This document shows positions 1 to 42,936 of a stretch of DNA of 42,936 nt, piece after piece (position 1 is the stretch's first letter; each line of letters begins with the position of its first letter). The notes under the pieces were generated by a model. That model was not told the DNA's origin. It saw only the letters and a program-made list of their open reading frames with translations, and did no database searches. This stretch comes from a virus. Location: positions 1 to 42,936 of the IMG/VR virus record IMGVR_UViG_3300036780_000065. The stretch is one strand, 5' to 3'. The translations under genes and the position numbers were made by a program.

Positions 1-127
1 GGGGGCGGGCGAAGGAGGCGGCGGCGGCGATGGGGATGACGATAGGGAAGTGGATGGAGCGAGCGATCGAGCAGGTGGCGAACGGGGAGTTGGACGATCG
101 GAACCGGGCGAAGAGGGAGCGGCAAAA
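1..127. repeat. Terminal direct repeat, left copy (circular closure)
   Basis: Bases 1-127 are identical to 42810-42936. I compared both copies base by base and they end at exactly the same point. A perfect overlap of 127 bases equals a common largest k-mer of short-read assemblers, so this is most likely the signature of a circular or circularly permuted molecule. A biological terminal repeat cut to the k-mer length is also possible. One copy should be removed, leaving 42,809 bp. Confidence 0.95.
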
Positions 128-881
128 AATTTCGGAAAAAACCGGGGAGCCGGAACTGGCAACCGGGGTGGATGGAGCGAAGCAATCGGGCGGCGAACTG
201 ACCGTCGAAGGGGTGCGGGCGGCGGCTGCGCAGTTGCGGGGTTCAGGCCCGCGGGTTGCGCTTCGCGAGAATGGGCGCCTGGACTGCCGCGCACTCGGGG
301 ACAACGAAATTATTGCGGCGAGCGCGGATGGACCTGGGGCGCCGCGCGACGTGCTGATCTACGACGATGCGCAACCGGAGGCCGGGGCCATTCCGGCGGT
401 GCTCGGGGAGTATCACGATCAGGGGGATCTCCTGGTGCTCAAGCACGTCCGCACGACCAGCAACGTAAAAAATTCGGACGGCTCGATGTTCGAGCCTGGC
501 GGGGCGACGCTCAAAGACGCGGAACCCGGCGTGCTCTATTCCTGCGGGACATGCCTCACTTGCCACGTTTCGGTGTTTGACGCGAAGGACGATCCGCGAC
601 TCCGCAATTTCGATGGCAAGCTGCACGTCTGTCTGCCGGTCATTGCGGATGCCGGCAGGCGGATCCTCGGGCCCGCGAGTGAAACCGGCGGATCCGATCG
701 CGTGAAAGGATTCCCCACATTTCGGTCGCCGCAGCCGGCAACCGCCCAGCTCGGGCAGGCCAAAGCGCGGCCGCGGACACCCGCGGTTCAGGAGCGCAAG
801 GCCACCAAAATCCGCTGCATCCACGGAACCAGGAAAGGGCACAACTGTTGGCGCTGCGGGGGGCTTGCCGGTGTCCTCTAA
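3..881 (+). CDS. Ribbon-helix-helix / zinc-ribbon protein, 3' portion (starts at 42767 across the junction)
   Basis: The frame is open to the left edge and, across the circular junction, is continuous with an ATG at 42767, giving about 307 residues. The first internal ATG at 30 would cut a typical ribbon-helix-helix (RHH) sequence in half: the joined N-terminus reads WNVRGV, then AMGMTIGKWMERAI, the pattern of the VRGV...GMxxGxWxxR RHH family. The middle is unrecognised and contains a CGTCLTCH cysteine cluster. The C-terminus carries a probable zinc ribbon (CIHGTRKGHNCWRCGG). I infer a DNA-binding regulator, possibly autoregulated through the half-sites at 42701-42766. The LAGLIDADG gene overlaps its last 11 bases. 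Confidence 0.7.
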   Translation, partial: GRAKEAAAAMGMTIGKWMERAIEQVANGELDDRNRAKRERQKISEKTGEPELATGVDGAKQSGGELTVEGVRAAAAQLRGSGPRVALRENGRLDCRALGDNEIIAASADGPGAPRDVLIYDDAQPEAGAIPAVLGEYHDQGDLLVLKHVRTTSNVKNSDGSMFEPGGATLKDAEPGVLYSCGTCLTCHVSVFDAKDDPRLRNFDGKLHVCLPVIADAGRRILGPASETGGSDRVKGFPTFRSPQPATAQLGQAKARPRTPAVQERKATKIRCIHGTRKGHNCWRCGGLAGVL

Positions 882-1278
882 CCTTTGCTGGCCGTACATC
901 GCGGGATTTTTTGACGGCGAAGGATCGGTGATTTTACCGCAGGGGCGCGGCTACATCACACCCGTCGTGCAGATCTATCAGGGCGGCCCATTCGGACAAT
1001 CCGCACTGTGCGAAATCGGCGAATGGATCGCGCCATTCGGGATTAATAGCCGCGTATCGGCGGGAAGATCTGGTCACGGCAAGACGGTTTACGTGCTGCG
1101 TCTCGACGGAAGGCAATCGGCCGGCCAGTTCCTCATCAACGTGCTGCCCTATCTCAAAATCAAAAAAACCGCTGCTCAGGACGTTCTCCGGTTCATTCGC
1201 ATCTACAAGCGGCGGGACGGGCGAAAGGACTATTGGCGGCACGGGCAGTGCGGCGGAATCGCGGCGGTAGTGAAATGA
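871..1278 (+). CDS. LAGLIDADG-type homing endonuclease (single motif)
   Basis: The 135-residue product begins (GTG at 871; a TTG at 865 is the alternative) with SSNLCWPYIAGFFDGEGSV. AGFFDGEGS is a clear LAGLIDADG variant whose D/E residues bind the catalytic metal. Only one motif is present, so it should act as a homodimer. The rest (YLKIKKTAAQDVLRFI) fits the usual second half of such a domain. It is free-standing: no intron or intein boundaries are visible, and it overlaps the end of the RHH gene. It probably mobilises itself into related phages rather than serving the virus. Confidence 0.8.
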   Translation: MSSNLCWPYIAGFFDGEGSVILPQGRGYITPVVQIYQGGPFGQSALCEIGEWIAPFGINSRVSAGRSGHGKTVYVLRLDGRQSAGQFLINVLPYLKIKKTAAQDVLRFIRIYKRRDGRKDYWRHGQCGGIAAVVK

Positions 1279-1361
1279 GCGACGCGCCCAAAGAAGTGTG
1301 GCGCGAGCTCGTCACGGACTGGAAAAAATAGACGCGCCGACCCACCGCCCAAGTGCAAAAC

Positions 1362-1390
1362 TTGACAGCGCCGCCCTTCCGGAATACTTT
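1362..1390 (+). promoter_or_regulatory. Sigma70-type promoter, TTGACA-N17-TACTTT
   Basis: TTGACA at 1362-1367 is a perfect -35 element; after exactly 17 bases TACTTT (1385-1390) matches the -10 consensus at positions 1, 2 and 6. It lies in the 226-bp gap before the gene at 1505 and predicts a leader of about 105 bases. It is one of two perfect TTGACA promoters I found in the window. Confidence 0.65.
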
Positions 1391-1448
1391 CCTTCTGACT
1401 CGGCAAGTCGTTTCACCACAATGAAGCACCCACAATGATGTGAACTCC

Positions 1449-1497
1449 GCGCGAGGGGAACCTTCGCGCTGGCGGCGAACCCGCCGAAAAAAGGAGA
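1449..1497 (+). promoter_or_regulatory. Leader hairpins followed by strong ribosome-binding site
   Basis: Two stem-loops lie back to back. GCGCGAGG (1449-1456) pairs with CCTTCGCGC (1461-1469) with one bulge, and GGCGG (1471-1475) pairs with CCGCC (1481-1485). They are followed at once by AAAAAAGGAGATCC, a strong Shine-Dalgarno sequence 8 bases before the ATG at 1505. Such 5' hairpins often stabilise abundant structural-gene mRNAs; that role is inferred. Confidence 0.5.
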
Positions 1498-1504
1498 TCC
1501 ATTC

Positions 1505-2086
1505 ATGAATGTGTTTTCAAGTGGTGGCGGTGTAAACGGCTTCAACCCGTCGCTCATCGGCGGGACCGGTACGACTGCAAAGATCTTCCCTTCGCTGCTC
1601 GGCACCGGATTCGATAACGGCGGTGGCGCTCTCCCGACGCCGGGCGCGGCAACTGCAGCTTTTTGCCAGATCCCGGCCGGCGGCCAGTACGAGCAGCAAC
1701 TCATCGAGGTGCGCGCGAGCGGAAATCTTTTTGTCCACGGCACTTCGCCGACCGTGCAAATTGTTTTTCAGCAGGGTTCGAGCATGACCTCGACGAGCAA
1801 CACGACGATGGCGACGCTTTCCGCGGCGCTCTCGGTCACAACCGCGTCCACCTATCCGTGGAGCTTCACCTGCAAGCTGCAGGGGGATTCCGACTCGGGG
1901 ATCATGCAGATCTTCGATCCGGAGTTTCATTTGAACGGCGTCGCCGGCGCTTTCACCTCGACGCTCACCGATCTGACCGGAGTTAATTTCTTCACGACCA
2001 CTTACCCGTTCGTGTTTGGAATCACCTTCGCCGTTTCGGATGCGCTCAACAAAGCCAAGCTGAGTCAGTTCCAGTTCGGCACCTAA
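1505..2086 (+). CDS. Putative virion structural protein, own promoter
   Basis: The 193-residue product is not recognised. It is rich in Gly, Ser, Thr, Phe and beta-prone stretches, with few charges, starts MNVFSSGGGVNGFNPS and ends LSQFQFGT, a composition typical of phage head-decoration or tail proteins rather than enzymes. No signal peptide or membrane helix is seen. It has its own TTGACA promoter, a structured leader and the best Shine-Dalgarno sequence of the region, suggesting high expression. It sits upstream of the packaging genes. Decoration or fiber-associated roles are guesses. Confidence 0.6.
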   Translation: MNVFSSGGGVNGFNPSLIGGTGTTAKIFPSLLGTGFDNGGGALPTPGAATAAFCQIPAGGQYEQQLIEVRASGNLFVHGTSPTVQIVFQQGSSMTSTSNTTMATLSAALSVTTASTYPWSFTCKLQGDSDSGIMQIFDPEFHLNGVAGAFTSTLTDLTGVNFFTTTYPFVFGITFAVSDALNKAKLSQFQFGT

Positions 2087-2095
2087 TCGGAACCG

Positions 2096-2383
2096 ATGCC
2101 GTCGAAGGACAGGCGCGTAATAAATTCGTACAGGGCACGTCGCAGAGAGATCGTGCAAAAGCTCAAGGACGTGCCCTGCATGGACTGCGGAGGAAAGTTT
2201 GAACCGTGCCAGATGGATTTCGACCACAAGGGGTCTAAGTGTTTCGATGTCTCGATCGCCGTCGCAGACGGAACTTCGATGGAGGCGATACTTAGGGAGA
2301 TCGAGAAGTGCGATGTGGTCTGCTCCAATTGTCACCGGCTCAGAACCCGCCGACGAAGGAAGTTGAAAGATGCCCTGGGATGA
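2096..2383 (+). CDS. HNH endonuclease
   Basis: The 95-residue protein has a basic N-terminus (RRVINSYRARRREIV), then CMDCGG, MDFDHKG and CDVVCSNCHRLRTRR. The two CxxC pairs form the structural zinc site and the DFDH...NCHR residues the His-Me finger catalytic core of HNH nucleases. Free-standing proteins of this size in phage genomes are usually homing endonucleases. It starts 9 bases after the preceding structural gene and overlaps the next start by 14 bases. A related but distinct copy lies at 3142. Confidence 0.8.
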   Translation: MPSKDRRVINSYRARRREIVQKLKDVPCMDCGGKFEPCQMDFDHKGSKCFDVSIAVADGTSMEAILREIEKCDVVCSNCHRLRTRRRRKLKDALG

Positions 2384-2552
2384 AGTTCTCAAAAAATGGA
2401 AAGCTGGCACCTTGAAGTCCGGGGGTTCCGGCAAAAAGGTCACTTCGCAAAAGCAGGCGATCGCGATCGAACTCTCGGAAAAACGCAAGGCCGAAGGCGG
2501 CAAGAGCGAGTACCAAGCCGCCTACGAAAAGAGGAATTCCGATGGCAGGTAA
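2370..2552 (+). CDS. Small conserved phage protein (DUF6496-like)
   Basis: The 60-residue protein starts MPWDEVLKKWKAGTLKSG and carries VTSQKQAIAIELSEKRKA, matching a common small phage/bacterial family in which a KxKSRxQAIAIxLSExRKA-type motif is conserved (I recall it as DUF6496; not verified). Function is unknown. The C-terminal stretch EYQAAYEKRN is closely echoed at the start of the gene at 2927 (EYQQAFEKRN). It overlaps its neighbours on both sides, consistent with translational coupling. Confidence 0.65.
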   Translation: MPWDEVLKKWKAGTLKSGGSGKKVTSQKQAIAIELSEKRKAEGGKSEYQAAYEKRNSDGR

Positions 2553-2814
2553 AAAGCATCACTCGTTTTCGCACACGACCACCCACCACTTCAAGGACGG
2601 CAGCGGGCACACCCACCATCACCACGAATCGGATCCCAAAAAAGATGTCGAGTACGCGCACATGGATCACGAGGGCATGATGGATGGGATGCAGAAAAAT
2701 CTATCGCCCGAAATGGCTGGGGCTGCGGGCGGCGGTGGCGGAGCCGAGGAAGCACTCGAGGCCGGAGCTGCCGGCGGAGCTGCCGGCGGCGCGGACGGGC
2801 CCGCGGGCGCCTAA
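2542..2814 (+). CDS. Histidine-rich small protein
   Basis: The 90-residue protein has a His-rich N-terminus (KKHHSFSHTTTHHF, then GSGHTHHHHESD), a central HMDHEGMMDGMQKNL segment and a low-complexity Gly/Ala tail. Similar HHH-rich proteins with a DH(E/D)GMMD segment occur next to head genes in many phages; their role is unknown. The histidines could bind metal, which is an inference. It overlaps the upstream gene by 11 bases, and a tRNA-like element follows 8 bases after its stop. Confidence 0.65.
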   Translation: MAGKKHHSFSHTTTHHFKDGSGHTHHHHESDPKKDVEYAHMDHEGMMDGMQKNLSPEMAGAAGGGGGAEEALEAGAAGGAAGGADGPAGA

Positions 2815-2821
2815 CGAAATC

Positions 2822-2902
2822 GCGGGCGTTATAGCTCAACGGGTAGAGCTCCACCGCCGCGCATCGGTGGGGGCGCCGGTTCGAGCCCGGCAAGGCGCCC
2901 GC
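2822..2902 (+). tRNA. tRNA-like element (degenerate or atypical tRNA)
   Basis: An 81-base cloverleaf can be drawn. GCGGGCG (2822-2828) pairs perfectly with CGCCCGC (2896-2902). D-arm GCTC/GAGC surrounds a GGGTA loop. The T-arm is canonical, GCCGG-TTCGAGC-CCGGC. The anticodon arm is CCACCG/CGGTGG, but its loop CCGCGCAT has 8 bases and lacks T33. Extra bases also flank the acceptor stem (TTATA on the 5' side, AAGG on the 3' side). I cannot assign an amino acid. It may be a decayed tRNA, a tRNA mimic, or, with the following TTTTTT, act as a terminator. Confidence 0.45.
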
Positions 2903-2926
2903 GAGTTTTTTCATCGAGGAGGGAGC

Positions 2927-3142
2927 ATGGCAGGCGAGTATCAGCAAGCGTTTGAGAAACGAAATCCCGGCCTGACTCCGCCAGGGAAAGGCCACAAACC
3001 GAAAAACAAACGCGCCGCGGCGGCAGTGCATCAACTCGGCAGAACAAAGGTGACGGGGAACTTTGCCAAGATCGAGAAAAAATCCGGTAAAGGAGCTGCC
3101 ATCGCAGCATTCCAAAATGCACGAAAGGTCCACAAAGCCTGA
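2927..3142 (+). CDS. Small basic protein, unknown function
   Basis: The ATG at 2927 follows GAGGAGGG with good spacing. A longer in-frame ORF reaching back to 2684 would run through the tRNA-like element and the His-rich gene and is rejected. The 71-residue product starts MAGEYQQAFEKRNPG and is Lys/Arg/Ala-rich with a helical C-terminus (GAAIAAFQNARKVHKA). The EYQxAxEKRN motif is shared with the end of the protein at 2370-2552. The stop overlaps the next ATG (TGATG). Confidence 0.65.
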   Translation: MAGEYQQAFEKRNPGLTPPGKGHKPKNKRAAAAVHQLGRTKVTGNFAKIEKKSGKGAAIAAFQNARKVHKA

Positions 3143-3492
3143 TGGCCTACCGGACCGAAGCCGATCGCAAAGCCAACGCGCGCGCCTATCATGCTCGCGT
3201 GGGGCGGCAGAATTCGGCCGCACTCTGCAGACGCAATCTCGGTTTCCTGCGGCGATACAAGGAATCGCATCCCTGCGTCGATTGCGGGGAGTCACGCTGG
3301 TGGGTGCTCGATTTCGATCATCGGGCCGAAACCGACAAAACGTACAACCTGACCAGGATGCGCTATCACAAGATGGAGCGGATTCTGGCGGAACTCGCGA
3401 AATGCGATGTGCGCTGCAAAAATTGCCACGCAGATCGCCACTATCGCGAAGGCACACGGCAAAGCGCGATTAAGATCGCGCCGCGCTTCTGA
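3142..3492 (+). CDS. HNH endonuclease
   Basis: The 116-residue protein has CVDCGE, WVLDFDHRAETDK and CDVRCKNCHADRHY, the zinc CxxC pairs and DFDH...NCH catalytic residues of a small HNH homing nuclease. The basic N-terminal helix (RTEADRKANARAYHAR) probably contacts DNA. It is of the same subtype as the protein at 2096, but the two share little outside the motifs, so they are not a recent duplication. It lies just upstream of the terminase gene, a conserved target often chosen by homing nucleases. Confidence 0.8.
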   Translation: MAYRTEADRKANARAYHARVGRQNSAALCRRNLGFLRRYKESHPCVDCGESRWWVLDFDHRAETDKTYNLTRMRYHKMERILAELAKCDVRCKNCHADRHYREGTRQSAIKIAPRF

Positions 3493-3692
3493 TGCCGAAT
3501 TGGGCCGAGCTGCATGAAATTTCCCGGGCCGTGAAAGCCACCCACGCGCAGGTGGACTACCGCCAGGGAACCAAGGATGAGCACTGCGGAAACTGCCGCA
3601 ACTTCATCCCCGACGCTGAGGAGAATCGTTGCCGAACCGTACAGTGCCCGATCGCCAGCCCGAAATGGTGCCGGCGGTATCAACCCGAGTAA
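3492..3692 (+). CDS. Small cysteine-rich protein
   Basis: The 66-residue product contains HCGNCRNFIP, NRCRTVQCPI and KWCRRYQPE. The C-x2-C ... C ... WC spacing resembles small phage proteins with a high-potential iron-sulfur-like or zinc-binding pattern. The metal is not known. The start ATG overlaps the HNH stop (TGATG), and the end overlaps the terminase start by 64 bases, so it is translated in the packaging operon. Confidence 0.55.
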   Translation: MPNWAELHEISRAVKATHAQVDYRQGTKDEHCGNCRNFIPDAEENRCRTVQCPIASPKWCRRYQPE

Positions 3693-5611
3693 AGCGCGAA
3701 GCGCGGTGGGCCTATCAATTCCGCGACGTCCCGCTCCCTGCGGATCTTCCCGATTACGGGGAGCTCTACTACAAATCCGAATGCCAGCCGCTCAAGCGAC
3801 TCAAAACCCTCCACACCAAAACCGCCGAAGCCAAAGCCCACAAACTGCACTTCCGCGAATGGATCGAGCTGCGCGATCGCGCGCGTAAGGATCTCTACTG
3901 GCTCGGCCACGATTGCATCGCAACCCCGGAGTCCGGATCTGGATTCGTCGAGCACGTTCATCGCGAAATGCTCGAGCAATTCGTGCCCAAAAACTTCGAC
4001 GGCGTTTATCACAAGAATTGGACGCTCGACGAAGCCCGCGCCGCTCTTGATCGCCAGCCGCGCGAAAAGGAAATGTTGCTGCTCGCCCCGACCGGCGCCT
4101 TCAAATCGACGGCCAACAAAATCGACTGCGTGCAGTGGATGCTCAACTTCCCCGACGTGCGCATCTTCATCATCACGGGATCCGGGCCGCTGTCGAAAAA
4201 GTTTCTGCGCGAAGTGAAGGGCTTTTTCTGCAAGCTCGAAGGCAAGCCGCACACGTTTTTCCAGGCGCTCTTTCCCGAGTACGTGATCCCGGTAGCGGAG
4301 GCCGATACCCTCTCACCGCTATTCTCGCCGGCGCGCCTGCACGCACAGCCCGGCACCCCGACGCTATGGGTCAACTCGATCGACGGCGCGATCGCCGGCT
4401 GGCACTGCGATGTGTGGAAAGGCGACGACGTCGTAAACGAGGACAACTCAAACAACGAGGACACCCGCGAAACGCTCAAACAGCGCTACGACAACATCTC
4501 CGGAAATCGGCCGGATAAGTGGGCTTTCAAAGATCACCTGGGCACGCGCTACGATCCTTGGGACTGGTACGGATCCCGCCTCGATGAAGCCCGCCGCTAC
4601 CCGGAGACGAATGCGCTCAAGCATTTGAAACGCTCGGCCTGGACCGTGCATCCCGAATTCGCGCAGGTGCCGATCAAACTTTTGCAGGAGCACATGGTCG
4701 ATCTGTACTTCCCCGAATTCATGCCCTTCAAGCTGATGATTAAAAAGTGCCGCGCGAACGAAAAAAACTTTCGCTGCCAGCAGCTCAACGAGCCGGCCGG
4801 CGGCGAAGTCGCGGTCCATTTCAGCGAGGAGGACATCAAGAATCACACGATCCTGCTTTCCGGAGTGCCCCTGCTCGCAAACGGAGAGATTCGCCGGCCG
4901 GCGATTATTTGGGACACCGCGCATGGGGATAACGGCCAATCGGATTGGTCCGCGGGCGCCGTAGGATGGTGCAACCGGCCGACGCGCACGCTCTTTGTGC
5001 TCGAGGTGGCGATGGGCAAGTGGAAGGATTCGCAGGTTGCGGTGCAGGTTGTCGAGCTGCATTGGAAGTGGAACGCGCTGTTTTCGGAAGTCGAGAAATT
5101 CCACGGGTGGGAGCTGTTCGCGGCCGAAGTGCAGCGCGTGTCGCTCAAGCGTTACCGGCGCCCGGTGCCGCTCCTGTGGCGCGAGGCGGATAACTCCCCG
5201 GGGTCGAAGCGCAATCACATCAAGGGGCTCGAGACGCTGCTCGCCGACGATCGGCTTTTGTTCGTCGACGGCGACTGGATGGATCTGCTCACGCAGCAGT
5301 TCGTACGCTTCACCGGCTTTAGCAAACGCCGCAAAGATGACGGGCCCGACGCCATCTCTAGGCTGCAGCGCTTGATCCCTGCGGAAACTTGGACCGAAGT
5401 TGCCGATGCCAACGCCGGCGATCGCAAAGCGCGCGAGGCTCAAGAGCTCCGCGAGCAGTTCGCTCGAAACCAACGCGATTCCGAGTACACCGCGATCTTC
5501 GATCGCGCGACTCCTCCGCCTCCGGCGCCCGAGCCGGCCGCGGAACAAGTTCAGGCGGCGCCGGCCTCCGGTCCTGATTGGATGTTCGGAATTACGGGGA
5601 TACACCTGTGA
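3629..5611 (+). CDS. terL: Terminase large subunit
   Basis: The 660-residue protein is the ATP-driven DNA packaging motor and nuclease. Residues about 152-161 (APTGAFKST) form a Walker A variant of the PxGxFKST type, and about 262-269 (VWKGDDVV) a Walker B with acidic pair. The nuclease half shows IIWDTAHGDN (about 427-435) and DDGPDAISRL (about 570-579), the metal-binding aspartates of the RNase H-like domain. A Pro/Ala-rich tail follows. The N-terminal part before Walker A is about 150 residues. An ATG at 3665 is an alternative start that would reduce the overlap with the upstream gene. No small terminase subunit is recognised. Confidence 0.9.
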   Translation: MPNRTVPDRQPEMVPAVSTRVKREARWAYQFRDVPLPADLPDYGELYYKSECQPLKRLKTLHTKTAEAKAHKLHFREWIELRDRARKDLYWLGHDCIATPESGSGFVEHVHREMLEQFVPKNFDGVYHKNWTLDEARAALDRQPREKEMLLLAPTGAFKSTANKIDCVQWMLNFPDVRIFIITGSGPLSKKFLREVKGFFCKLEGKPHTFFQALFPEYVIPVAEADTLSPLFSPARLHAQPGTPTLWVNSIDGAIAGWHCDVWKGDDVVNEDNSNNEDTRETLKQRYDNISGNRPDKWAFKDHLGTRYDPWDWYGSRLDEARRYPETNALKHLKRSAWTVHPEFAQVPIKLLQEHMVDLYFPEFMPFKLMIKKCRANEKNFRCQQLNEPAGGEVAVHFSEEDIKNHTILLSGVPLLANGEIRRPAIIWDTAHGDNGQSDWSAGAVGWCNRPTRTLFVLEVAMGKWKDSQVAVQVVELHWKWNALFSEVEKFHGWELFAAEVQRVSLKRYRRPVPLLWREADNSPGSKRNHIKGLETLLADDRLLFVDGDWMDLLTQQFVRFTGFSKRRKDDGPDAISRLQRLIPAETWTEVADANAGDRKAREAQELREQFARNQRDSEYTAIFDRATPPPPAPEPAAEQVQAAPASGPDWMFGITGIHL

Positions 5612-7728
5612 GCCCGCGCAAAGCGCCCAAAATCCCGAAGCAGCCGGAAGCGGTAGACCAGAATCACGAAATCGTGCAGGCCGACGTAACCCTCACTCCC
5701 ACCGGGTACAAATATTCCGACGCCGCGGCCGTCACGATCGCAATGCGCGACATGGATACCTGGTTTGCCTTCATCCAGGCATCCAACTGGGCCGCGCGCT
5801 GGACCGACGCCGATACCCTCGTGCAATCTCCGCAGTCGATGTCTCCCTGGGGCCAGGGCATCGGGATGAAGGCGTGCGTTCCTAATTTCCTGCTCTCGAA
5901 TGCGCTCGACGTCGTCGTGCCGAAGATCGTCGGCGGTCTGACCTACGAGGATCCGCCCTTCCTTCTGCGGCCGCGGCCGGGCACGACCGATGAAGTGATC
6001 CGCGCGAAAACCGCGATTTTTTCCTATCAGCTCGAGGACATGAATTTTGTCGAAACGGTTGAAATGGGCGTCTACGATTGCGGGCTGCGCGGCACCGTGA
6101 TTTTCAAATGGGGCTGGCACGAAGAGACGCGCCGGTTCCGGACGTTCAAACGCAAAGCCGATCCGATCCGCGGCACAACTCCCACCGGGTTTAATTACAC
6201 GATCCACACCGACGATTCCGATGCGATCGAATTTGAATACGTCGAGCGCCAGGTGCGCCGGCCCTACCTCGAGAAGAAGGATCTTGCGCGCGTGGGCTTC
6301 GATCCCGCCTGCAAGGATCCGGACTGCCGCAAAGCCAAATGGTCGGTCGAGTGGGGCTACGTCGATTGGGAAGATCTGATGCGCATCGCGCAGCTCCCCG
6401 ATTACGACGTGCCGAAACAGTCGGTTTTGATGGACTGGTTCATGCGCGATAAAAAACCGGCGCGTCCGGACAGCCCGGTGATGACCATGCCCGAAGGCAT
6501 GCGCGCGCAACTGGTTCACGCGCTGCCCGAAAATTTCAACACGAGCGCCGATCCCCTGCGCGCGAAAATGGTGCTGGTCGAACGCCAGGATTCCAATTCG
6601 ATCGTCGTCGTGCTGTGCCACGGATCGGATTGCATCCTGATCCGCAACTCCGAGAACCCCTTCGCCGAAATCGCAAGGGGCGCGGGCGGCACAGGACACA
6701 CCTACCTCTCGAGCGTGTGGCGGCCGCTGCGCGATTCCCTCATCGGCCAGGGCCTCGGCCAGATCGTCGGCACCCGGCAAATGGTCGCGCAAGGCACCGA
6801 GAATCTCGCGCTCGAGGTGGCCGCCTATCCGCTGCATCCAACCTTCACCATGATCGAAGGCTGGAACACGCCGACGCAGAATATTTCTCTCGGATCGGGC
6901 GACGTCTTGAAGATCCAGGGCGACGACGTGCGCAAGGGAATCGGGCTGCTCGAAATGCCGAAAGTACCCTCGGAGGTTTGGCAAATCCTGCAGTACAACA
7001 AAGCCGAATCGCTCGAGTCGGCCGGCACCAATCAACAAGTGACGATGGGCGCGGGCGCCGCCGGCGTGCAGACGACGGGCATGCGTTCGGGATCCGGAGC
7101 GCAAGCCGTCACCGCGGCCGCGGCCGGGCGCCTCGATGGGCCGACCGAGCGAATCATCCGGCAGGTTTTCGTCCCCTGGCTCTACATCATGGACAACCTG
7201 AACAACGAGCTCCTGCCGACGCAGCAGATCCGCGAGATCCTGAGCGAAGGGGAGATCCAGTCGCTCGATCTCGATCACGTTGCTTTCCGCAACGCGCAGA
7301 TGAAGTACGAAGTGCTGGCCGGGGCGCACCTGGGACCGAAGCGCGAGATGGCGCAATTCCTCGCGGCGATCGAGCAGATCGCGATCAACCCCGCGCTGCT
7401 CGAGGCGGCCGCGGAGGCGGATATGCAGTTCAATTTCCGCGACTGGTTCAAGAGTTACGCGGAGATCGCCGGGTTCAAATTCACGCAGCAATTTTTCACC
7501 GACATGACCGCCGCGCAGAAAAAACGCCGCGATCAAAACTCAAAAGCGGGCATCATGGCGCAGCAGTCTCAGGCCAAGCAGCAGCAGTTCCAGCAAACGC
7601 AGCAGGCCAAGACGCAGAATATTTTTGACAACGCTCTCGCGCGCGCCGGCGAAAAAGCCACGGTCCTGCAGGTCGAGCACTCCCTGCAGATCGGGCAGGA
7701 GCAGCTCGGATCGGAGACAGTCGGGTAA
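5608..7728 (+). CDS. Portal protein
   Basis: A large protein (706 residues) directly after the large terminase and before the scaffold candidate, the classic portal position. It has long helical segments and a Gln-rich C-terminal helix (QQSQAKQQQFQQTQQAK), as in podovirus portals that form the dodecameric DNA entry ring. The GTG at 5608 overlaps the terminase stop (GTGA) and is preceded by CGGGGAT; an in-frame ATG at 5578 would add 10 residues within the terminase tail. The call rests on position, size and overall pattern. Confidence 0.8.
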   Translation: MSPRKAPKIPKQPEAVDQNHEIVQADVTLTPTGYKYSDAAAVTIAMRDMDTWFAFIQASNWAARWTDADTLVQSPQSMSPWGQGIGMKACVPNFLLSNALDVVVPKIVGGLTYEDPPFLLRPRPGTTDEVIRAKTAIFSYQLEDMNFVETVEMGVYDCGLRGTVIFKWGWHEETRRFRTFKRKADPIRGTTPTGFNYTIHTDDSDAIEFEYVERQVRRPYLEKKDLARVGFDPACKDPDCRKAKWSVEWGYVDWEDLMRIAQLPDYDVPKQSVLMDWFMRDKKPARPDSPVMTMPEGMRAQLVHALPENFNTSADPLRAKMVLVERQDSNSIVVVLCHGSDCILIRNSENPFAEIARGAGGTGHTYLSSVWRPLRDSLIGQGLGQIVGTRQMVAQGTENLALEVAAYPLHPTFTMIEGWNTPTQNISLGSGDVLKIQGDDVRKGIGLLEMPKVPSEVWQILQYNKAESLESAGTNQQVTMGAGAAGVQTTGMRSGSGAQAVTAAAAGRLDGPTERIIRQVFVPWLYIMDNLNNELLPTQQIREILSEGEIQSLDLDHVAFRNAQMKYEVLAGAHLGPKREMAQFLAAIEQIAINPALLEAAAEADMQFNFRDWFKSYAEIAGFKFTQQFFTDMTAAQKKRRDQNSKAGIMAQQSQAKQQQFQQTQQAKTQNIFDNALARAGEKATVLQVEHSLQIGQEQLGSETVG

Positions 7729-8078
7729 TGGACTGCGACGGCAAACTCGTCTTTGATTCCGGCCACAAGCCGACGCCGCTCACAAACGCGGAGCGCAACG
7801 ACTTGGCCGCGATCACGAAGCACCCGGGGATGGAGGTGCTCATCGGCAAGATCCTCGAGCAGCACGCGCGGCAGCAGCTCGAGCGCATTCACAAGATCCC
7901 GCTCGATGACGCCGCGCGCGTCACGAAGCTCGACGCTATCTGTTCGGTGGCCCAGGCCATGCGCTTGACCACCGAGATCGCCAAAATGGAGCTCGCTCAC
8001 AACTGGAAAACTCTCGAGGATGCAGAGAACGCCAGGCGTGAGAAAGGCAAGAAAAATGAAAAGGGGAAATCACAATGA
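7728..8078 (+). CDS. Head-region protein of unknown function
   Basis: The 116-residue product is helical and charged, with a Lys-rich tail (RREKGKKNEKGKSQ). No domain recognised. It is translationally coupled to the portal gene (TAATG) and overlaps the next gene by 4 bases, so it is probably a head-assembly helper. A portal- or scaffold-binding role is inferred from position only. Confidence 0.6.
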   Translation: MDCDGKLVFDSGHKPTPLTNAERNDLAAITKHPGMEVLIGKILEQHARQQLERIHKIPLDDAARVTKLDAICSVAQAMRLTTEIAKMELAHNWKTLEDAENARREKGKKNEKGKSQ

Positions 8079-8971
8079 CGGAAGCAACTGCAGCAGAGAT
8101 CGGATTGCGCACGATCGAAGTCAACGGCCAAACTAAATACGCCATCAGCTTTCCGCTGACCGACGAAAACGGCAAAGCACTGCTCGACAAAAACGGCAAA
8201 CCGCGGGTCACGAATCTGATCGGGGACACCGTCGAGGATGTCGTGCGCAAGCAATCGGAATCCATGCTGGAAGTCTCGCGCGCGCTCGAGCGTTCGACCA
8301 AACGCTTTGAGACACTCTCGGGCCGCACGCCGGCGCCGGCCACGCCGCGCGCGGAAATTAAAGCGACGGCGCTTACCGCCGAGGAGTCCGTGCAGGTCGG
8401 CCTCGATGCCCAGGATCCGCGCAAGGCCGCGGCCGCGATCGCGCGTGTGGTAGAGTCGGTCGTCCCGGTGAAGGAAATCACGGCGGAAGTGCAGCGCACT
8501 TCGCAGTCGATCGACCTCGAGCAGCGCAAGCGCATCGCGCGAGAATTCATCGCGCAAAACGCGGACAGCTACTTGCCGGTCGAAGCGAACAACGCGATGC
8601 TCAACGCCTATCTGATCAAGCACGGCCTCGCTTTCACCGTCGATAATCTGGAATTTGCGTCTGCAGCGTGCGCGCCGCAGCTAGCGCGCGCAACGCCGCG
8701 GCCGAACAATGACCCACCGCCGAGTCACCAAAATGATCCGCCCCAAAATGATCCGCCCAACTCGGGAGCTCCTCCCTCCCCACAGCGGAGGACACCTGTA
8801 GGCGGCATTCGCAACTCGCAGGTGTCAGATCGGCCGGGCAGCGGTGACGTGATCCTCACCAAAAAACAGGCGTACGACATGTTGCGGAACGATCGCAAAA
8901 AGTTTGAAACCTGGATGCAGGATCCCGTTAAAAACCAGATCTTGAACCGCGCGCTCGCAAGCCGAGACTAG
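8075..8971 (+). CDS. Putative capsid scaffolding protein
   Basis: The 298-residue, highly charged, mainly helical protein precedes the major capsid gene, where scaffolds are encoded. The N-terminal 50 residues look like a small beta domain (IEVNGQTKYAISFPL). The middle is helical, and about residues 205-250 form a Pro/Asn/Asp-rich linker (NDPPPSHQNDPPQNDPP) before a basic helical C-terminus (KKQAYDMLRNDRKKFETW), reminiscent of the capsid-binding C-terminal helices of scaffolds. No protease motif is seen. Confidence 0.65.
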   Translation: MTEATAAEIGLRTIEVNGQTKYAISFPLTDENGKALLDKNGKPRVTNLIGDTVEDVVRKQSESMLEVSRALERSTKRFETLSGRTPAPATPRAEIKATALTAEESVQVGLDAQDPRKAAAAIARVVESVVPVKEITAEVQRTSQSIDLEQRKRIAREFIAQNADSYLPVEANNAMLNAYLIKHGLAFTVDNLEFASAACAPQLARATPRPNNDPPPSHQNDPPQNDPPNSGAPPSPQRRTPVGGIRNSQVSDRPGSGDVILTKKQAYDMLRNDRKKFETWMQDPVKNQILNRALASRD

Positions 8972-8980
8972 CGAGGCACC

Positions 8981-10012
8981 ATGTCGGCAAATCCATCGGC
9001 GGCAAATGTCGCCAACAACCTGCTGTCGCAGATCGTCCATTACGACGCGAATTTTATTCCGCCGTTGATGGCGAACACCGCAGCCTTCGTGTGGGCGGCA
9101 GAGCAGCGCGAGCAAGCTCTGCACACCGGAGTCAATCGCACGATGTTTACCTACGACCTCATCACCGACACGATTCCCGCGTCGGCCGATGGCGTGATCG
9201 GATCCCCGGAGTATTTCGGCCAGGAATTCGTGAACGCGCAGGTCGCGGAGTACAACGCCTTCGCCAACTGGTCGGCCTTCTCGGCCGCTTCCTCGCTCGA
9301 TCCCAATCAGGCGAAAAGCACCGCGGAGCTGCTGGCCTACCAGCTCGGCATCACGATCAACAACCTGGCTTACACCGGGCTCAACGTCCAATCGAACACC
9401 GATTCGACCGTCGATCAGAACGCCTTGATTTCCGGCTCCTCGTATTTGCTGACGATCAACGTGCTGCGCACGATGAAAAATCAGCTCTTTACGCTGCCGT
9501 GCATGCCGGTGCGAGGCGACAACTACGGCGGGCAAATCCACCCTCTGCTTCTGAATGACATCGCGAACTCGACCACCGTCAACGCCTCGATCGCCGATCT
9601 GTGGAAGTACACCGACATCGAGAAATATTCCGAGGTGGCCGGCGTCACGAATCAGTGGAAGCAGATGGAGATCGGACCCGGCCTCGGCGTCACGTTCGGG
9701 ATTACCCCGTTCGTGCAATCCACGGCGGATCTCTCCGGCAGCTCGACCGGCTACCGGACCTACATGGAGGGGAAATACGGTTTCTTGATGCTCGTGATGC
9801 GGGTTCCCGGCGACACCGAATTTGGCGAAGCCGACTGGAAAACCATCCGCACGAACATCGTCACCGATGCCCCCGGATCGAGCTACGATCCGACGTCCAC
9901 GATTGGTGCATGGGTTGCCACTCGCGCGCACCTGGTGTTCACGCCGCCCCCGTTCACGCAGGGGACCGCGCGTGTGCGCTGGATCGACGCGATCCCGCAG
10001 CTCACCAACTAG
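8981..10012 (+). CDS. Major capsid protein
   Basis: A 343-residue protein in the position (scaffold, capsid, terminator, decoration) and of the size expected for an HK97-fold major capsid protein. It is rich in beta-prone segments, with few Cys/Lys, an N-terminal helical arm (SAANVANNLLSQIVHYDA) and a C-terminal domain with PPPFTQGTARVRWIDA. Resemblance to the N4 gp56-like family is only an impression. An intrinsic terminator follows within 60 bases, as is common behind capsid genes. Confidence 0.8.
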   Translation: MSANPSAANVANNLLSQIVHYDANFIPPLMANTAAFVWAAEQREQALHTGVNRTMFTYDLITDTIPASADGVIGSPEYFGQEFVNAQVAEYNAFANWSAFSAASSLDPNQAKSTAELLAYQLGITINNLAYTGLNVQSNTDSTVDQNALISGSSYLLTINVLRTMKNQLFTLPCMPVRGDNYGGQIHPLLLNDIANSTTVNASIADLWKYTDIEKYSEVAGVTNQWKQMEIGPGLGVTFGITPFVQSTADLSGSSTGYRTYMEGKYGFLMLVMRVPGDTEFGEADWKTIRTNIVTDAPGSSYDPTSTIGAWVATRAHLVFTPPPFTQGTARVRWIDAIPQLTN

Positions 10013-10033
10013 CCCCGAATTGCATGGGCCGAC

Positions 10034-10070
10034 GCCGGCGGCGGTCGGGGGTTTACCGCCGGCACTTTTT
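10034..10070 (+). terminator. Rho-independent terminator after the capsid gene
   Basis: Stem GCCGGCGG (10034-10041) pairs perfectly with CCGCCGGC (10056-10063), followed by AC and TTTTT. It separates the capsid gene from the decoration-type gene, whose Shine-Dalgarno (GGGAGG) begins at the end of the T-run. Partial read-through would set the ratio of capsid to downstream tail transcripts. Confidence 0.75.
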
Positions 10071-10081
10071 GGGAGGCGCAG

Positions 10082-10414
10082 ATGAGTTTATTGAAATCGG
10101 CGAGCGGACTTACCAACGCCGCCGTAGCGGTGAAGGCCGCTCCGGGGAAGGTGTTCGGCTGGTACCTAGACAACACGGAGAATTCGGCCACGACCTTTTT
10201 CCAGTTGTTCAACAAAAAGTCGTCGGACATCACGGTGGGGACCGATGCGCCGCTGTTTTCGCTAGCGGTGCCCGGCGGCGGAGCAGCCAACGTGCTCGGC
10301 CCGGCCTCCGATGCGATCCCCTTCAATGAGGCAATCGCGATCGCGGCTACCACCGGATTTTCAAACGGCAGCGCGCCGGCTGACGCTGTGACCTTCTCGA
10401 TCTTCGGCACCTGA
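10082..10414 (+). CDS. Head decoration / minor structural protein candidate
   Basis: The 110-residue protein (start preceded by GGGAGGCGCAG) is beta-rich, with KVFGWYLDNTEN, TTFFQLFNKKSSDITVG and AIAIAATTGFSNGSAPA. This pattern (G-Y-x2-N ... QLFN ... AATT...GSAPA) recurs in small phage proteins encoded after capsid genes, thought to be decoration or fiber-base proteins. It lies beyond the capsid terminator. The exact role is not known. Confidence 0.6.
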   Translation: MSLLKSASGLTNAAVAVKAAPGKVFGWYLDNTENSATTFFQLFNKKSSDITVGTDAPLFSLAVPGGGAANVLGPASDAIPFNEAIAIAATTGFSNGSAPADAVTFSIFGT

Positions 10415-10417
10415 GAA

Positions 10418-11056
10418 ATGAGCTACCAATTCACCCAGCTCGCGCTCGACACCTTCCACCGTGCGAATGAGAATCCTCTTTCGGACGGCGGAAACTGGAC
10501 CGCGATCGTCGGTGATGCTCCCGCCAAAGTGCTAAGTGACGCTTGCGCGCTGACCGTCACCGCCGATGTGACCTTTTGCGGAGCAATGTTTACCGGGCTC
10601 ACCTGGCCGCTTAACCAGTGGGCGTCCGTGCAGCTCGGAACCCTCAATCTGACTGATTCCGGAACAATGGCAGAGATCTTTTTGCGCGACCAGGTATCCC
10701 TCGGAACCGGCTATACGGGCTATTTTTCGCTGGGGGGCGTGAACGGGACGTTCGCGTATCTTTACTCGAACGTGACATCCCAGGTGCTTTACCAGGCAGC
10801 AGACACATTCGCTAGCGGAGATACGCTCACTTTCGGCGTCATCGGAAATGTTTGGGTCTACTACCATAACGGCGCACTGATCGCGACGGGGACCGACACC
10901 GGGGCGCCGCCGCCGTCCGTACCGGGGGTGGCTGGGTTTGATTTCGCGGCCACCGATTCGCTTAGTAATTTAACAATCGCCAAGTTCGCCGGCGGTTCGA
11001 TGTCCGCAGCAACAGTGAGCCAGGGATCTTTGGAGCTGCTCGGCGTAGGGTTCTGA
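10418..11056 (+). CDS. LamG/concanavalin-like structural protein
   Basis: The 212-residue product starts MSYQFTQLALDTFHRANE and continues with a jelly-roll-like alternation (GNWTAIVGDAPAKVLSDA ... FLRDQVSLGTGYTGYFS ... VWVYYHNGALIATG), the pattern of LamG/concanavalin-A-like modules used for glycan binding or capsid decoration. The ATG lies 3 bases after the upstream stop. It is probably a virion surface protein; the target is unknown. Confidence 0.55.
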   Translation: MSYQFTQLALDTFHRANENPLSDGGNWTAIVGDAPAKVLSDACALTVTADVTFCGAMFTGLTWPLNQWASVQLGTLNLTDSGTMAEIFLRDQVSLGTGYTGYFSLGGVNGTFAYLYSNVTSQVLYQAADTFASGDTLTFGVIGNVWVYYHNGALIATGTDTGAPPPSVPGVAGFDFAATDSLSNLTIAKFAGGSMSAATVSQGSLELLGVGF

Positions 11057-11074
11057 GGGAAAGGAAAACATAAA

Positions 11075-11674
11075 ATGGCCGTCGATCGCCGGGAAGCGAT
11101 GCGCTTCATCAAGGGCGTGCTGAAAAACGGCACCCCGGATTGGATCCGCTTTCCGCAGCACTATAAGGCTCTCGCGGATGAGTGGACGCGCGAGGCGCGG
11201 CAGAATCTCCACGAGGAGTGCTACGACTACAAGGTGCAGGACCAGGACGACCTCGCGGATCCCGCCGGGCGCCGCGTCAACATGATGGCCGCCGCCGTAT
11301 TCATGCGCAAAGCGCGCTCGGCCGGGCTCACCTGTTTCAGCCACGATTCGCAGCTCGCCGATCGCACCGCCTCTTTCTTCGTGCTGATGCCGACCGCGCG
11401 CGGCGGCGAATTCAAGCCCATGTGCTCGATCCAAGTTCCGCTGATGTGGGAATGGTCCCTGCTGCGCATCGACCCGCAAACGAACCTCGCGACAGGTTTT
11501 CGCGACATCGGGTGGCGCAGCGCCGTGCGCGTGATGGTCGAACAGGGCGCGCTCACAGAGAGCAAGGCGCACGAAGTTTTCGGCGAGCCGCGGATCTCGA
11601 TCGTCTCGAGCCGCTACCGCCGCATGTTGTGGGAACACCGTAACCGGAGGAGTAAACACCAAAATGCCGCGTAA
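11075..11674 (+). CDS. Conserved phage protein, unknown function
   Basis: The 199-residue mixed alpha/beta protein starts MAVDRREAMRFIKGVLKNG after a GGGAAAGGA purine tract. It contains FRDIGWRSAVRVMVEQG and a C-terminal helix with many arginines. No domain recognised. It is encoded between decoration and adaptor genes and overlaps the next gene by 11 bases. A non-structural helper or a neck component are both possible. Confidence 0.6.
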   Translation: MAVDRREAMRFIKGVLKNGTPDWIRFPQHYKALADEWTREARQNLHEECYDYKVQDQDDLADPAGRRVNMMAAAVFMRKARSAGLTCFSHDSQLADRTASFFVLMPTARGGEFKPMCSIQVPLMWEWSLLRIDPQTNLATGFRDIGWRSAVRVMVEQGALTESKAHEVFGEPRISIVSSRYRRMLWEHRNRRSKHQNAA

Positions 11675-12206
11675 AATGACTAGCAACAAACGCAGTAGAA
11701 ATCCCAATGATCCGATGGAAGTCCTCGCGCGCATCGCGCTGCAGGAACAGGCCGACAAAATCGCGGAGAAGCAAGCGAAGGCCAGCGCCCGGCAGCGCGC
11801 GCTCGATGAAATAAAAAAGGCAGACGCCAACGAAACGGATCGCCGCAGGCGGGCGCAGTCCCGTTGCGATCACCTGCTCGGATCGCACAAAGTGGGAGTA
11901 AAACCGCGCGAGCCGAAATGCGGGCTGCACAAGGACTACCTCTCGGATAAAAGCGTCCGCGTCTACTGCTGCAAATGTCGTTTCGAGTGGCGCCCTGGCG
12001 ATCGTCGCGATTTCATCCTGCGCCGTACCGGGCGGGGCCTCGTGAAGCAGCCGAATCCGACGAAAAAAAGTTGGGTGGACATCAACCGCTTTTTCTACGA
12101 ATTCGAGAACTCCGCGGATCTGACGAGCAAAGCCTTCCGCCTCGAGCGCGTCGAGCCCGAGACAATCGAATCCGAAGAAGCGCGGATCCTCGCGGATACT
12201 GCCTAG
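11664..12206 (+). CDS. Zinc-ribbon protein, unknown function
   Basis: The 180-residue protein has a charged helical N-terminus (about 1-65, likely coiled coil, EQADKIAEKQAKASARQRAL). Then come RCDHLLGS, CGLHKDY and VYCCKCRFEWRPGDRRDF, giving a four-ligand zinc ribbon of C-x2-H ... C-x2-C type. A basic region and an acidic tail follow. It overlaps the upstream gene by 11 bases. A nucleic-acid-binding or assembly role is possible but unproven. Confidence 0.55.
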   Translation: MPRKMTSNKRSRNPNDPMEVLARIALQEQADKIAEKQAKASARQRALDEIKKADANETDRRRRAQSRCDHLLGSHKVGVKPREPKCGLHKDYLSDKSVRVYCCKCRFEWRPGDRRDFILRRTGRGLVKQPNPTKKSWVDINRFFYEFENSADLTSKAFRLERVEPETIESEEARILADTA

Positions 12207-12215
12207 AGGTGAGCC

Positions 12216-13364
12216 GTGGCGATCGTCTCGAGCCAGAGCACTTACACGCTGCAGAACGTCTACGATGACCTGGTCGCCAAAGGCGATCTCGATCCGGGGT
12301 GGGACGAAGCCGGCTTTACCGTTCGTCCCATCATCAACATCGCAAACAAAACCTTCGAGCAGCTCTGCGGCGGCGAGGGCAAATTCCCGTGGAAGTGGAA
12401 CCAGTACATCCTCCCCACTTTTATTTGGAATTCCTGGCAGCAGGACTACGCGCTGATCGGCAACAGTAACGGGCAGAACCCCGGCCGCGGCGGCGCCTAC
12501 AACGCGGGCCCGAGCTGCACGAATCTTGGGTGGCTGCAGGAAGGCATCGCGATCGACATCAACAATCCCGCGATGCCGAAGCCCTGGTCCTGGGTGAAGG
12601 TGATCCGCAACCAGAGTCGATCGACCGGCGCCTATATTTCCAACTCCGCTTTTGTCCAGCCGCTTTGCGGTGTCTGCGCGATCCCGAACAATCAGCTCTA
12701 CTACGGAGCTTTCGGCGCGGCGCAGGCCGGCAATCAAACCTGGGGAAATAATCCGCAGCCCGGCCAGGTGATTACCAATCCACTCGCGCAAGGCGCCGCG
12801 ATGCCCTCGAATCCGATCCTGCAAATTCAGGACGCCAACGGCAACCTGCTCGTGCTCACGCAATACGGAACGATGGGTTCAACCGCTCCCGTTGCTCCGG
12901 CAAATTCTCTCGCGGGCGTACAAGCCACCCCGGGGACGGGCGACACAACGATTTGGACGGTCGCCGATCCGTACGGATGGGGGATCCGTGTCGCGCCGAC
13001 GCCAAGCCAAACCGGTACGGTGTGGCAAATTACTTTGCTCGGCCAGCTCAAGCCGGCGATCTTCTCGGCTTCCGGAGGGCTTTCCGCGCAGACTCTTTTC
13101 CCGCTCACCGATGACTATTACCAGCGCTTTCTCGACGGCGCGACGGCCGAATGCTATCGCTACAGCCCGAACCTCAAGACGCGCAATCAGTACGGGCCGG
13201 CGCTGCGCGCCTGGATGGAGTCGCTCGCGGCTTTGCGCCAGGGATCCGATCGCGAGCTCGAGAATTACAAAATCAAGCCGAGCCGCTCGATCATCGGCGC
13301 CGGCGGGCAGGGGCAGGGCGGAAACCTCGGGCCATTCTGGCCTTTTGGTTATCCGGTTTCTTAG
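12216..13364 (+). CDS. Putative head-tail adaptor / neck protein
   Basis: GTG start at 12216, close to the upstream stop. The 382-residue product has a helical N-terminus (YTLQNVYDDLVAKGDLDPGW), a long Gly/Asn/Pro-rich beta region, and a helical C-terminal part (YYQRFLDGATAECYRYSP; ALRAWMESLAALRQGSDREL). It sits between head and tail-tube genes, where podoviruses encode adaptor or head-completion proteins. The assignment is positional. Confidence 0.5.
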   Translation: MAIVSSQSTYTLQNVYDDLVAKGDLDPGWDEAGFTVRPIINIANKTFEQLCGGEGKFPWKWNQYILPTFIWNSWQQDYALIGNSNGQNPGRGGAYNAGPSCTNLGWLQEGIAIDINNPAMPKPWSWVKVIRNQSRSTGAYISNSAFVQPLCGVCAIPNNQLYYGAFGAAQAGNQTWGNNPQPGQVITNPLAQGAAMPSNPILQIQDANGNLLVLTQYGTMGSTAPVAPANSLAGVQATPGTGDTTIWTVADPYGWGIRVAPTPSQTGTVWQITLLGQLKPAIFSASGGLSAQTLFPLTDDYYQRFLDGATAECYRYSPNLKTRNQYGPALRAWMESLAALRQGSDRELENYKIKPSRSIIGAGGQGQGGNLGPFWPFGYPVS

Positions 13365-13467
13365 CGTTTTGGGAGCCGATGGGGTGTAGAGACAGCAGGA
13401 TTTTTTCGCATGGTGATTCAAGCTATCAAAAAATGCGTTCTAACGATAGCCAGGAAGGGCGAATTTA

Positions 13468-14208
13468 ATGTCCTACAGCGTCAATCAGTCGATCGCATGG
13501 GCGCAGTCGGTGATGGCGACGTACATCCCGCTCACCGCGCAAACCGGAAGCGAGCCGGCGCTCACGATCGCGAACATGGTTCTCGCCTTCGTGCTCGCGC
13601 CGCCCTTTAGCTGGCCGACGAACCGCGCGGAGTACAGCGGCGCCGCGCTGAACATGACCGCCGGCAGCCAGGACTACACTTTGCCGATCACGAGCTTTGG
13701 TTTCCTCGAGACGGTGACGCTCACCAATCCCACCGGCGGAAAGTCTTTCATTGTGAAAAATATTTACAATTCGATGGCGCTCGGCACGAGCACAGAGCAA
13801 ACCGCGCGTCCCTCGGCGTGCTCGGTGAAGGCCATCATCCCCGGCACGAGCGTTTCGCTGCGCTTCCTTTCGGCTCCGGATCTCGCCTACACCGGCACCG
13901 CGACCTATCAGCTCGCGCCGAATTTCTTCTCGGCCACAACGCAGGACTGGTTCACGCAGGGCAACATCCCGCAGCAGCAGATGCACATGTATAACAATCT
14001 CTTCCTCGCGGAGTGCTTTCAAACCAACGGGGATCCGGAAGCTGCAGGGATGTACCGGCGCCGCGGAATGGCCGCGCTGCTCGCAACGGCCGAGGGACTC
14101 ACCGAAGCGCAGAAAAACCTCATCGTCGCGCAAGCGATGTACGCGGATCTGCAGACCATCGCGATGAACTTGCGCGCGCAAATGGCCGGCCAGGCGAGAG
14201 CCGTCTAA
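13468..14208 (+). CDS. Tail tubular protein A-like (T7 gp11 type)
   Basis: The 246-residue protein follows AGGAAGGG with good spacing. Layout matches T7-type tail tubular protein A: N-terminal helices (NQSIAWAQSVMATYIPL), a beta domain beginning with DYTLPI, a central RFLSAPDLAYTGTATYQLA, and a C-terminal helical bundle (LFLAECFQTNGDPEAAGMYR). Its stop overlaps the start of the large next gene (TAATG), the usual A-B order. It probably links the portal/adaptor to the tail nozzle. Confidence 0.6.
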   Translation: MSYSVNQSIAWAQSVMATYIPLTAQTGSEPALTIANMVLAFVLAPPFSWPTNRAEYSGAALNMTAGSQDYTLPITSFGFLETVTLTNPTGGKSFIVKNIYNSMALGTSTEQTARPSACSVKAIIPGTSVSLRFLSAPDLAYTGTATYQLAPNFFSATTQDWFTQGNIPQQQMHMYNNLFLAECFQTNGDPEAAGMYRRRGMAALLATAEGLTEAQKNLIVAQAMYADLQTIAMNLRAQMAGQARAV

Positions 14209-17200
14209 TGGCCGATCGCCTGAGCGACGCCGGGGCGCAGCTCCCCAAAGCTCCGAAATACGCGCCGATTTTTGTCGCCGCTTCTCTCACCGGCCTCTAT
14301 TCGCAACGCAATGTTTTCCACGATCCCTCGAACGTCGTAACCCAACGCTTCTACGGTGGCCGTCCGGACGCGCTCTACAACGGGCTGAACGTCGAGCTCA
14401 CAAACGATCTGACGATCGCGCGCCGGCCGGGCAACACCGCTCTCACCGCGAATTACACACACGTCCCGCTCGACGCTTTCCAGTGGGAGACGGACTCGGG
14501 CGAGATCCTCGTGATGATCGACACCGCCGGCTTTCTCTATCAGGAGCCATTCACCGGCGCCGCGGCGACACTGATTTTTACCAAGAGCGCGGCCGCCGGC
14601 CGCGGCTACTTCGTCGCTTCGGGCAACGTGCTTTATTACGGCGACGGCGTCGATCTCATCAAGTACACCCCGGGCAATCCGAATGGCCTGGTGTGGAATT
14701 GGGGCATCGCCGCGCCGACGATCGCACCGACCGTGACGCCGATCGCCTCCGGAGCAGCGGCGGTTGCGTGGGCGGCCAGCACGGTTTTCTCGACGATGGG
14801 TTTCCTTGTCGATCCCAACTCGAACGTGCAGCAGCTCTACAGCGTCAACGCCAATCCCGCGAATGTGAACGCGACGCAGATCGGGCTCTCCGGCAACGGA
14901 GCTCCTCTTTTCACTCTGACGACTGGCGGGACGACTTCGGATGGCGGAGTGACCTGGACCTGCCAGGGGCAAATAATCGCGTGGACCGCAAATACGCTGA
15001 TGCCTTCGGGCCAGCCGATTTACGATCCGACGACGAATTGCATTTTCGTCGAATCCCATTCGACCTCGAGGATGACTGGCTCGACGCGGCCGGCATTCAA
15101 TCAAACCCTGGGACTTTCCGGCGCGCGCATCGACGACACCGCGACATCCAATAACGCGCGGTGGGAATGTCTCGGGCAAGTGAACGTCTCACCCACCGCG
15201 GTAAAGACTTGGACGAAAAACACCGCGTTCAATCAGTACACGCAGCCAAGCGGCGGCACCGATCCATCGAACGTCAATTCCGCCATCGTCTTTCCGCTGA
15301 TTCCGAGCGCGACGGTTCTCGCCGGCACCCAGCCCACTTATCTTTTGGGCGCGACGACAGCGGGCACGACCGCCAACACAAATTACACCCCGTGGACCGG
15401 AGTCACCTCGCAGACTGCCGGGCAGATCACTTCGCCCGATGGTCAACTCGCGTGGCTGTGCCTGGGACCGGCCGCCTGGGTCGCGAGCACGCAATATTTC
15501 TCTTGGACTTACGGCACCGCGCTTTTCTCCGCGATTAAGGACTCGAACGGCAACATGCAGGTTTGCACCGTCGCGGGACAAAGCGGCAGCGGAGCTGCTC
15601 CGACCTGGCAGACGGCCTATGGCGCGATCACCCAGGACAACACGGTTTCGTGGACCTGCGTCGGCAACGCGATGAGTTGGGCTGCTGCGACGAATTGGTT
15701 TCTGCCGGCGGCCGGTTTCGCGCCGCCCCTTGCGAATCAGCCCTACGGTGGCGCGCAGGTGATCGGATCCGCCTTCGTGCAATCGGTCATCGCAAGCGGA
15801 CTCTCCGGAGGATCCGCGCCGAGCTGGTCGGTGACGGTCGGGACGACGACGACGGACAACGGCATCACTTGGCGCACGGCCAGTGCCTACTCCGCGCGCA
15901 GCATCACTTGGACCGCGAGCCACGTCTACGCTTTTTCCTACAAATGCCGCGAGGCGACGGATCCGTACGTGACGACCTCGCTTCTCACTTTCGGTTCGCT
16001 CAACACGCAGCAGGCCGTGAACATCCTAGGAAACATCCCGGGCCTCGTGTCTCCGATCGGAGCCTACCTCGGCGGAGGAACCGGAGCGATTTCGACCTCA
16101 TCGCCCGTTTTTACGCTCTCCTCGCCAAATACCGCGGGCGCCGTGAATCTGGTTCAAGGACTCGGCTCGACGGATCCGCAGGTGGATACGATCGTGATCT
16201 GGCGCGACGCGGACGGCGGCGGATCGAGCAACATGTTCGAGCTCGTCGAGATCCCGGCGCCGAAGCCGATCGCGGGCGTCGCGCAGCCCTGGAATTTCAA
16301 CGATTATTTGCCGGATATTCCGGCGACTGTTTCGGGGATCAACTTCCCGGGCCTCGACATCCTTGCGCCGGCGCCGATCGACGATGTGAACAATCCGCCG
16401 CCGGCGGGCTTCCTGCCGCTCTGCGATCAGCTCCACTTTTCGCGCATTTGGGGCGCCGTGGGGAACACCGTGTTTTTCAGCGGCGGTCCGGACGTGGGTG
16501 TAGGAAACCCGAACGAAGCGTTTAATCCGGCCGATGACTTTCCCTTCAAATCGACCGTGATCGCCTGCATGCACTCGCCAGCCGGGCTGATCTGCCCGAC
16601 GACGACGGATTTCGAGTGCATCTACGGCGGCCCGAGCACCTCGAGCTTTTTCTCGCAGAACATGCTCAAGGGCATCGGCCTGGCAAATTACAGCGCGTGG
16701 GATCGCATCGGCGGAGAGATCTATTTCCTCTCTCCGGACATGCAATTCTGGTCGCTCAATCCCGCGGTGCAGCTCGCGCGCGTGGGCTTCCCGATCGCGA
16801 ATCTGCTTTCGGATATGGCGATCTTCGGGACGCCTGGCCTCGCGACGGTGACGGCCTATGAGAACGGAACCGACAACGCGATTTTCGTCGGCGATGGAAA
16901 CGAGGGATGGTTCCGCTACAACCCACACCAGGTGGGCGCCGACATCAGCGGCGAAAACGCGGCCTGCTGGTCGCCGCAGGCGGAAATCGCCGGCGGATGC
17001 CAGATGCTCAAGGCGGTTGTGCTCCCGCCGCTCGCCCCGGGCGATCCGCTTCTGCAATCTCTCATCATCGGCTCGAACACGACGGGCAAACCGATCCTTG
17101 GGCGAAACCAGTCGGCGTCGAATTCTTACTCGGATAATGGGACCGCGTATCACGCCTGGTTCGACATCGGCGCAATCACGATGGTTTTCCCTGGGCAGCG

Positions 17201-17513
17201 CGCCGCGGTGAAGTTCCTCGAGTTTGATTTTATGCCGGTGGGGACGCAGCCGACCGTTTCCTATGCGTTCGACGATCCAACTCCGGTGCCGACCTGGACC
17301 GCCTTCACGACGTTTGTTTACGATCCCCCCATCGTCTACGGGGGCACGGCGATCACCCCGCCCTACTGGCCCGACCGTTTCTACCTCAGCCAAAACGCCG
17401 ATGTCGCGGTCGGCCGGCGGATCCGGATCAAAGTCGACTACGGCTCGAGTGACACGGTACAGAATGAACTCATCAGCTTTGCGATCTTCGGCCGGAAATA
17501 CCAGGAGGGGTGA
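14208..17513 (+). CDS. Tail tubular protein B-like (nozzle) with inserted Trp-repeat modules
   Basis: ATG at 14208 overlaps the upstream TAA. An ORF reading back to 14013 overlaps the upstream gene and is not used. The 1101-residue protein starts with a nozzle-like segment (SQRNVFHDPSNVVTQRFYGG, then LTIARRPGN). About residues 240-575 hold at least four repeats of a beta module with the pattern DGxVTWxCxG...W (GGVTWTCQG, QLAWLCLG, NTVSWTCVG, NGITWRTA), likely glycan-binding inserts. The C-terminal half (about 590-1100) resumes a propeller-like fold. Position after the tube A-like gene supports the call. Confidence 0.65.
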   Translation: MADRLSDAGAQLPKAPKYAPIFVAASLTGLYSQRNVFHDPSNVVTQRFYGGRPDALYNGLNVELTNDLTIARRPGNTALTANYTHVPLDAFQWETDSGEILVMIDTAGFLYQEPFTGAAATLIFTKSAAAGRGYFVASGNVLYYGDGVDLIKYTPGNPNGLVWNWGIAAPTIAPTVTPIASGAAAVAWAASTVFSTMGFLVDPNSNVQQLYSVNANPANVNATQIGLSGNGAPLFTLTTGGTTSDGGVTWTCQGQIIAWTANTLMPSGQPIYDPTTNCIFVESHSTSRMTGSTRPAFNQTLGLSGARIDDTATSNNARWECLGQVNVSPTAVKTWTKNTAFNQYTQPSGGTDPSNVNSAIVFPLIPSATVLAGTQPTYLLGATTAGTTANTNYTPWTGVTSQTAGQITSPDGQLAWLCLGPAAWVASTQYFSWTYGTALFSAIKDSNGNMQVCTVAGQSGSGAAPTWQTAYGAITQDNTVSWTCVGNAMSWAAATNWFLPAAGFAPPLANQPYGGAQVIGSAFVQSVIASGLSGGSAPSWSVTVGTTTTDNGITWRTASAYSARSITWTASHVYAFSYKCREATDPYVTTSLLTFGSLNTQQAVNILGNIPGLVSPIGAYLGGGTGAISTSSPVFTLSSPNTAGAVNLVQGLGSTDPQVDTIVIWRDADGGGSSNMFELVEIPAPKPIAGVAQPWNFNDYLPDIPATVSGINFPGLDILAPAPIDDVNNPPPAGFLPLCDQLHFSRIWGAVGNTVFFSGGPDVGVGNPNEAFNPADDFPFKSTVIACMHSPAGLICPTTTDFECIYGGPSTSSFFSQNMLKGIGLANYSAWDRIGGEIYFLSPDMQFWSLNPAVQLARVGFPIANLLSDMAIFGTPGLATVTAYENGTDNAIFVGDGNEGWFRYNPHQVGADISGENAACWSPQAEIAGGCQMLKAVVLPPLAPGDPLLQSLIIGSNTTGKPILGRNQSASNSYSDNGTAYHAWFDIGAITMVFPGQRAAVKFLEFDFMPVGTQPTVSYAFDDPTPVPTWTAFTTFVYDPPIVYGGTAITPPYWPDRFYLSQNADVAVGRRIRIKVDYGSSDTVQNELISFAIFGRKYQEG

Positions 17514-19531
17514 TGGCCGCGCGACGTCCACCACTTGTGCCGAAAGATACGGCGAATGACGGTCTGCCCGAGAATTGGCACCCGGTGTTCGAACCTCCGA
17601 CCGTCGTCGGTGGCGGCGGTGGAGCTCCTCCTGCAGCTCCAATGTCGGGCCCGCGCGGCGCCGGCGATTACTTCGCGGGATCTCTTCCGCAAGCTCTGAA
17701 CCTTCCGCCGGATGTGATGCCGCCGGCATTCCCTGGCGCGCTCGGCGCGTACCGCGTTCTCCCGCCAGGCGCGGCCGGGGTTCCCGGGATCAACGCGGCC
17801 GCGCAATCCGCGCTCGCGCCGGCGATCGACTCCCTGCAGTCGCAGATCAACAATCTTCCCGTCGCGAAGCCCGGCGTCGGCGACGACATCACGCATGGAA
17901 ATCCTATTTGGTGGCTCGATCCCGGCTTCAACTGGCTGCGCGACGACTTCACGCAAATCCAATCCGCGAGCTCGACGTCCGTACCGGTCGCGGCGATCGG
18001 GCAACTCGGGTGGGTGCTCGATGCTTCCTCGGCGCCGTCGCATGGTGGGCTGTTCGGGGGAATTCCGCCCTTCCTCGGGCAATATTGGTGGGACAACAAT
18101 GCGAACGCGAACGCCTACGGAGTCCTGCACCTCGGACAGAACGGCGTCAATGGCGGAAACACCGGCTCAAATATCGGGTGGGCCATGTTCGACAATCCCG
18201 GCTCCTGGCTCGTTTTTATTTTCCGCGTGGGTGGCTCGAGTCCTGGTTTCACAAACGGGCTGAACTTCGGGCAGAAGTCGATTTACGTGGGACTGGCGGG
18301 ATCGACCACACTCACCAATTTTTCAACGAACGCCTCGGCGCGGCCGGATACGTTCTTTGGCGTGCGCTACGACACGGCGCCGGCGGCCGCGAGCACCTCG
18401 GTTAGTTACGCCTGCACCGCCGTCACGCAAACCGGCAGCAACATGGTCATCACCGGCACGTTCACCGGCGCGAATTCGGCGACCGGCACGACCTGGGTCG
18501 GCCGTTGGTTCAACACGACGAGCTTCGGCAACGCGGCGAACAATGGGACGTTTCTCTGCACCGCGGCGACGACTACCTCGCTCACTCTTCTGAATCCGAA
18601 CGGGATCACCGCTACGGGACAGTCGGCGCATGCGATCGCAAACACTCCGCTGGTCCTCACCGCGGCCGCGAACGGCAACGGCGTCCAAGTGGTTTACACC
18701 GGGACGATCACGGGCGGCGGCACCAACAATTACGTCGGCCAGTTTTTCTACGTCTCGGGATTCGGCAACGCCGGCAACAATGGCGGGCCCTTCAAGTGTG
18801 TGGCAAATTCGACGACGACGATCACTCTCGCAAATCCGCTCGTCACCGGATCCGCCGAAACTCACGCCGGCTACACTTCGGGACCGAACCTGCTCGATAC
18901 AACTTTCGTGCTCGAGGCGGTGCAGAATCCGAGCTACGGCGCCGTGGGGCGAAACAATACGCAGGGGCAAACGCTGAACACCGGGATCGCGCCCATTGTC
19001 GGAACCTGGCACCGGCTCGATGTGATTATCAACGCCGCCGGCAGCATCACTCTCATCTTGGATGGCAGCGCGGCCAACACCCTCACCGCGACGGTCAGCA
19101 AACAGACGATCACGACCGGCGCTGCGCAGTTCACCGGGTCGGTGTCGGGCAATCAGCTCTCATTTAGTTGGACGGCGTCCCCGGGATCCATCGCGCAAGC
19201 GCCGTGGGTGACAGGAAGCCAAGTCACCGTGAGTGGATTCAGCGGAACGCAAGCGCCCTTCAACGCCACCTGGTCGGTGATGGCGAACGGCAGCGGCAAC
19301 TTATATTTCGATTACGCGGCCGCCTCGAGCGTCGGATCCGCTTCCGTCACCGGCACGATCAGCGGATACCCCGCGGTTTTCCCCTGCTTCATTTACGGCA
19401 ACACGCAGGAGGCGAGCCCGCAGGCTTCCTCGCTCACATTTTGGGCCGACATGTGGGCGATGGCCTGGAATCCGAACCTGGGGCCAGCCACCCCAGGCAC
19501 GGCGGCCGCGGCAAAGCCGAGGTACTTTTGA
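17513..19531 (+). CDS. Tail fiber/spike-like protein with Ig-like repeats
   Basis: ATG at 17513 follows AGGAGGGG. The 672-residue protein has a Pro/Gly-rich N-terminal third, then a LamG-like region (WVLDASSAPSHGGLFGG; LVFIFRVGGSSPGF). It also has three internal repeats of about 60-75 residues, around nucleotides 18400-18650, 18680-18890 and 19120-19370, sharing TGTFTG / TGTITG / TGSVSG openings and FGNAxNNG loops in the first two. This mix of glycan-binding and Ig-like modules is typical of receptor-binding fibers. The repeats interrupt the LamG-like domain, suggesting acquired inserts. Confidence 0.6.
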   Translation: MAARRPPLVPKDTANDGLPENWHPVFEPPTVVGGGGGAPPAAPMSGPRGAGDYFAGSLPQALNLPPDVMPPAFPGALGAYRVLPPGAAGVPGINAAAQSALAPAIDSLQSQINNLPVAKPGVGDDITHGNPIWWLDPGFNWLRDDFTQIQSASSTSVPVAAIGQLGWVLDASSAPSHGGLFGGIPPFLGQYWWDNNANANAYGVLHLGQNGVNGGNTGSNIGWAMFDNPGSWLVFIFRVGGSSPGFTNGLNFGQKSIYVGLAGSTTLTNFSTNASARPDTFFGVRYDTAPAAASTSVSYACTAVTQTGSNMVITGTFTGANSATGTTWVGRWFNTTSFGNAANNGTFLCTAATTTSLTLLNPNGITATGQSAHAIANTPLVLTAAANGNGVQVVYTGTITGGGTNNYVGQFFYVSGFGNAGNNGGPFKCVANSTTTITLANPLVTGSAETHAGYTSGPNLLDTTFVLEAVQNPSYGAVGRNNTQGQTLNTGIAPIVGTWHRLDVIINAAGSITLILDGSAANTLTATVSKQTITTGAAQFTGSVSGNQLSFSWTASPGSIAQAPWVTGSQVTVSGFSGTQAPFNATWSVMANGSGNLYFDYAAASSVGSASVTGTISGYPAVFPCFIYGNTQEASPQASSLTFWADMWAMAWNPNLGPATPGTAAAAKPRYF

Positions 19532-19911
19532 TCCACTTTCGCAGGACCGTCGCGGATGATCTCTTGACGATCTCCGGCTGGATCCAAGCGGATCCCGGCC
19601 ACCTAAACGACGACGTCAATTTTTGGCTGAACACCGGGCCCGGCGTTTCCTGTTACGCACTCGGCGACGAAACCGGGGTCGTGATGTTCGTGCGCCAAGA
19701 AACGGAGGGCGCGAATTCGCGGCTGCACGTCCAATTCGCGCCCTTCGATCGCAAGAGGATTGTGCGCGTGCTGCGCGAGGGCTATCCTCTCGTAGCTCAG
19801 GACGCGAAGGATCGCGGGTTTCACCGTATTGTTTTCAGTTCAGAATCGCCGGCGCTCATCCGCACCATGCTCGAGATGGGATTCAAGGCTGAGTTGGCCG
19901 CGGAACTCTAG
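19528..19911 (+). CDS. GNAT-fold virion protein (T7 gp13-like)
   Basis: A TTG at 19528 overlaps the stop of the spike gene (TTGA) and gives 127 residues. An ORF reading back to 19168 lies inside the spike gene. The product reads like a shortened acetyltransferase fold (GVVMFVRQETEG; RVLREGYPLVAQDAKDRGFH; SPALIRTMLEMGFKAEL) and starts with DDLLTISGWIQADPGHL. Such proteins are common between spike and internal-virion genes in T7-like phages and resemble T7 gp13. No acetyl-CoA loop is obvious. The end is overlapped by a minus-strand gene. Confidence 0.6.
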   Translation: MIHFRRTVADDLLTISGWIQADPGHLNDDVNFWLNTGPGVSCYALGDETGVVMFVRQETEGANSRLHVQFAPFDRKRIVRVLREGYPLVAQDAKDRGFHRIVFSSESPALIRTMLEMGFKAELAAEL

Positions 19912-20224
19912 GAGGACGCCGATTATACGCTTGCTCACTCGGGGTGGCCCATCGGCAGTTGGAAGGTTTGTAAATTCCATCCTTGTTGGGGAAACGATCG
20001 AGCGTCTTGCCTTGTGGCCGTTCGCCCATATCGTCGAGAAAATTCTCGAATCCGCGTTTGCCTCGCCAGCGCGCGCAAACGCTGATTCCGCGTTTATTGT
20101 AATCGGCCGAGCGTTCGTGGTTCGGAGCGCAGCGGTCCTTCATCGCGCTCCACGATTGATAGGTCGGCGATTTGAAGGGGCGTCTGTGGCCGTGCTTACG
20201 GTTCGGGTGCGATTGGTCCGCCAT
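19883..20224 (-). CDS. HNH-type homing endonuclease (antisense insert)
   Basis: The 113-residue minus-strand product contains SPTYQSWSAMKDRC, RGISVCARW, GFENFLDDMGERPQGKTLDR and YKPSNCRWATPSEQAYNR. These match a widespread phage family usually annotated as HNH/homing endonuclease, and the plus-strand protein at 37022 is a clear paralogue. It is antisense to the virion genes, its 3' end overlaps the GNAT-fold gene by 29 bases, and no Shine-Dalgarno is seen upstream. It fills the 331-bp gap between two virion genes, as expected of an inserted mobile gene. Confidence 0.75.
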   Translation of the reverse strand: MADQSHPNRKHGHRRPFKSPTYQSWSAMKDRCAPNHERSADYNKRGISVCARWRGKRGFENFLDDMGERPQGKTLDRFPNKDGIYKPSNCRWATPSEQAYNRRPPRVPRPTQP

Positions 20225-20242
20225 TGGGAGCGGGAGGATAAC

Positions 20243-20968
20243 ATGACACGAGCTGAATTGTACCTGCGAATTTATGGCCCTCTCGCCTTCGGTTGTGGAC
20301 CAGGCGGAGCAGAAAAAGGAATCGCGTCCCAGGAGCAGACGTTCATGCAATCGCTGCAGGCGAACTATCAGCAAAATTTTCAGCAGCAGCAGAGCGTCCT
20401 CACGCACTTGAATGGCGTGCTCGCGCCAGTGATCGCCGCGGGCCCGAACCAAACGGGCATGTCGCCGGCGGAGCGCGCCGCGGAAAATACGCAGGCGATC
20501 AACACGACGGCCGCGAGCGCCGCGAACGCTTCGCGCGCCGTGCGCAGCGAAACCGCCGGCCGCAACGACAGCGGAAACCTTCCGCAATCCGGAGTCGATC
20601 AATCGCTCGAGGCGGGAGTCGCCTCAGCGGCGGAGGGTCAGCTTTCGGCCGAACAGCTCGGCATCACGCAGCAGGACTACGCACTCGGCCGACAACAGTT
20701 TCAAAACGCGGAAGCCGGCGAACTCGCGATCTCCGGCCAGGAGAATCCGAACGCCACGGCACAGGTTGCAAACACCGCGAATGAGAACGCCTTCGGTGAG
20801 GCCAACACGATCCAGCAGGAAGAGAACCAGGAAGAGTCCGACATCGCCGGCGGAATCACTTCGCTCGCGATGGCCGGGGTGGGCGGATTCGGCGGAGCGA
20901 TGGAGACAACGCCGGGCGGAAACAGCAAGGGCCTGCAGGGATTTTTGCAGGGATTCGGCGGCGGATAA
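20243..20968 (+). CDS. Internal virion protein candidate
   Basis: ATG at 20243 is preceded by GGGAGG with 5-base spacing; an in-frame ORF back to 19829 overlaps other genes and is rejected. The 241-residue protein is Ala/Gln/Asn-rich and helical, with QSLQANYQQNFQQQQSVL, AGRNDSGNLPQSGVDQ and a Gly-rich hydrophobic C-terminus (GGITSLAMAGVGGFGGA). The order GNAT-like, this, coiled coil, very large protein mirrors the T7 gp13-gp16 ejection cassette. A GCG cysteine at residue 18 follows a hydrophobic stretch, but the lipobox is poor. Confidence 0.6.
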   Translation: MTRAELYLRIYGPLAFGCGPGGAEKGIASQEQTFMQSLQANYQQNFQQQQSVLTHLNGVLAPVIAAGPNQTGMSPAERAAENTQAINTTAASAANASRAVRSETAGRNDSGNLPQSGVDQSLEAGVASAAEGQLSAEQLGITQQDYALGRQQFQNAEAGELAISGQENPNATAQVANTANENAFGEANTIQQEENQEESDIAGGITSLAMAGVGGFGGAMETTPGGNSKGLQGFLQGFGGG

Positions 20969-20978
20969 GGGGGAGACG

Positions 20979-22586
20979 ATGGGTGGCAATCTGAATCCAG
21001 CGATCGCGCAGCAAGCGGCGAACACGATGAGCGATCCCGTAAATCAGCAAATGGCGATTGAGGATCTCGCCGGCGGGCCGGTGCCCTCGCGCATCGCGCC
21101 GCCAGGCATGCCGCAGGCGCCGCAGGTTCCGGCCGCTGGCGGAGCTCCTCCGTCGATGCCTACGGGCGGGGGCGGGGCCGATTCGCTCGCAGCTCCGGAC
21201 ATGGCGCAGGAAATCGCCCGCCACCAGGTGATCGCCGGCAAGCTCAACCCGGGCGGATCGCGAGAATGGGCGGAAAACGCGGTCGCCGGCGTCCAGGCGG
21301 CGCTCGCCGGATTCGGGGCCGGGGGGAAGGTTCCGCCGGGCGCCGGAGCGCTCTACGGCGTTGGCGCGGCCGCCAGGCAGGCTGGAGCCGCGCATCAGGA
21401 AATGGCGAAGGAAAAAAATCAGCAGAACGATCGCAAAGAGCAGCTCGACATCGAAAAGCAGCGCGCGGACCAGGAAGCCACGAATGAGGACCGCGAGTAC
21501 AAGCTCCGCCTCGCCGAAAATGCGCGGCAGCAAGCGACTCAGGCAAAAGCCTTCGCGCTCGACGATGCCAACCTCAAGCTCGCTAATTCACGCGACGCGC
21601 GCGAGGCGGATGCCGCGACCGATCGCCACATCGAATTTCTGCAGCACCAAACCGATTATCTCGACAAACTCTCGAGCGTCGGCGGCGGTCCTGCGAAAGT
21701 GAACGGTTCGACGTCGCCGGAGTTTGCGCATCACGGCGAGCTCGAGGAATGGGCCAAGGCAAACGGCATCGTGCTCAATGCTCACGAGAACGGTTACATC
21801 CACCGGCCGGTGATGCTGCCGAATGGGAAATCGCAGATTTGGGATCAACCGGACACGGGCCCGACCTGGCACACGGTCAAAGATGCGGACGGCCACGATC
21901 AGCGGATCTTTGCGGATCCACTCACTGTGATGTCCGCGCAAAAAATCGTCGCCGATACGCGCGAGATCAACGCCAAGGTGGGACTCACGAACGCGCAGGC
22001 GCAGCGCGATCTCAAAAAGGCGAACGATTCCGAGACGGCCAAAGGCGCGCGCGAGGCGCTCGATGCGGCGACCGATGATGAGGGCGTGATCCACCTCGAC
22101 AAAATGAAGCCGGGCCAGGTCCAGCAGATCCGCAAAGCGACGCTCGACCAGTACAGCAAGGCAACCGATGCGCTGCGCACCGCGCAGACGGAAATGCGCA
22201 ACGACGCGGATTACTTCGATGCGACCGACGATCCCGAAAAAATGAAAGAGCTCGAGAGCAAGTACGGCGTCGATGAAGCGTCGCAGTCCCGGAACCAGGC
22301 GCGCGACACGATCCGCCAGCTCGACGGTTATAAGAATCCCGGCGGCGGCGCAGCCGGCGGTGCGATGCCGCAAGCTCCAACGAAAGGCGCGGCGCTTACT
22401 CCGGAGATCAGGGACAAATTCCTCGCGGCGGCCGGCGGAGATCCGGAGAAGGCAAAGCAACTCGCGATCAAATCCGGATGGGGACCGATGGCCGCGCCGC
22501 CACAAACTCAGCAGCAAGCAACAGCCGCGGCCGCACAACTCGGCGCCGGCGGGTACGGTGAGGGCACCGCTCGCTCGATCCGCTAG
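20979..22586 (+). CDS. Internal virion protein candidate, coiled coil
   Basis: ATG at 20979, 10 bases after the upstream stop and behind GGGGGAG. The 535-residue product has a Pro/Gly-rich N-terminus, a long charged coiled coil (roughly residues 140-230, such as KEKNQQNDRKEQLDIEKQRA), a small beta region (NGYIHRPVMLPNGKSQIWD), more helices and a Gln/Ala-rich tail. Position in the ejection cassette and composition suggest a counterpart of T7 gp15. Evidence for ejection is positional only. Confidence 0.55.
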   Translation: MGGNLNPAIAQQAANTMSDPVNQQMAIEDLAGGPVPSRIAPPGMPQAPQVPAAGGAPPSMPTGGGGADSLAAPDMAQEIARHQVIAGKLNPGGSREWAENAVAGVQAALAGFGAGGKVPPGAGALYGVGAAARQAGAAHQEMAKEKNQQNDRKEQLDIEKQRADQEATNEDREYKLRLAENARQQATQAKAFALDDANLKLANSRDAREADAATDRHIEFLQHQTDYLDKLSSVGGGPAKVNGSTSPEFAHHGELEEWAKANGIVLNAHENGYIHRPVMLPNGKSQIWDQPDTGPTWHTVKDADGHDQRIFADPLTVMSAQKIVADTREINAKVGLTNAQAQRDLKKANDSETAKGAREALDAATDDEGVIHLDKMKPGQVQQIRKATLDQYSKATDALRTAQTEMRNDADYFDATDDPEKMKELESKYGVDEASQSRNQARDTIRQLDGYKNPGGGAAGGAMPQAPTKGAALTPEIRDKFLAAAGGDPEKAKQLAIKSGWGPMAAPPQTQQQATAAAAQLGAGGYGEGTARSIR

Positions 22587-22604
22587 ATGTAAACAAAAGT
22601 TGTC

Positions 22605-25600
22605 ATGGCAGACGACCAACAAAACGCGCAGCCGGATCCGTGGGCTGCAACTTTCGCGACGACGCCGGCGCCGGCTGCAGCTCCCCCCAAACCCGCGCCG
22701 GCGCCGAGTGGCGCGGATCCGTGGGCGAATACCTTCGGCACGGCCACCCCCGCGCCGAAGGCACCGCCGGCGGCCGCGGATCCCTGGGCCGCAACTTTTG
22801 GCACTTCCGGGAACGGCGCCTCAACCGAGGGAGCAAAGCAGGAACCGCGCACCTTCGGATCCGACCTCAAGGAATTTGCCAGCACTCCCCTGCTTGATTT
22901 CAAACGTGAGGGCGCCGGGCCGATCGAGCGTGGGGTTGAATCCTTCGCCTCGGATCTCACCTCGCCGACGAGCGTAATTCTGACGGCCGCGACGCTCGGC
23001 ACCGGCGCCGTCGAAGCCGGCCTCGGGAAGATTGGATTTACTGCAGTAGAAGCCGCCGGCATCGCGCAAAAAGCCAAGCTCGCCGCAGACTTCGGGTTTC
23101 TCGCGAAATACGGGATCGACCTCGGGACCAACACCATTCCGCAGTTGATGATGAATTGGGGCGACTACCGCGCGGCAAAAAACGAAAAGGACAAGCGCAC
23201 GGCGCTCGACCACCTCGAGGAGAACGCCACGGAGGCGACCCTCGGGGGAATCGCTTCGATGCTTGCGACGCGGGGAGTCGCACACGATGTGAGCGACATT
23301 TACGCGGCATCGCCGAAAGGCCGCGCGATCGCAAACGAAATGTACGCAAACGCGATCGCGGATTATCAGGAACAAAACCAGGTGGGGACAGCGCAGGCGC
23401 GCCAGGACTTCGCGAAATGGAGCAAAACAATTCCAGACCAGGCGCGGCGCGTCGCGATCTCTCGCAACATCGAAGCCGGCGGCGATCCGAACGTGCTCGA
23501 GCGGCAGGCGCTCGCGGCCGAGGCGAACCCCGCGACCAAGGACACCGCAAAAGAATTCCGCGACGCAAAGCAGCTCTCCGAGGAAGAGATCGGCGTCCGC
23601 GATGAAATGCGCAACAAGCTGGCCGCCAATCTCGCGCACCTGAAATATTTGCGGCTGCTCCCCGAGGATGGCGGGCTCACGAACTACCTGCCGCACAAAT
23701 GGGACTTCGAGGACACCGATCCGGAAACCGGCAAGCCGATCACGCGCACCGGAAACGATGGCGAGAGGGAGATGCTCAAGAAACGCACCTTCGCGACGAT
23801 CGCCGAGGGTGAGCTCAAGGGCGCAAAGCCCACAACGAAGGACGCGGCGGCGCTCATTTCCGACTATCACGAGCGCGTTTCAAACCTGATCGCGAAACAC
23901 AATCTCGCCGAGGATCTCGCCGGCAGCTATATGGACGACGGTTCGCCGATGGCCGCGCCCGGTCACATGTTCCCTGGATTCACGCGCGGCCGCGACGCTC
24001 CGGTTTCCGCGACCGAAGTCGCGAATCTCAAAGCCGCCGGCAAATTCGACGAGCTGCTCCGGAGGGGACGCATCTACGAAGTTGCCGGCGAACCGGCGCG
24101 CACGCTCGAGGGCGGAGGCATGCCCGAACAGACCGTGAAGGATGCCGGCGGAATTTACCGCGGCACCAAGGGCGGCCTGGTTGAAGTCACCCTCCCGCCC
24201 GAGCTCGCCGGGCTGCTCCCTGGGGACATCGACCCGCGCATGCGCGAATTTGTTTCGGTGACGCTGCCGGAGAAAGGTTTGACGGCCGAGAGCGTCCAGC
24301 AGGCGCTCGTGCGGAAGCTCGGCGAGTACGGCGTCAATCCCGACGAGCCGCAGGTTGCGCAGTTTTTGAAAGCGACGGTGCCGGCGCGGCCGAATTACGT
24401 TTGGAAGCAGCGCGACTTTGTTCCTTCGGGGCTTTCCGTGTGGCGGCCGGTTTCAGAAGCGGAAGCGAAAGAGCTGCCCAACGCGATCGTGACCTACGGC
24501 AAGGGCCCGTTTCCGGAACAGGCAATCATGGAGCCTGGCATGCGCGGGATTCCAACCGATCAACCCGAGCGAGTGGCAATGGCTCGCGTGCCTGTGCTCG
24601 TGAATCCGGACATCGCGCCGCACCTCGAGCCGGTGCTTGAAACGCTGCGGCCGAAAAGCGCGCTGATCCGCGCGGCGCTCGCGGTGACGAAGGAAACGAA
24701 ATCGGATCTCCTGGCGCTCTCGCCTTTCCATTGGGCGACGATCCTCAACCGCTCGCTCGAGGCGGGCCTCAATCCCTTCGGTGGCACGAACCGCAAATTC
24801 ATCTTCGTGCCGAAGGACATCGACTACTACAACCTCAGCGACGCACAGCAACGCGCGATCCACGCCGGCGCGGTTGTTTCATCCACGCGGCCGGGTTTCA
24901 GCGGCTACCTCGAGGAAGGGCTCGCCGCGTCGCACGATTCGATCATCAACAAAATTCCCCTGGTGGGCGACTTCAACCGCGCGATCGAGGGAAAACTTTT
25001 CGGCCCGCACGGCTGGATCACCTCGCTCAAGTTCGATCTGTTCGACAAACTCTCGGAAGAGATCCGCAAATCGCGGCCGGATCTGACCGCGGACCAGGCC
25101 GATCGCGTCGCCGCGTCGCAGGTGAATAATAAATTCGGCGGGCTCAATTACACGATGATGGGCCGCGGCGCTTCAACGCAGCACACGTTGCGGCTGATGT
25201 TGCTCGCTCCGGATTTCCTCGAGAGCTCCGGACGTTCGATCCTCGACGTCGCCGGCAATCATGGCACGCCGATGCTCAAGAGCCTGGTCGCCTTCAACGC
25301 GGCGCACTGGCTGCTCGCGCGCGGGATCAACTACCTGGTTTCCGGCAACACGCATCCGGAATCCGGCTTTTCGGTGATGTCGAAGAACGGCAAACGCGAG
25401 TACAACCTGCGGACAACGCTCGGGGATTATCTGCACTTCGTCGAAAAGCCACACGACTTCCTTGCGAATCGCGTGAACCCTATCGGCGTGCGGGCGCCGT
25501 ACGACGTCGCCGCCGGCGAGGATCCGCTCGGCAACAAGATCACCGGTTATCAGCAGTTTTTCGACACGCTGCGCCAGGTCACTCCCATCCCCCTGCAGGG

Positions 25601-26150
25601 GATCTATCCGACGACGAGCGTCACCGAGCCGAGCGCAGGTGACAAGCTGCTGCAGTCGGTCGGTGTGCAGTCGCGGAAATATTTCTCGCCGGCGGAAACC
25701 TACGCTCACCAGGTGATGAGCCGGCACGGCGAAGGCGGCGAAGCGCTCGAAGGCGACGAACTCGCGAAAGCGCAGCTCCGTTACAAACTCGAGGACGATC
25801 TCCGGACAGCGATCAACTCGCAGGACACCGCCGGCCGCATCGCCGCGACGAAGCGGATCGACGACGCCTCGCGCGGAGCGAATCGCAAGATCTCCGAAGC
25901 CACCGCCTCGGAGATCATCAGGACAGCGCACGAATTCCCGATGCCGCTGCAGGCGACCGTTTCACACCTCGCCCTGAAAGACGAATTCGATGTGTGGGAC
26001 CGCGCCTCACTGCTTGAGAAGCGCGCCATCCGGCCAATCATCGAGAAAAAAATAGACAAGTGGGGACGCGAGGGTGCGAGCCACACGCACGAACAAAACG
26101 AAAGCATGCGGATGCGGATCCAAGCCTGGCGGCGATCGCTGGTGGAATGA
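22605..26150 (+). CDS. Very large internal virion / DNA-ejection protein
   Basis: The 1181-residue protein is the longest in the genome and closes the virion block, like T7 gp16. Its N-terminus has three repeats of DPWAxTF (nucleotides about 22634, 22715, 22779) separated by Pro/Ala linkers, a feature seen in other large ejection proteins. The remainder is helical and charged, with hydrophobic patches (SVILTAATLGTGAVEAGLG; LVAFNAAHWLLARGINYLV) that could cross the cell envelope. I do not see a transglycosylase catalytic motif at the N-terminus, unlike T7 gp16. Confidence 0.6.
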   Translation: MADDQQNAQPDPWAATFATTPAPAAAPPKPAPAPSGADPWANTFGTATPAPKAPPAAADPWAATFGTSGNGASTEGAKQEPRTFGSDLKEFASTPLLDFKREGAGPIERGVESFASDLTSPTSVILTAATLGTGAVEAGLGKIGFTAVEAAGIAQKAKLAADFGFLAKYGIDLGTNTIPQLMMNWGDYRAAKNEKDKRTALDHLEENATEATLGGIASMLATRGVAHDVSDIYAASPKGRAIANEMYANAIADYQEQNQVGTAQARQDFAKWSKTIPDQARRVAISRNIEAGGDPNVLERQALAAEANPATKDTAKEFRDAKQLSEEEIGVRDEMRNKLAANLAHLKYLRLLPEDGGLTNYLPHKWDFEDTDPETGKPITRTGNDGEREMLKKRTFATIAEGELKGAKPTTKDAAALISDYHERVSNLIAKHNLAEDLAGSYMDDGSPMAAPGHMFPGFTRGRDAPVSATEVANLKAAGKFDELLRRGRIYEVAGEPARTLEGGGMPEQTVKDAGGIYRGTKGGLVEVTLPPELAGLLPGDIDPRMREFVSVTLPEKGLTAESVQQALVRKLGEYGVNPDEPQVAQFLKATVPARPNYVWKQRDFVPSGLSVWRPVSEAEAKELPNAIVTYGKGPFPEQAIMEPGMRGIPTDQPERVAMARVPVLVNPDIAPHLEPVLETLRPKSALIRAALAVTKETKSDLLALSPFHWATILNRSLEAGLNPFGGTNRKFIFVPKDIDYYNLSDAQQRAIHAGAVVSSTRPGFSGYLEEGLAASHDSIINKIPLVGDFNRAIEGKLFGPHGWITSLKFDLFDKLSEEIRKSRPDLTADQADRVAASQVNNKFGGLNYTMMGRGASTQHTLRLMLLAPDFLESSGRSILDVAGNHGTPMLKSLVAFNAAHWLLARGINYLVSGNTHPESGFSVMSKNGKREYNLRTTLGDYLHFVEKPHDFLANRVNPIGVRAPYDVAAGEDPLGNKITGYQQFFDTLRQVTPIPLQGIYPTTSVTEPSAGDKLLQSVGVQSRKYFSPAETYAHQVMSRHGEGGEALEGDELAKAQLRYKLEDDLRTAINSQDTAGRIAATKRIDDASRGANRKISEATASEIIRTAHEFPMPLQATVSHLALKDEFDVWDRASLLEKRAIRPIIEKKIDKWGREGASHTHEQNESMRMRIQAWRRSLVE

Positions 26151-26338
26151 AGGGCGCTGCGGTGAAAATTCCGGAAGTCACTGATTCGTTTAACGTGCGG
26201 CCGCAACCGAAACACTTTGCCGCGGCGGATCCCAACGATCGCCGCCTGCTCCTCCGCTACATCCGGAAATACCTGGAAGCATGCGAACGTCAGGACCGCC
26301 TACTCCCCTCGGTGCGGCAACACGTAAACGGCGACTAG
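26147..26338 (+). CDS. Small protein, unknown function
   Basis: ATGA overlap with the ejection-protein stop supports the start at 26147. An ORF reading back to 26060 overlaps that gene. The 63-residue product is basic with a central helix (PNDRRLLLRYIRKYLEACER). No family recognised. It is the last plus-strand gene before a convergent minus-strand gene, whose stop it overlaps by 4 bases. Confidence 0.5.
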   Translation: MKGAAVKIPEVTDSFNVRPQPKHFAAADPNDRRLLLRYIRKYLEACERQDRLLPSVRQHVNGD

Positions 26339-26700
26339 CTAGGCTTGGGCGCGTCCTGCACGGCGCCGCTTCGCAGCTTGTCCACAATGGACATCCCGCG
26401 TTTCGCGTTATTCATGTCGGCTTCGGTCGCACCTTGGACTTTTGAAGGAAGCGGAGGCAAATGCTGGCCGCGCGCGATCCCTTCCTGGGCGTGCTCGTCG
26501 CAGCACCAAAACGTCGTGAACTGCGTCAGAGGGTGGGTGATCGCGATCGCCTTATTCAAAGCGTTCTGGATCCCGGGATCCCACTGCGGTACTGGCTTTC
26601 CGGGGCCGCCTGGATCGTAATAAAAATCCACGTTGCAATCCGGATCGCCGTTGGGTTTTTTGAGGTCACAGCTAAAGTGGTTCTCGTTTTTGAGTGGCAT
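26335..26700 (-). CDS. Antisense moron-like protein, unknown function
   Basis: The 121-residue minus-strand product starts MPLKNENHFSCDLKKP and contains DPDCNVDFYYDPGGPG and FWCCDEHAQEG. Four Cys and several Asp/His could bind metal. No family recognised. Upstream on the minus strand is TTGACG-N18-TAGGCT, predicting a transcript that begins within a few bases of the ATG, and there is no Shine-Dalgarno, so translation is probably leaderless. A lone reversed gene with its own promoter between late blocks is the layout of a moron. A plus-strand alternative in this stretch has no plausible start. Confidence 0.55.
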   Translation of the reverse strand: MPLKNENHFSCDLKKPNGDPDCNVDFYYDPGGPGKPVPQWDPGIQNALNKAIAITHPLTQFTTFWCCDEHAQEGIARGQHLPPLPSKVQGATEADMNNAKRGMSIVDKLRSGAVQDAPKPS

Positions 26701-26708
26701 GGTGCGAC

Positions 26709-26738
26709 AGCCTACGCCCGACGAAGCCCGAACGTCAA
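26709..26738 (-). promoter_or_regulatory. Minus-strand promoter TTGACG-N18-TAGGCT (leaderless)
   Basis: On the minus strand TTGACG (26738-26733) is followed after 18 bases by TAGGCT (26714-26709). Predicted initiation is around 26702, against the ATG at 26700. It occupies the divergent gap between the minus-strand gene and the plus-strand Fn3 gene. Confidence 0.45.
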
Positions 26739-26781
26739 GCTAGAGGATTTGTGGTATGCTCCCGCGCCAGAGGTGAAGAGA

Positions 26782-27174
26782 ATGCGAATGCGATACTTGT
26801 TGGCCGTGGCTCTCTTCCTGCTGTTCCTGGGCCACCCAACAACCGCACAAAGCTGTCCCACCGGAGTTGCCCATTGCGTAAACCTAACTTTCGTCGCTCC
26901 GACCGGAACGCCGGCTGCAACCGGATACTTCATGTATCGCGCAACGGGTGCGTGCGGCTCGGGCCTGACCTTCATGGTCCTGAACACCACGCCCTTTACC
27001 ACGCTCACCTACCAGGACGCGACGAGCAGCCTGGTTCCGAATGGGGTCTATTGCTACCAAGCGACTGCCGTTGATGCCGCCGGGGTGCAAAGCGCAGCAT
27101 CGAATCAGGCCGGCGCCGCGATCCCCGGGCCGCCCGGCGTCCCAACTGGCCTCACAGTGACGGGAGTCACCTAG
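26782..27174 (+). CDS. Secreted fibronectin-III-like protein
   Basis: The 130-residue product starts at the first of two close ATGs (26782, 26788) behind GAGGTGAAGAG. It has a clear Sec signal peptide (RYLLAVALFLLFLGHPTTAQ, cleavage probably after TAQ). The mature part resembles an Fn3 domain (TGYFMYRATGACGSG; GVYCYQATAVDAAGVQS), ending in a PGPPGVPTGLTVTG linker. A start inside the long upstream ORF from 26461 is not used. A possible extended -10 (TGGTATGCT, ending 26760) lies upstream. Periplasmic or cell-surface action is inferred, for example blocking superinfection. Confidence 0.55.
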   Translation: MRMRYLLAVALFLLFLGHPTTAQSCPTGVAHCVNLTFVAPTGTPAATGYFMYRATGACGSGLTFMVLNTTPFTTLTYQDATSSLVPNGVYCYQATAVDAAGVQSAASNQAGAAIPGPPGVPTGLTVTGVT

Positions 27175-27178
27175 ACTC

Positions 27179-27457
27179 ATGCTGCCAACTCTTCTGCTCC
27201 TGCTCGTGCTGCCGCACTCTGTCGCGCTGAAATGGAATCCGGTCAGCTCGTCAGTGGGCCAGGTTTACTATTCCGTCGAACGGCAAAATTTGGGCGCGGC
27301 GAATTGGGTTAAAGCGAATGCTTCGCCGACGCCCTGCACCTCTTACCTCGATACGCAAGTTGCCACGGACTCGACGTATCTCTATCGCGTGGCTTCGTAC
27401 ACGCTACAAAACGGCGTCTCCGCCTACTCGGCGCCCGTCACGGCGAAGGTTCCCTGA
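27179..27457 (+). CDS. Secreted fibronectin-III-like protein
   Basis: The 92-residue product starts MLPTLLLLLVLPHSVAL, a short hydrophobic signal-like stretch, then an Fn3-like fold (LKWNPVSSSVGQVYYSVER; YLYRVASYTLQNGVSAYSAP). It follows the similar gene at 26782 by 4 bases. The two read almost like halves of a tandem Fn3 protein (linker PTGLTVTGVT, stop, hydrophobic start), so a split gene is possible. Its stop overlaps the next ATG (TGATG). Confidence 0.5.
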   Translation: MLPTLLLLLVLPHSVALKWNPVSSSVGQVYYSVERQNLGAANWVKANASPTPCTSYLDTQVATDSTYLYRVASYTLQNGVSAYSAPVTAKVP

Positions 27458-27717
27458 TGCGCTCCTGGCTGATGAGCAAGTTCGATAACCTCAGTCTCGT
27501 TTTCCTGATCGTCGGGATGGTCGCGGGACTGATGTGGATCGACAAGCACGGAAACACCGACTTCGAGAAGTGGATGGAGACGACTACCGCGGGTGTGATT
27601 GGCTGTTATCTCGGCCTGGTGACGGGCCAGCGTCAGAAATGGCAAAACGGATCGGCACCGCCGCCGGCAACGAGCATCGGCATCGTCGCGGCCTCCGGAG
27701 GAAAAGATGCGAAGTAG
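27457..27717 (+). CDS. Small membrane protein, holin candidate
   Basis: The 86-residue protein has a strong membrane helix at about residues 11-28 (LSLVFLIVGMVAGLMWI), a short polar loop, a weaker hydrophobic segment (TTAGVIGCYLGLVTG), and a polar C-terminus. Size, two possible helices and location a few genes before the endolysin fit a holin, which would form the membrane lesion that releases the endolysin. It overlaps the following lipoprotein gene by 11 bases. Confidence 0.5.
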   Translation: MRSWLMSKFDNLSLVFLIVGMVAGLMWIDKHGNTDFEKWMETTTAGVIGCYLGLVTGQRQKWQNGSAPPPATSIGIVAASGGKDAK

Positions 27718-28246
27718 GAAACTCACCAGCAGTTTTCTGGCTCTCTCGCTGTGCGTCCTGATCCCGATCGCGGGCTGCAACAAATTTGCCGACGCGCAGA
27801 ATACGATCGGCGTCATCGCGCAAATTGTTTCGACGGCGCAGAGCGATTTGCCTTCGCTGCAGGCGTCCGGAGTTTTCACCGCGGCGGAAGCGATCGCAGT
27901 GACGAATTATCTCGGCGCGGTTTCGCTGCTCGACACCCAGGCCGGCACCTGCCTTACCGCGATCGGCAAGAACGGCGCGAACGCGGCGCTCGTCGCCTGC
28001 TTCACGACGTTCGCAAATGGACTCGTCTCGCCGGCGGAGCTCGCGGATCTCCGCGTCCTGAACCCCAAGGCGCAAGCGCGCGTCCAATTGTGGGTGACGG
28101 CTTTCGCCCTGGCGATCAACGCCGGAGCAGAATTCTTCGGCGGCGCAACCAGCGCGCCACCGCAGATAGCAGACCAGCCGGCGCAGCAGGCGGATCTCGC
28201 CGTCCTGCGCGCGCGGCTGAATCTGCCAGCTTCCTACGGAGAGTAA
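27707..28246 (+). CDS. Lipoprotein in lysis region
   Basis: The 179-residue product begins MRSRKLTSSFLALSLCVLIP and has a lipobox IAGC with Cys24 as the predicted lipidated residue. The mature part is helical, Ala-rich and soluble. It is larger than usual outer-membrane spanins, so it may be an o-spanin-like component, an exclusion lipoprotein, or unrelated. Presence of a lipoprotein signal points to a Gram-negative-type envelope in the host. It starts inside the end of the holin candidate. Confidence 0.5.
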   Translation: MRSRKLTSSFLALSLCVLIPIAGCNKFADAQNTIGVIAQIVSTAQSDLPSLQASGVFTAAEAIAVTNYLGAVSLLDTQAGTCLTAIGKNGANAALVACFTTFANGLVSPAELADLRVLNPKAQARVQLWVTAFALAINAGAEFFGGATSAPPQIADQPAQQADLAVLRARLNLPASYGE

Positions 28247-28248
28247 AC

Positions 28249-28479
28249 ATGACACCGGAAGAGATCGAGGCAGCGATCGAGGCGTATCAGCTCCTCGAGC
28301 CCGTCGCGATGAAGGCGATCGCGGACCTCATCGAGATCGAGGCAGCGATCGAGGCGTATCAGCTCCTCGAGCCCGTCGCGATGAAGGCGATCGCGGACCT
28401 CATCGGCAAGATCCACAAAAAGCAGCTCACCGCCCAGGATTTTCTCGACATGGCGGCGAAGCTGGTTCCTCAACCCTAG
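28249..28479 (+). CDS. Small helical protein with exact tandem duplication
   Basis: The 76-residue product starts MTPE, then has two identical copies of a 24-residue helical unit beginning EIEAAIEAYQLLEP and ending IADLI, and ends with GKIHKKQLTAQDFLDMAAKL. Without the duplication the protein would be 52 residues. An ORF reading back to 27751 overlaps the lipoprotein gene. Function is unknown; its place between the lipoprotein and the spanin-like gene suggests a lysis or regulatory accessory. The stop overlaps the next GTG start. Confidence 0.5.
   Translation: MTPEEIEAAIEAYQLLEPVAMKAIADLIEIEAAIEAYQLLEPVAMKAIADLIGKIHKKQLTAQDFLDMAAKLVPQP
28261..28404 (+). repeat. Perfect 72-bp tandem duplication
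   Basis: Bases 28261-28332 and 28333-28404 are identical over all 72 positions, in frame (24 codons). The lack of any silent difference implies a very recent event or strong homogenisation. The unit is shorter than the 127-base overlap, so the assembler could have resolved it, but copy number may vary in the population. Confidence 0.9.
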
Positions 28480-28757
28480 TGAATGCGCCCCCTGATGATT
28501 TCTACAAGTGGGCTTTTGCCCTCACGTTCACTCTGCTCATTGGCGTGATTGTCGGGCAGTACACCCCTAACCGGAGCATCGTCCTCCGCGATGAACTCGT
28601 GCAGCAGGCGAATGCGCAGAAGGCCAGCACCGACGCGCTCACGCAGTCGAACGAAAAGCTAGCGAGCAGACTCGAAAGCGTCGAAACCCAGCTCGCGGCT
28701 GTGGATGCGACTTTGCGGATACAAGGCGGGGCGAACAACGCGGTCCACGTTCAATGA
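28479..28757 (+). CDS. Membrane-anchored coiled-coil protein, i-spanin-like
   Basis: GTG at 28479 overlaps the upstream TAG. The 92-residue product has one N-terminal membrane helix (WAFALTFTLLIGVIVG, about residues 11-26), then a periplasmic coiled coil (LVQQANAQKASTDALTQSN; LASRLESVETQLAAVDATL). This topology matches inner-membrane spanins (Rz-type), which with an outer-membrane lipoprotein fuse the membranes at lysis. It sits directly before the endolysin. Partnering with the lipoprotein at 27707 is plausible but unproven. Confidence 0.5.
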   Translation: MNAPPDDFYKWAFALTFTLLIGVIVGQYTPNRSIVLRDELVQQANAQKASTDALTQSNEKLASRLESVETQLAAVDATLRIQGGANNAVHVQ

Positions 28758-29155
28758 ACGGAATCGACGCACTCGCGCTCTGCATCGCCTACCACGAGGG
28801 ACCGCTGCGGCCGCGTGAGCGCAATTTCCGCAATAACAACCCCGGCAACCTGCGATCGCCAAAGTGGGCGATCAAAGACGCGAACGGATTTGACGTCTAT
28901 CCGGATTTCATCACGGGTTACGAGCGGCTGTGCGATGACCTCGCCGACAAATTCCAAGCCGGCAAAAACGAACACGGGCTTTCGCAAACCTCGACTCTCA
29001 CCGATCTCTTCAAGATCTACGCGCCGGCCGAGGACTCCAACAATCCGGAAAGCTACGCGGCTTTCGCTGCCGGCTGGCTGCAGTCGGCGCTCAACAAGCA
29101 AATCACCGTGACGACTCCGCTCTCGCTGATCTGGACGGCGCCGCCGCCGGCATGA
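28754..29155 (+). CDS. Endolysin, muramidase/transglycosylase-like
   Basis: The 133-residue protein starts MNGIDALALCIAYHEG and contains ERNFRNNNPGNLR. The helix with Glu15 followed by an RNNNPGNL motif is characteristic of a phage lysozyme-like/lytic transglycosylase family that cleaves the glycan backbone. C-terminal segments (ITGYERLCDDLADKF; AFAAGWLQSALN) are typical too. No signal peptide, so it needs the holin candidate. It overlaps both neighbours by 4 bases. Confidence 0.6.
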   Translation: MNGIDALALCIAYHEGPLRPRERNFRNNNPGNLRSPKWAIKDANGFDVYPDFITGYERLCDDLADKFQAGKNEHGLSQTSTLTDLFKIYAPAEDSNNPESYAAFAAGWLQSALNKQITVTTPLSLIWTAPPPA

Positions 29156-29595
29156 GCCATCTGATCCAGGTCGTGACCGATACGTTTGACCCGGTCAGCG
29201 CAGCCATCCGCATCGAAACGCACTCCTGGGCGAGCCACGCTGAGTTTGTCGATGCCGCCACGGGTGTAACTTTAGGAGCTCATGCCCTCGGGGGCGTCAA
29301 GATCCGGCCGTATCAGCCTGATCGCTACCGCCAGGTGAGACGGTACACGGCGCCCTTTATCGAGCTGGCCTTCCAGGCCGCGAGCTCTCAGATCGGCAAG
29401 CCCTATGATTTTTCAGCGATCCTCGGAATTGCCTTCAATCGCAACTGGCGGGATCGCCGGCGCTGGTTCTGCAGCGAGCTGGTGGCCTGGGCCTTCGAGC
29501 AAACCGAGTCCCCTCTTTTCAATCGCGAGATCGCGAATTGGGCGATCTGGCCGCGCGACATTCCCATGTCCCTCATGCTCGAGCGGGTGCTCTGA
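29152..29595 (+). CDS. YiiX/NlpC-P60-like permuted papain-fold hydrolase
   Basis: The 147-residue protein has SWASHAEFV with His29, and RRWFCSELVAWAFEQ with Cys107. The His-before-Cys order and FCSELV motif are those of circularly permuted NlpC/P60 enzymes (YiiX/YebB-like), which cut peptide or amide bonds in cell-wall or lipid substrates. ATGA overlap couples it to the endolysin, suggesting a two-enzyme attack on glycan strands and peptide bridges. Substrate is not known. It is the last gene before the next promoter. Confidence 0.65.
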   Translation: MSHLIQVVTDTFDPVSAAIRIETHSWASHAEFVDAATGVTLGAHALGGVKIRPYQPDRYRQVRRYTAPFIELAFQAASSQIGKPYDFSAILGIAFNRNWRDRRRWFCSELVAWAFEQTESPLFNREIANWAIWPRDIPMSLMLERVL

Positions 29596-29597
29596 TC

Positions 29598-29655
29598 GTG
29601 GTAAACCACTGAAATCTAGTTTTTGCTTGACAGTGGTAAACCACCTGTCTTAATC
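29598..29655 (+). promoter_or_regulatory. Promoter with two perfect GTGGTAAACCAC operators
   Basis: TTGACA (29627-29632) and CTTAAT (29649-29654, 16-base spacer) form a promoter. The palindrome GTGGT-AA-ACCAC occurs twice: 29598-29609 upstream of -35, and 29633-29644 filling the spacer. Centres are 35 bases apart. Occupation would block RNA polymerase. The ATG of the RHH gene at 29667 lies about 12 bases from the -10 end, predicting a very short or absent leader. Confidence 0.75.
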
Positions 29656-29666
29656 TCCGCGCACCC

Positions 29667-29849
29667 ATGCGATCTCCCCGTAAACCCGTACCGCTTCCGC
29701 CGGCGCTGCACGAAAAACTAGCGAAGGCCGCGACCAAAGCAAACGTGACGATCGGCAGCATGGCGGCTCGGATCCTCGAGCGACACCTCACAACCAAGAG
29801 GAAAAAACGCCATGCCCGTGCCCGTCCGAACCCTGCTCGGCCGCGTTAA
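29667..29849 (+). CDS. CopG/Arc-type ribbon-helix-helix repressor candidate
   Basis: The 60-residue protein has KPVPLPPALHEKLAKAATKA (strand then helix 1) and VTIGSMAARILERHL (helix 2), the RHH fold of Arc/CopG/Mnt repressors, with a basic tail. RHH dimers bind short palindromes, matching the two operators directly upstream, so autorepression is likely. No Shine-Dalgarno is present and the promoter is adjacent, suggesting leaderless translation. It is the first gene of the rightward early-type block. Confidence 0.65.
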   Translation: MRSPRKPVPLPPALHEKLAKAATKANVTIGSMAARILERHLTTKRKKRHARARPNPARPR

Positions 29850-29940
29850 CTGGACTTTCATCCTGACGCTCGCCGGCATCGCGGCGATCGACCTGGTGAT
29901 CGCGATAATCCTATGGAGGGTTTCCACCCATCACCCATGA
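29812..29940 (+). CDS. 42-residue single-pass membrane protein
   Basis: ATG at 29812 lies inside the end of the RHH gene, with AGAGGA upstream. The product has one strong membrane helix (FILTLAGIAAIDLVIAIILW) flanked by basic and His residues. The stop TGA at 29938 overlaps the ATG at 29937. Tight coupling on both sides supports reality despite its length. Function unknown. Confidence 0.5.
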   Translation: MPVPVRTLLGRVNWTFILTLAGIAAIDLVIAIILWRVSTHHP

Positions 29941-30176
29941 AATATCCCGCTACGCACGAACAGCTCGCCCGCGAGGGTTTCCGCTTTCAGCAAACTGCGC
30001 CGTGTCACGGGGCTAATTGTGGCGCAACGATCCACTGGTATCTAACGCCGGGCGGTGCGCGGATCCCGATGGCGCGGATCATCCCGGCCGCTGGTGCGGA
30101 GCTCGCCGCCGATATAACCTACCAGCCGCACTTTGTGGACTGCCCGAACGCGAAGGATTTCCGGAGGAAAAAGTAA
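29937..30176 (+). CDS. Small Cys-containing phage protein
   Basis: The start at 29937 overlaps the upstream stop (ATGA); an ATG at 29913 in frame is the alternative. The 79-residue product has CHGANCGATIHWYLTPGG, IPMARI and HFVDCP, recalling small phage zinc-ribbon proteins with a C..C...I.W..T..G...P(M/L) pattern. Function unknown. It is the second coupled ORF after the RHH gene. Confidence 0.5.
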   Translation: MKYPATHEQLAREGFRFQQTAPCHGANCGATIHWYLTPGGARIPMARIIPAAGAELAADITYQPHFVDCPNAKDFRRKK

Positions 30177-30542
30177 ATGTCTAGCAAAGAGGAGCTCGCG
30201 CAGCTCATCAAGACGGTGCTCAATCTGCAGCGCGGAACCTGGCTGATTATCACGCTCGATCAAAAAGCGCAGTTAATAGAGGGCAAGCCAAACATCGAGC
30301 TGCTGCGCCGCGCTCTCAGCACACCGGAACGCAAATGTGAGTGCATGGACACGATCAACCTCGAACTGGTGGGCGCCGGCCGCGTGCGCGGCAGCCGCAT
30401 CGTGATGATGGTGGACGACACCGGAATGCTCGATGGTTTACCCGTCAACGACCTGGCCTTCTACATCGCGAACACAATCAAGGCGTATCCGCACGACATC
30501 CACGGAACCGCGGTGATCGTGAATGATGAGGATTTTGCCTAG
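30177..30542 (+). CDS. DUF3846-like protein
   Basis: The 121-residue protein ends with VDDTGMLDGLPVNDLAFYIA and HGTAVIVNDEDFA. The (N/D)(D/E)xGxLxxLPxN...GxAxIVNDxDF pattern is that of DUF3846, small proteins frequent in phage early regions and mobile elements; function unknown. The start follows GGAGGAAAAAGTAA. The stop overlaps the next GTG (TAGTG). Confidence 0.6.
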   Translation: MSSKEELAQLIKTVLNLQRGTWLIITLDQKAQLIEGKPNIELLRRALSTPERKCECMDTINLELVGAGRVRGSRIVMMVDDTGMLDGLPVNDLAFYIANTIKAYPHDIHGTAVIVNDEDFA

Positions 30543-31027
30543 TGCGCGCGCGGGCCATTTTCGAGCAGAACGATGGGGCGGTGACGAAGGGCTACTACGC
30601 CGAAATGGACGGCCGCGGTCCTGCCGGCATGCTGGCGACGGCTCTTTTCCGCGCGCAGAAGCGATCGCACGCGGCCAAAAGTTATCGCGGTGGAAAGTTC
30701 AGGCGATCGGCGTATGACGTCAAGAACTGGTCACTCTCGGAAGTCTGCCGGATCCTCACCGAGCACGCGGATGCTCTCGGGGTGCGGTGGGGATGGGGCG
30801 CGGATCCGAAAACTGCCGGCTACACAAATGTCCTCTACGTGGATCTGTACGAGGGGCAATGCTCGTTTCACTCACCCGTCCGCGGGGTGGGCCCGGTTTA
30901 CGCGGGCAAGTGGAGCGGAAAGAAAAACAGCGCGGAGGTGGTTTTTGCCTTTTGCGATCGCGTGTCGATCGAGTCGAACCTGGACGCGAGCCACGCGGAA
31001 GTTTTCAAGTTGTGGGGTGAGAAATGA
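30542..31027 (+). CDS. Conserved phage protein, unknown function
   Basis: GTG start overlapping the upstream stop. The 161-residue product has GPAGMLATALFRAQKRS, AAKSYRGGKFRRSAYD, LGVRWGWGADP, VLYVDLYEGQCSFHSP and GPVYAGKWSG. This combination recurs in phage genomes of many hosts near recombination or DNA-metabolism genes, but no function is known to me. The SFH(S/T)xxRGxGPxYxGxW segment looks like a conserved pocket. ATGA overlap with the next gene. Confidence 0.6.
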   Translation: MRARAIFEQNDGAVTKGYYAEMDGRGPAGMLATALFRAQKRSHAAKSYRGGKFRRSAYDVKNWSLSEVCRILTEHADALGVRWGWGADPKTAGYTNVLYVDLYEGQCSFHSPVRGVGPVYAGKWSGKKNSAEVVFAFCDRVSIESNLDASHAEVFKLWGEK

Positions 31028-31281
31028 AAGAACCTGTCTGCACCGAGTGCGGCGTTCCGATCGAGCCAAACACTTCTTACCTGGTGGGCCAGATCGTCAC
31101 CGCGCTCGACGACGCCGGCAAAACGGTGAGGGTGACGATGTTCGGATGGGCCTGCGAGCACCATCCCAAACCGGAGGCCGACATCATCCTCGGCTCGAAC
31201 GATTGCGTGGTGGGCTATGCGAGGAAGCACCCGCAGCACGAGGCGGTCATCCTGCAGATTCTCGCGAAGGTGATTTGCTGA
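31024..31281 (+). CDS. Small zinc-ribbon-like protein
   Basis: The 85-residue product starts KEPVCTECGVPIEPNTSYLV, then has GWACEHHPKPEAD and ends KVIC. CxxC plus C-x-H-H could hold one zinc ion. Function unknown. It is coupled on both sides (ATGA upstream, TGATG-like junction downstream). Confidence 0.5.
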   Translation: MKEPVCTECGVPIEPNTSYLVGQIVTALDDAGKTVRVTMFGWACEHHPKPEADIILGSNDCVVGYARKHPQHEAVILQILAKVIC

Positions 31282-31634
31282 TGCCGCATGGGCTCAAGGA
31301 AGATCGCGCAGTGACGCGCCTCGCGCGCCAAAACCTTCTGATTCAGGATCCCGGCTCGTTTATCAGCCTGGCGGATCCGCGCGGCCGCGTTCACATCCAC
31401 TGCGAGGGTTTCGATCGCAGCAAGGTCCGCGCGGCCGCGTTTCTCAAACAGAAAGAAAAATGCGCGGTGTGCGGCCGGCAACTCGACCCGATCAAATTCG
31501 AGCTGCATCACCCGGCCGCCTGCGATTGCCTGGACCCGAGCTGTCCGGATCACGTTGAAGCGCGCTGCGGCCAGTGGGATAGTCTCTGCCATCGACACCA
31601 CACCGCGGATTTTTCGCGGAGGGCCAGTGGCTAA
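31281..31634 (+). CDS. HNH endonuclease
   Basis: ATG at 31281; an in-frame ORF back to 30690 overlaps two genes and is rejected. The 117-residue protein has KCAVCGRQLD, KFELHHP, CDCLDPSCPDH and CGQWDSLCHRHHTADF: zinc-binding CxxC pairs plus the FELHHP...LCHRHH core of the HNH fold. The N-terminal part is unrelated to the other HNH proteins here. It may be a homing enzyme or, since it is coupled to the early operon, a resident nuclease. Confidence 0.65.
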   Translation: MPHGLKEDRAVTRLARQNLLIQDPGSFISLADPRGRVHIHCEGFDRSKVRAAAFLKQKEKCAVCGRQLDPIKFELHHPAACDCLDPSCPDHVEARCGQWDSLCHRHHTADFSRRASG

Positions 31635-31872
31635 ACGCCCGGCGAAAACAAAACCACTCGAGAGCATGGGCCTCGAAGCCGGCCCGACTTTCCGCGGTCG
31701 CATGGGTGTGAACGATCTCGGGACCGAGCTGCTCCGGATGTACTACGACGACAATCTCCACACTTTCTATGTGGCTCTGGCGGAGCACCTGCAGGGAGCG
31801 ATTTCCGAAGTGAACGCCAAGGCCATGATCGCGGTGTTCACCGACGCGATCAACCGGGCGCAGACACAATAG
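31627..31872 (+). CDS. Small protein, unknown function
   Basis: GTG at 31627 is preceded by GCGGAGGG; an ATG upstream in frame (31555) would sit inside the HNH gene. The 81-residue product has a basic N-terminus and a helical C-terminal half (GTELLRMYYDDNLHTFYVAL; AMIAVFTDAINRAQ). No family recognised. Overlaps the HNH gene by 8 bases. Confidence 0.5.
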   Translation: MAKRPAKTKPLESMGLEAGPTFRGRMGVNDLGTELLRMYYDDNLHTFYVALAEHLQGAISEVNAKAMIAVFTDAINRAQTQ

Positions 31873-31880
31873 GGGGATAG

Positions 31881-32222
31881 ATGGCCGAAGAGAAAAGCGA
31901 GCTCGAGCAGTACCAGGAGCGTTACGCGGTCGCGGCGCACGCGATGCAGAGCGGGGTCAAGGCGACGATGCAAATGGAAAACGCGGCAGGACTCGACGCG
32001 CCGGATTCCATTTTTGAATCTGCACACAGCCCGAAACATCTTCGCGTCGGCGTCAACTCGATGATGGTGGACAGCTCGGCGCTCGCGCTGCTCCTGATCG
32101 AGAAGGGCGTCATCACGAAGCTCGAGTACGCGAAGGCGATCGCCGAAGGCATGGAAAACGAAGTGAAGTGCTACGAAGAAAGCCTCACACACTACTACGG
32201 GAGAAAAATCACACTGCGATGA
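31881..32222 (+). CDS. Small protein, unknown function
   Basis: The 113-residue product starts after AGGGGGATAG. It is helical and acidic in the N-terminal part (EEKSELEQYQERYAVAAHAM) and contains RVGVNSMMVDSSALALLLIE and AKAIAEGMENEVKCYE. A short all-helical protein of phage early regions; no function known. ATGA-type overlap with the coiled-coil gene. Confidence 0.5.
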   Translation: MAEEKSELEQYQERYAVAAHAMQSGVKATMQMENAAGLDAPDSIFESAHSPKHLRVGVNSMMVDSSALALLLIEKGVITKLEYAKAIAEGMENEVKCYEESLTHYYGRKITLR

Positions 32223-33067
32223 CTGACACTGCGATCGAGCTGCAGCTTTCCAAAGAGCAACAAGAGGCGATCGACAAATTCAACGGCATGCTCGCGCCGA
32301 TCCTCGAGGCCGCGAAGATCGAGATCAAGGACCAGGCGGATCTCGTGAAGTCGGGCGACGCGAAAATTTCCCTCGAGGCGTACATCAAGGCGGTCAAAGC
32401 CCACTTCGAGTTGGAACTGTCTCCGCTCGAGGAGCGCGTCAAGCGAATCAAAAACCAGATCACCACACTGACGTCGCCGGCGTCGCCCGTGCTCAAGGAT
32501 CTGGTGGAGAGACAACGCGCATGGATGGCCGAGGAAAAGCGCAAGAGCGAGGCGGAGACAAAGCGCAAATCCGATGAGCTCCTGCGGCTGCAGCAGCAGC
32601 AGGCCGAACAGGAACGGCGCGACGCCGAGAAGGAAGCGGCCGACAAAAAGCGCGACAAGGTCGCGGAGATCAACGCGGATGCGAAAGCCGGCCGCATCGG
32701 CAAACGTGAGGCGGCGAAACGGCTCAAGGAAGCCGGCGCCGAGGCCGAGGCCGCGATCGAAACCGCGGCTGCCGTGGCCGAGGAGCAGAAAAACGCTCCG
32801 CCTCCGGAGGTGCGCGTCGTGCCGAATATCCCGAAAGTCGCCGGCGTGAAAAACCAGACGTACTACAAAAGCGCGGTGATGGATGGAAAGCTGATTGTGC
32901 AGGCGTTCGCCGCCGCCTGCGCGAGCAAGGATCGCGATCGCGCAGCCTTCCTCTGGCCGTTCCTGTGCGTCAACGAGAAACAAGTCGGCGTCTACGCGCG
33001 CGAGACGCAGGATCCGGAGAAAGTCATGCGCAACCTCCCTGGTGTGAAGGCGTGGTCCGAGGGATGA
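32219..33067 (+). CDS. Coiled-coil early protein, recombination-region type
   Basis: ATG at 32219 overlaps the upstream stop. The 282-residue product has a long, highly charged coiled coil (about 40-200, including EERVKRIKNQITTLTSP and QQQQAEQERRDAEKEAADKK) and a globular C-terminus (IPKVAGVKNQTYYKSAVMD; KQVGVYARETQDPEKVMRNL). Proteins with this layout and a VPGVxxW-like end (here LPGVKAWSEG) are common close to RecT/Red-type genes in phages. Possible partner in recombination or host-nuclease control; inferred from context. Confidence 0.55.
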   Translation: MTDTAIELQLSKEQQEAIDKFNGMLAPILEAAKIEIKDQADLVKSGDAKISLEAYIKAVKAHFELELSPLEERVKRIKNQITTLTSPASPVLKDLVERQRAWMAEEKRKSEAETKRKSDELLRLQQQQAEQERRDAEKEAADKKRDKVAEINADAKAGRIGKREAAKRLKEAGAEAEAAIETAAAVAEEQKNAPPPEVRVVPNIPKVAGVKNQTYYKSAVMDGKLIVQAFAAACASKDRDRAAFLWPFLCVNEKQVGVYARETQDPEKVMRNLPGVKAWSEG

Positions 33068-33274
33068 AAATTACCCGCAGCCCGTTGCGCGATCGGATGA
33101 GCAGCTTCGCATGGAGCCAGTTCGAGGGCGCCCTGTTCGGTTTGATTACGACCGAGTGCCTGAACATCGAAACCAACAGCCCGGGGGCGCGCGGCTTGCC
33201 CCTCCTTCGCAAAGCGGCTCGAGGCCGCACAACTCATGCTCGACGCTTTCGACATGATGCTTTCCGACGAATAG
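33064..33274 (+). pseudogene. Frameshifted small gene
   Basis: ATG at 33064 overlaps the upstream TGA. Frame 1 reads sensibly through SSFAWSQFEGALFGLITTEC, but after about 33180 it turns into Arg-rich nonsense that would run 67 bases into the next gene. In the +1 frame the sequence KRLEAAQLMLDAFDMMLSDE runs to a TAG at 33272-33274, right before the AGGAGG of the next gene. Removing one base at AAA (33211-33213) joins them as LLRKRLEAAQ; the G5 run at 33183 is another candidate site. Real mutation, sequencing error or programmed +1 shift cannot be told apart here. Confidence 0.55.
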
Positions 33275-33287
33275 GAGGAAACACCCG

Positions 33288-33506
33288 ATGGCGATCACAG
33301 ACGATCAGCTCCGGAATTGGTTCACCTACCACGGTCCACAGCCACCAGACTTAGTCGCGTACGAAAAGATCCGCACTGCGGGGCTCGAGCTCGCGCGCGC
33401 GATCCTAGCTTGCACTCCGGCGAGCGCGGACCAGACCGCGGCGATCCGCAAAGTGCGCGAAGCGGTGATGACGGCTAATGCGGCGAGAGCGTGCCAAGGC
33501 CAATGA
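33288..33506 (+). CDS. Acb2/Tad1-type hairpin protein, candidate anti-CBASS
   Basis: The 72-residue protein has NWFTYHGPQPPDLVAYEKIR, ELARAILACTPASADQTAAI and VREAVMTANAARA. FTYHxPxPxxxxxYExIRxxxxxLAxxIxxxxPxSxxQxxAxxxxxEAVMxANAxxA is the conserved pattern of the Acb2/Tad1 hairpin family. Phage Acb2 hexamers bind cyclic di- and trinucleotides and so starve CBASS effectors; Tad1 binds gcADPR from Thoeris. A strong AGGAGGAAACACCCG site precedes the ATG, consistent with high early expression. Signal specificity cannot be predicted from this sequence. Confidence 0.65.
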   Translation: MAITDDQLRNWFTYHGPQPPDLVAYEKIRTAGLELARAILACTPASADQTAAIRKVREAVMTANAARACQGQ

Positions 33507-34144
33507 AATACACCGCGAATCCCGTGGAAGTCGATGCGTACAAGATTCTCGAAGTGGGTCCGGAGGCCGATCGCTCCGCCGGCGAGAGGATCCTCAAACT
33601 GGATGGCGGGCCAGGCATGGTCATTTGCGACAAGCCGATGATGGCCCGCTACACCCCAAATCCCGGCGATTATTGGGTGATCCAGTCGGACGGCTATCCG
33701 TACCTCAACCCGAAGGAAGTTTTCGAGCGGAAGTATTCGAGCGCGCCGCGGCTCACCCTCGAGCTCACAAACTCGCAGCGGCTTGCGGCGCTCGTGATCC
33801 TGACCGAATACATTCACTCGCCGGCCTGCGGCGGCCGGCAGAATTTTACGGACTACTCACAAACGCCGCCCGTCGCCGTAAATCTCAGGGAGCTCAGTGC
33901 TCTTTTTGTCGTCGCGGTGCCGGCGCGGAATATCCACGCGGAGCACCGGTTCGAACCGATGGATCCTAACCGGGACTGCTCTTGCGGATGGAAAGCTGAG
34001 ATCCCCACCGTGAGCGGCATCGACGAAGCGTGGAAATCGCATGTAAGACAGGAGGAAGCAAAAACGCATGGGAAGCCCCAGGACGAACCAGAAGGCGAAG
34101 CCGCACCCGCACCCGAAACGCCAGCATCCCCCAAAGGCGTCTAA
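33503..34144 (+). CDS. Conserved phage protein (GDYWVIQxDGYxYLNPKxVFERKY type)
   Basis: ATG at 33503 overlaps the upstream stop (ATGA); a GTG at 33491 is the alternative. The 213-residue product starts MKYTANPVEVDAYKI and has PNPGDYWVIQSDGYPYLNPK and VFERKY, a motif set found in very many phage early proteins of unknown function. A second part carries DCSCGWKAEIP and a Pro/Glu-rich tail. Its end overlaps the RecT-like gene by 77 bases. Confidence 0.6.
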   Translation: MKYTANPVEVDAYKILEVGPEADRSAGERILKLDGGPGMVICDKPMMARYTPNPGDYWVIQSDGYPYLNPKEVFERKYSSAPRLTLELTNSQRLAALVILTEYIHSPACGGRQNFTDYSQTPPVAVNLRELSALFVVAVPARNIHAEHRFEPMDPNRDCSCGWKAEIPTVSGIDEAWKSHVRQEEAKTHGKPQDEPEGEAAPAPETPASPKGV

Positions 34145-35297
34145 AGGCGGGCGGAAAGAATCGCGGCGCGCCCCATCCCAGGCGCTCGGCCGGCCGGCAA
34201 CTCTGCCCGAACGGATCGAAAAGCTGCTCATGGAGGGGGATCTGCGGACGCTCTCGGCGCCGGAGCGTCTTTTGTTTATGAAAGATCTCTGCCGGTCGCT
34301 CGGCCTGAACTGGCGCACGCGGCCGTTCGAATACATCGTTTTCACCGATCGCGATCGCGACGATGAGGAGCAGCAGGACTCGCAGAACCCGCCCGCGGGC
34401 AAGATGATCCTGTACGCGCGCGCGGACTGCGCCGCGCAGCTCCGCAAGATCCACAAAGTAGGGATCGAGAAAAATCTCAAACGCTGGCGCGAGGGCGAGT
34501 TTTATTACGCGGAGGCAAATCTCTACATCTACGAAAAGGCCGGCGTCCGGACTGATTCGGCAATCGGCGTCGTGTGGCTGAAGAAATGGAAAAAGGGCGC
34601 GAACAACACGCGGACCCTGGTCGATGTCACCGGGCAGAAGCTCGCGAACCTGATGATGAAAGCGGAAACGAAGGCGAAGCGTCGCGGCACTTTTTCGATC
34701 TGCGGGCTGCACATGCTCGACGAGTCGGAGCTCGATGACCTGACGAACATCACGTACGACGTCACCGAAAGCGGCCGCGTGGTGGAAGTCGCAACGCCCG
34801 GCCAGGCGCCGCCGCGGCCGGCGCTCGAGGCTGGCGCGCCGATCGGGCAGGAGCTCTATGAGCTCGCCGTCGCGATGGCGCAGCGGCAGAGTCAAACCGC
34901 GGTTCCTTTCAAAAAGCGAGTCGAGGAAATCCAGACGCAGCTCCGTCAGAATTCCACGCCGGCGCAGATCTCCGCACTGCACAAGAAATTCACCGAGCCG
35001 CAACCGGCGCAAGCTCCGCAGCCGACGGGGCAACAAAGCCCTGGCGCTGCGGCTGCGGATAGGGGGGGCGCTGCGGAGGGCGCCCCTGATAATTTCGACG
35101 GCATAACGATCAAGGCCATCGGGAATGACCTCTACCAGCTGGTCGGTTTGAAATCCGTGCTACGCGAGGCATGGTCGGTGATCAAAATGTACTGGAAGCA
35201 GAACGCAAAACCGCCGGCGTTCATCGCGACGGCGCAGGAAACCGGCAAAGTGATGGCGGCGCTCGAGAAGGCGCACATCAAACATCGGTGGCTCTAA
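34068..35297 (+). CDS. RecT/Red-beta-like ssDNA annealing protein
   Basis: Start at 34068 follows AGGAGG; the overlap with the upstream gene is in the disordered basic N-terminus. The 409-residue protein has FMKDLCRSLGLNWRTRPFEY, KMILYARADCAAQLRKIHKV, and MMKAETKAKRRGTFSICGLH followed by MLDESEL. The GLNxxTxPFEY...LYAxxDxxxQLR...KAETKAKRRxT pattern is that of phage recombinases of the RecT/Red-beta superfamily, which anneal single strands during replication-linked recombination. A Pro/Gln linker and a small helical C-terminal domain follow. No partner exonuclease is recognised. Confidence 0.6.
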   Translation: MGSPRTNQKAKPHPHPKRQHPPKASKGGRKESRRAPSQALGRPATLPERIEKLLMEGDLRTLSAPERLLFMKDLCRSLGLNWRTRPFEYIVFTDRDRDDEEQQDSQNPPAGKMILYARADCAAQLRKIHKVGIEKNLKRWREGEFYYAEANLYIYEKAGVRTDSAIGVVWLKKWKKGANNTRTLVDVTGQKLANLMMKAETKAKRRGTFSICGLHMLDESELDDLTNITYDVTESGRVVEVATPGQAPPRPALEAGAPIGQELYELAVAMAQRQSQTAVPFKKRVEEIQTQLRQNSTPAQISALHKKFTEPQPAQAPQPTGQQSPGAAAADRGGAAEGAPDNFDGITIKAIGNDLYQLVGLKSVLREAWSVIKMYWKQNAKPPAFIATAQETGKVMAALEKAHIKHRWL

Positions 35298-35555
35298 ATG
35301 CTAAAAGCGATGGTCCACATAACGCGCAACGAGGCTCAGATCCTCGAGTGCGCCTACATGCAGATCAACCCCCAACTATTCCTCGAGGCGTGGCGACGCG
35401 ACGCCGGCAAGCCGGTTACGATTCTGCTCCCGCCGTGTCCGGAGACTGGCCGTTGCGATCGCCTTTGGTACAACGTCGCTCCGGAGTCCGTGGAAAAACT
35501 CTGGCCCGGAGGCCCGCCGGCCGCGCTCTGCGAGCACATGCTCGATAAGGACTGA
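35298..35555 (+). CDS. Small early protein, unknown function
   Basis: The 85-residue product starts directly after the stop of the RecT-like gene. It contains ECAYMQINPQLFLEAWRRDA and ILLPPCPETGRCDRLWYN; cysteines are sparse. No family recognised. Confidence 0.5.
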   Translation: MLKAMVHITRNEAQILECAYMQINPQLFLEAWRRDAGKPVTILLPPCPETGRCDRLWYNVAPESVEKLWPGGPPAALCEHMLDKD

Positions 35556-35556
35556 A

Positions 35557-35832
35557 ATGCGCTGCGTGAAAGTACAGATCGGCGAGGACGTCGCGATCGT
35601 TTGCACGACTGGCCGGCGCGTGCCGAAATGCAAATGGTGCAACGAGCCGAGCACGAAGCTGTGTGATTTCGTCGTGAGCTCACCGCTGCAGATCACCCAC
35701 CGCAAAACCTGTGACGCGCCGATGTGCAATCTCCACGCGAAATGTATCGGCCCCGAAAAGGATTATTGCCCGCTGCACGTCGAGCGTGAACCTGGTGAGG
35801 AAGAGGTGCCCTATCGCAACCGCAAAAGATGA
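35557..35832 (+). CDS. Cysteine/histidine-rich zinc-binding protein
   Basis: The 91-residue protein has VPKCKWCNEPSTKLCDFVV, RKTCDAPMCNLHA and DYCPLHVE. The C-x2-C ... C ... C-x4-C-x2-H ... C-x2-H series suggests two zinc sites, a pattern common in small phage early proteins. A nucleic-acid or protein adaptor role is possible. It begins one base after the previous stop. Confidence 0.55.
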   Translation: MRCVKVQIGEDVAIVCTTGRRVPKCKWCNEPSTKLCDFVVSSPLQITHRKTCDAPMCNLHAKCIGPEKDYCPLHVEREPGEEEVPYRNRKR

Positions 35833-35842
35833 GCTCGCCAAA

Positions 35843-36328
35843 ATGAAACTGCGCGCGGCGAAGAATGAAGGCGCCGACAAGATCACCATGATCGACCACA
35901 CCGCGAGCGAACGGCATAGCTGCAGCGTGCTCGAGGCGGTGACGCACCTCGCGCGCCTGGTCGAGAAGGGCGCCGGCGAGCACATGATCCACGTCGTTGA
36001 CCTCAAAGCCGAAAAGGAACGCAAGTTGAAAAACCCCAAGGGATCCACGAAGCGTGTTTTTAATTGCCGCACTCCGGAGCAACTCATCGAGTTGAACACG
36101 AAGCTCGAGCCTTTCTACGAGGAAGCCGTCGATCCGCACATCGCGATAGATCTCATCGTCCGCGCGCTTAATGTCCCGCGCGAAACAATCCGGTCCTGGG
36201 TTCACGAAGGGGAAGAGGAGCGCCAGGGCCCGCCGCCGGCCGCGCCGCTGCCAGGTGATGAATGGTTCCATGCGCGCGAGCCGGGAGTCGAGCCGGTCGA
36301 GGATGATCTTCCGGAGGAGCTACGTTGA
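35843..36328 (+). CDS. Unknown early protein, possible helix-turn-helix
   Basis: Start chosen at ATG 35843, 10 bases past the upstream stop; a GTG at 35795 would overlap the previous gene. The 161-residue product has TPEQLIELNTKLEPFYEEAV, then IAIDLIVRALNVPRETIRSW, which reads like a helix-turn-helix, and an acidic Pro-rich tail. DNA binding is a weak inference. Coupled to the next gene through a TTG start. Confidence 0.45.
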   Translation: MKLRAAKNEGADKITMIDHTASERHSCSVLEAVTHLARLVEKGAGEHMIHVVDLKAEKERKLKNPKGSTKRVFNCRTPEQLIELNTKLEPFYEEAVDPHIAIDLIVRALNVPRETIRSWVHEGEEERQGPPPAAPLPGDEWFHAREPGVEPVEDDLPEELR

Positions 36329-36579
36329 CGTGGGCCCAAGCATTTTACGAGTCCGTCCTCGCGATCTGCGGAACCGTCGTTTTGCTCGGCTTCCTCATTT
36401 CGCTGATGGACTTCCACTTTGAATTCCGCGATCCGCGGGAGGCAGTAAATCCGAGGGCGAAAGAGAGGCAGGATGGCAAAGGCAAAGAAGGGCAAGCGAT
36501 CGCCGGCAGCCCGGCGGGCAGCCGGACGGGTGGCGAAGGCCAGCAAGCGGAAAGTGAAAGCACTCGATCCCAAGGCTGA
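36325..36579 (+). CDS. Single-pass membrane protein
   Basis: TTG at 36325 overlaps the upstream TGA and sits 8 bases after GGAGG, supporting this unusual start. The 84-residue product has a membrane helix (VLAICGTVVLLGFLISLMDF) and a hydrophilic, low-complexity C-terminus that overlaps the next gene by 107 bases. The last half may be constrained by the other frame. Function unknown. Confidence 0.45.
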   Translation: MTWAQAFYESVLAICGTVVLLGFLISLMDFHFEFRDPREAVNPRAKERQDGKGKEGQAIAGSPAGSRTGGEGQQAESESTRSQG

Positions 36580-36928
36580 TTTTTCAAAACCGGTTCGCAG
36601 GCGCAAGCAAGGGCGACTACCCGGGATGGAGGACTCGCCGATCAAAGATCTCGAGGATGCGGCGATCGGCCATTCAGATTGCCTCGGCGAGATCCGCGAG
36701 AAGCGCGCGGAGCTCAAGAAAATAAAAACGGAGCTCGTGACCCTGATGCGGGCTCTCGGCAAGAAAAGCTACAACCATGCCGGGATCGTGCTCAAGCTGC
36801 GCGAGGGCGAGGATGATGTCAGCGTGAAAGTGAAACGCCACGATCGCGAGGACCAGGGCGACGACGAACCAGGCGAAGGCGATCCGCCGCCGGAAATCGG
36901 CGGAGACGAGGAAGAACAAGAGGCTTAA
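36473..36928 (+). CDS. Conserved small phage protein, basic N-terminus
   Basis: The 151-residue product has a very basic N-terminus (MAKAKKGKRSPAARRAAG), LPGMEDSPIKDLEDAAIGHS, and IREKRAELKKIKTELVTLM followed by GKKSYNHAGIVLKLREGEDD. The segment around GMEDxxIKDLEDAA...LM...GKxxYxHxGI is repeatedly seen in phage early proteins. The acidic C-terminal tail is disordered. Possible nucleic-acid-binding role. Confidence 0.6.
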   Translation: MAKAKKGKRSPAARRAAGRVAKASKRKVKALDPKADFSKPVRRRKQGRLPGMEDSPIKDLEDAAIGHSDCLGEIREKRAELKKIKTELVTLMRALGKKSYNHAGIVLKLREGEDDVSVKVKRHDREDQGDDEPGEGDPPPEIGGDEEEQEA

Positions 36929-37021
36929 AGTTTGCCGCTCACGCGCGCGGCAGAACCCGCGGCGCCGCAGGCTCCACAGAGCACTCGACCGGCGCCACGG
37001 TGTAATCCCAAGGAGAGGCCA

Positions 37022-37390
37022 ATGCCGACCGGCATTTACCAGCATCCTCAAGCCCACGGACACGCGCGCGGCAGTTCGCCATCGCCAACGTACATAAGCT
37101 GGCGAGCGATGCGCAGGAGATGTGACTACCCGAAAAACAACCGCTATGCGCTCTACGGCGGCCGGGGAGTCCAGGTTTGCGAGCGTTGGGGCAAATTCGA
37201 GAACTTCCTCGCGGACATGGGACCGCGACCCGCTGGCAAATCTATAGATCGCTTCCCTAACCCGGATGGAAATTACGAGCCCGCAAACTGTCGGTGGGCG
37301 ACGCGCTCCGAACAGATGCAGACGCGCAGGCCATTTAAACACAGCCGTACAACGAGGAGGTATCAGGATGGAACGCGAAAAAGTAATTAG
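37022..37390 (+). CDS. HNH-type homing endonuclease (paralogue of 19883-20224)
   Basis: ATG at 37022 after AAGGAGAGG; a TTG upstream in frame (36932) adds a low-complexity stretch and is not used. The 122-residue product has SPTYISWRAMRRRC, YGGRGVQVCERW, FENFLADMGPRPAGKSIDRF and YEPANCRWATRSEQ. It aligns along its whole core with the minus-strand protein at 20224, differing by a short gap before FENFL. A free-standing mobile nuclease in the early operon. Confidence 0.75.
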   Translation: MPTGIYQHPQAHGHARGSSPSPTYISWRAMRRRCDYPKNNRYALYGGRGVQVCERWGKFENFLADMGPRPAGKSIDRFPNPDGNYEPANCRWATRSEQMQTRRPFKHSRTTRRYQDGTRKSN

Positions 37391-37646
37391 CAGCATGATC
37401 ACCTCGGTGGGTTACGACGCCGACGCGCAACTTTTGGAGATTGAATTCGCTCCGAAACCAAACCAGGCAAGCGGGCCGGTTTACCAGTACGCGAAGTTCC
37501 AGCCGGCCGACTGGACCGACTTCCGCCAGTCCAAGAGCATCGGCAAACACTTTCGCGAACGGATCTCGGGGATCTTCGCGCATACCCGCGTCGGCGAACC
37601 CGTCGCGAAACCGGCACCGGCTGCGCGTGTAGGGCCATCGCTGTAG
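37368..37646 (+). CDS. KTSC-domain-like protein
   Basis: ATG at 37368 lies behind AGGAGGTATCAGG. The 92-residue product has ISSMITSVGYDADAQLLEIE, VYQYAKFQPADWTDF and QSKSIGKHFRERISGIF. The layout I-xS-VGYD...LEI.F...Y.Y...(A)xSxGxxFxxxI matches the KTSC family, small domains also found beside lysyl-tRNA synthetase and in phages, role unknown. The preceding nuclease gene overlaps its start. Confidence 0.6.
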   Translation: MEREKVISSMITSVGYDADAQLLEIEFAPKPNQASGPVYQYAKFQPADWTDFRQSKSIGKHFRERISGIFAHTRVGEPVAKPAPAARVGPSL

Positions 37647-37660
37647 TACCGGGGGTAGGG

Positions 37661-37886
37661 TTTTCCATCTTTTGCACAGCTTTTTCCACAGGCCGCCGCC
37701 GCCGTCGCGGGAGGGAGAGGAATGATGGGGAGGAAGAAGGGGGATCCTAAGGGGGAAGTGGGAGGGGAAGCAAGGGGAGGGAACCTGTGGAATCCACAGG
37801 GTCATGTGGAAAACGCGAAATCGCACGATAAACAGGCGCGATCCGCTACCTCAGAAATCCACAAGCGAGTGATCGCCTGTGGAAAA
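37661..37886. other. Candidate replication origin: DnaA-box cluster with purine-rich tract
   Basis: Sites fitting the bacterial DnaA box TTWTNCACA: TTTTGCACA (37670-37678), TTTTCCACA (37682-37690), and TGTGGAAAA (reverse) at 37805-37813 and 37878-37886. Also a 17-bp palindrome CCTGTGGAATCCACAGG (37784-37800) with two opposed half boxes, and a weaker AAATCCACA (37855-37863). Between lies a strongly purine-rich strand (37711-37780). No replisome genes were found, so recruitment of host DnaA is a coherent explanation. Confidence 0.6.
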
Positions 37887-37940
37887 CGGAAGGGATTGCC
37901 ATGCACAATCACCCCCGAGGAAGTAAGAAAGCAGCTCTAG
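37722..37940 (+). CDS. Possible small protein overlapping the origin candidate
   Basis: A 72-residue frame starts at 37722 or the next ATG, after GAGAGGA. The N-terminal 25 residues are Gly/Lys low complexity imposed by the purine tract. The rest (SHDKQARSATSEIHKRVIAC, then LPCTITPEEVRKQL) looks more protein-like. It overlaps the DnaA-box cluster, so coding status is uncertain. Confidence 0.35.
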   Translation: MMGRKKGDPKGEVGGEARGGNLWNPQGHVENAKSHDKQARSATSEIHKRVIACGKRKGLPCTITPEEVRKQL

Positions 37941-38125
37941 CGCGCGCGGGCCACGCGCCGGCGGCCGCTACTACGGCCCTGGCTTTCGTGCCCGATTGCC
38001 CTTTTTGCGGGCTGCGGATGACGGAATGCGCGCACGCTACCGCGTTTCTGCGATCTTGGAAGTGTGAACCGTGTCGAACAAGCCTGAGCCGGCAGTACGG
38101 AAATTGGATGGGGACCGAAGGATAG
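37901..38125 (+). CDS. Small zinc-ribbon candidate
   Basis: The 74-residue frame starts MHNHPRGSKKAALARAG and contains DCPFCGLRMTECAHATAF and WKCEPCRTSL: two CxxC pairs separated by about 19 residues, as in a zinc ribbon. It overlaps the uncertain ORF upstream by 40 bases and the next GTG-started gene by 55. Unknown function. Confidence 0.4.
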   Translation: MHNHPRGSKKAALARAGHAPAAATTALAFVPDCPFCGLRMTECAHATAFLRSWKCEPCRTSLSRQYGNWMGTEG

Positions 38126-38553
38126 ACGCGCAGTGCAATTACCGCGTCAGTGGATTCCGGTGTCCGTTTGGCGCGTCATTTTTTTTCACCGGGCACCTGG
38201 GCTACTGCGCTTCACATTATTTCGCCGTGCTCGAGCTGCGGCGCTGGCTGTTGGAGGCCACCACACCACATGACGACAATCAAGATGCTGATCTACGGAG
38301 TGCCGATCGCGCAGGGATCTATGAAGGGCTTTCTCCCGAAAGGCTGGACCAGGCCGATCATCACCTCGGACAGCAAAAAAACGAAACCGTGGAAGCAGGA
38401 GATCGCCGGCGCGGCGGCGTCGGCCATGACGAAACGGAAGCTAGACCAGGTGAGCGACGGGCCGGTGCTCGTCGAGCTCGCCTTCTACTTCGACCGGCCG
38501 AAGAGTCTCAAAAAAACAATCCTCCACAAAGTGACAAAGCCCGACGTCGATAA
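38071..38553 (+). CDS. Cys/His protein with long overlap into the resolvase gene
   Basis: GTG start at 38071. The first about 65 residues look real: QCNYRVSGFRCPFGASFF, GYCASHYFAVLELRRWLL give a C-x8-C ... C-x2-H zinc pattern. After about 38270 the frame overlaps the RusA-like gene for 284 bases and becomes Arg/Glu-rich, probably a shadow. The true gene may end near 38270 through an undetected indel. A T8 run (38189-38196) lies within it, but the frame is good on both sides. Confidence 0.35.
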   Translation: MSNKPEPAVRKLDGDRRIDAQCNYRVSGFRCPFGASFFFTGHLGYCASHYFAVLELRRWLLEATTPHDDNQDADLRSADRAGIYEGLSPERLDQADHHLGQQKNETVEAGDRRRGGVGHDETEARPGERRAGARRARLLLRPAEESQKNNPPQSDKARRR

Positions 38554-38713
38554 ACTCGCGCGCGCGGTCCTCGACGCCCTGACGGGCCCGGTGTTCAAAG
38601 ACGACTCGCAAGTAGTCTCGCTGCGCATCACCAAAGGCTTCGACGCGACACCTCGCGCGGAGATCACCATCAACTTCGCGGACCACAGCGAGCTTCCACT
38701 GTTTCAGTCTTGA
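38270..38713 (+). CDS. rusA: RusA-like Holliday-junction resolvase
   Basis: ATG at 38270, with GGAGG 12 bases upstream. The 147-residue product has IYGVPIAQGSMKGF near the start and KPDVDKLARAVLDALTG, VFKDDSQVVSLRITK near the end. The conserved aspartates of DxDxxxxxxxDAL and DDSQV are the metal ligands of the RusA family, which cuts Holliday junctions at dimeric crossovers. It pairs logically with the RecT-like protein in recombination-based replication. An ORF upstream to 38150 overlaps another frame and is not used. Confidence 0.85.
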   Translation: MTTIKMLIYGVPIAQGSMKGFLPKGWTRPIITSDSKKTKPWKQEIAGAAASAMTKRKLDQVSDGPVLVELAFYFDRPKSLKKTILHKVTKPDVDKLARAVLDALTGPVFKDDSQVVSLRITKGFDATPRAEITINFADHSELPLFQS

Positions 38714-38759
38714 CGAGCGGAGTAGACTTAGCCAACCCGCCGGCCGAGAAGGAGGCACC

Positions 38760-39278
38760 ATGTACGGAGGGGAATTTCGGAAGATAAGCGAAAAGCTCGA
38801 GGAGATCCTACGGATCGTCCGGAGGCGCTTTCGCGAATTCAAACCAGCAAGGTCAATCCTGATCCACGGAGGAAACATGTCATTGGGAATAACCGCAGGA
38901 GGGGCGCTGCTCACCGTGCAACTGATTCCGTTGCCGAGCGGCGCGGTGTTTGATTCACCGGCAGACCTCGAGCTCACCAGCGATGATCCGAACGTAGTAA
39001 TCGCGGCGAACCCGACAGATACGACCGGCACGTTGTTCGATGTCAGCACCCCGGCGTCGGATACGGCGACCAGCGCCAATCTGGACGCAACCGGCCTCGC
39101 CGGCGGCGTGCAGATCGAAGGCACCGCGCTCCTCACGATCACGCCGGCCGCAGCTCAAGCCGCTACCAGCATCGGCATTGTTGCCGCGCCATTGGCTGCA
39201 CCGGCCGCGCTGCGGCGAACAGCTCCGGCCGCGAGTGGCGTGCGAACCGCGCCGGCTGCGACCAGGCCCAACCGCTAA
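38760..39278 (+). CDS. Ig-like / beta-sandwich protein, possible virion protein
   Basis: Strong AAGGAGG precedes the ATG. The 172-residue product has a charged N-terminal helix (EFRKISEKLEEILRIVRRRF), then a beta domain: VFDSPADLELTSDDPNVV, NPTDTTGTLFDVSTPASD and LLTITPAAAQAATSIGIVA. The S-DP-x-V...D-x-TG...V pattern resembles bacterial Ig-like folds used in phage fibers. An internal ATG at 38877 (behind CGGAGGAAAC) could start a shorter 133-residue form without the helix. It has its own terminator downstream. Confidence 0.55.
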   Translation: MYGGEFRKISEKLEEILRIVRRRFREFKPARSILIHGGNMSLGITAGGALLTVQLIPLPSGAVFDSPADLELTSDDPNVVIAANPTDTTGTLFDVSTPASDTATSANLDATGLAGGVQIEGTALLTITPAAAQAATSIGIVAAPLAAPAALRRTAPAASGVRTAPAATRPNR

Positions 39279-39289
39279 ACCTTCCACCA

Positions 39290-39332
39290 CGCGGGCCCGT
39301 CCCTATTTGCTGCGGGCCCGCGTTTCCCTTTT
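39290..39332 (+). terminator. Rho-independent terminator
   Basis: CGCGGGCCCG (39290-39299) pairs perfectly with CGGGCCCGCG (39313-39322) across a 13-base loop, followed by TTTCCCTTTT. It ends the transcript of the Ig-like gene. Confidence 0.75.
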
Positions 39333-39347
39333 CTGCGGAGGATCCCG

Positions 39348-39671
39348 ATGGAGAAACCGAAACCGGGAAGTGTCGTTGTCATCAATGGCAAGGAGTTCGT
39401 TGTCAGCGGGCCAGAGCGCGGCCGCATGTTCGTCGAAGTCGGCGCGGCGCTCGCCGGCGGCCTGGCGCAGTTTGTGCCGATGAGATCCGTTCATTACGGC
39501 GATTCAAAAACTGGCCGGCCGGATGGTTTCACCGCGGGCGAGATTCGCGCAAACATCGGGCGGAAATTGGCTGCGGATCAGAAGCGTGCGCGCAAGGCAC
39601 GACAGCGCCAAGCCGCCGCGGCCGCCGGCGGATTTGAAAGCAGGGCACCCCGTGGAATGCTTCAGAGCTGA
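39348..39671 (+). CDS. Small protein, unknown function
   Basis: The 107-residue product starts after GGAGGATCCCG and has a small beta part (GSVVVINGKEFVVSGPERGR) and a basic helical C-terminus (ADQKRARKARQRQAAAAAG). Its last 20 bases overlap the next frame. Possibly nucleic-acid binding through the basic tail; no family recognised. Confidence 0.5.
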   Translation: MEKPKPGSVVVINGKEFVVSGPERGRMFVEVGAALAGGLAQFVPMRSVHYGDSKTGRPDGFTAGEIRANIGRKLAADQKRARKARQRQAAAAAGGFESRAPRGMLQS

Positions 39672-39882
39672 GTGTTGGGGAATCCCGATCAAAGACGCGA
39701 CGCCGGCAGACTTGGCCCACCTGGACGCCGTCATACGCAAAATTCTGTTTCAATCCCTGAGTGAGATCACCGAGGAGGCAGCGAAAAATGAGCCGTCACG
39801 ATTGGAAGGTCGGGGGACGCAGTCGCCAGCCGAGGATCCGAGTCGTGCTAAAACCGACGATGCGCCTCCACGCGCTCACTGA
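39652..39882 (+). CDS. Small protein, unknown function (start uncertain)
   Basis: GTG at 39652 gives 76 residues with ECWGIPIKDATPADLAHLDA and VIRKILFQSLSEITEEAAKN, a plausible small folded helix pair. The frame is open upstream to 39523 over the previous gene. The tail after about residue 45 overlaps the next small ORF. Confidence 0.4.
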   Translation: MECFRAECWGIPIKDATPADLAHLDAVIRKILFQSLSEITEEAAKNEPSRLEGRGTQSPAEDPSRAKTDDAPPRAH

Positions 39883-39934
39883 GGCGGATCGCCGGCAGAT
39901 CAGGGAGCTCCTGCAGGGCAAACGGGCGCACTGA
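39788..39934 (+). CDS. 48-residue basic protein
   Basis: ATG at 39788 follows GAGGAGG with about 8 bases spacing, a strong site. The product has a basic N-terminus (SRHDWKVGGRSRQPRIRVV) and a helix (LTEADRRQIRELLQGKR). It is the last plus-strand gene before the convergent region. Function unknown. Confidence 0.45.
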   Translation: MSRHDWKVGGRSRQPRIRVVLKPTMRLHALTEADRRQIRELLQGKRAH

Positions 39935-39945
39935 CGAAGGAAGAA

Positions 39946-40020
39946 GGCCGGGCTTGCGTACCCGGCCGGGAAGGGAACGACCCCTAACGCCTCGCGCGAT
40001 CCAGGGAAGGATACGCGCGA
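39946..40020. terminator. Hairpins between convergent gene blocks
   Basis: GGCCGGG (39946-39952) pairs with CCCGGCC (39961-39967); read on the minus strand it is followed by TTCTTCCTTCG, weakly T-rich. A second stem TCGCGCG (39992-39998) / CGCGCGA (40014-40020) lies next to the minus-strand stop. The two may stop transcription from both directions; neither has a perfect U-tract. Confidence 0.45.
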
Positions 40021-40024
40021 AACT

Positions 40025-40234
40025 CTAATTAACTCTTTCCCGTTTGGCGTACACGTAGCCGACCACCGCGCCCACCGCACACAGCTCCCACGCGATCTCG
40101 GCAAACGGACGCTGCGGACCAGCGAGAACCGCGACGACCAGCTCCGCGAAGGCATCCTCGGTTAACCCCATAGTCTTGCCCATCTCGCCAAGCGAGATAT
40201 TGGGCGCCAGGTTGCGCAACTCCTCGATGGTCAT
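40025..40234 (-). CDS. Small protein of the minus-strand operon
   Basis: Minus-strand ATG at 40234 behind GGGAGGTGTGAGGACC; a longer frame to 40297 is not needed. The 69-residue product has IEELRNLAPNISLGEMGKTM, then LTEDAFAELVVAVLAGPQRP, and a hydrophobic segment AWELCAVGAVVGYVYAK that may be a short membrane helix. Last gene of the operon. Function unknown. Confidence 0.5.
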   Translation of the reverse strand: MTIEELRNLAPNISLGEMGKTMGLTEDAFAELVVAVLAGPQRPFAEIAWELCAVGAVVGYVYAKRERVN

Positions 40235-40239
40235 GGTCC

Positions 40240-40455
40240 TCACACCTCCCTGAATCTGTATTTGTAAAGCCCAACCGAAACCGTTTCGCCCTCGCACAGC
40301 TTGCCGACCACCTCACCGCGCGTGCGCCGGCGGGATTTGCGCGACTCGCGCACAATCTCATCCACCGCGTTCGCGAAGGTGATGTCCTGCCACAAACGGG
40401 AGTTAACATTTGTGCGGCGAACGATGTCGCCGCCGGTTATTTCTGAGCGGCTCAC
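40240..40455 (-). CDS. Small basic protein of the minus-strand operon
   Basis: GTG at 40455 with AGGAGA 6 bases upstream on the minus strand. The 71-residue product is basic (EIVRESRKSRRRTRGEVVGK) with an N-terminal GGDIVRRTNVNSRLWQDIT. No family recognised; may bind nucleic acid. It overlaps the end of the HNH gene by 4 bases. Confidence 0.45.
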   Translation of the reverse strand: MSRSEITGGDIVRRTNVNSRLWQDITFANAVDEIVRESRKSRRRTRGEVVGKLCEGETVSVGLYKYRFREV

Positions 40456-40910
40456 TCTGTTCTCCTGGGATGCGCAGCGCGGTAATGTTCATTTTGTTTT
40501 CTGCGAACCTCCGCACGGTGCCGCCAGTAATACGAAGTTGAGACCCGATTCGCGCAAGACCTGCACTGCCTGTGGCCGGCAGGAGTGACATGCGTGTTCG
40601 CGGCATCATAGGCATGACCGGCAGGGCAATGTGTCTTTGCCCGATTTAGGGTTGAGGGCTTATCGGGATGCGTCTCAGGTTTGGTGGGGCGAGTGTGCTC
40701 TGGATTGACGCAGCACCGCACGCGGCAATCATGGTGCAGCTCTGGTGGAAGAACGCGGCCTCCGATGTATTTGTAAGACCAGCGGTGAGCGAGCCAGGTC
40801 TTGCCACGCTCCGATAGAATCCCGTAGCCCGATGCGTTCAGCGCACGTAACCAAAGCCAGCAGCCGTCATCAGTCTGCTGCACGCACCGCATGAACTGTT
40901 CTGGCGTCAC
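40452..40910 (-). CDS. HNH homing endonuclease (I-HmuI-like subtype)
   Basis: The 152-residue product has DGCWLWLRALNASGYGIL, AHRWSYKYIGG, LHHDCRVRCCVNPEHTRPTK and CPAGHAYDAANTHVTPAGHR followed by CRSC. The CWLW...NxxGYG...AHRxSY...LxHxCxxxxCVNPEH signature defines this large HNH subtype, with an added C-terminal CPxGH...C..C zinc module likely used for DNA binding. It differs from the other nucleases in the window. It overlaps the neighbouring 29-residue ORF by 4 bases. Confidence 0.85.
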   Translation of the reverse strand: MTPEQFMRCVQQTDDGCWLWLRALNASGYGILSERGKTWLAHRWSYKYIGGRVLPPELHHDCRVRCCVNPEHTRPTKPETHPDKPSTLNRAKTHCPAGHAYDAANTHVTPAGHRQCRSCANRVSTSYYWRHRAEVRRKQNEHYRAAHPRRTE

Positions 40911-40996
40911 AGGATTGCCAGCGTGTCGCGGAGCGTAACGGCGAGGATGCCGACCAATTGCGCAATCGGTAAAGCAAAAAACAGTAGCTCTTGCAT
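40907..40996 (-). CDS. 29-residue hydrophobic peptide
   Basis: Minus-strand ATG at 40996 after GGGAGAAACACC. The product (QELLFFALPIAQLVGILAV) is a single hydrophobic helix with a short polar tail, typical of tiny phage membrane peptides. A longer frame to 41128 crosses two hairpins and is not favoured. Its stop overlaps the start of the HNH gene. Confidence 0.4.
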   Translation of the reverse strand: MQELLFFALPIAQLVGILAVTLRDTLAIL

Positions 40997-41011
40997 TGGT
41001 GTTTCTCCCTT

Positions 41012-41060
41012 GAACGTGGCGTTAGGCACGTTCGCGCGCGACTCTGCGAAATCGCGCGCG
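41012..41060. other. Two adjacent strong inverted repeats
   Basis: GAACGTG (41012-41018) pairs with CACGTTC (41027-41033), and CGCGCGCGA (41033-41041) with TCGCGCGCG (41052-41060). They share one base and sit between two minus-strand genes. There is no T-run on either strand, so mRNA processing or stability, or protein binding, is as likely as termination. Confidence 0.5.
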
Positions 41061-41067
41061 TGCGGTC

Positions 41068-41277
41068 CTAATCCTGGCCGAACTCGCCTGAAATCCAGAC
41101 AAACCACAAAAACGCGGCGAAGGCGCACATCAGCACGAACCCGCTCTTGCCGCTATCGTCGAACATGTCCCATTCCATCCCGAGGATGGGCAGGGTTACG
41201 GTGAGGAACACAGCCACTATTTTCCACGGCTCACTGAGCCGCAGGCGGGGATCGCGGTCGGGGATCATGTAGCTCAA
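41068..41277 (-). CDS. Two-helix small membrane protein
   Basis: TTG at 41277 overlaps the upstream stop (TTGA), with GAGGAAGG 7 bases before it; an ATG at 41268 is the alternative. The 69-residue product has two membrane helices (WKIVAVFLTVTLPILGM and GFVLMCAFAAFLWFVWI) separated by an acidic loop. Function unknown; exclusion or antiholin-type roles are possible. Confidence 0.5.
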   Translation of the reverse strand: MSYMIPDRDPRLRLSEPWKIVAVFLTVTLPILGMEWDMFDDSGKSGFVLMCAFAAFLWFVWISGEFGQD

Positions 41278-41567
41278 GACTGCACCTTCCTCAACCGCTC
41301 GAAGGTTTCGCGCGTCATGCCCAAACGCGCTGCATGGTGGGTGAGAATTTGCCCGGAAGTCAGCATGAAATCGCTGGCGAGTTGCTCATCACACTCGGCC
41401 GAAACCTCGTGGAAGCGCAGCATGGTGCGCATAGTCCACTCGTCGCGGCTGTAAGACTCAAAGCCGGGCAGCTCTCGCGTCTCTTCAGGCAAGTAGCTCA
41501 CCTTGCCGTTCTCAGTTAGGCGCATCACCGAGTAGTACGGTGTCGCGAATAGCGTGTAAGTTTTCAT
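41274..41567 (-). CDS. First gene of the minus-strand operon, unknown function
   Basis: Minus-strand ATG at 41567 behind GGGAGAACAGAAACC. The 97-residue product starts MKTYTLFATPYYSVMRL and has a helical remainder (SRDEWTMRTMLRFHEVSAEC; AARLGMTRETFERLRKV), the last part reading like a helix-turn-helix. It is divergent from the GIY-YIG-HTH gene, separated by the operator region. Confidence 0.45.
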   Translation of the reverse strand: MKTYTLFATPYYSVMRLTENGKVSYLPEETRELPGFESYSRDEWTMRTMLRFHEVSAECDEQLASDFMLTSGQILTHHAARLGMTRETFERLRKVQS

Positions 41568-41677
41568 GGTTTCTGTTCTCCCGTGCCCGCGTTCGTTTTA
41601 GGCGTGGCCGCCTCGCGTGCAAAGTTAGTAGTGCAATTCGATTGCCGCGCGTAAACCCTCGCGATTCAATCGCGACT

Positions 41678-41744
41678 GTCTCACCGCGCGTGAGAATTCT
41701 CACATGCTGTCTCACAAACGAGAAAATTGCTGCTATTGTGAGAC
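41678..41744. promoter_or_regulatory. Operator array in divergent promoter region
   Basis: Half-sites GTCTCAC at 41678-41684 and 41709-41715, a perfect 14-bp palindrome GTGAGAATTCTCAC (41690-41703), and GTGAGAC (41738-41744). A plus-strand promoter CTCACA (41711-41716)-N17-TATTGT (41734-41739) overlaps two half-sites, with start at about 41746 against the ATG at 41747, predicting leaderless translation. Confidence 0.6.
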
Positions 41745-41746
41745 GC

Positions 41747-42142
41747 ATGCCGCGACTCGTTTTGGATGGGGAAGCACTGGCAAACCGTTACGCGGTTTAT
41801 ATCGCGTGGATTGGCGAATCGTGTGTGTATGTCGGAATGACACGGCAAGGTTTCCGCCGGGTGTTCACAAACGCGACGCTGCGCAAACGCTGGCACGAGC
41901 TGACCCGCGTCGAGGTCGAGTGGCAAGCCAACTCAGACCAGGCACTCGCGCGTGAGGCGCAATTAATCTCTGAATTGCTGCCAGCTCTCAACAAGAGCGG
42001 CAGACACGCTGCGAAGCAGGCCGATAGCCGCGCGCGAGTACAACGCGCTATCGAGCAAGCTCATGGTGATAAACAGCTTGCAGCACATTCACTCGGAATA
42101 AGTCGCGCAACTCTGTACCGCAGAATCGCAGAACACTCTTAG
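41747..42142 (+). CDS. GIY-YIG domain plus Fis-type HTH protein
   Basis: The 131-residue protein has YAVYIAWIGESCVYVGMT (residues about 13-30, a GIY-YIG variant), Arg-rich helix, and EAQLISELLPALN (about 72-84), where Glu and Asn match the final GIY-YIG motif (E..LI....P..N). The C-terminus (GDKQLAAHSLGISRATLYRR) is a Fis-type helix-turn-helix. This is short for a homing enzyme and may be a regulator using a nuclease-derived domain. It lies under its own operator array and appears leaderless; the long upstream frame to 41540 is a shadow. Confidence 0.6.
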   Translation: MPRLVLDGEALANRYAVYIAWIGESCVYVGMTRQGFRRVFTNATLRKRWHELTRVEVEWQANSDQALAREAQLISELLPALNKSGRHAAKQADSRARVQRAIEQAHGDKQLAAHSLGISRATLYRRIAEHS

Positions 42143-42700
42143 CCTTGCACGAAACCCAAACACCATGATCGCCTTCGCCTCAGCAACCTGGCCCGCGCAT
42201 CCGTTGCGTTACACCTTCTCTGCGACTAAACCCTTGACCCTCAGCGCGGCGGAGACAGACCTGCTTTTACTTATTCCTGTCCTAACTCTCTACCTGCTTT
42301 CCCCTTCGCCTTTGCCCTCCCTTTCCCCTTTCACCAACTCTGCAGACTTAACCGCCTTCCTCTTCGGCGTCATCACCACAACTGGCGGGCCGAGTTTGAT
42401 GCGCGCAGAATCGGATTTGCGCTCGCCGCGCGGATGGTTTCGCGGGCGCTAATCGGAGTGCGGTCGCATAGACGAGCGCGGGAACGCAACGTGTCTAATC
42501 GCCACGCGGGCCGGGCTGGATTGCGTGCAAACATAGTTCACCTTCACGGAACTGCGGGCCATTCACCACACTTCGCGGTGCGATTTCCACGCGAATCCCG
42601 AAGCACTCACGCGCACGAAAGCATGCTTCGCGCGAGCCTGGCCGGCGGGTGCGGTCGCCCCAGGGGAGGGCCGCGGTGGATGGGTGTCGTACCGCCCTGT
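42143..42700. other. Largely non-coding region
   Basis: About 560 bases without a convincing gene. A 95-codon frame (42165-42452) starts ATGATCGCC but has no ribosome-binding site and a Leu/Pro/Ser composition (LLLIPVLTLYLLSPSPLPSL); a 109-codon frame (42434-42763) is Arg/His-rich and ends in the operator array. The section 42290-42340 is pyrimidine-rich (CTTTCCCCTTCGCC...). It may hold regulatory RNA or promoter sequence, but I see no clear terminator or promoter. Confidence 0.4.
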
Positions 42701-42766
42701 GTCTTACAGGAGATTTCTTGTCTCACACGATTTTTTGAGGTAGTAAGACAGTGGGGGGTGTAAGAC
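42701..42766. promoter_or_regulatory. Promoter and GTCTYAC half-site array upstream of RHH gene
   Basis: GTCTTAC (42701-42707), GTCTCAC (42720-42726), then inverted GTAAGAC at 42743-42749 and 42760-42766; the last abuts the ATG at 42767. TTGTCT (42718-42723)-N17-TAGTAA (42741-42746) is a plausible promoter overlapped by the inner half-sites. The same half-sites occur upstream of the GIY-YIG-HTH gene. Confidence 0.6.
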
Positions 42767-42936
42767 ATGGAAAAATTATGGAATGTGAGAGGGGTGGGAG
42801 CGGGGGCGAGGGGGCGGGCGAAGGAGGCGGCGGCGGCGATGGGGATGACGATAGGGAAGTGGATGGAGCGAGCGATCGAGCAGGTGGCGAACGGGGAGTT
42901 GGACGATCGGAACCGGGCGAAGAGGGAGCGGCAAAA
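42767..42936 (+). CDS. Ribbon-helix-helix / zinc-ribbon protein, 5' portion (continues at base 3)
   Basis: ATG at 42767 opens a frame that runs off the right edge and continues at base 3 of the circular molecule, ending at 881. Residues 4-10 (LWNVRGV) and about 25-37 (MGMTIGKWMERAI) form the strand-helix pattern of an RHH DNA-binding domain. The start directly follows a GTAAGAC half-site (42760-42766), and a purine-rich GTGGGGGGTG at 42751-42760 could serve as a ribosome-binding site. The domain call rests on motif recognition only. Confidence 0.65.
   Translation, partial: MEKLWNVRGVGAGARGRAKEAAAAMGMTIGKWMERAIEQVANGELDDRNRAKRERQ
42810..42936. repeat. Terminal direct repeat, right copy
   Basis: Identical to bases 1-127. 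Joining the ends keeps the reading frame of the gene that starts at 42767 open through the junction into the ORF ending at 881, which supports real circular closure. Confidence 0.95.

Follow-up and report, generated by a model that had tools for sequence, protein, structure and literature searches.

Gene content and DnaA boxes at the locus

The DNA analysed here (the window, 42,936 bp in length) has a gap between a KTSC-domain gene and a gene for a small CxxC-containing protein, and this gap, which we refer to as the slot, contains a cluster of DnaA boxes, a GC-rich spacer, a purine-rich tract and a short palindrome (Table 1). At 254 bp it is the widest gap in the operon spanning 29.7-39.9 kb, the runner-up being 93 bp. 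The first and last 127 bp of the window (1-127 and 42810-42936) are identical; since the ends of a related complete genome, G002, also overlap by exactly 127 bp at an unrelated place, we take this repeat to be most likely an assembler k-mer overlap from a closed circle rather than a terminal repeat of biological origin. The window represents a complete phage, circular and ~42,809 bp long, and its terminase, portal/connector and major capsid profile matches were weak to moderate.

Table 1. Features of the slot and its surroundings (window coordinates unless an accession is given)
Feature	Position	Strand	Evidence or remark
Protein without family match, presumably the 'RecT-like' protein of the earlier note	34068..35297	+	G001 homologue, 44.8% identity (tblastn)
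KTSC-domain gene, bounding the slot on the left	37368..37646	+	PF13619 5e-17; G001 homologue in the same place, 55% identity
Slot, gap from the KTSC gene to the next conserved gene, containing the whole element	37647..37900	.	
Double-DnaA-box core GGTTTTCCATC-TTTTGCACA-GC-TTTTTCCACA-GGC, 35 bp, conserved	37659..37693	+	match to G001
DnaA box 1, TTTTGCACA	37670..37678	+	exact TTWTNCACA
DnaA box 2, TTTTCCACA	37682..37690	+	exact TTWTNCACA; 12 bp from box 1, spacing identical in G001
GC-rich spacer at the CACA end of box 2	37691..37711	+	sequence; GC-rich run equally placed beside the G001 double box
Purine-rich, G-run-rich tract, candidate R-loop site	37712..37781	+	conserved beside the boxes
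Palindrome CCTGTGGAATCCACAGG, two opposed weak boxes (37786, -; 37790, +)	37784..37800	.	hairpin as single-stranded DNA
DnaA box 3, TTTTCCACA	37805..37813	-	TTWTNCACA match; context TCATGTGGAAAA common to G001
Weak DnaA box, AAATCCACA	37855..37863	+	forms a single-strand hairpin with box 4
DnaA box 4, TTTTCCACA	37878..37886	-	TTWTNCACA match
Gene for a small CxxC-containing protein, bounding the slot on the right	37901..38125	+	G001 homologue in the same place, 33% identity
RusA-like Holliday junction resolvase	38270..38713	+	PF05866 7e-22; phrog_140 2e-33; homologues in G001 and G002
Cyanophage double box, TTTTCCACAGGTTTTTCCACAGG	NC_020837 (S-CAM1) near 36320; NC_070964 (S-H38) near 77203		

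An earlier note on this DNA described RecT-like and RusA-like genes as flanking the region. The RusA-like gene was borne out by its Pfam and PHROG matches, whereas the RecT-like label was not supported, as the protein encoded at 34068-35297 had no match in Pfam, PHROGs, NCBIfam or PDB sequence searches. An AlphaFold model of this protein was unusable (pLDDT 41), as was a structure prediction for 35843-36328 (pLDDT 57). The same note had seen no polymerase, helicase or initiator gene, and our profile searches of the window recognised none either: the early ORFs gave no replication-protein match in Pfam, PHROG or NCBIfam scans, and six-frame searches of the window and of its relative G001 found no DnaB_C (PF03796), DNA_pol_A (PF00476), Bac_DnaA_C, phrog_678 (O-like), IstB/DnaC or Rep3 (PF01051), with polymerase families besides family A being covered solely by the single-ORF Pfam and PHROG scans. 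By six-frame search, lambda P (PF06992) was absent from the window, G001, G002 and G003, and no tyrosine integrase was found in the window or G001. Several early genes that the scans did not identify, among them 32219-33067, 34068-35297 and 35843-36328, could hide a divergent replication protein.

Several further features were seen in the course of these scans. An HNH endonuclease PHROG match lies at 36932-37390, left of the slot, and further HNH-type small ORFs appear, from their own sequence and a pooled PHROG scan, at 2096-2383, 3142-3492, 31278-31634 and 40452-40910. Possible operators are found at 41670-41723 and 42700-42766, in the form of repeated TGTCTYAC / GTRAGACA motifs with a palindrome, TGAGAATTCTCA, overlapping them; the repeats lie near the gene at 41540-42142, which has Fis-type HTH and weak GIY-YIG matches. 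There is also a perfect 72-bp tandem duplication (28261-28404) in frame with an ORF. An Rfam search of the slot gave no match.

Four sites fitting TTWTNCACA had been reported within 226 bp, along with a 17-bp palindrome of half boxes and a purine-rich strand, and we recovered each of these: boxes 1 to 4, the palindrome between boxes 2 and 3, and a 70-mer (37714-37783) that at 89% purine ranks highest on the + strand of the window. Three additional boxes with two mismatches each are in the slot, at 37786 (-), 37790 (+) and 37855 (+). In all, the window holds five matches to TTWTNCACA (the DnaA-box preference of the phage host may differ from this consensus), against a mean of 0.86 and a maximum of 3 in dinucleotide shuffles of the 42,936 bp; four of the five fall inside 217 bp (37670-37886) and the remaining one is at 13752. 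Among 300 order-3 Markov genomes, the maximum within 226 bp was one site in 235, none in 64 and two in a single genome, compared with four in the real sequence. Chance clustering of the boxes is excluded.

The element in related genomes

A capsid-protein search identified relatives at 84-89% identity (G001-G004) and at 57% identity (G005). Tunturiibacter phage Tunturi_3, an Acidobacteriota phage that encodes its polymerase and primase/helicase itself, has a capsid protein ~29% identical to that of the window. A capsid-profile search of genome contigs gave one 29% match, on a Bacteroidetes MAG contig, which we do not take as assigning a host. The early region is present only in the window, G001, G002 and part of G003, and when viral contigs were searched with the 34068-35297 protein, G001 was the sole further relative.

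The gene order of G001 is that of the window, running from a gene of the type found at 36473 through the KTSC gene, the box cluster and the small CxxC protein to RusA. Over 35 bp, the closest match that links the slots of the two genomes, GGTTTTCCATCTTTTGCACAGCTTTTTCCACAGGC, is identical at 33 of 35 positions (the best of 15 shuffles reached 24), and an extended 30-mer pattern of this core was absent from all viral contigs of the collection except G001. The core lies on the opposite strand in G001 relative to the flanking genes, with gene order kept, and this inversion argues that it is a DNA element and not coding sequence. The purine tract has kept its strand, and GGGGGATCSTAAGGGGG is common to both genomes. 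In the window and in G001 alike, the tract ranks first on the coding strand in purine content and in RNA:DNA-hybrid favourability, which amounts to -0.477 and -0.460 kcal/mol per step, respectively, over 6 SD away from the mean, as calculated from hybrid and DNA nearest-neighbour values (Sugimoto 1995, SantaLucia 1998). No comparable purine or hybrid peak was found in the box-less slot of G002. A canonical G-quadruplex was rejected as the conserved feature, with matches in the window and none in G001. The box cluster itself is real and evolutionarily conserved. Elsewhere, the + strand runner-up in purine richness and hybrid-proneness is 42790-42859, upstream of the circle's terminase end, and G001 has a similar second peak.

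An ORF of 72 aa (37722-37940), which may be a gene for a small basic protein, overlaps part of the region, and the sites could be a by-product of this gene, or of base composition, with no DnaA function. While the first 20 codons resemble those of a G001 ORF (MGRKKGDPKG and MERKKRGDRKG), the two ORFs diverge past the purine tract, the C-terminal half of the window protein being unlike that of G001, and boxes 1 and 2 lie outside the ORF altogether. The protein had no Pfam match, and substitutions in the purine tract between the window and G001, judged by eye, showed no third-codon-position preference. Boxes 3 and 4 are in different codon phases, and a coding sequence would not survive the inversion of the 35-bp core; with chance clustering excluded as well, we consider this explanation highly improbable.

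The same inversion bears on a role for DnaA as a transcription factor that would tune the early operon through the slot, in the way the lambda pO boxes may, with the phage having an initiator that escaped recognition. The location of the slot within a co-directional operon would suit such a role, but a positioned operator would usually not tolerate a double box that is inverted with gene order kept. A consensus scan of 36.0-39.5 kb found no sigma-70-like promoter, no initiator was recognised, and we regard regulation of this kind as quite improbable.

In the complete circle of G002, TTTTCCACA is absent. The slot of this genome, bounded by the 36473-type gene and rusA, encodes a 99-aa protein with two PHROG matches, one to phrog_678 'replication initiation O-like' (3e-15, C-terminal part of the profile) and one to phrog_6451 'primosomal protein', and additionally carries a 150-aa ORF of no recognised kind; a six-frame search with phrog_678 found it in G002 only. 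An RFC/T4 gp44-like AAA+ clamp-loader ATPase is encoded in G002 (40446-41228) and G003 (18386-19105), the two being 79% identical, while G001 has its last 37 residues only (18864-18974) and no trace was found in the window. Replication proteins retained by the box-less genomes are therefore absent from the box-bearing ones or have been lost there, a correlation over four genomes in which the element is known from two and the box-less comparison consists of G002 and G003, one of them partial. Judged by sequence, the cluster acts like a replication module that can be exchanged.

A candidate origin

Since the cluster lies where a close relative has a replication-protein gene, the phage probably borrows host DnaA to start replication, and with moderate confidence we read the slot as a putative phage replication origin that would be started by host DnaA. 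An origin of this type in a phage without a replisome was the main proposal of the earlier note; the non-random cluster, its conservation in the same slot of G001, the lack of any recognisable replisome or initiator gene and the O-like protein of box-less G002 favour it, but the GC skew does not. In place of the inflection looked for at 37.7 kb, we found no minimum there, the minimum being at ~30 kb with a local maximum at ~38-39 kb. GC skew is a weak test in a phage of 43 kb whose genes lie nearly all on the same strand.

We compared the slot with oriC and with other origin types. No AT-rich unwinding element was found, AT content being at most 48% in every 50-bp segment sampled across the slot, and neither a three-repeat [TA]A[GA] run nor two TA[GA] were present on either strand of the window or G001, so that DnaA-trios are lacking as well; for both reasons the slot falls short of the full oriC definition. 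No iteron array was found in the slot and the Rep3 gene is absent. DnaA-box clustering was found, and the O and P genes of a lambda-type origin, the Rep3 gene of an iteron origin and the DnaB-type helicase and family A polymerase genes of a T7/T4-type replisome were not.

Double boxes also occur outside this group and are frequent among T4-like cyanophages. The Kyanoviridae cyanophages S-CAM1, S-H38 and S-RIM44 carry a double box, mostly in intergenic positions, and as T4-like cyanophages are a group known to carry their own replisome, the presence of boxes alone is no proof of origin function. A survey of viral contigs with TTTTNCACANNTTTTTCCACA gave at least 120 matches, and 80 loci were compared. 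Among contigs of 30-115 kb, DnaB was found in 0 of 33 with the motif versus 6 of 31 in a random-14-mer control (Fisher p = 0.01). We rejected this lack of DnaB as evidence, since a single similarity cluster took in 52 of the 80 loci and named cyanophages also carry the motif; fragments of T4-like cyanophages seem to make up most of the set, and the long members of that group have DnaB.

These cyanophage sites, intergenic in phages with their own replisome, would fit a cluster that serves as a decoy, titrating host DnaA so as to block host initiation and free nucleotides and replisomes, with phage replication starting elsewhere. The E. coli datA locus, a DnaA-titrating site, would be a counterpart of such a decoy, and the nearness of the boxes to a strong consensus and the lack of an unwinding element in the slot are in keeping with it. 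However, a site for host shutoff need not occupy the slot that holds a replication protein in a relative, nor would it call for loss of the clamp-loader gene, and the purine tract is conserved together with the boxes; a decoy therefore seems to us unlikely.

Folded as single-stranded DNA, 37776-37890 places the palindrome and box 4 in stems (z = -5.1, with 0 of 200 shuffles as stable), which would be compatible with single-strand priming of the ABC-primosome type, DnaA on box hairpins loading DnaB for a recombination-dependent replication that would involve RusA, the gene for which is nearby. A-site hairpins with a DnaA box do load DnaB in vitro (PMC6127211). The matching stretch of G001, however, has no such fold (z = +0.7), so hairpins are not the conserved feature, and the annealing-protein label of 34068-35297 is unconfirmed; we give this route very little credence.

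Returning to the slot as a DnaA-started origin, we propose that host DnaA would bind all seven boxes, four strong and three weak, and that bound DnaA would recruit the host helicase (DnaB with its loader), whereupon the host replisome would copy the phage, which would itself contribute no initiator, helicase, primase or polymerase. As the slot is without an AT-rich unwinding element, early-operon transcription across the G-rich purine tract, where an RNA:DNA hybrid is favoured, may aid opening. We infer DnaA binding, origin activity and transcription-assisted opening alike. It is possible, though we hold it to be doubtful, that the lineage swapped an O-like protein and a clamp-loader ATPase for a naked DNA element in which host DnaA boxes stand beside a G-rich R-loop tract, with host DnaA alone initiating replication in a phage that is probably lytic and transcription replacing the AT-rich unwinding element.

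If the origin reading is correct, a phage can drop its own initiator and leave the start of replication to the cell-cycle initiator of its host, and a small DnaA-driven origin without the usual AT-rich unwinding region would be open to study. In that case, relatives that differ exactly at the slot would make the swap directly testable.

Comparison with known systems

Direct use of host DnaA had been called unusual for a virulent-looking podovirus, which overstated the case, as DnaA boxes are known in lambda, form part of a predicted origin in Pseudomonas phage vB_PseuGesM_254 and occur as double boxes in T4-like cyanophages. The open-access literature yielded no phage for which replication by DnaA alone has been demonstrated, and the arrangement suggested by these genomes would be a new form of host-dependent phage replication.

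The cyanophage double boxes have the same 23-bp form, TTTTCCACAGGTTTTTCCACAGG, as that of the window; however, the Kyanoviridae are T4-like phages of ~180-200 kb, and a DNA helicase gene lies near the S-H38 site. The element resembles oriC, for which a basal unwinding system has been described in Bacillus subtilis (PMC6669920), in having a DnaA-box cluster that includes a double box with 12-bp spacing followed by a GC-rich spacer; it differs in being phage-borne and in having a G-rich purine tract instead of an AT-rich region, DnaA-trios and a dnaA gene. The hairpin stems that hold DnaA boxes in single-stranded window DNA recall the A-site of the ABC primosome, but they are not conserved in G001. 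In vB_PseuGesM_254, DnaA boxes were likewise read as an origin from the DNA itself, whereas there the reported Ori-Finder prediction included a CtrA motif and a GATC region along with an AT-containing region (PMC11512268).

The comparison with lambda extends to the proposed mode of replication. The lambda O-P system relies on the host replisome, a dependence that we propose for the window phage also. Lambda has footprinted DnaA boxes near pO (PMC3985674), so that host DnaA sites would lie near the early-operon replication region in both, and the slot of G002 holds an O-like protein. The window and G001, in contrast, have no O or P homologue, and in them the boxes would be the origin itself and not an accessory to it.
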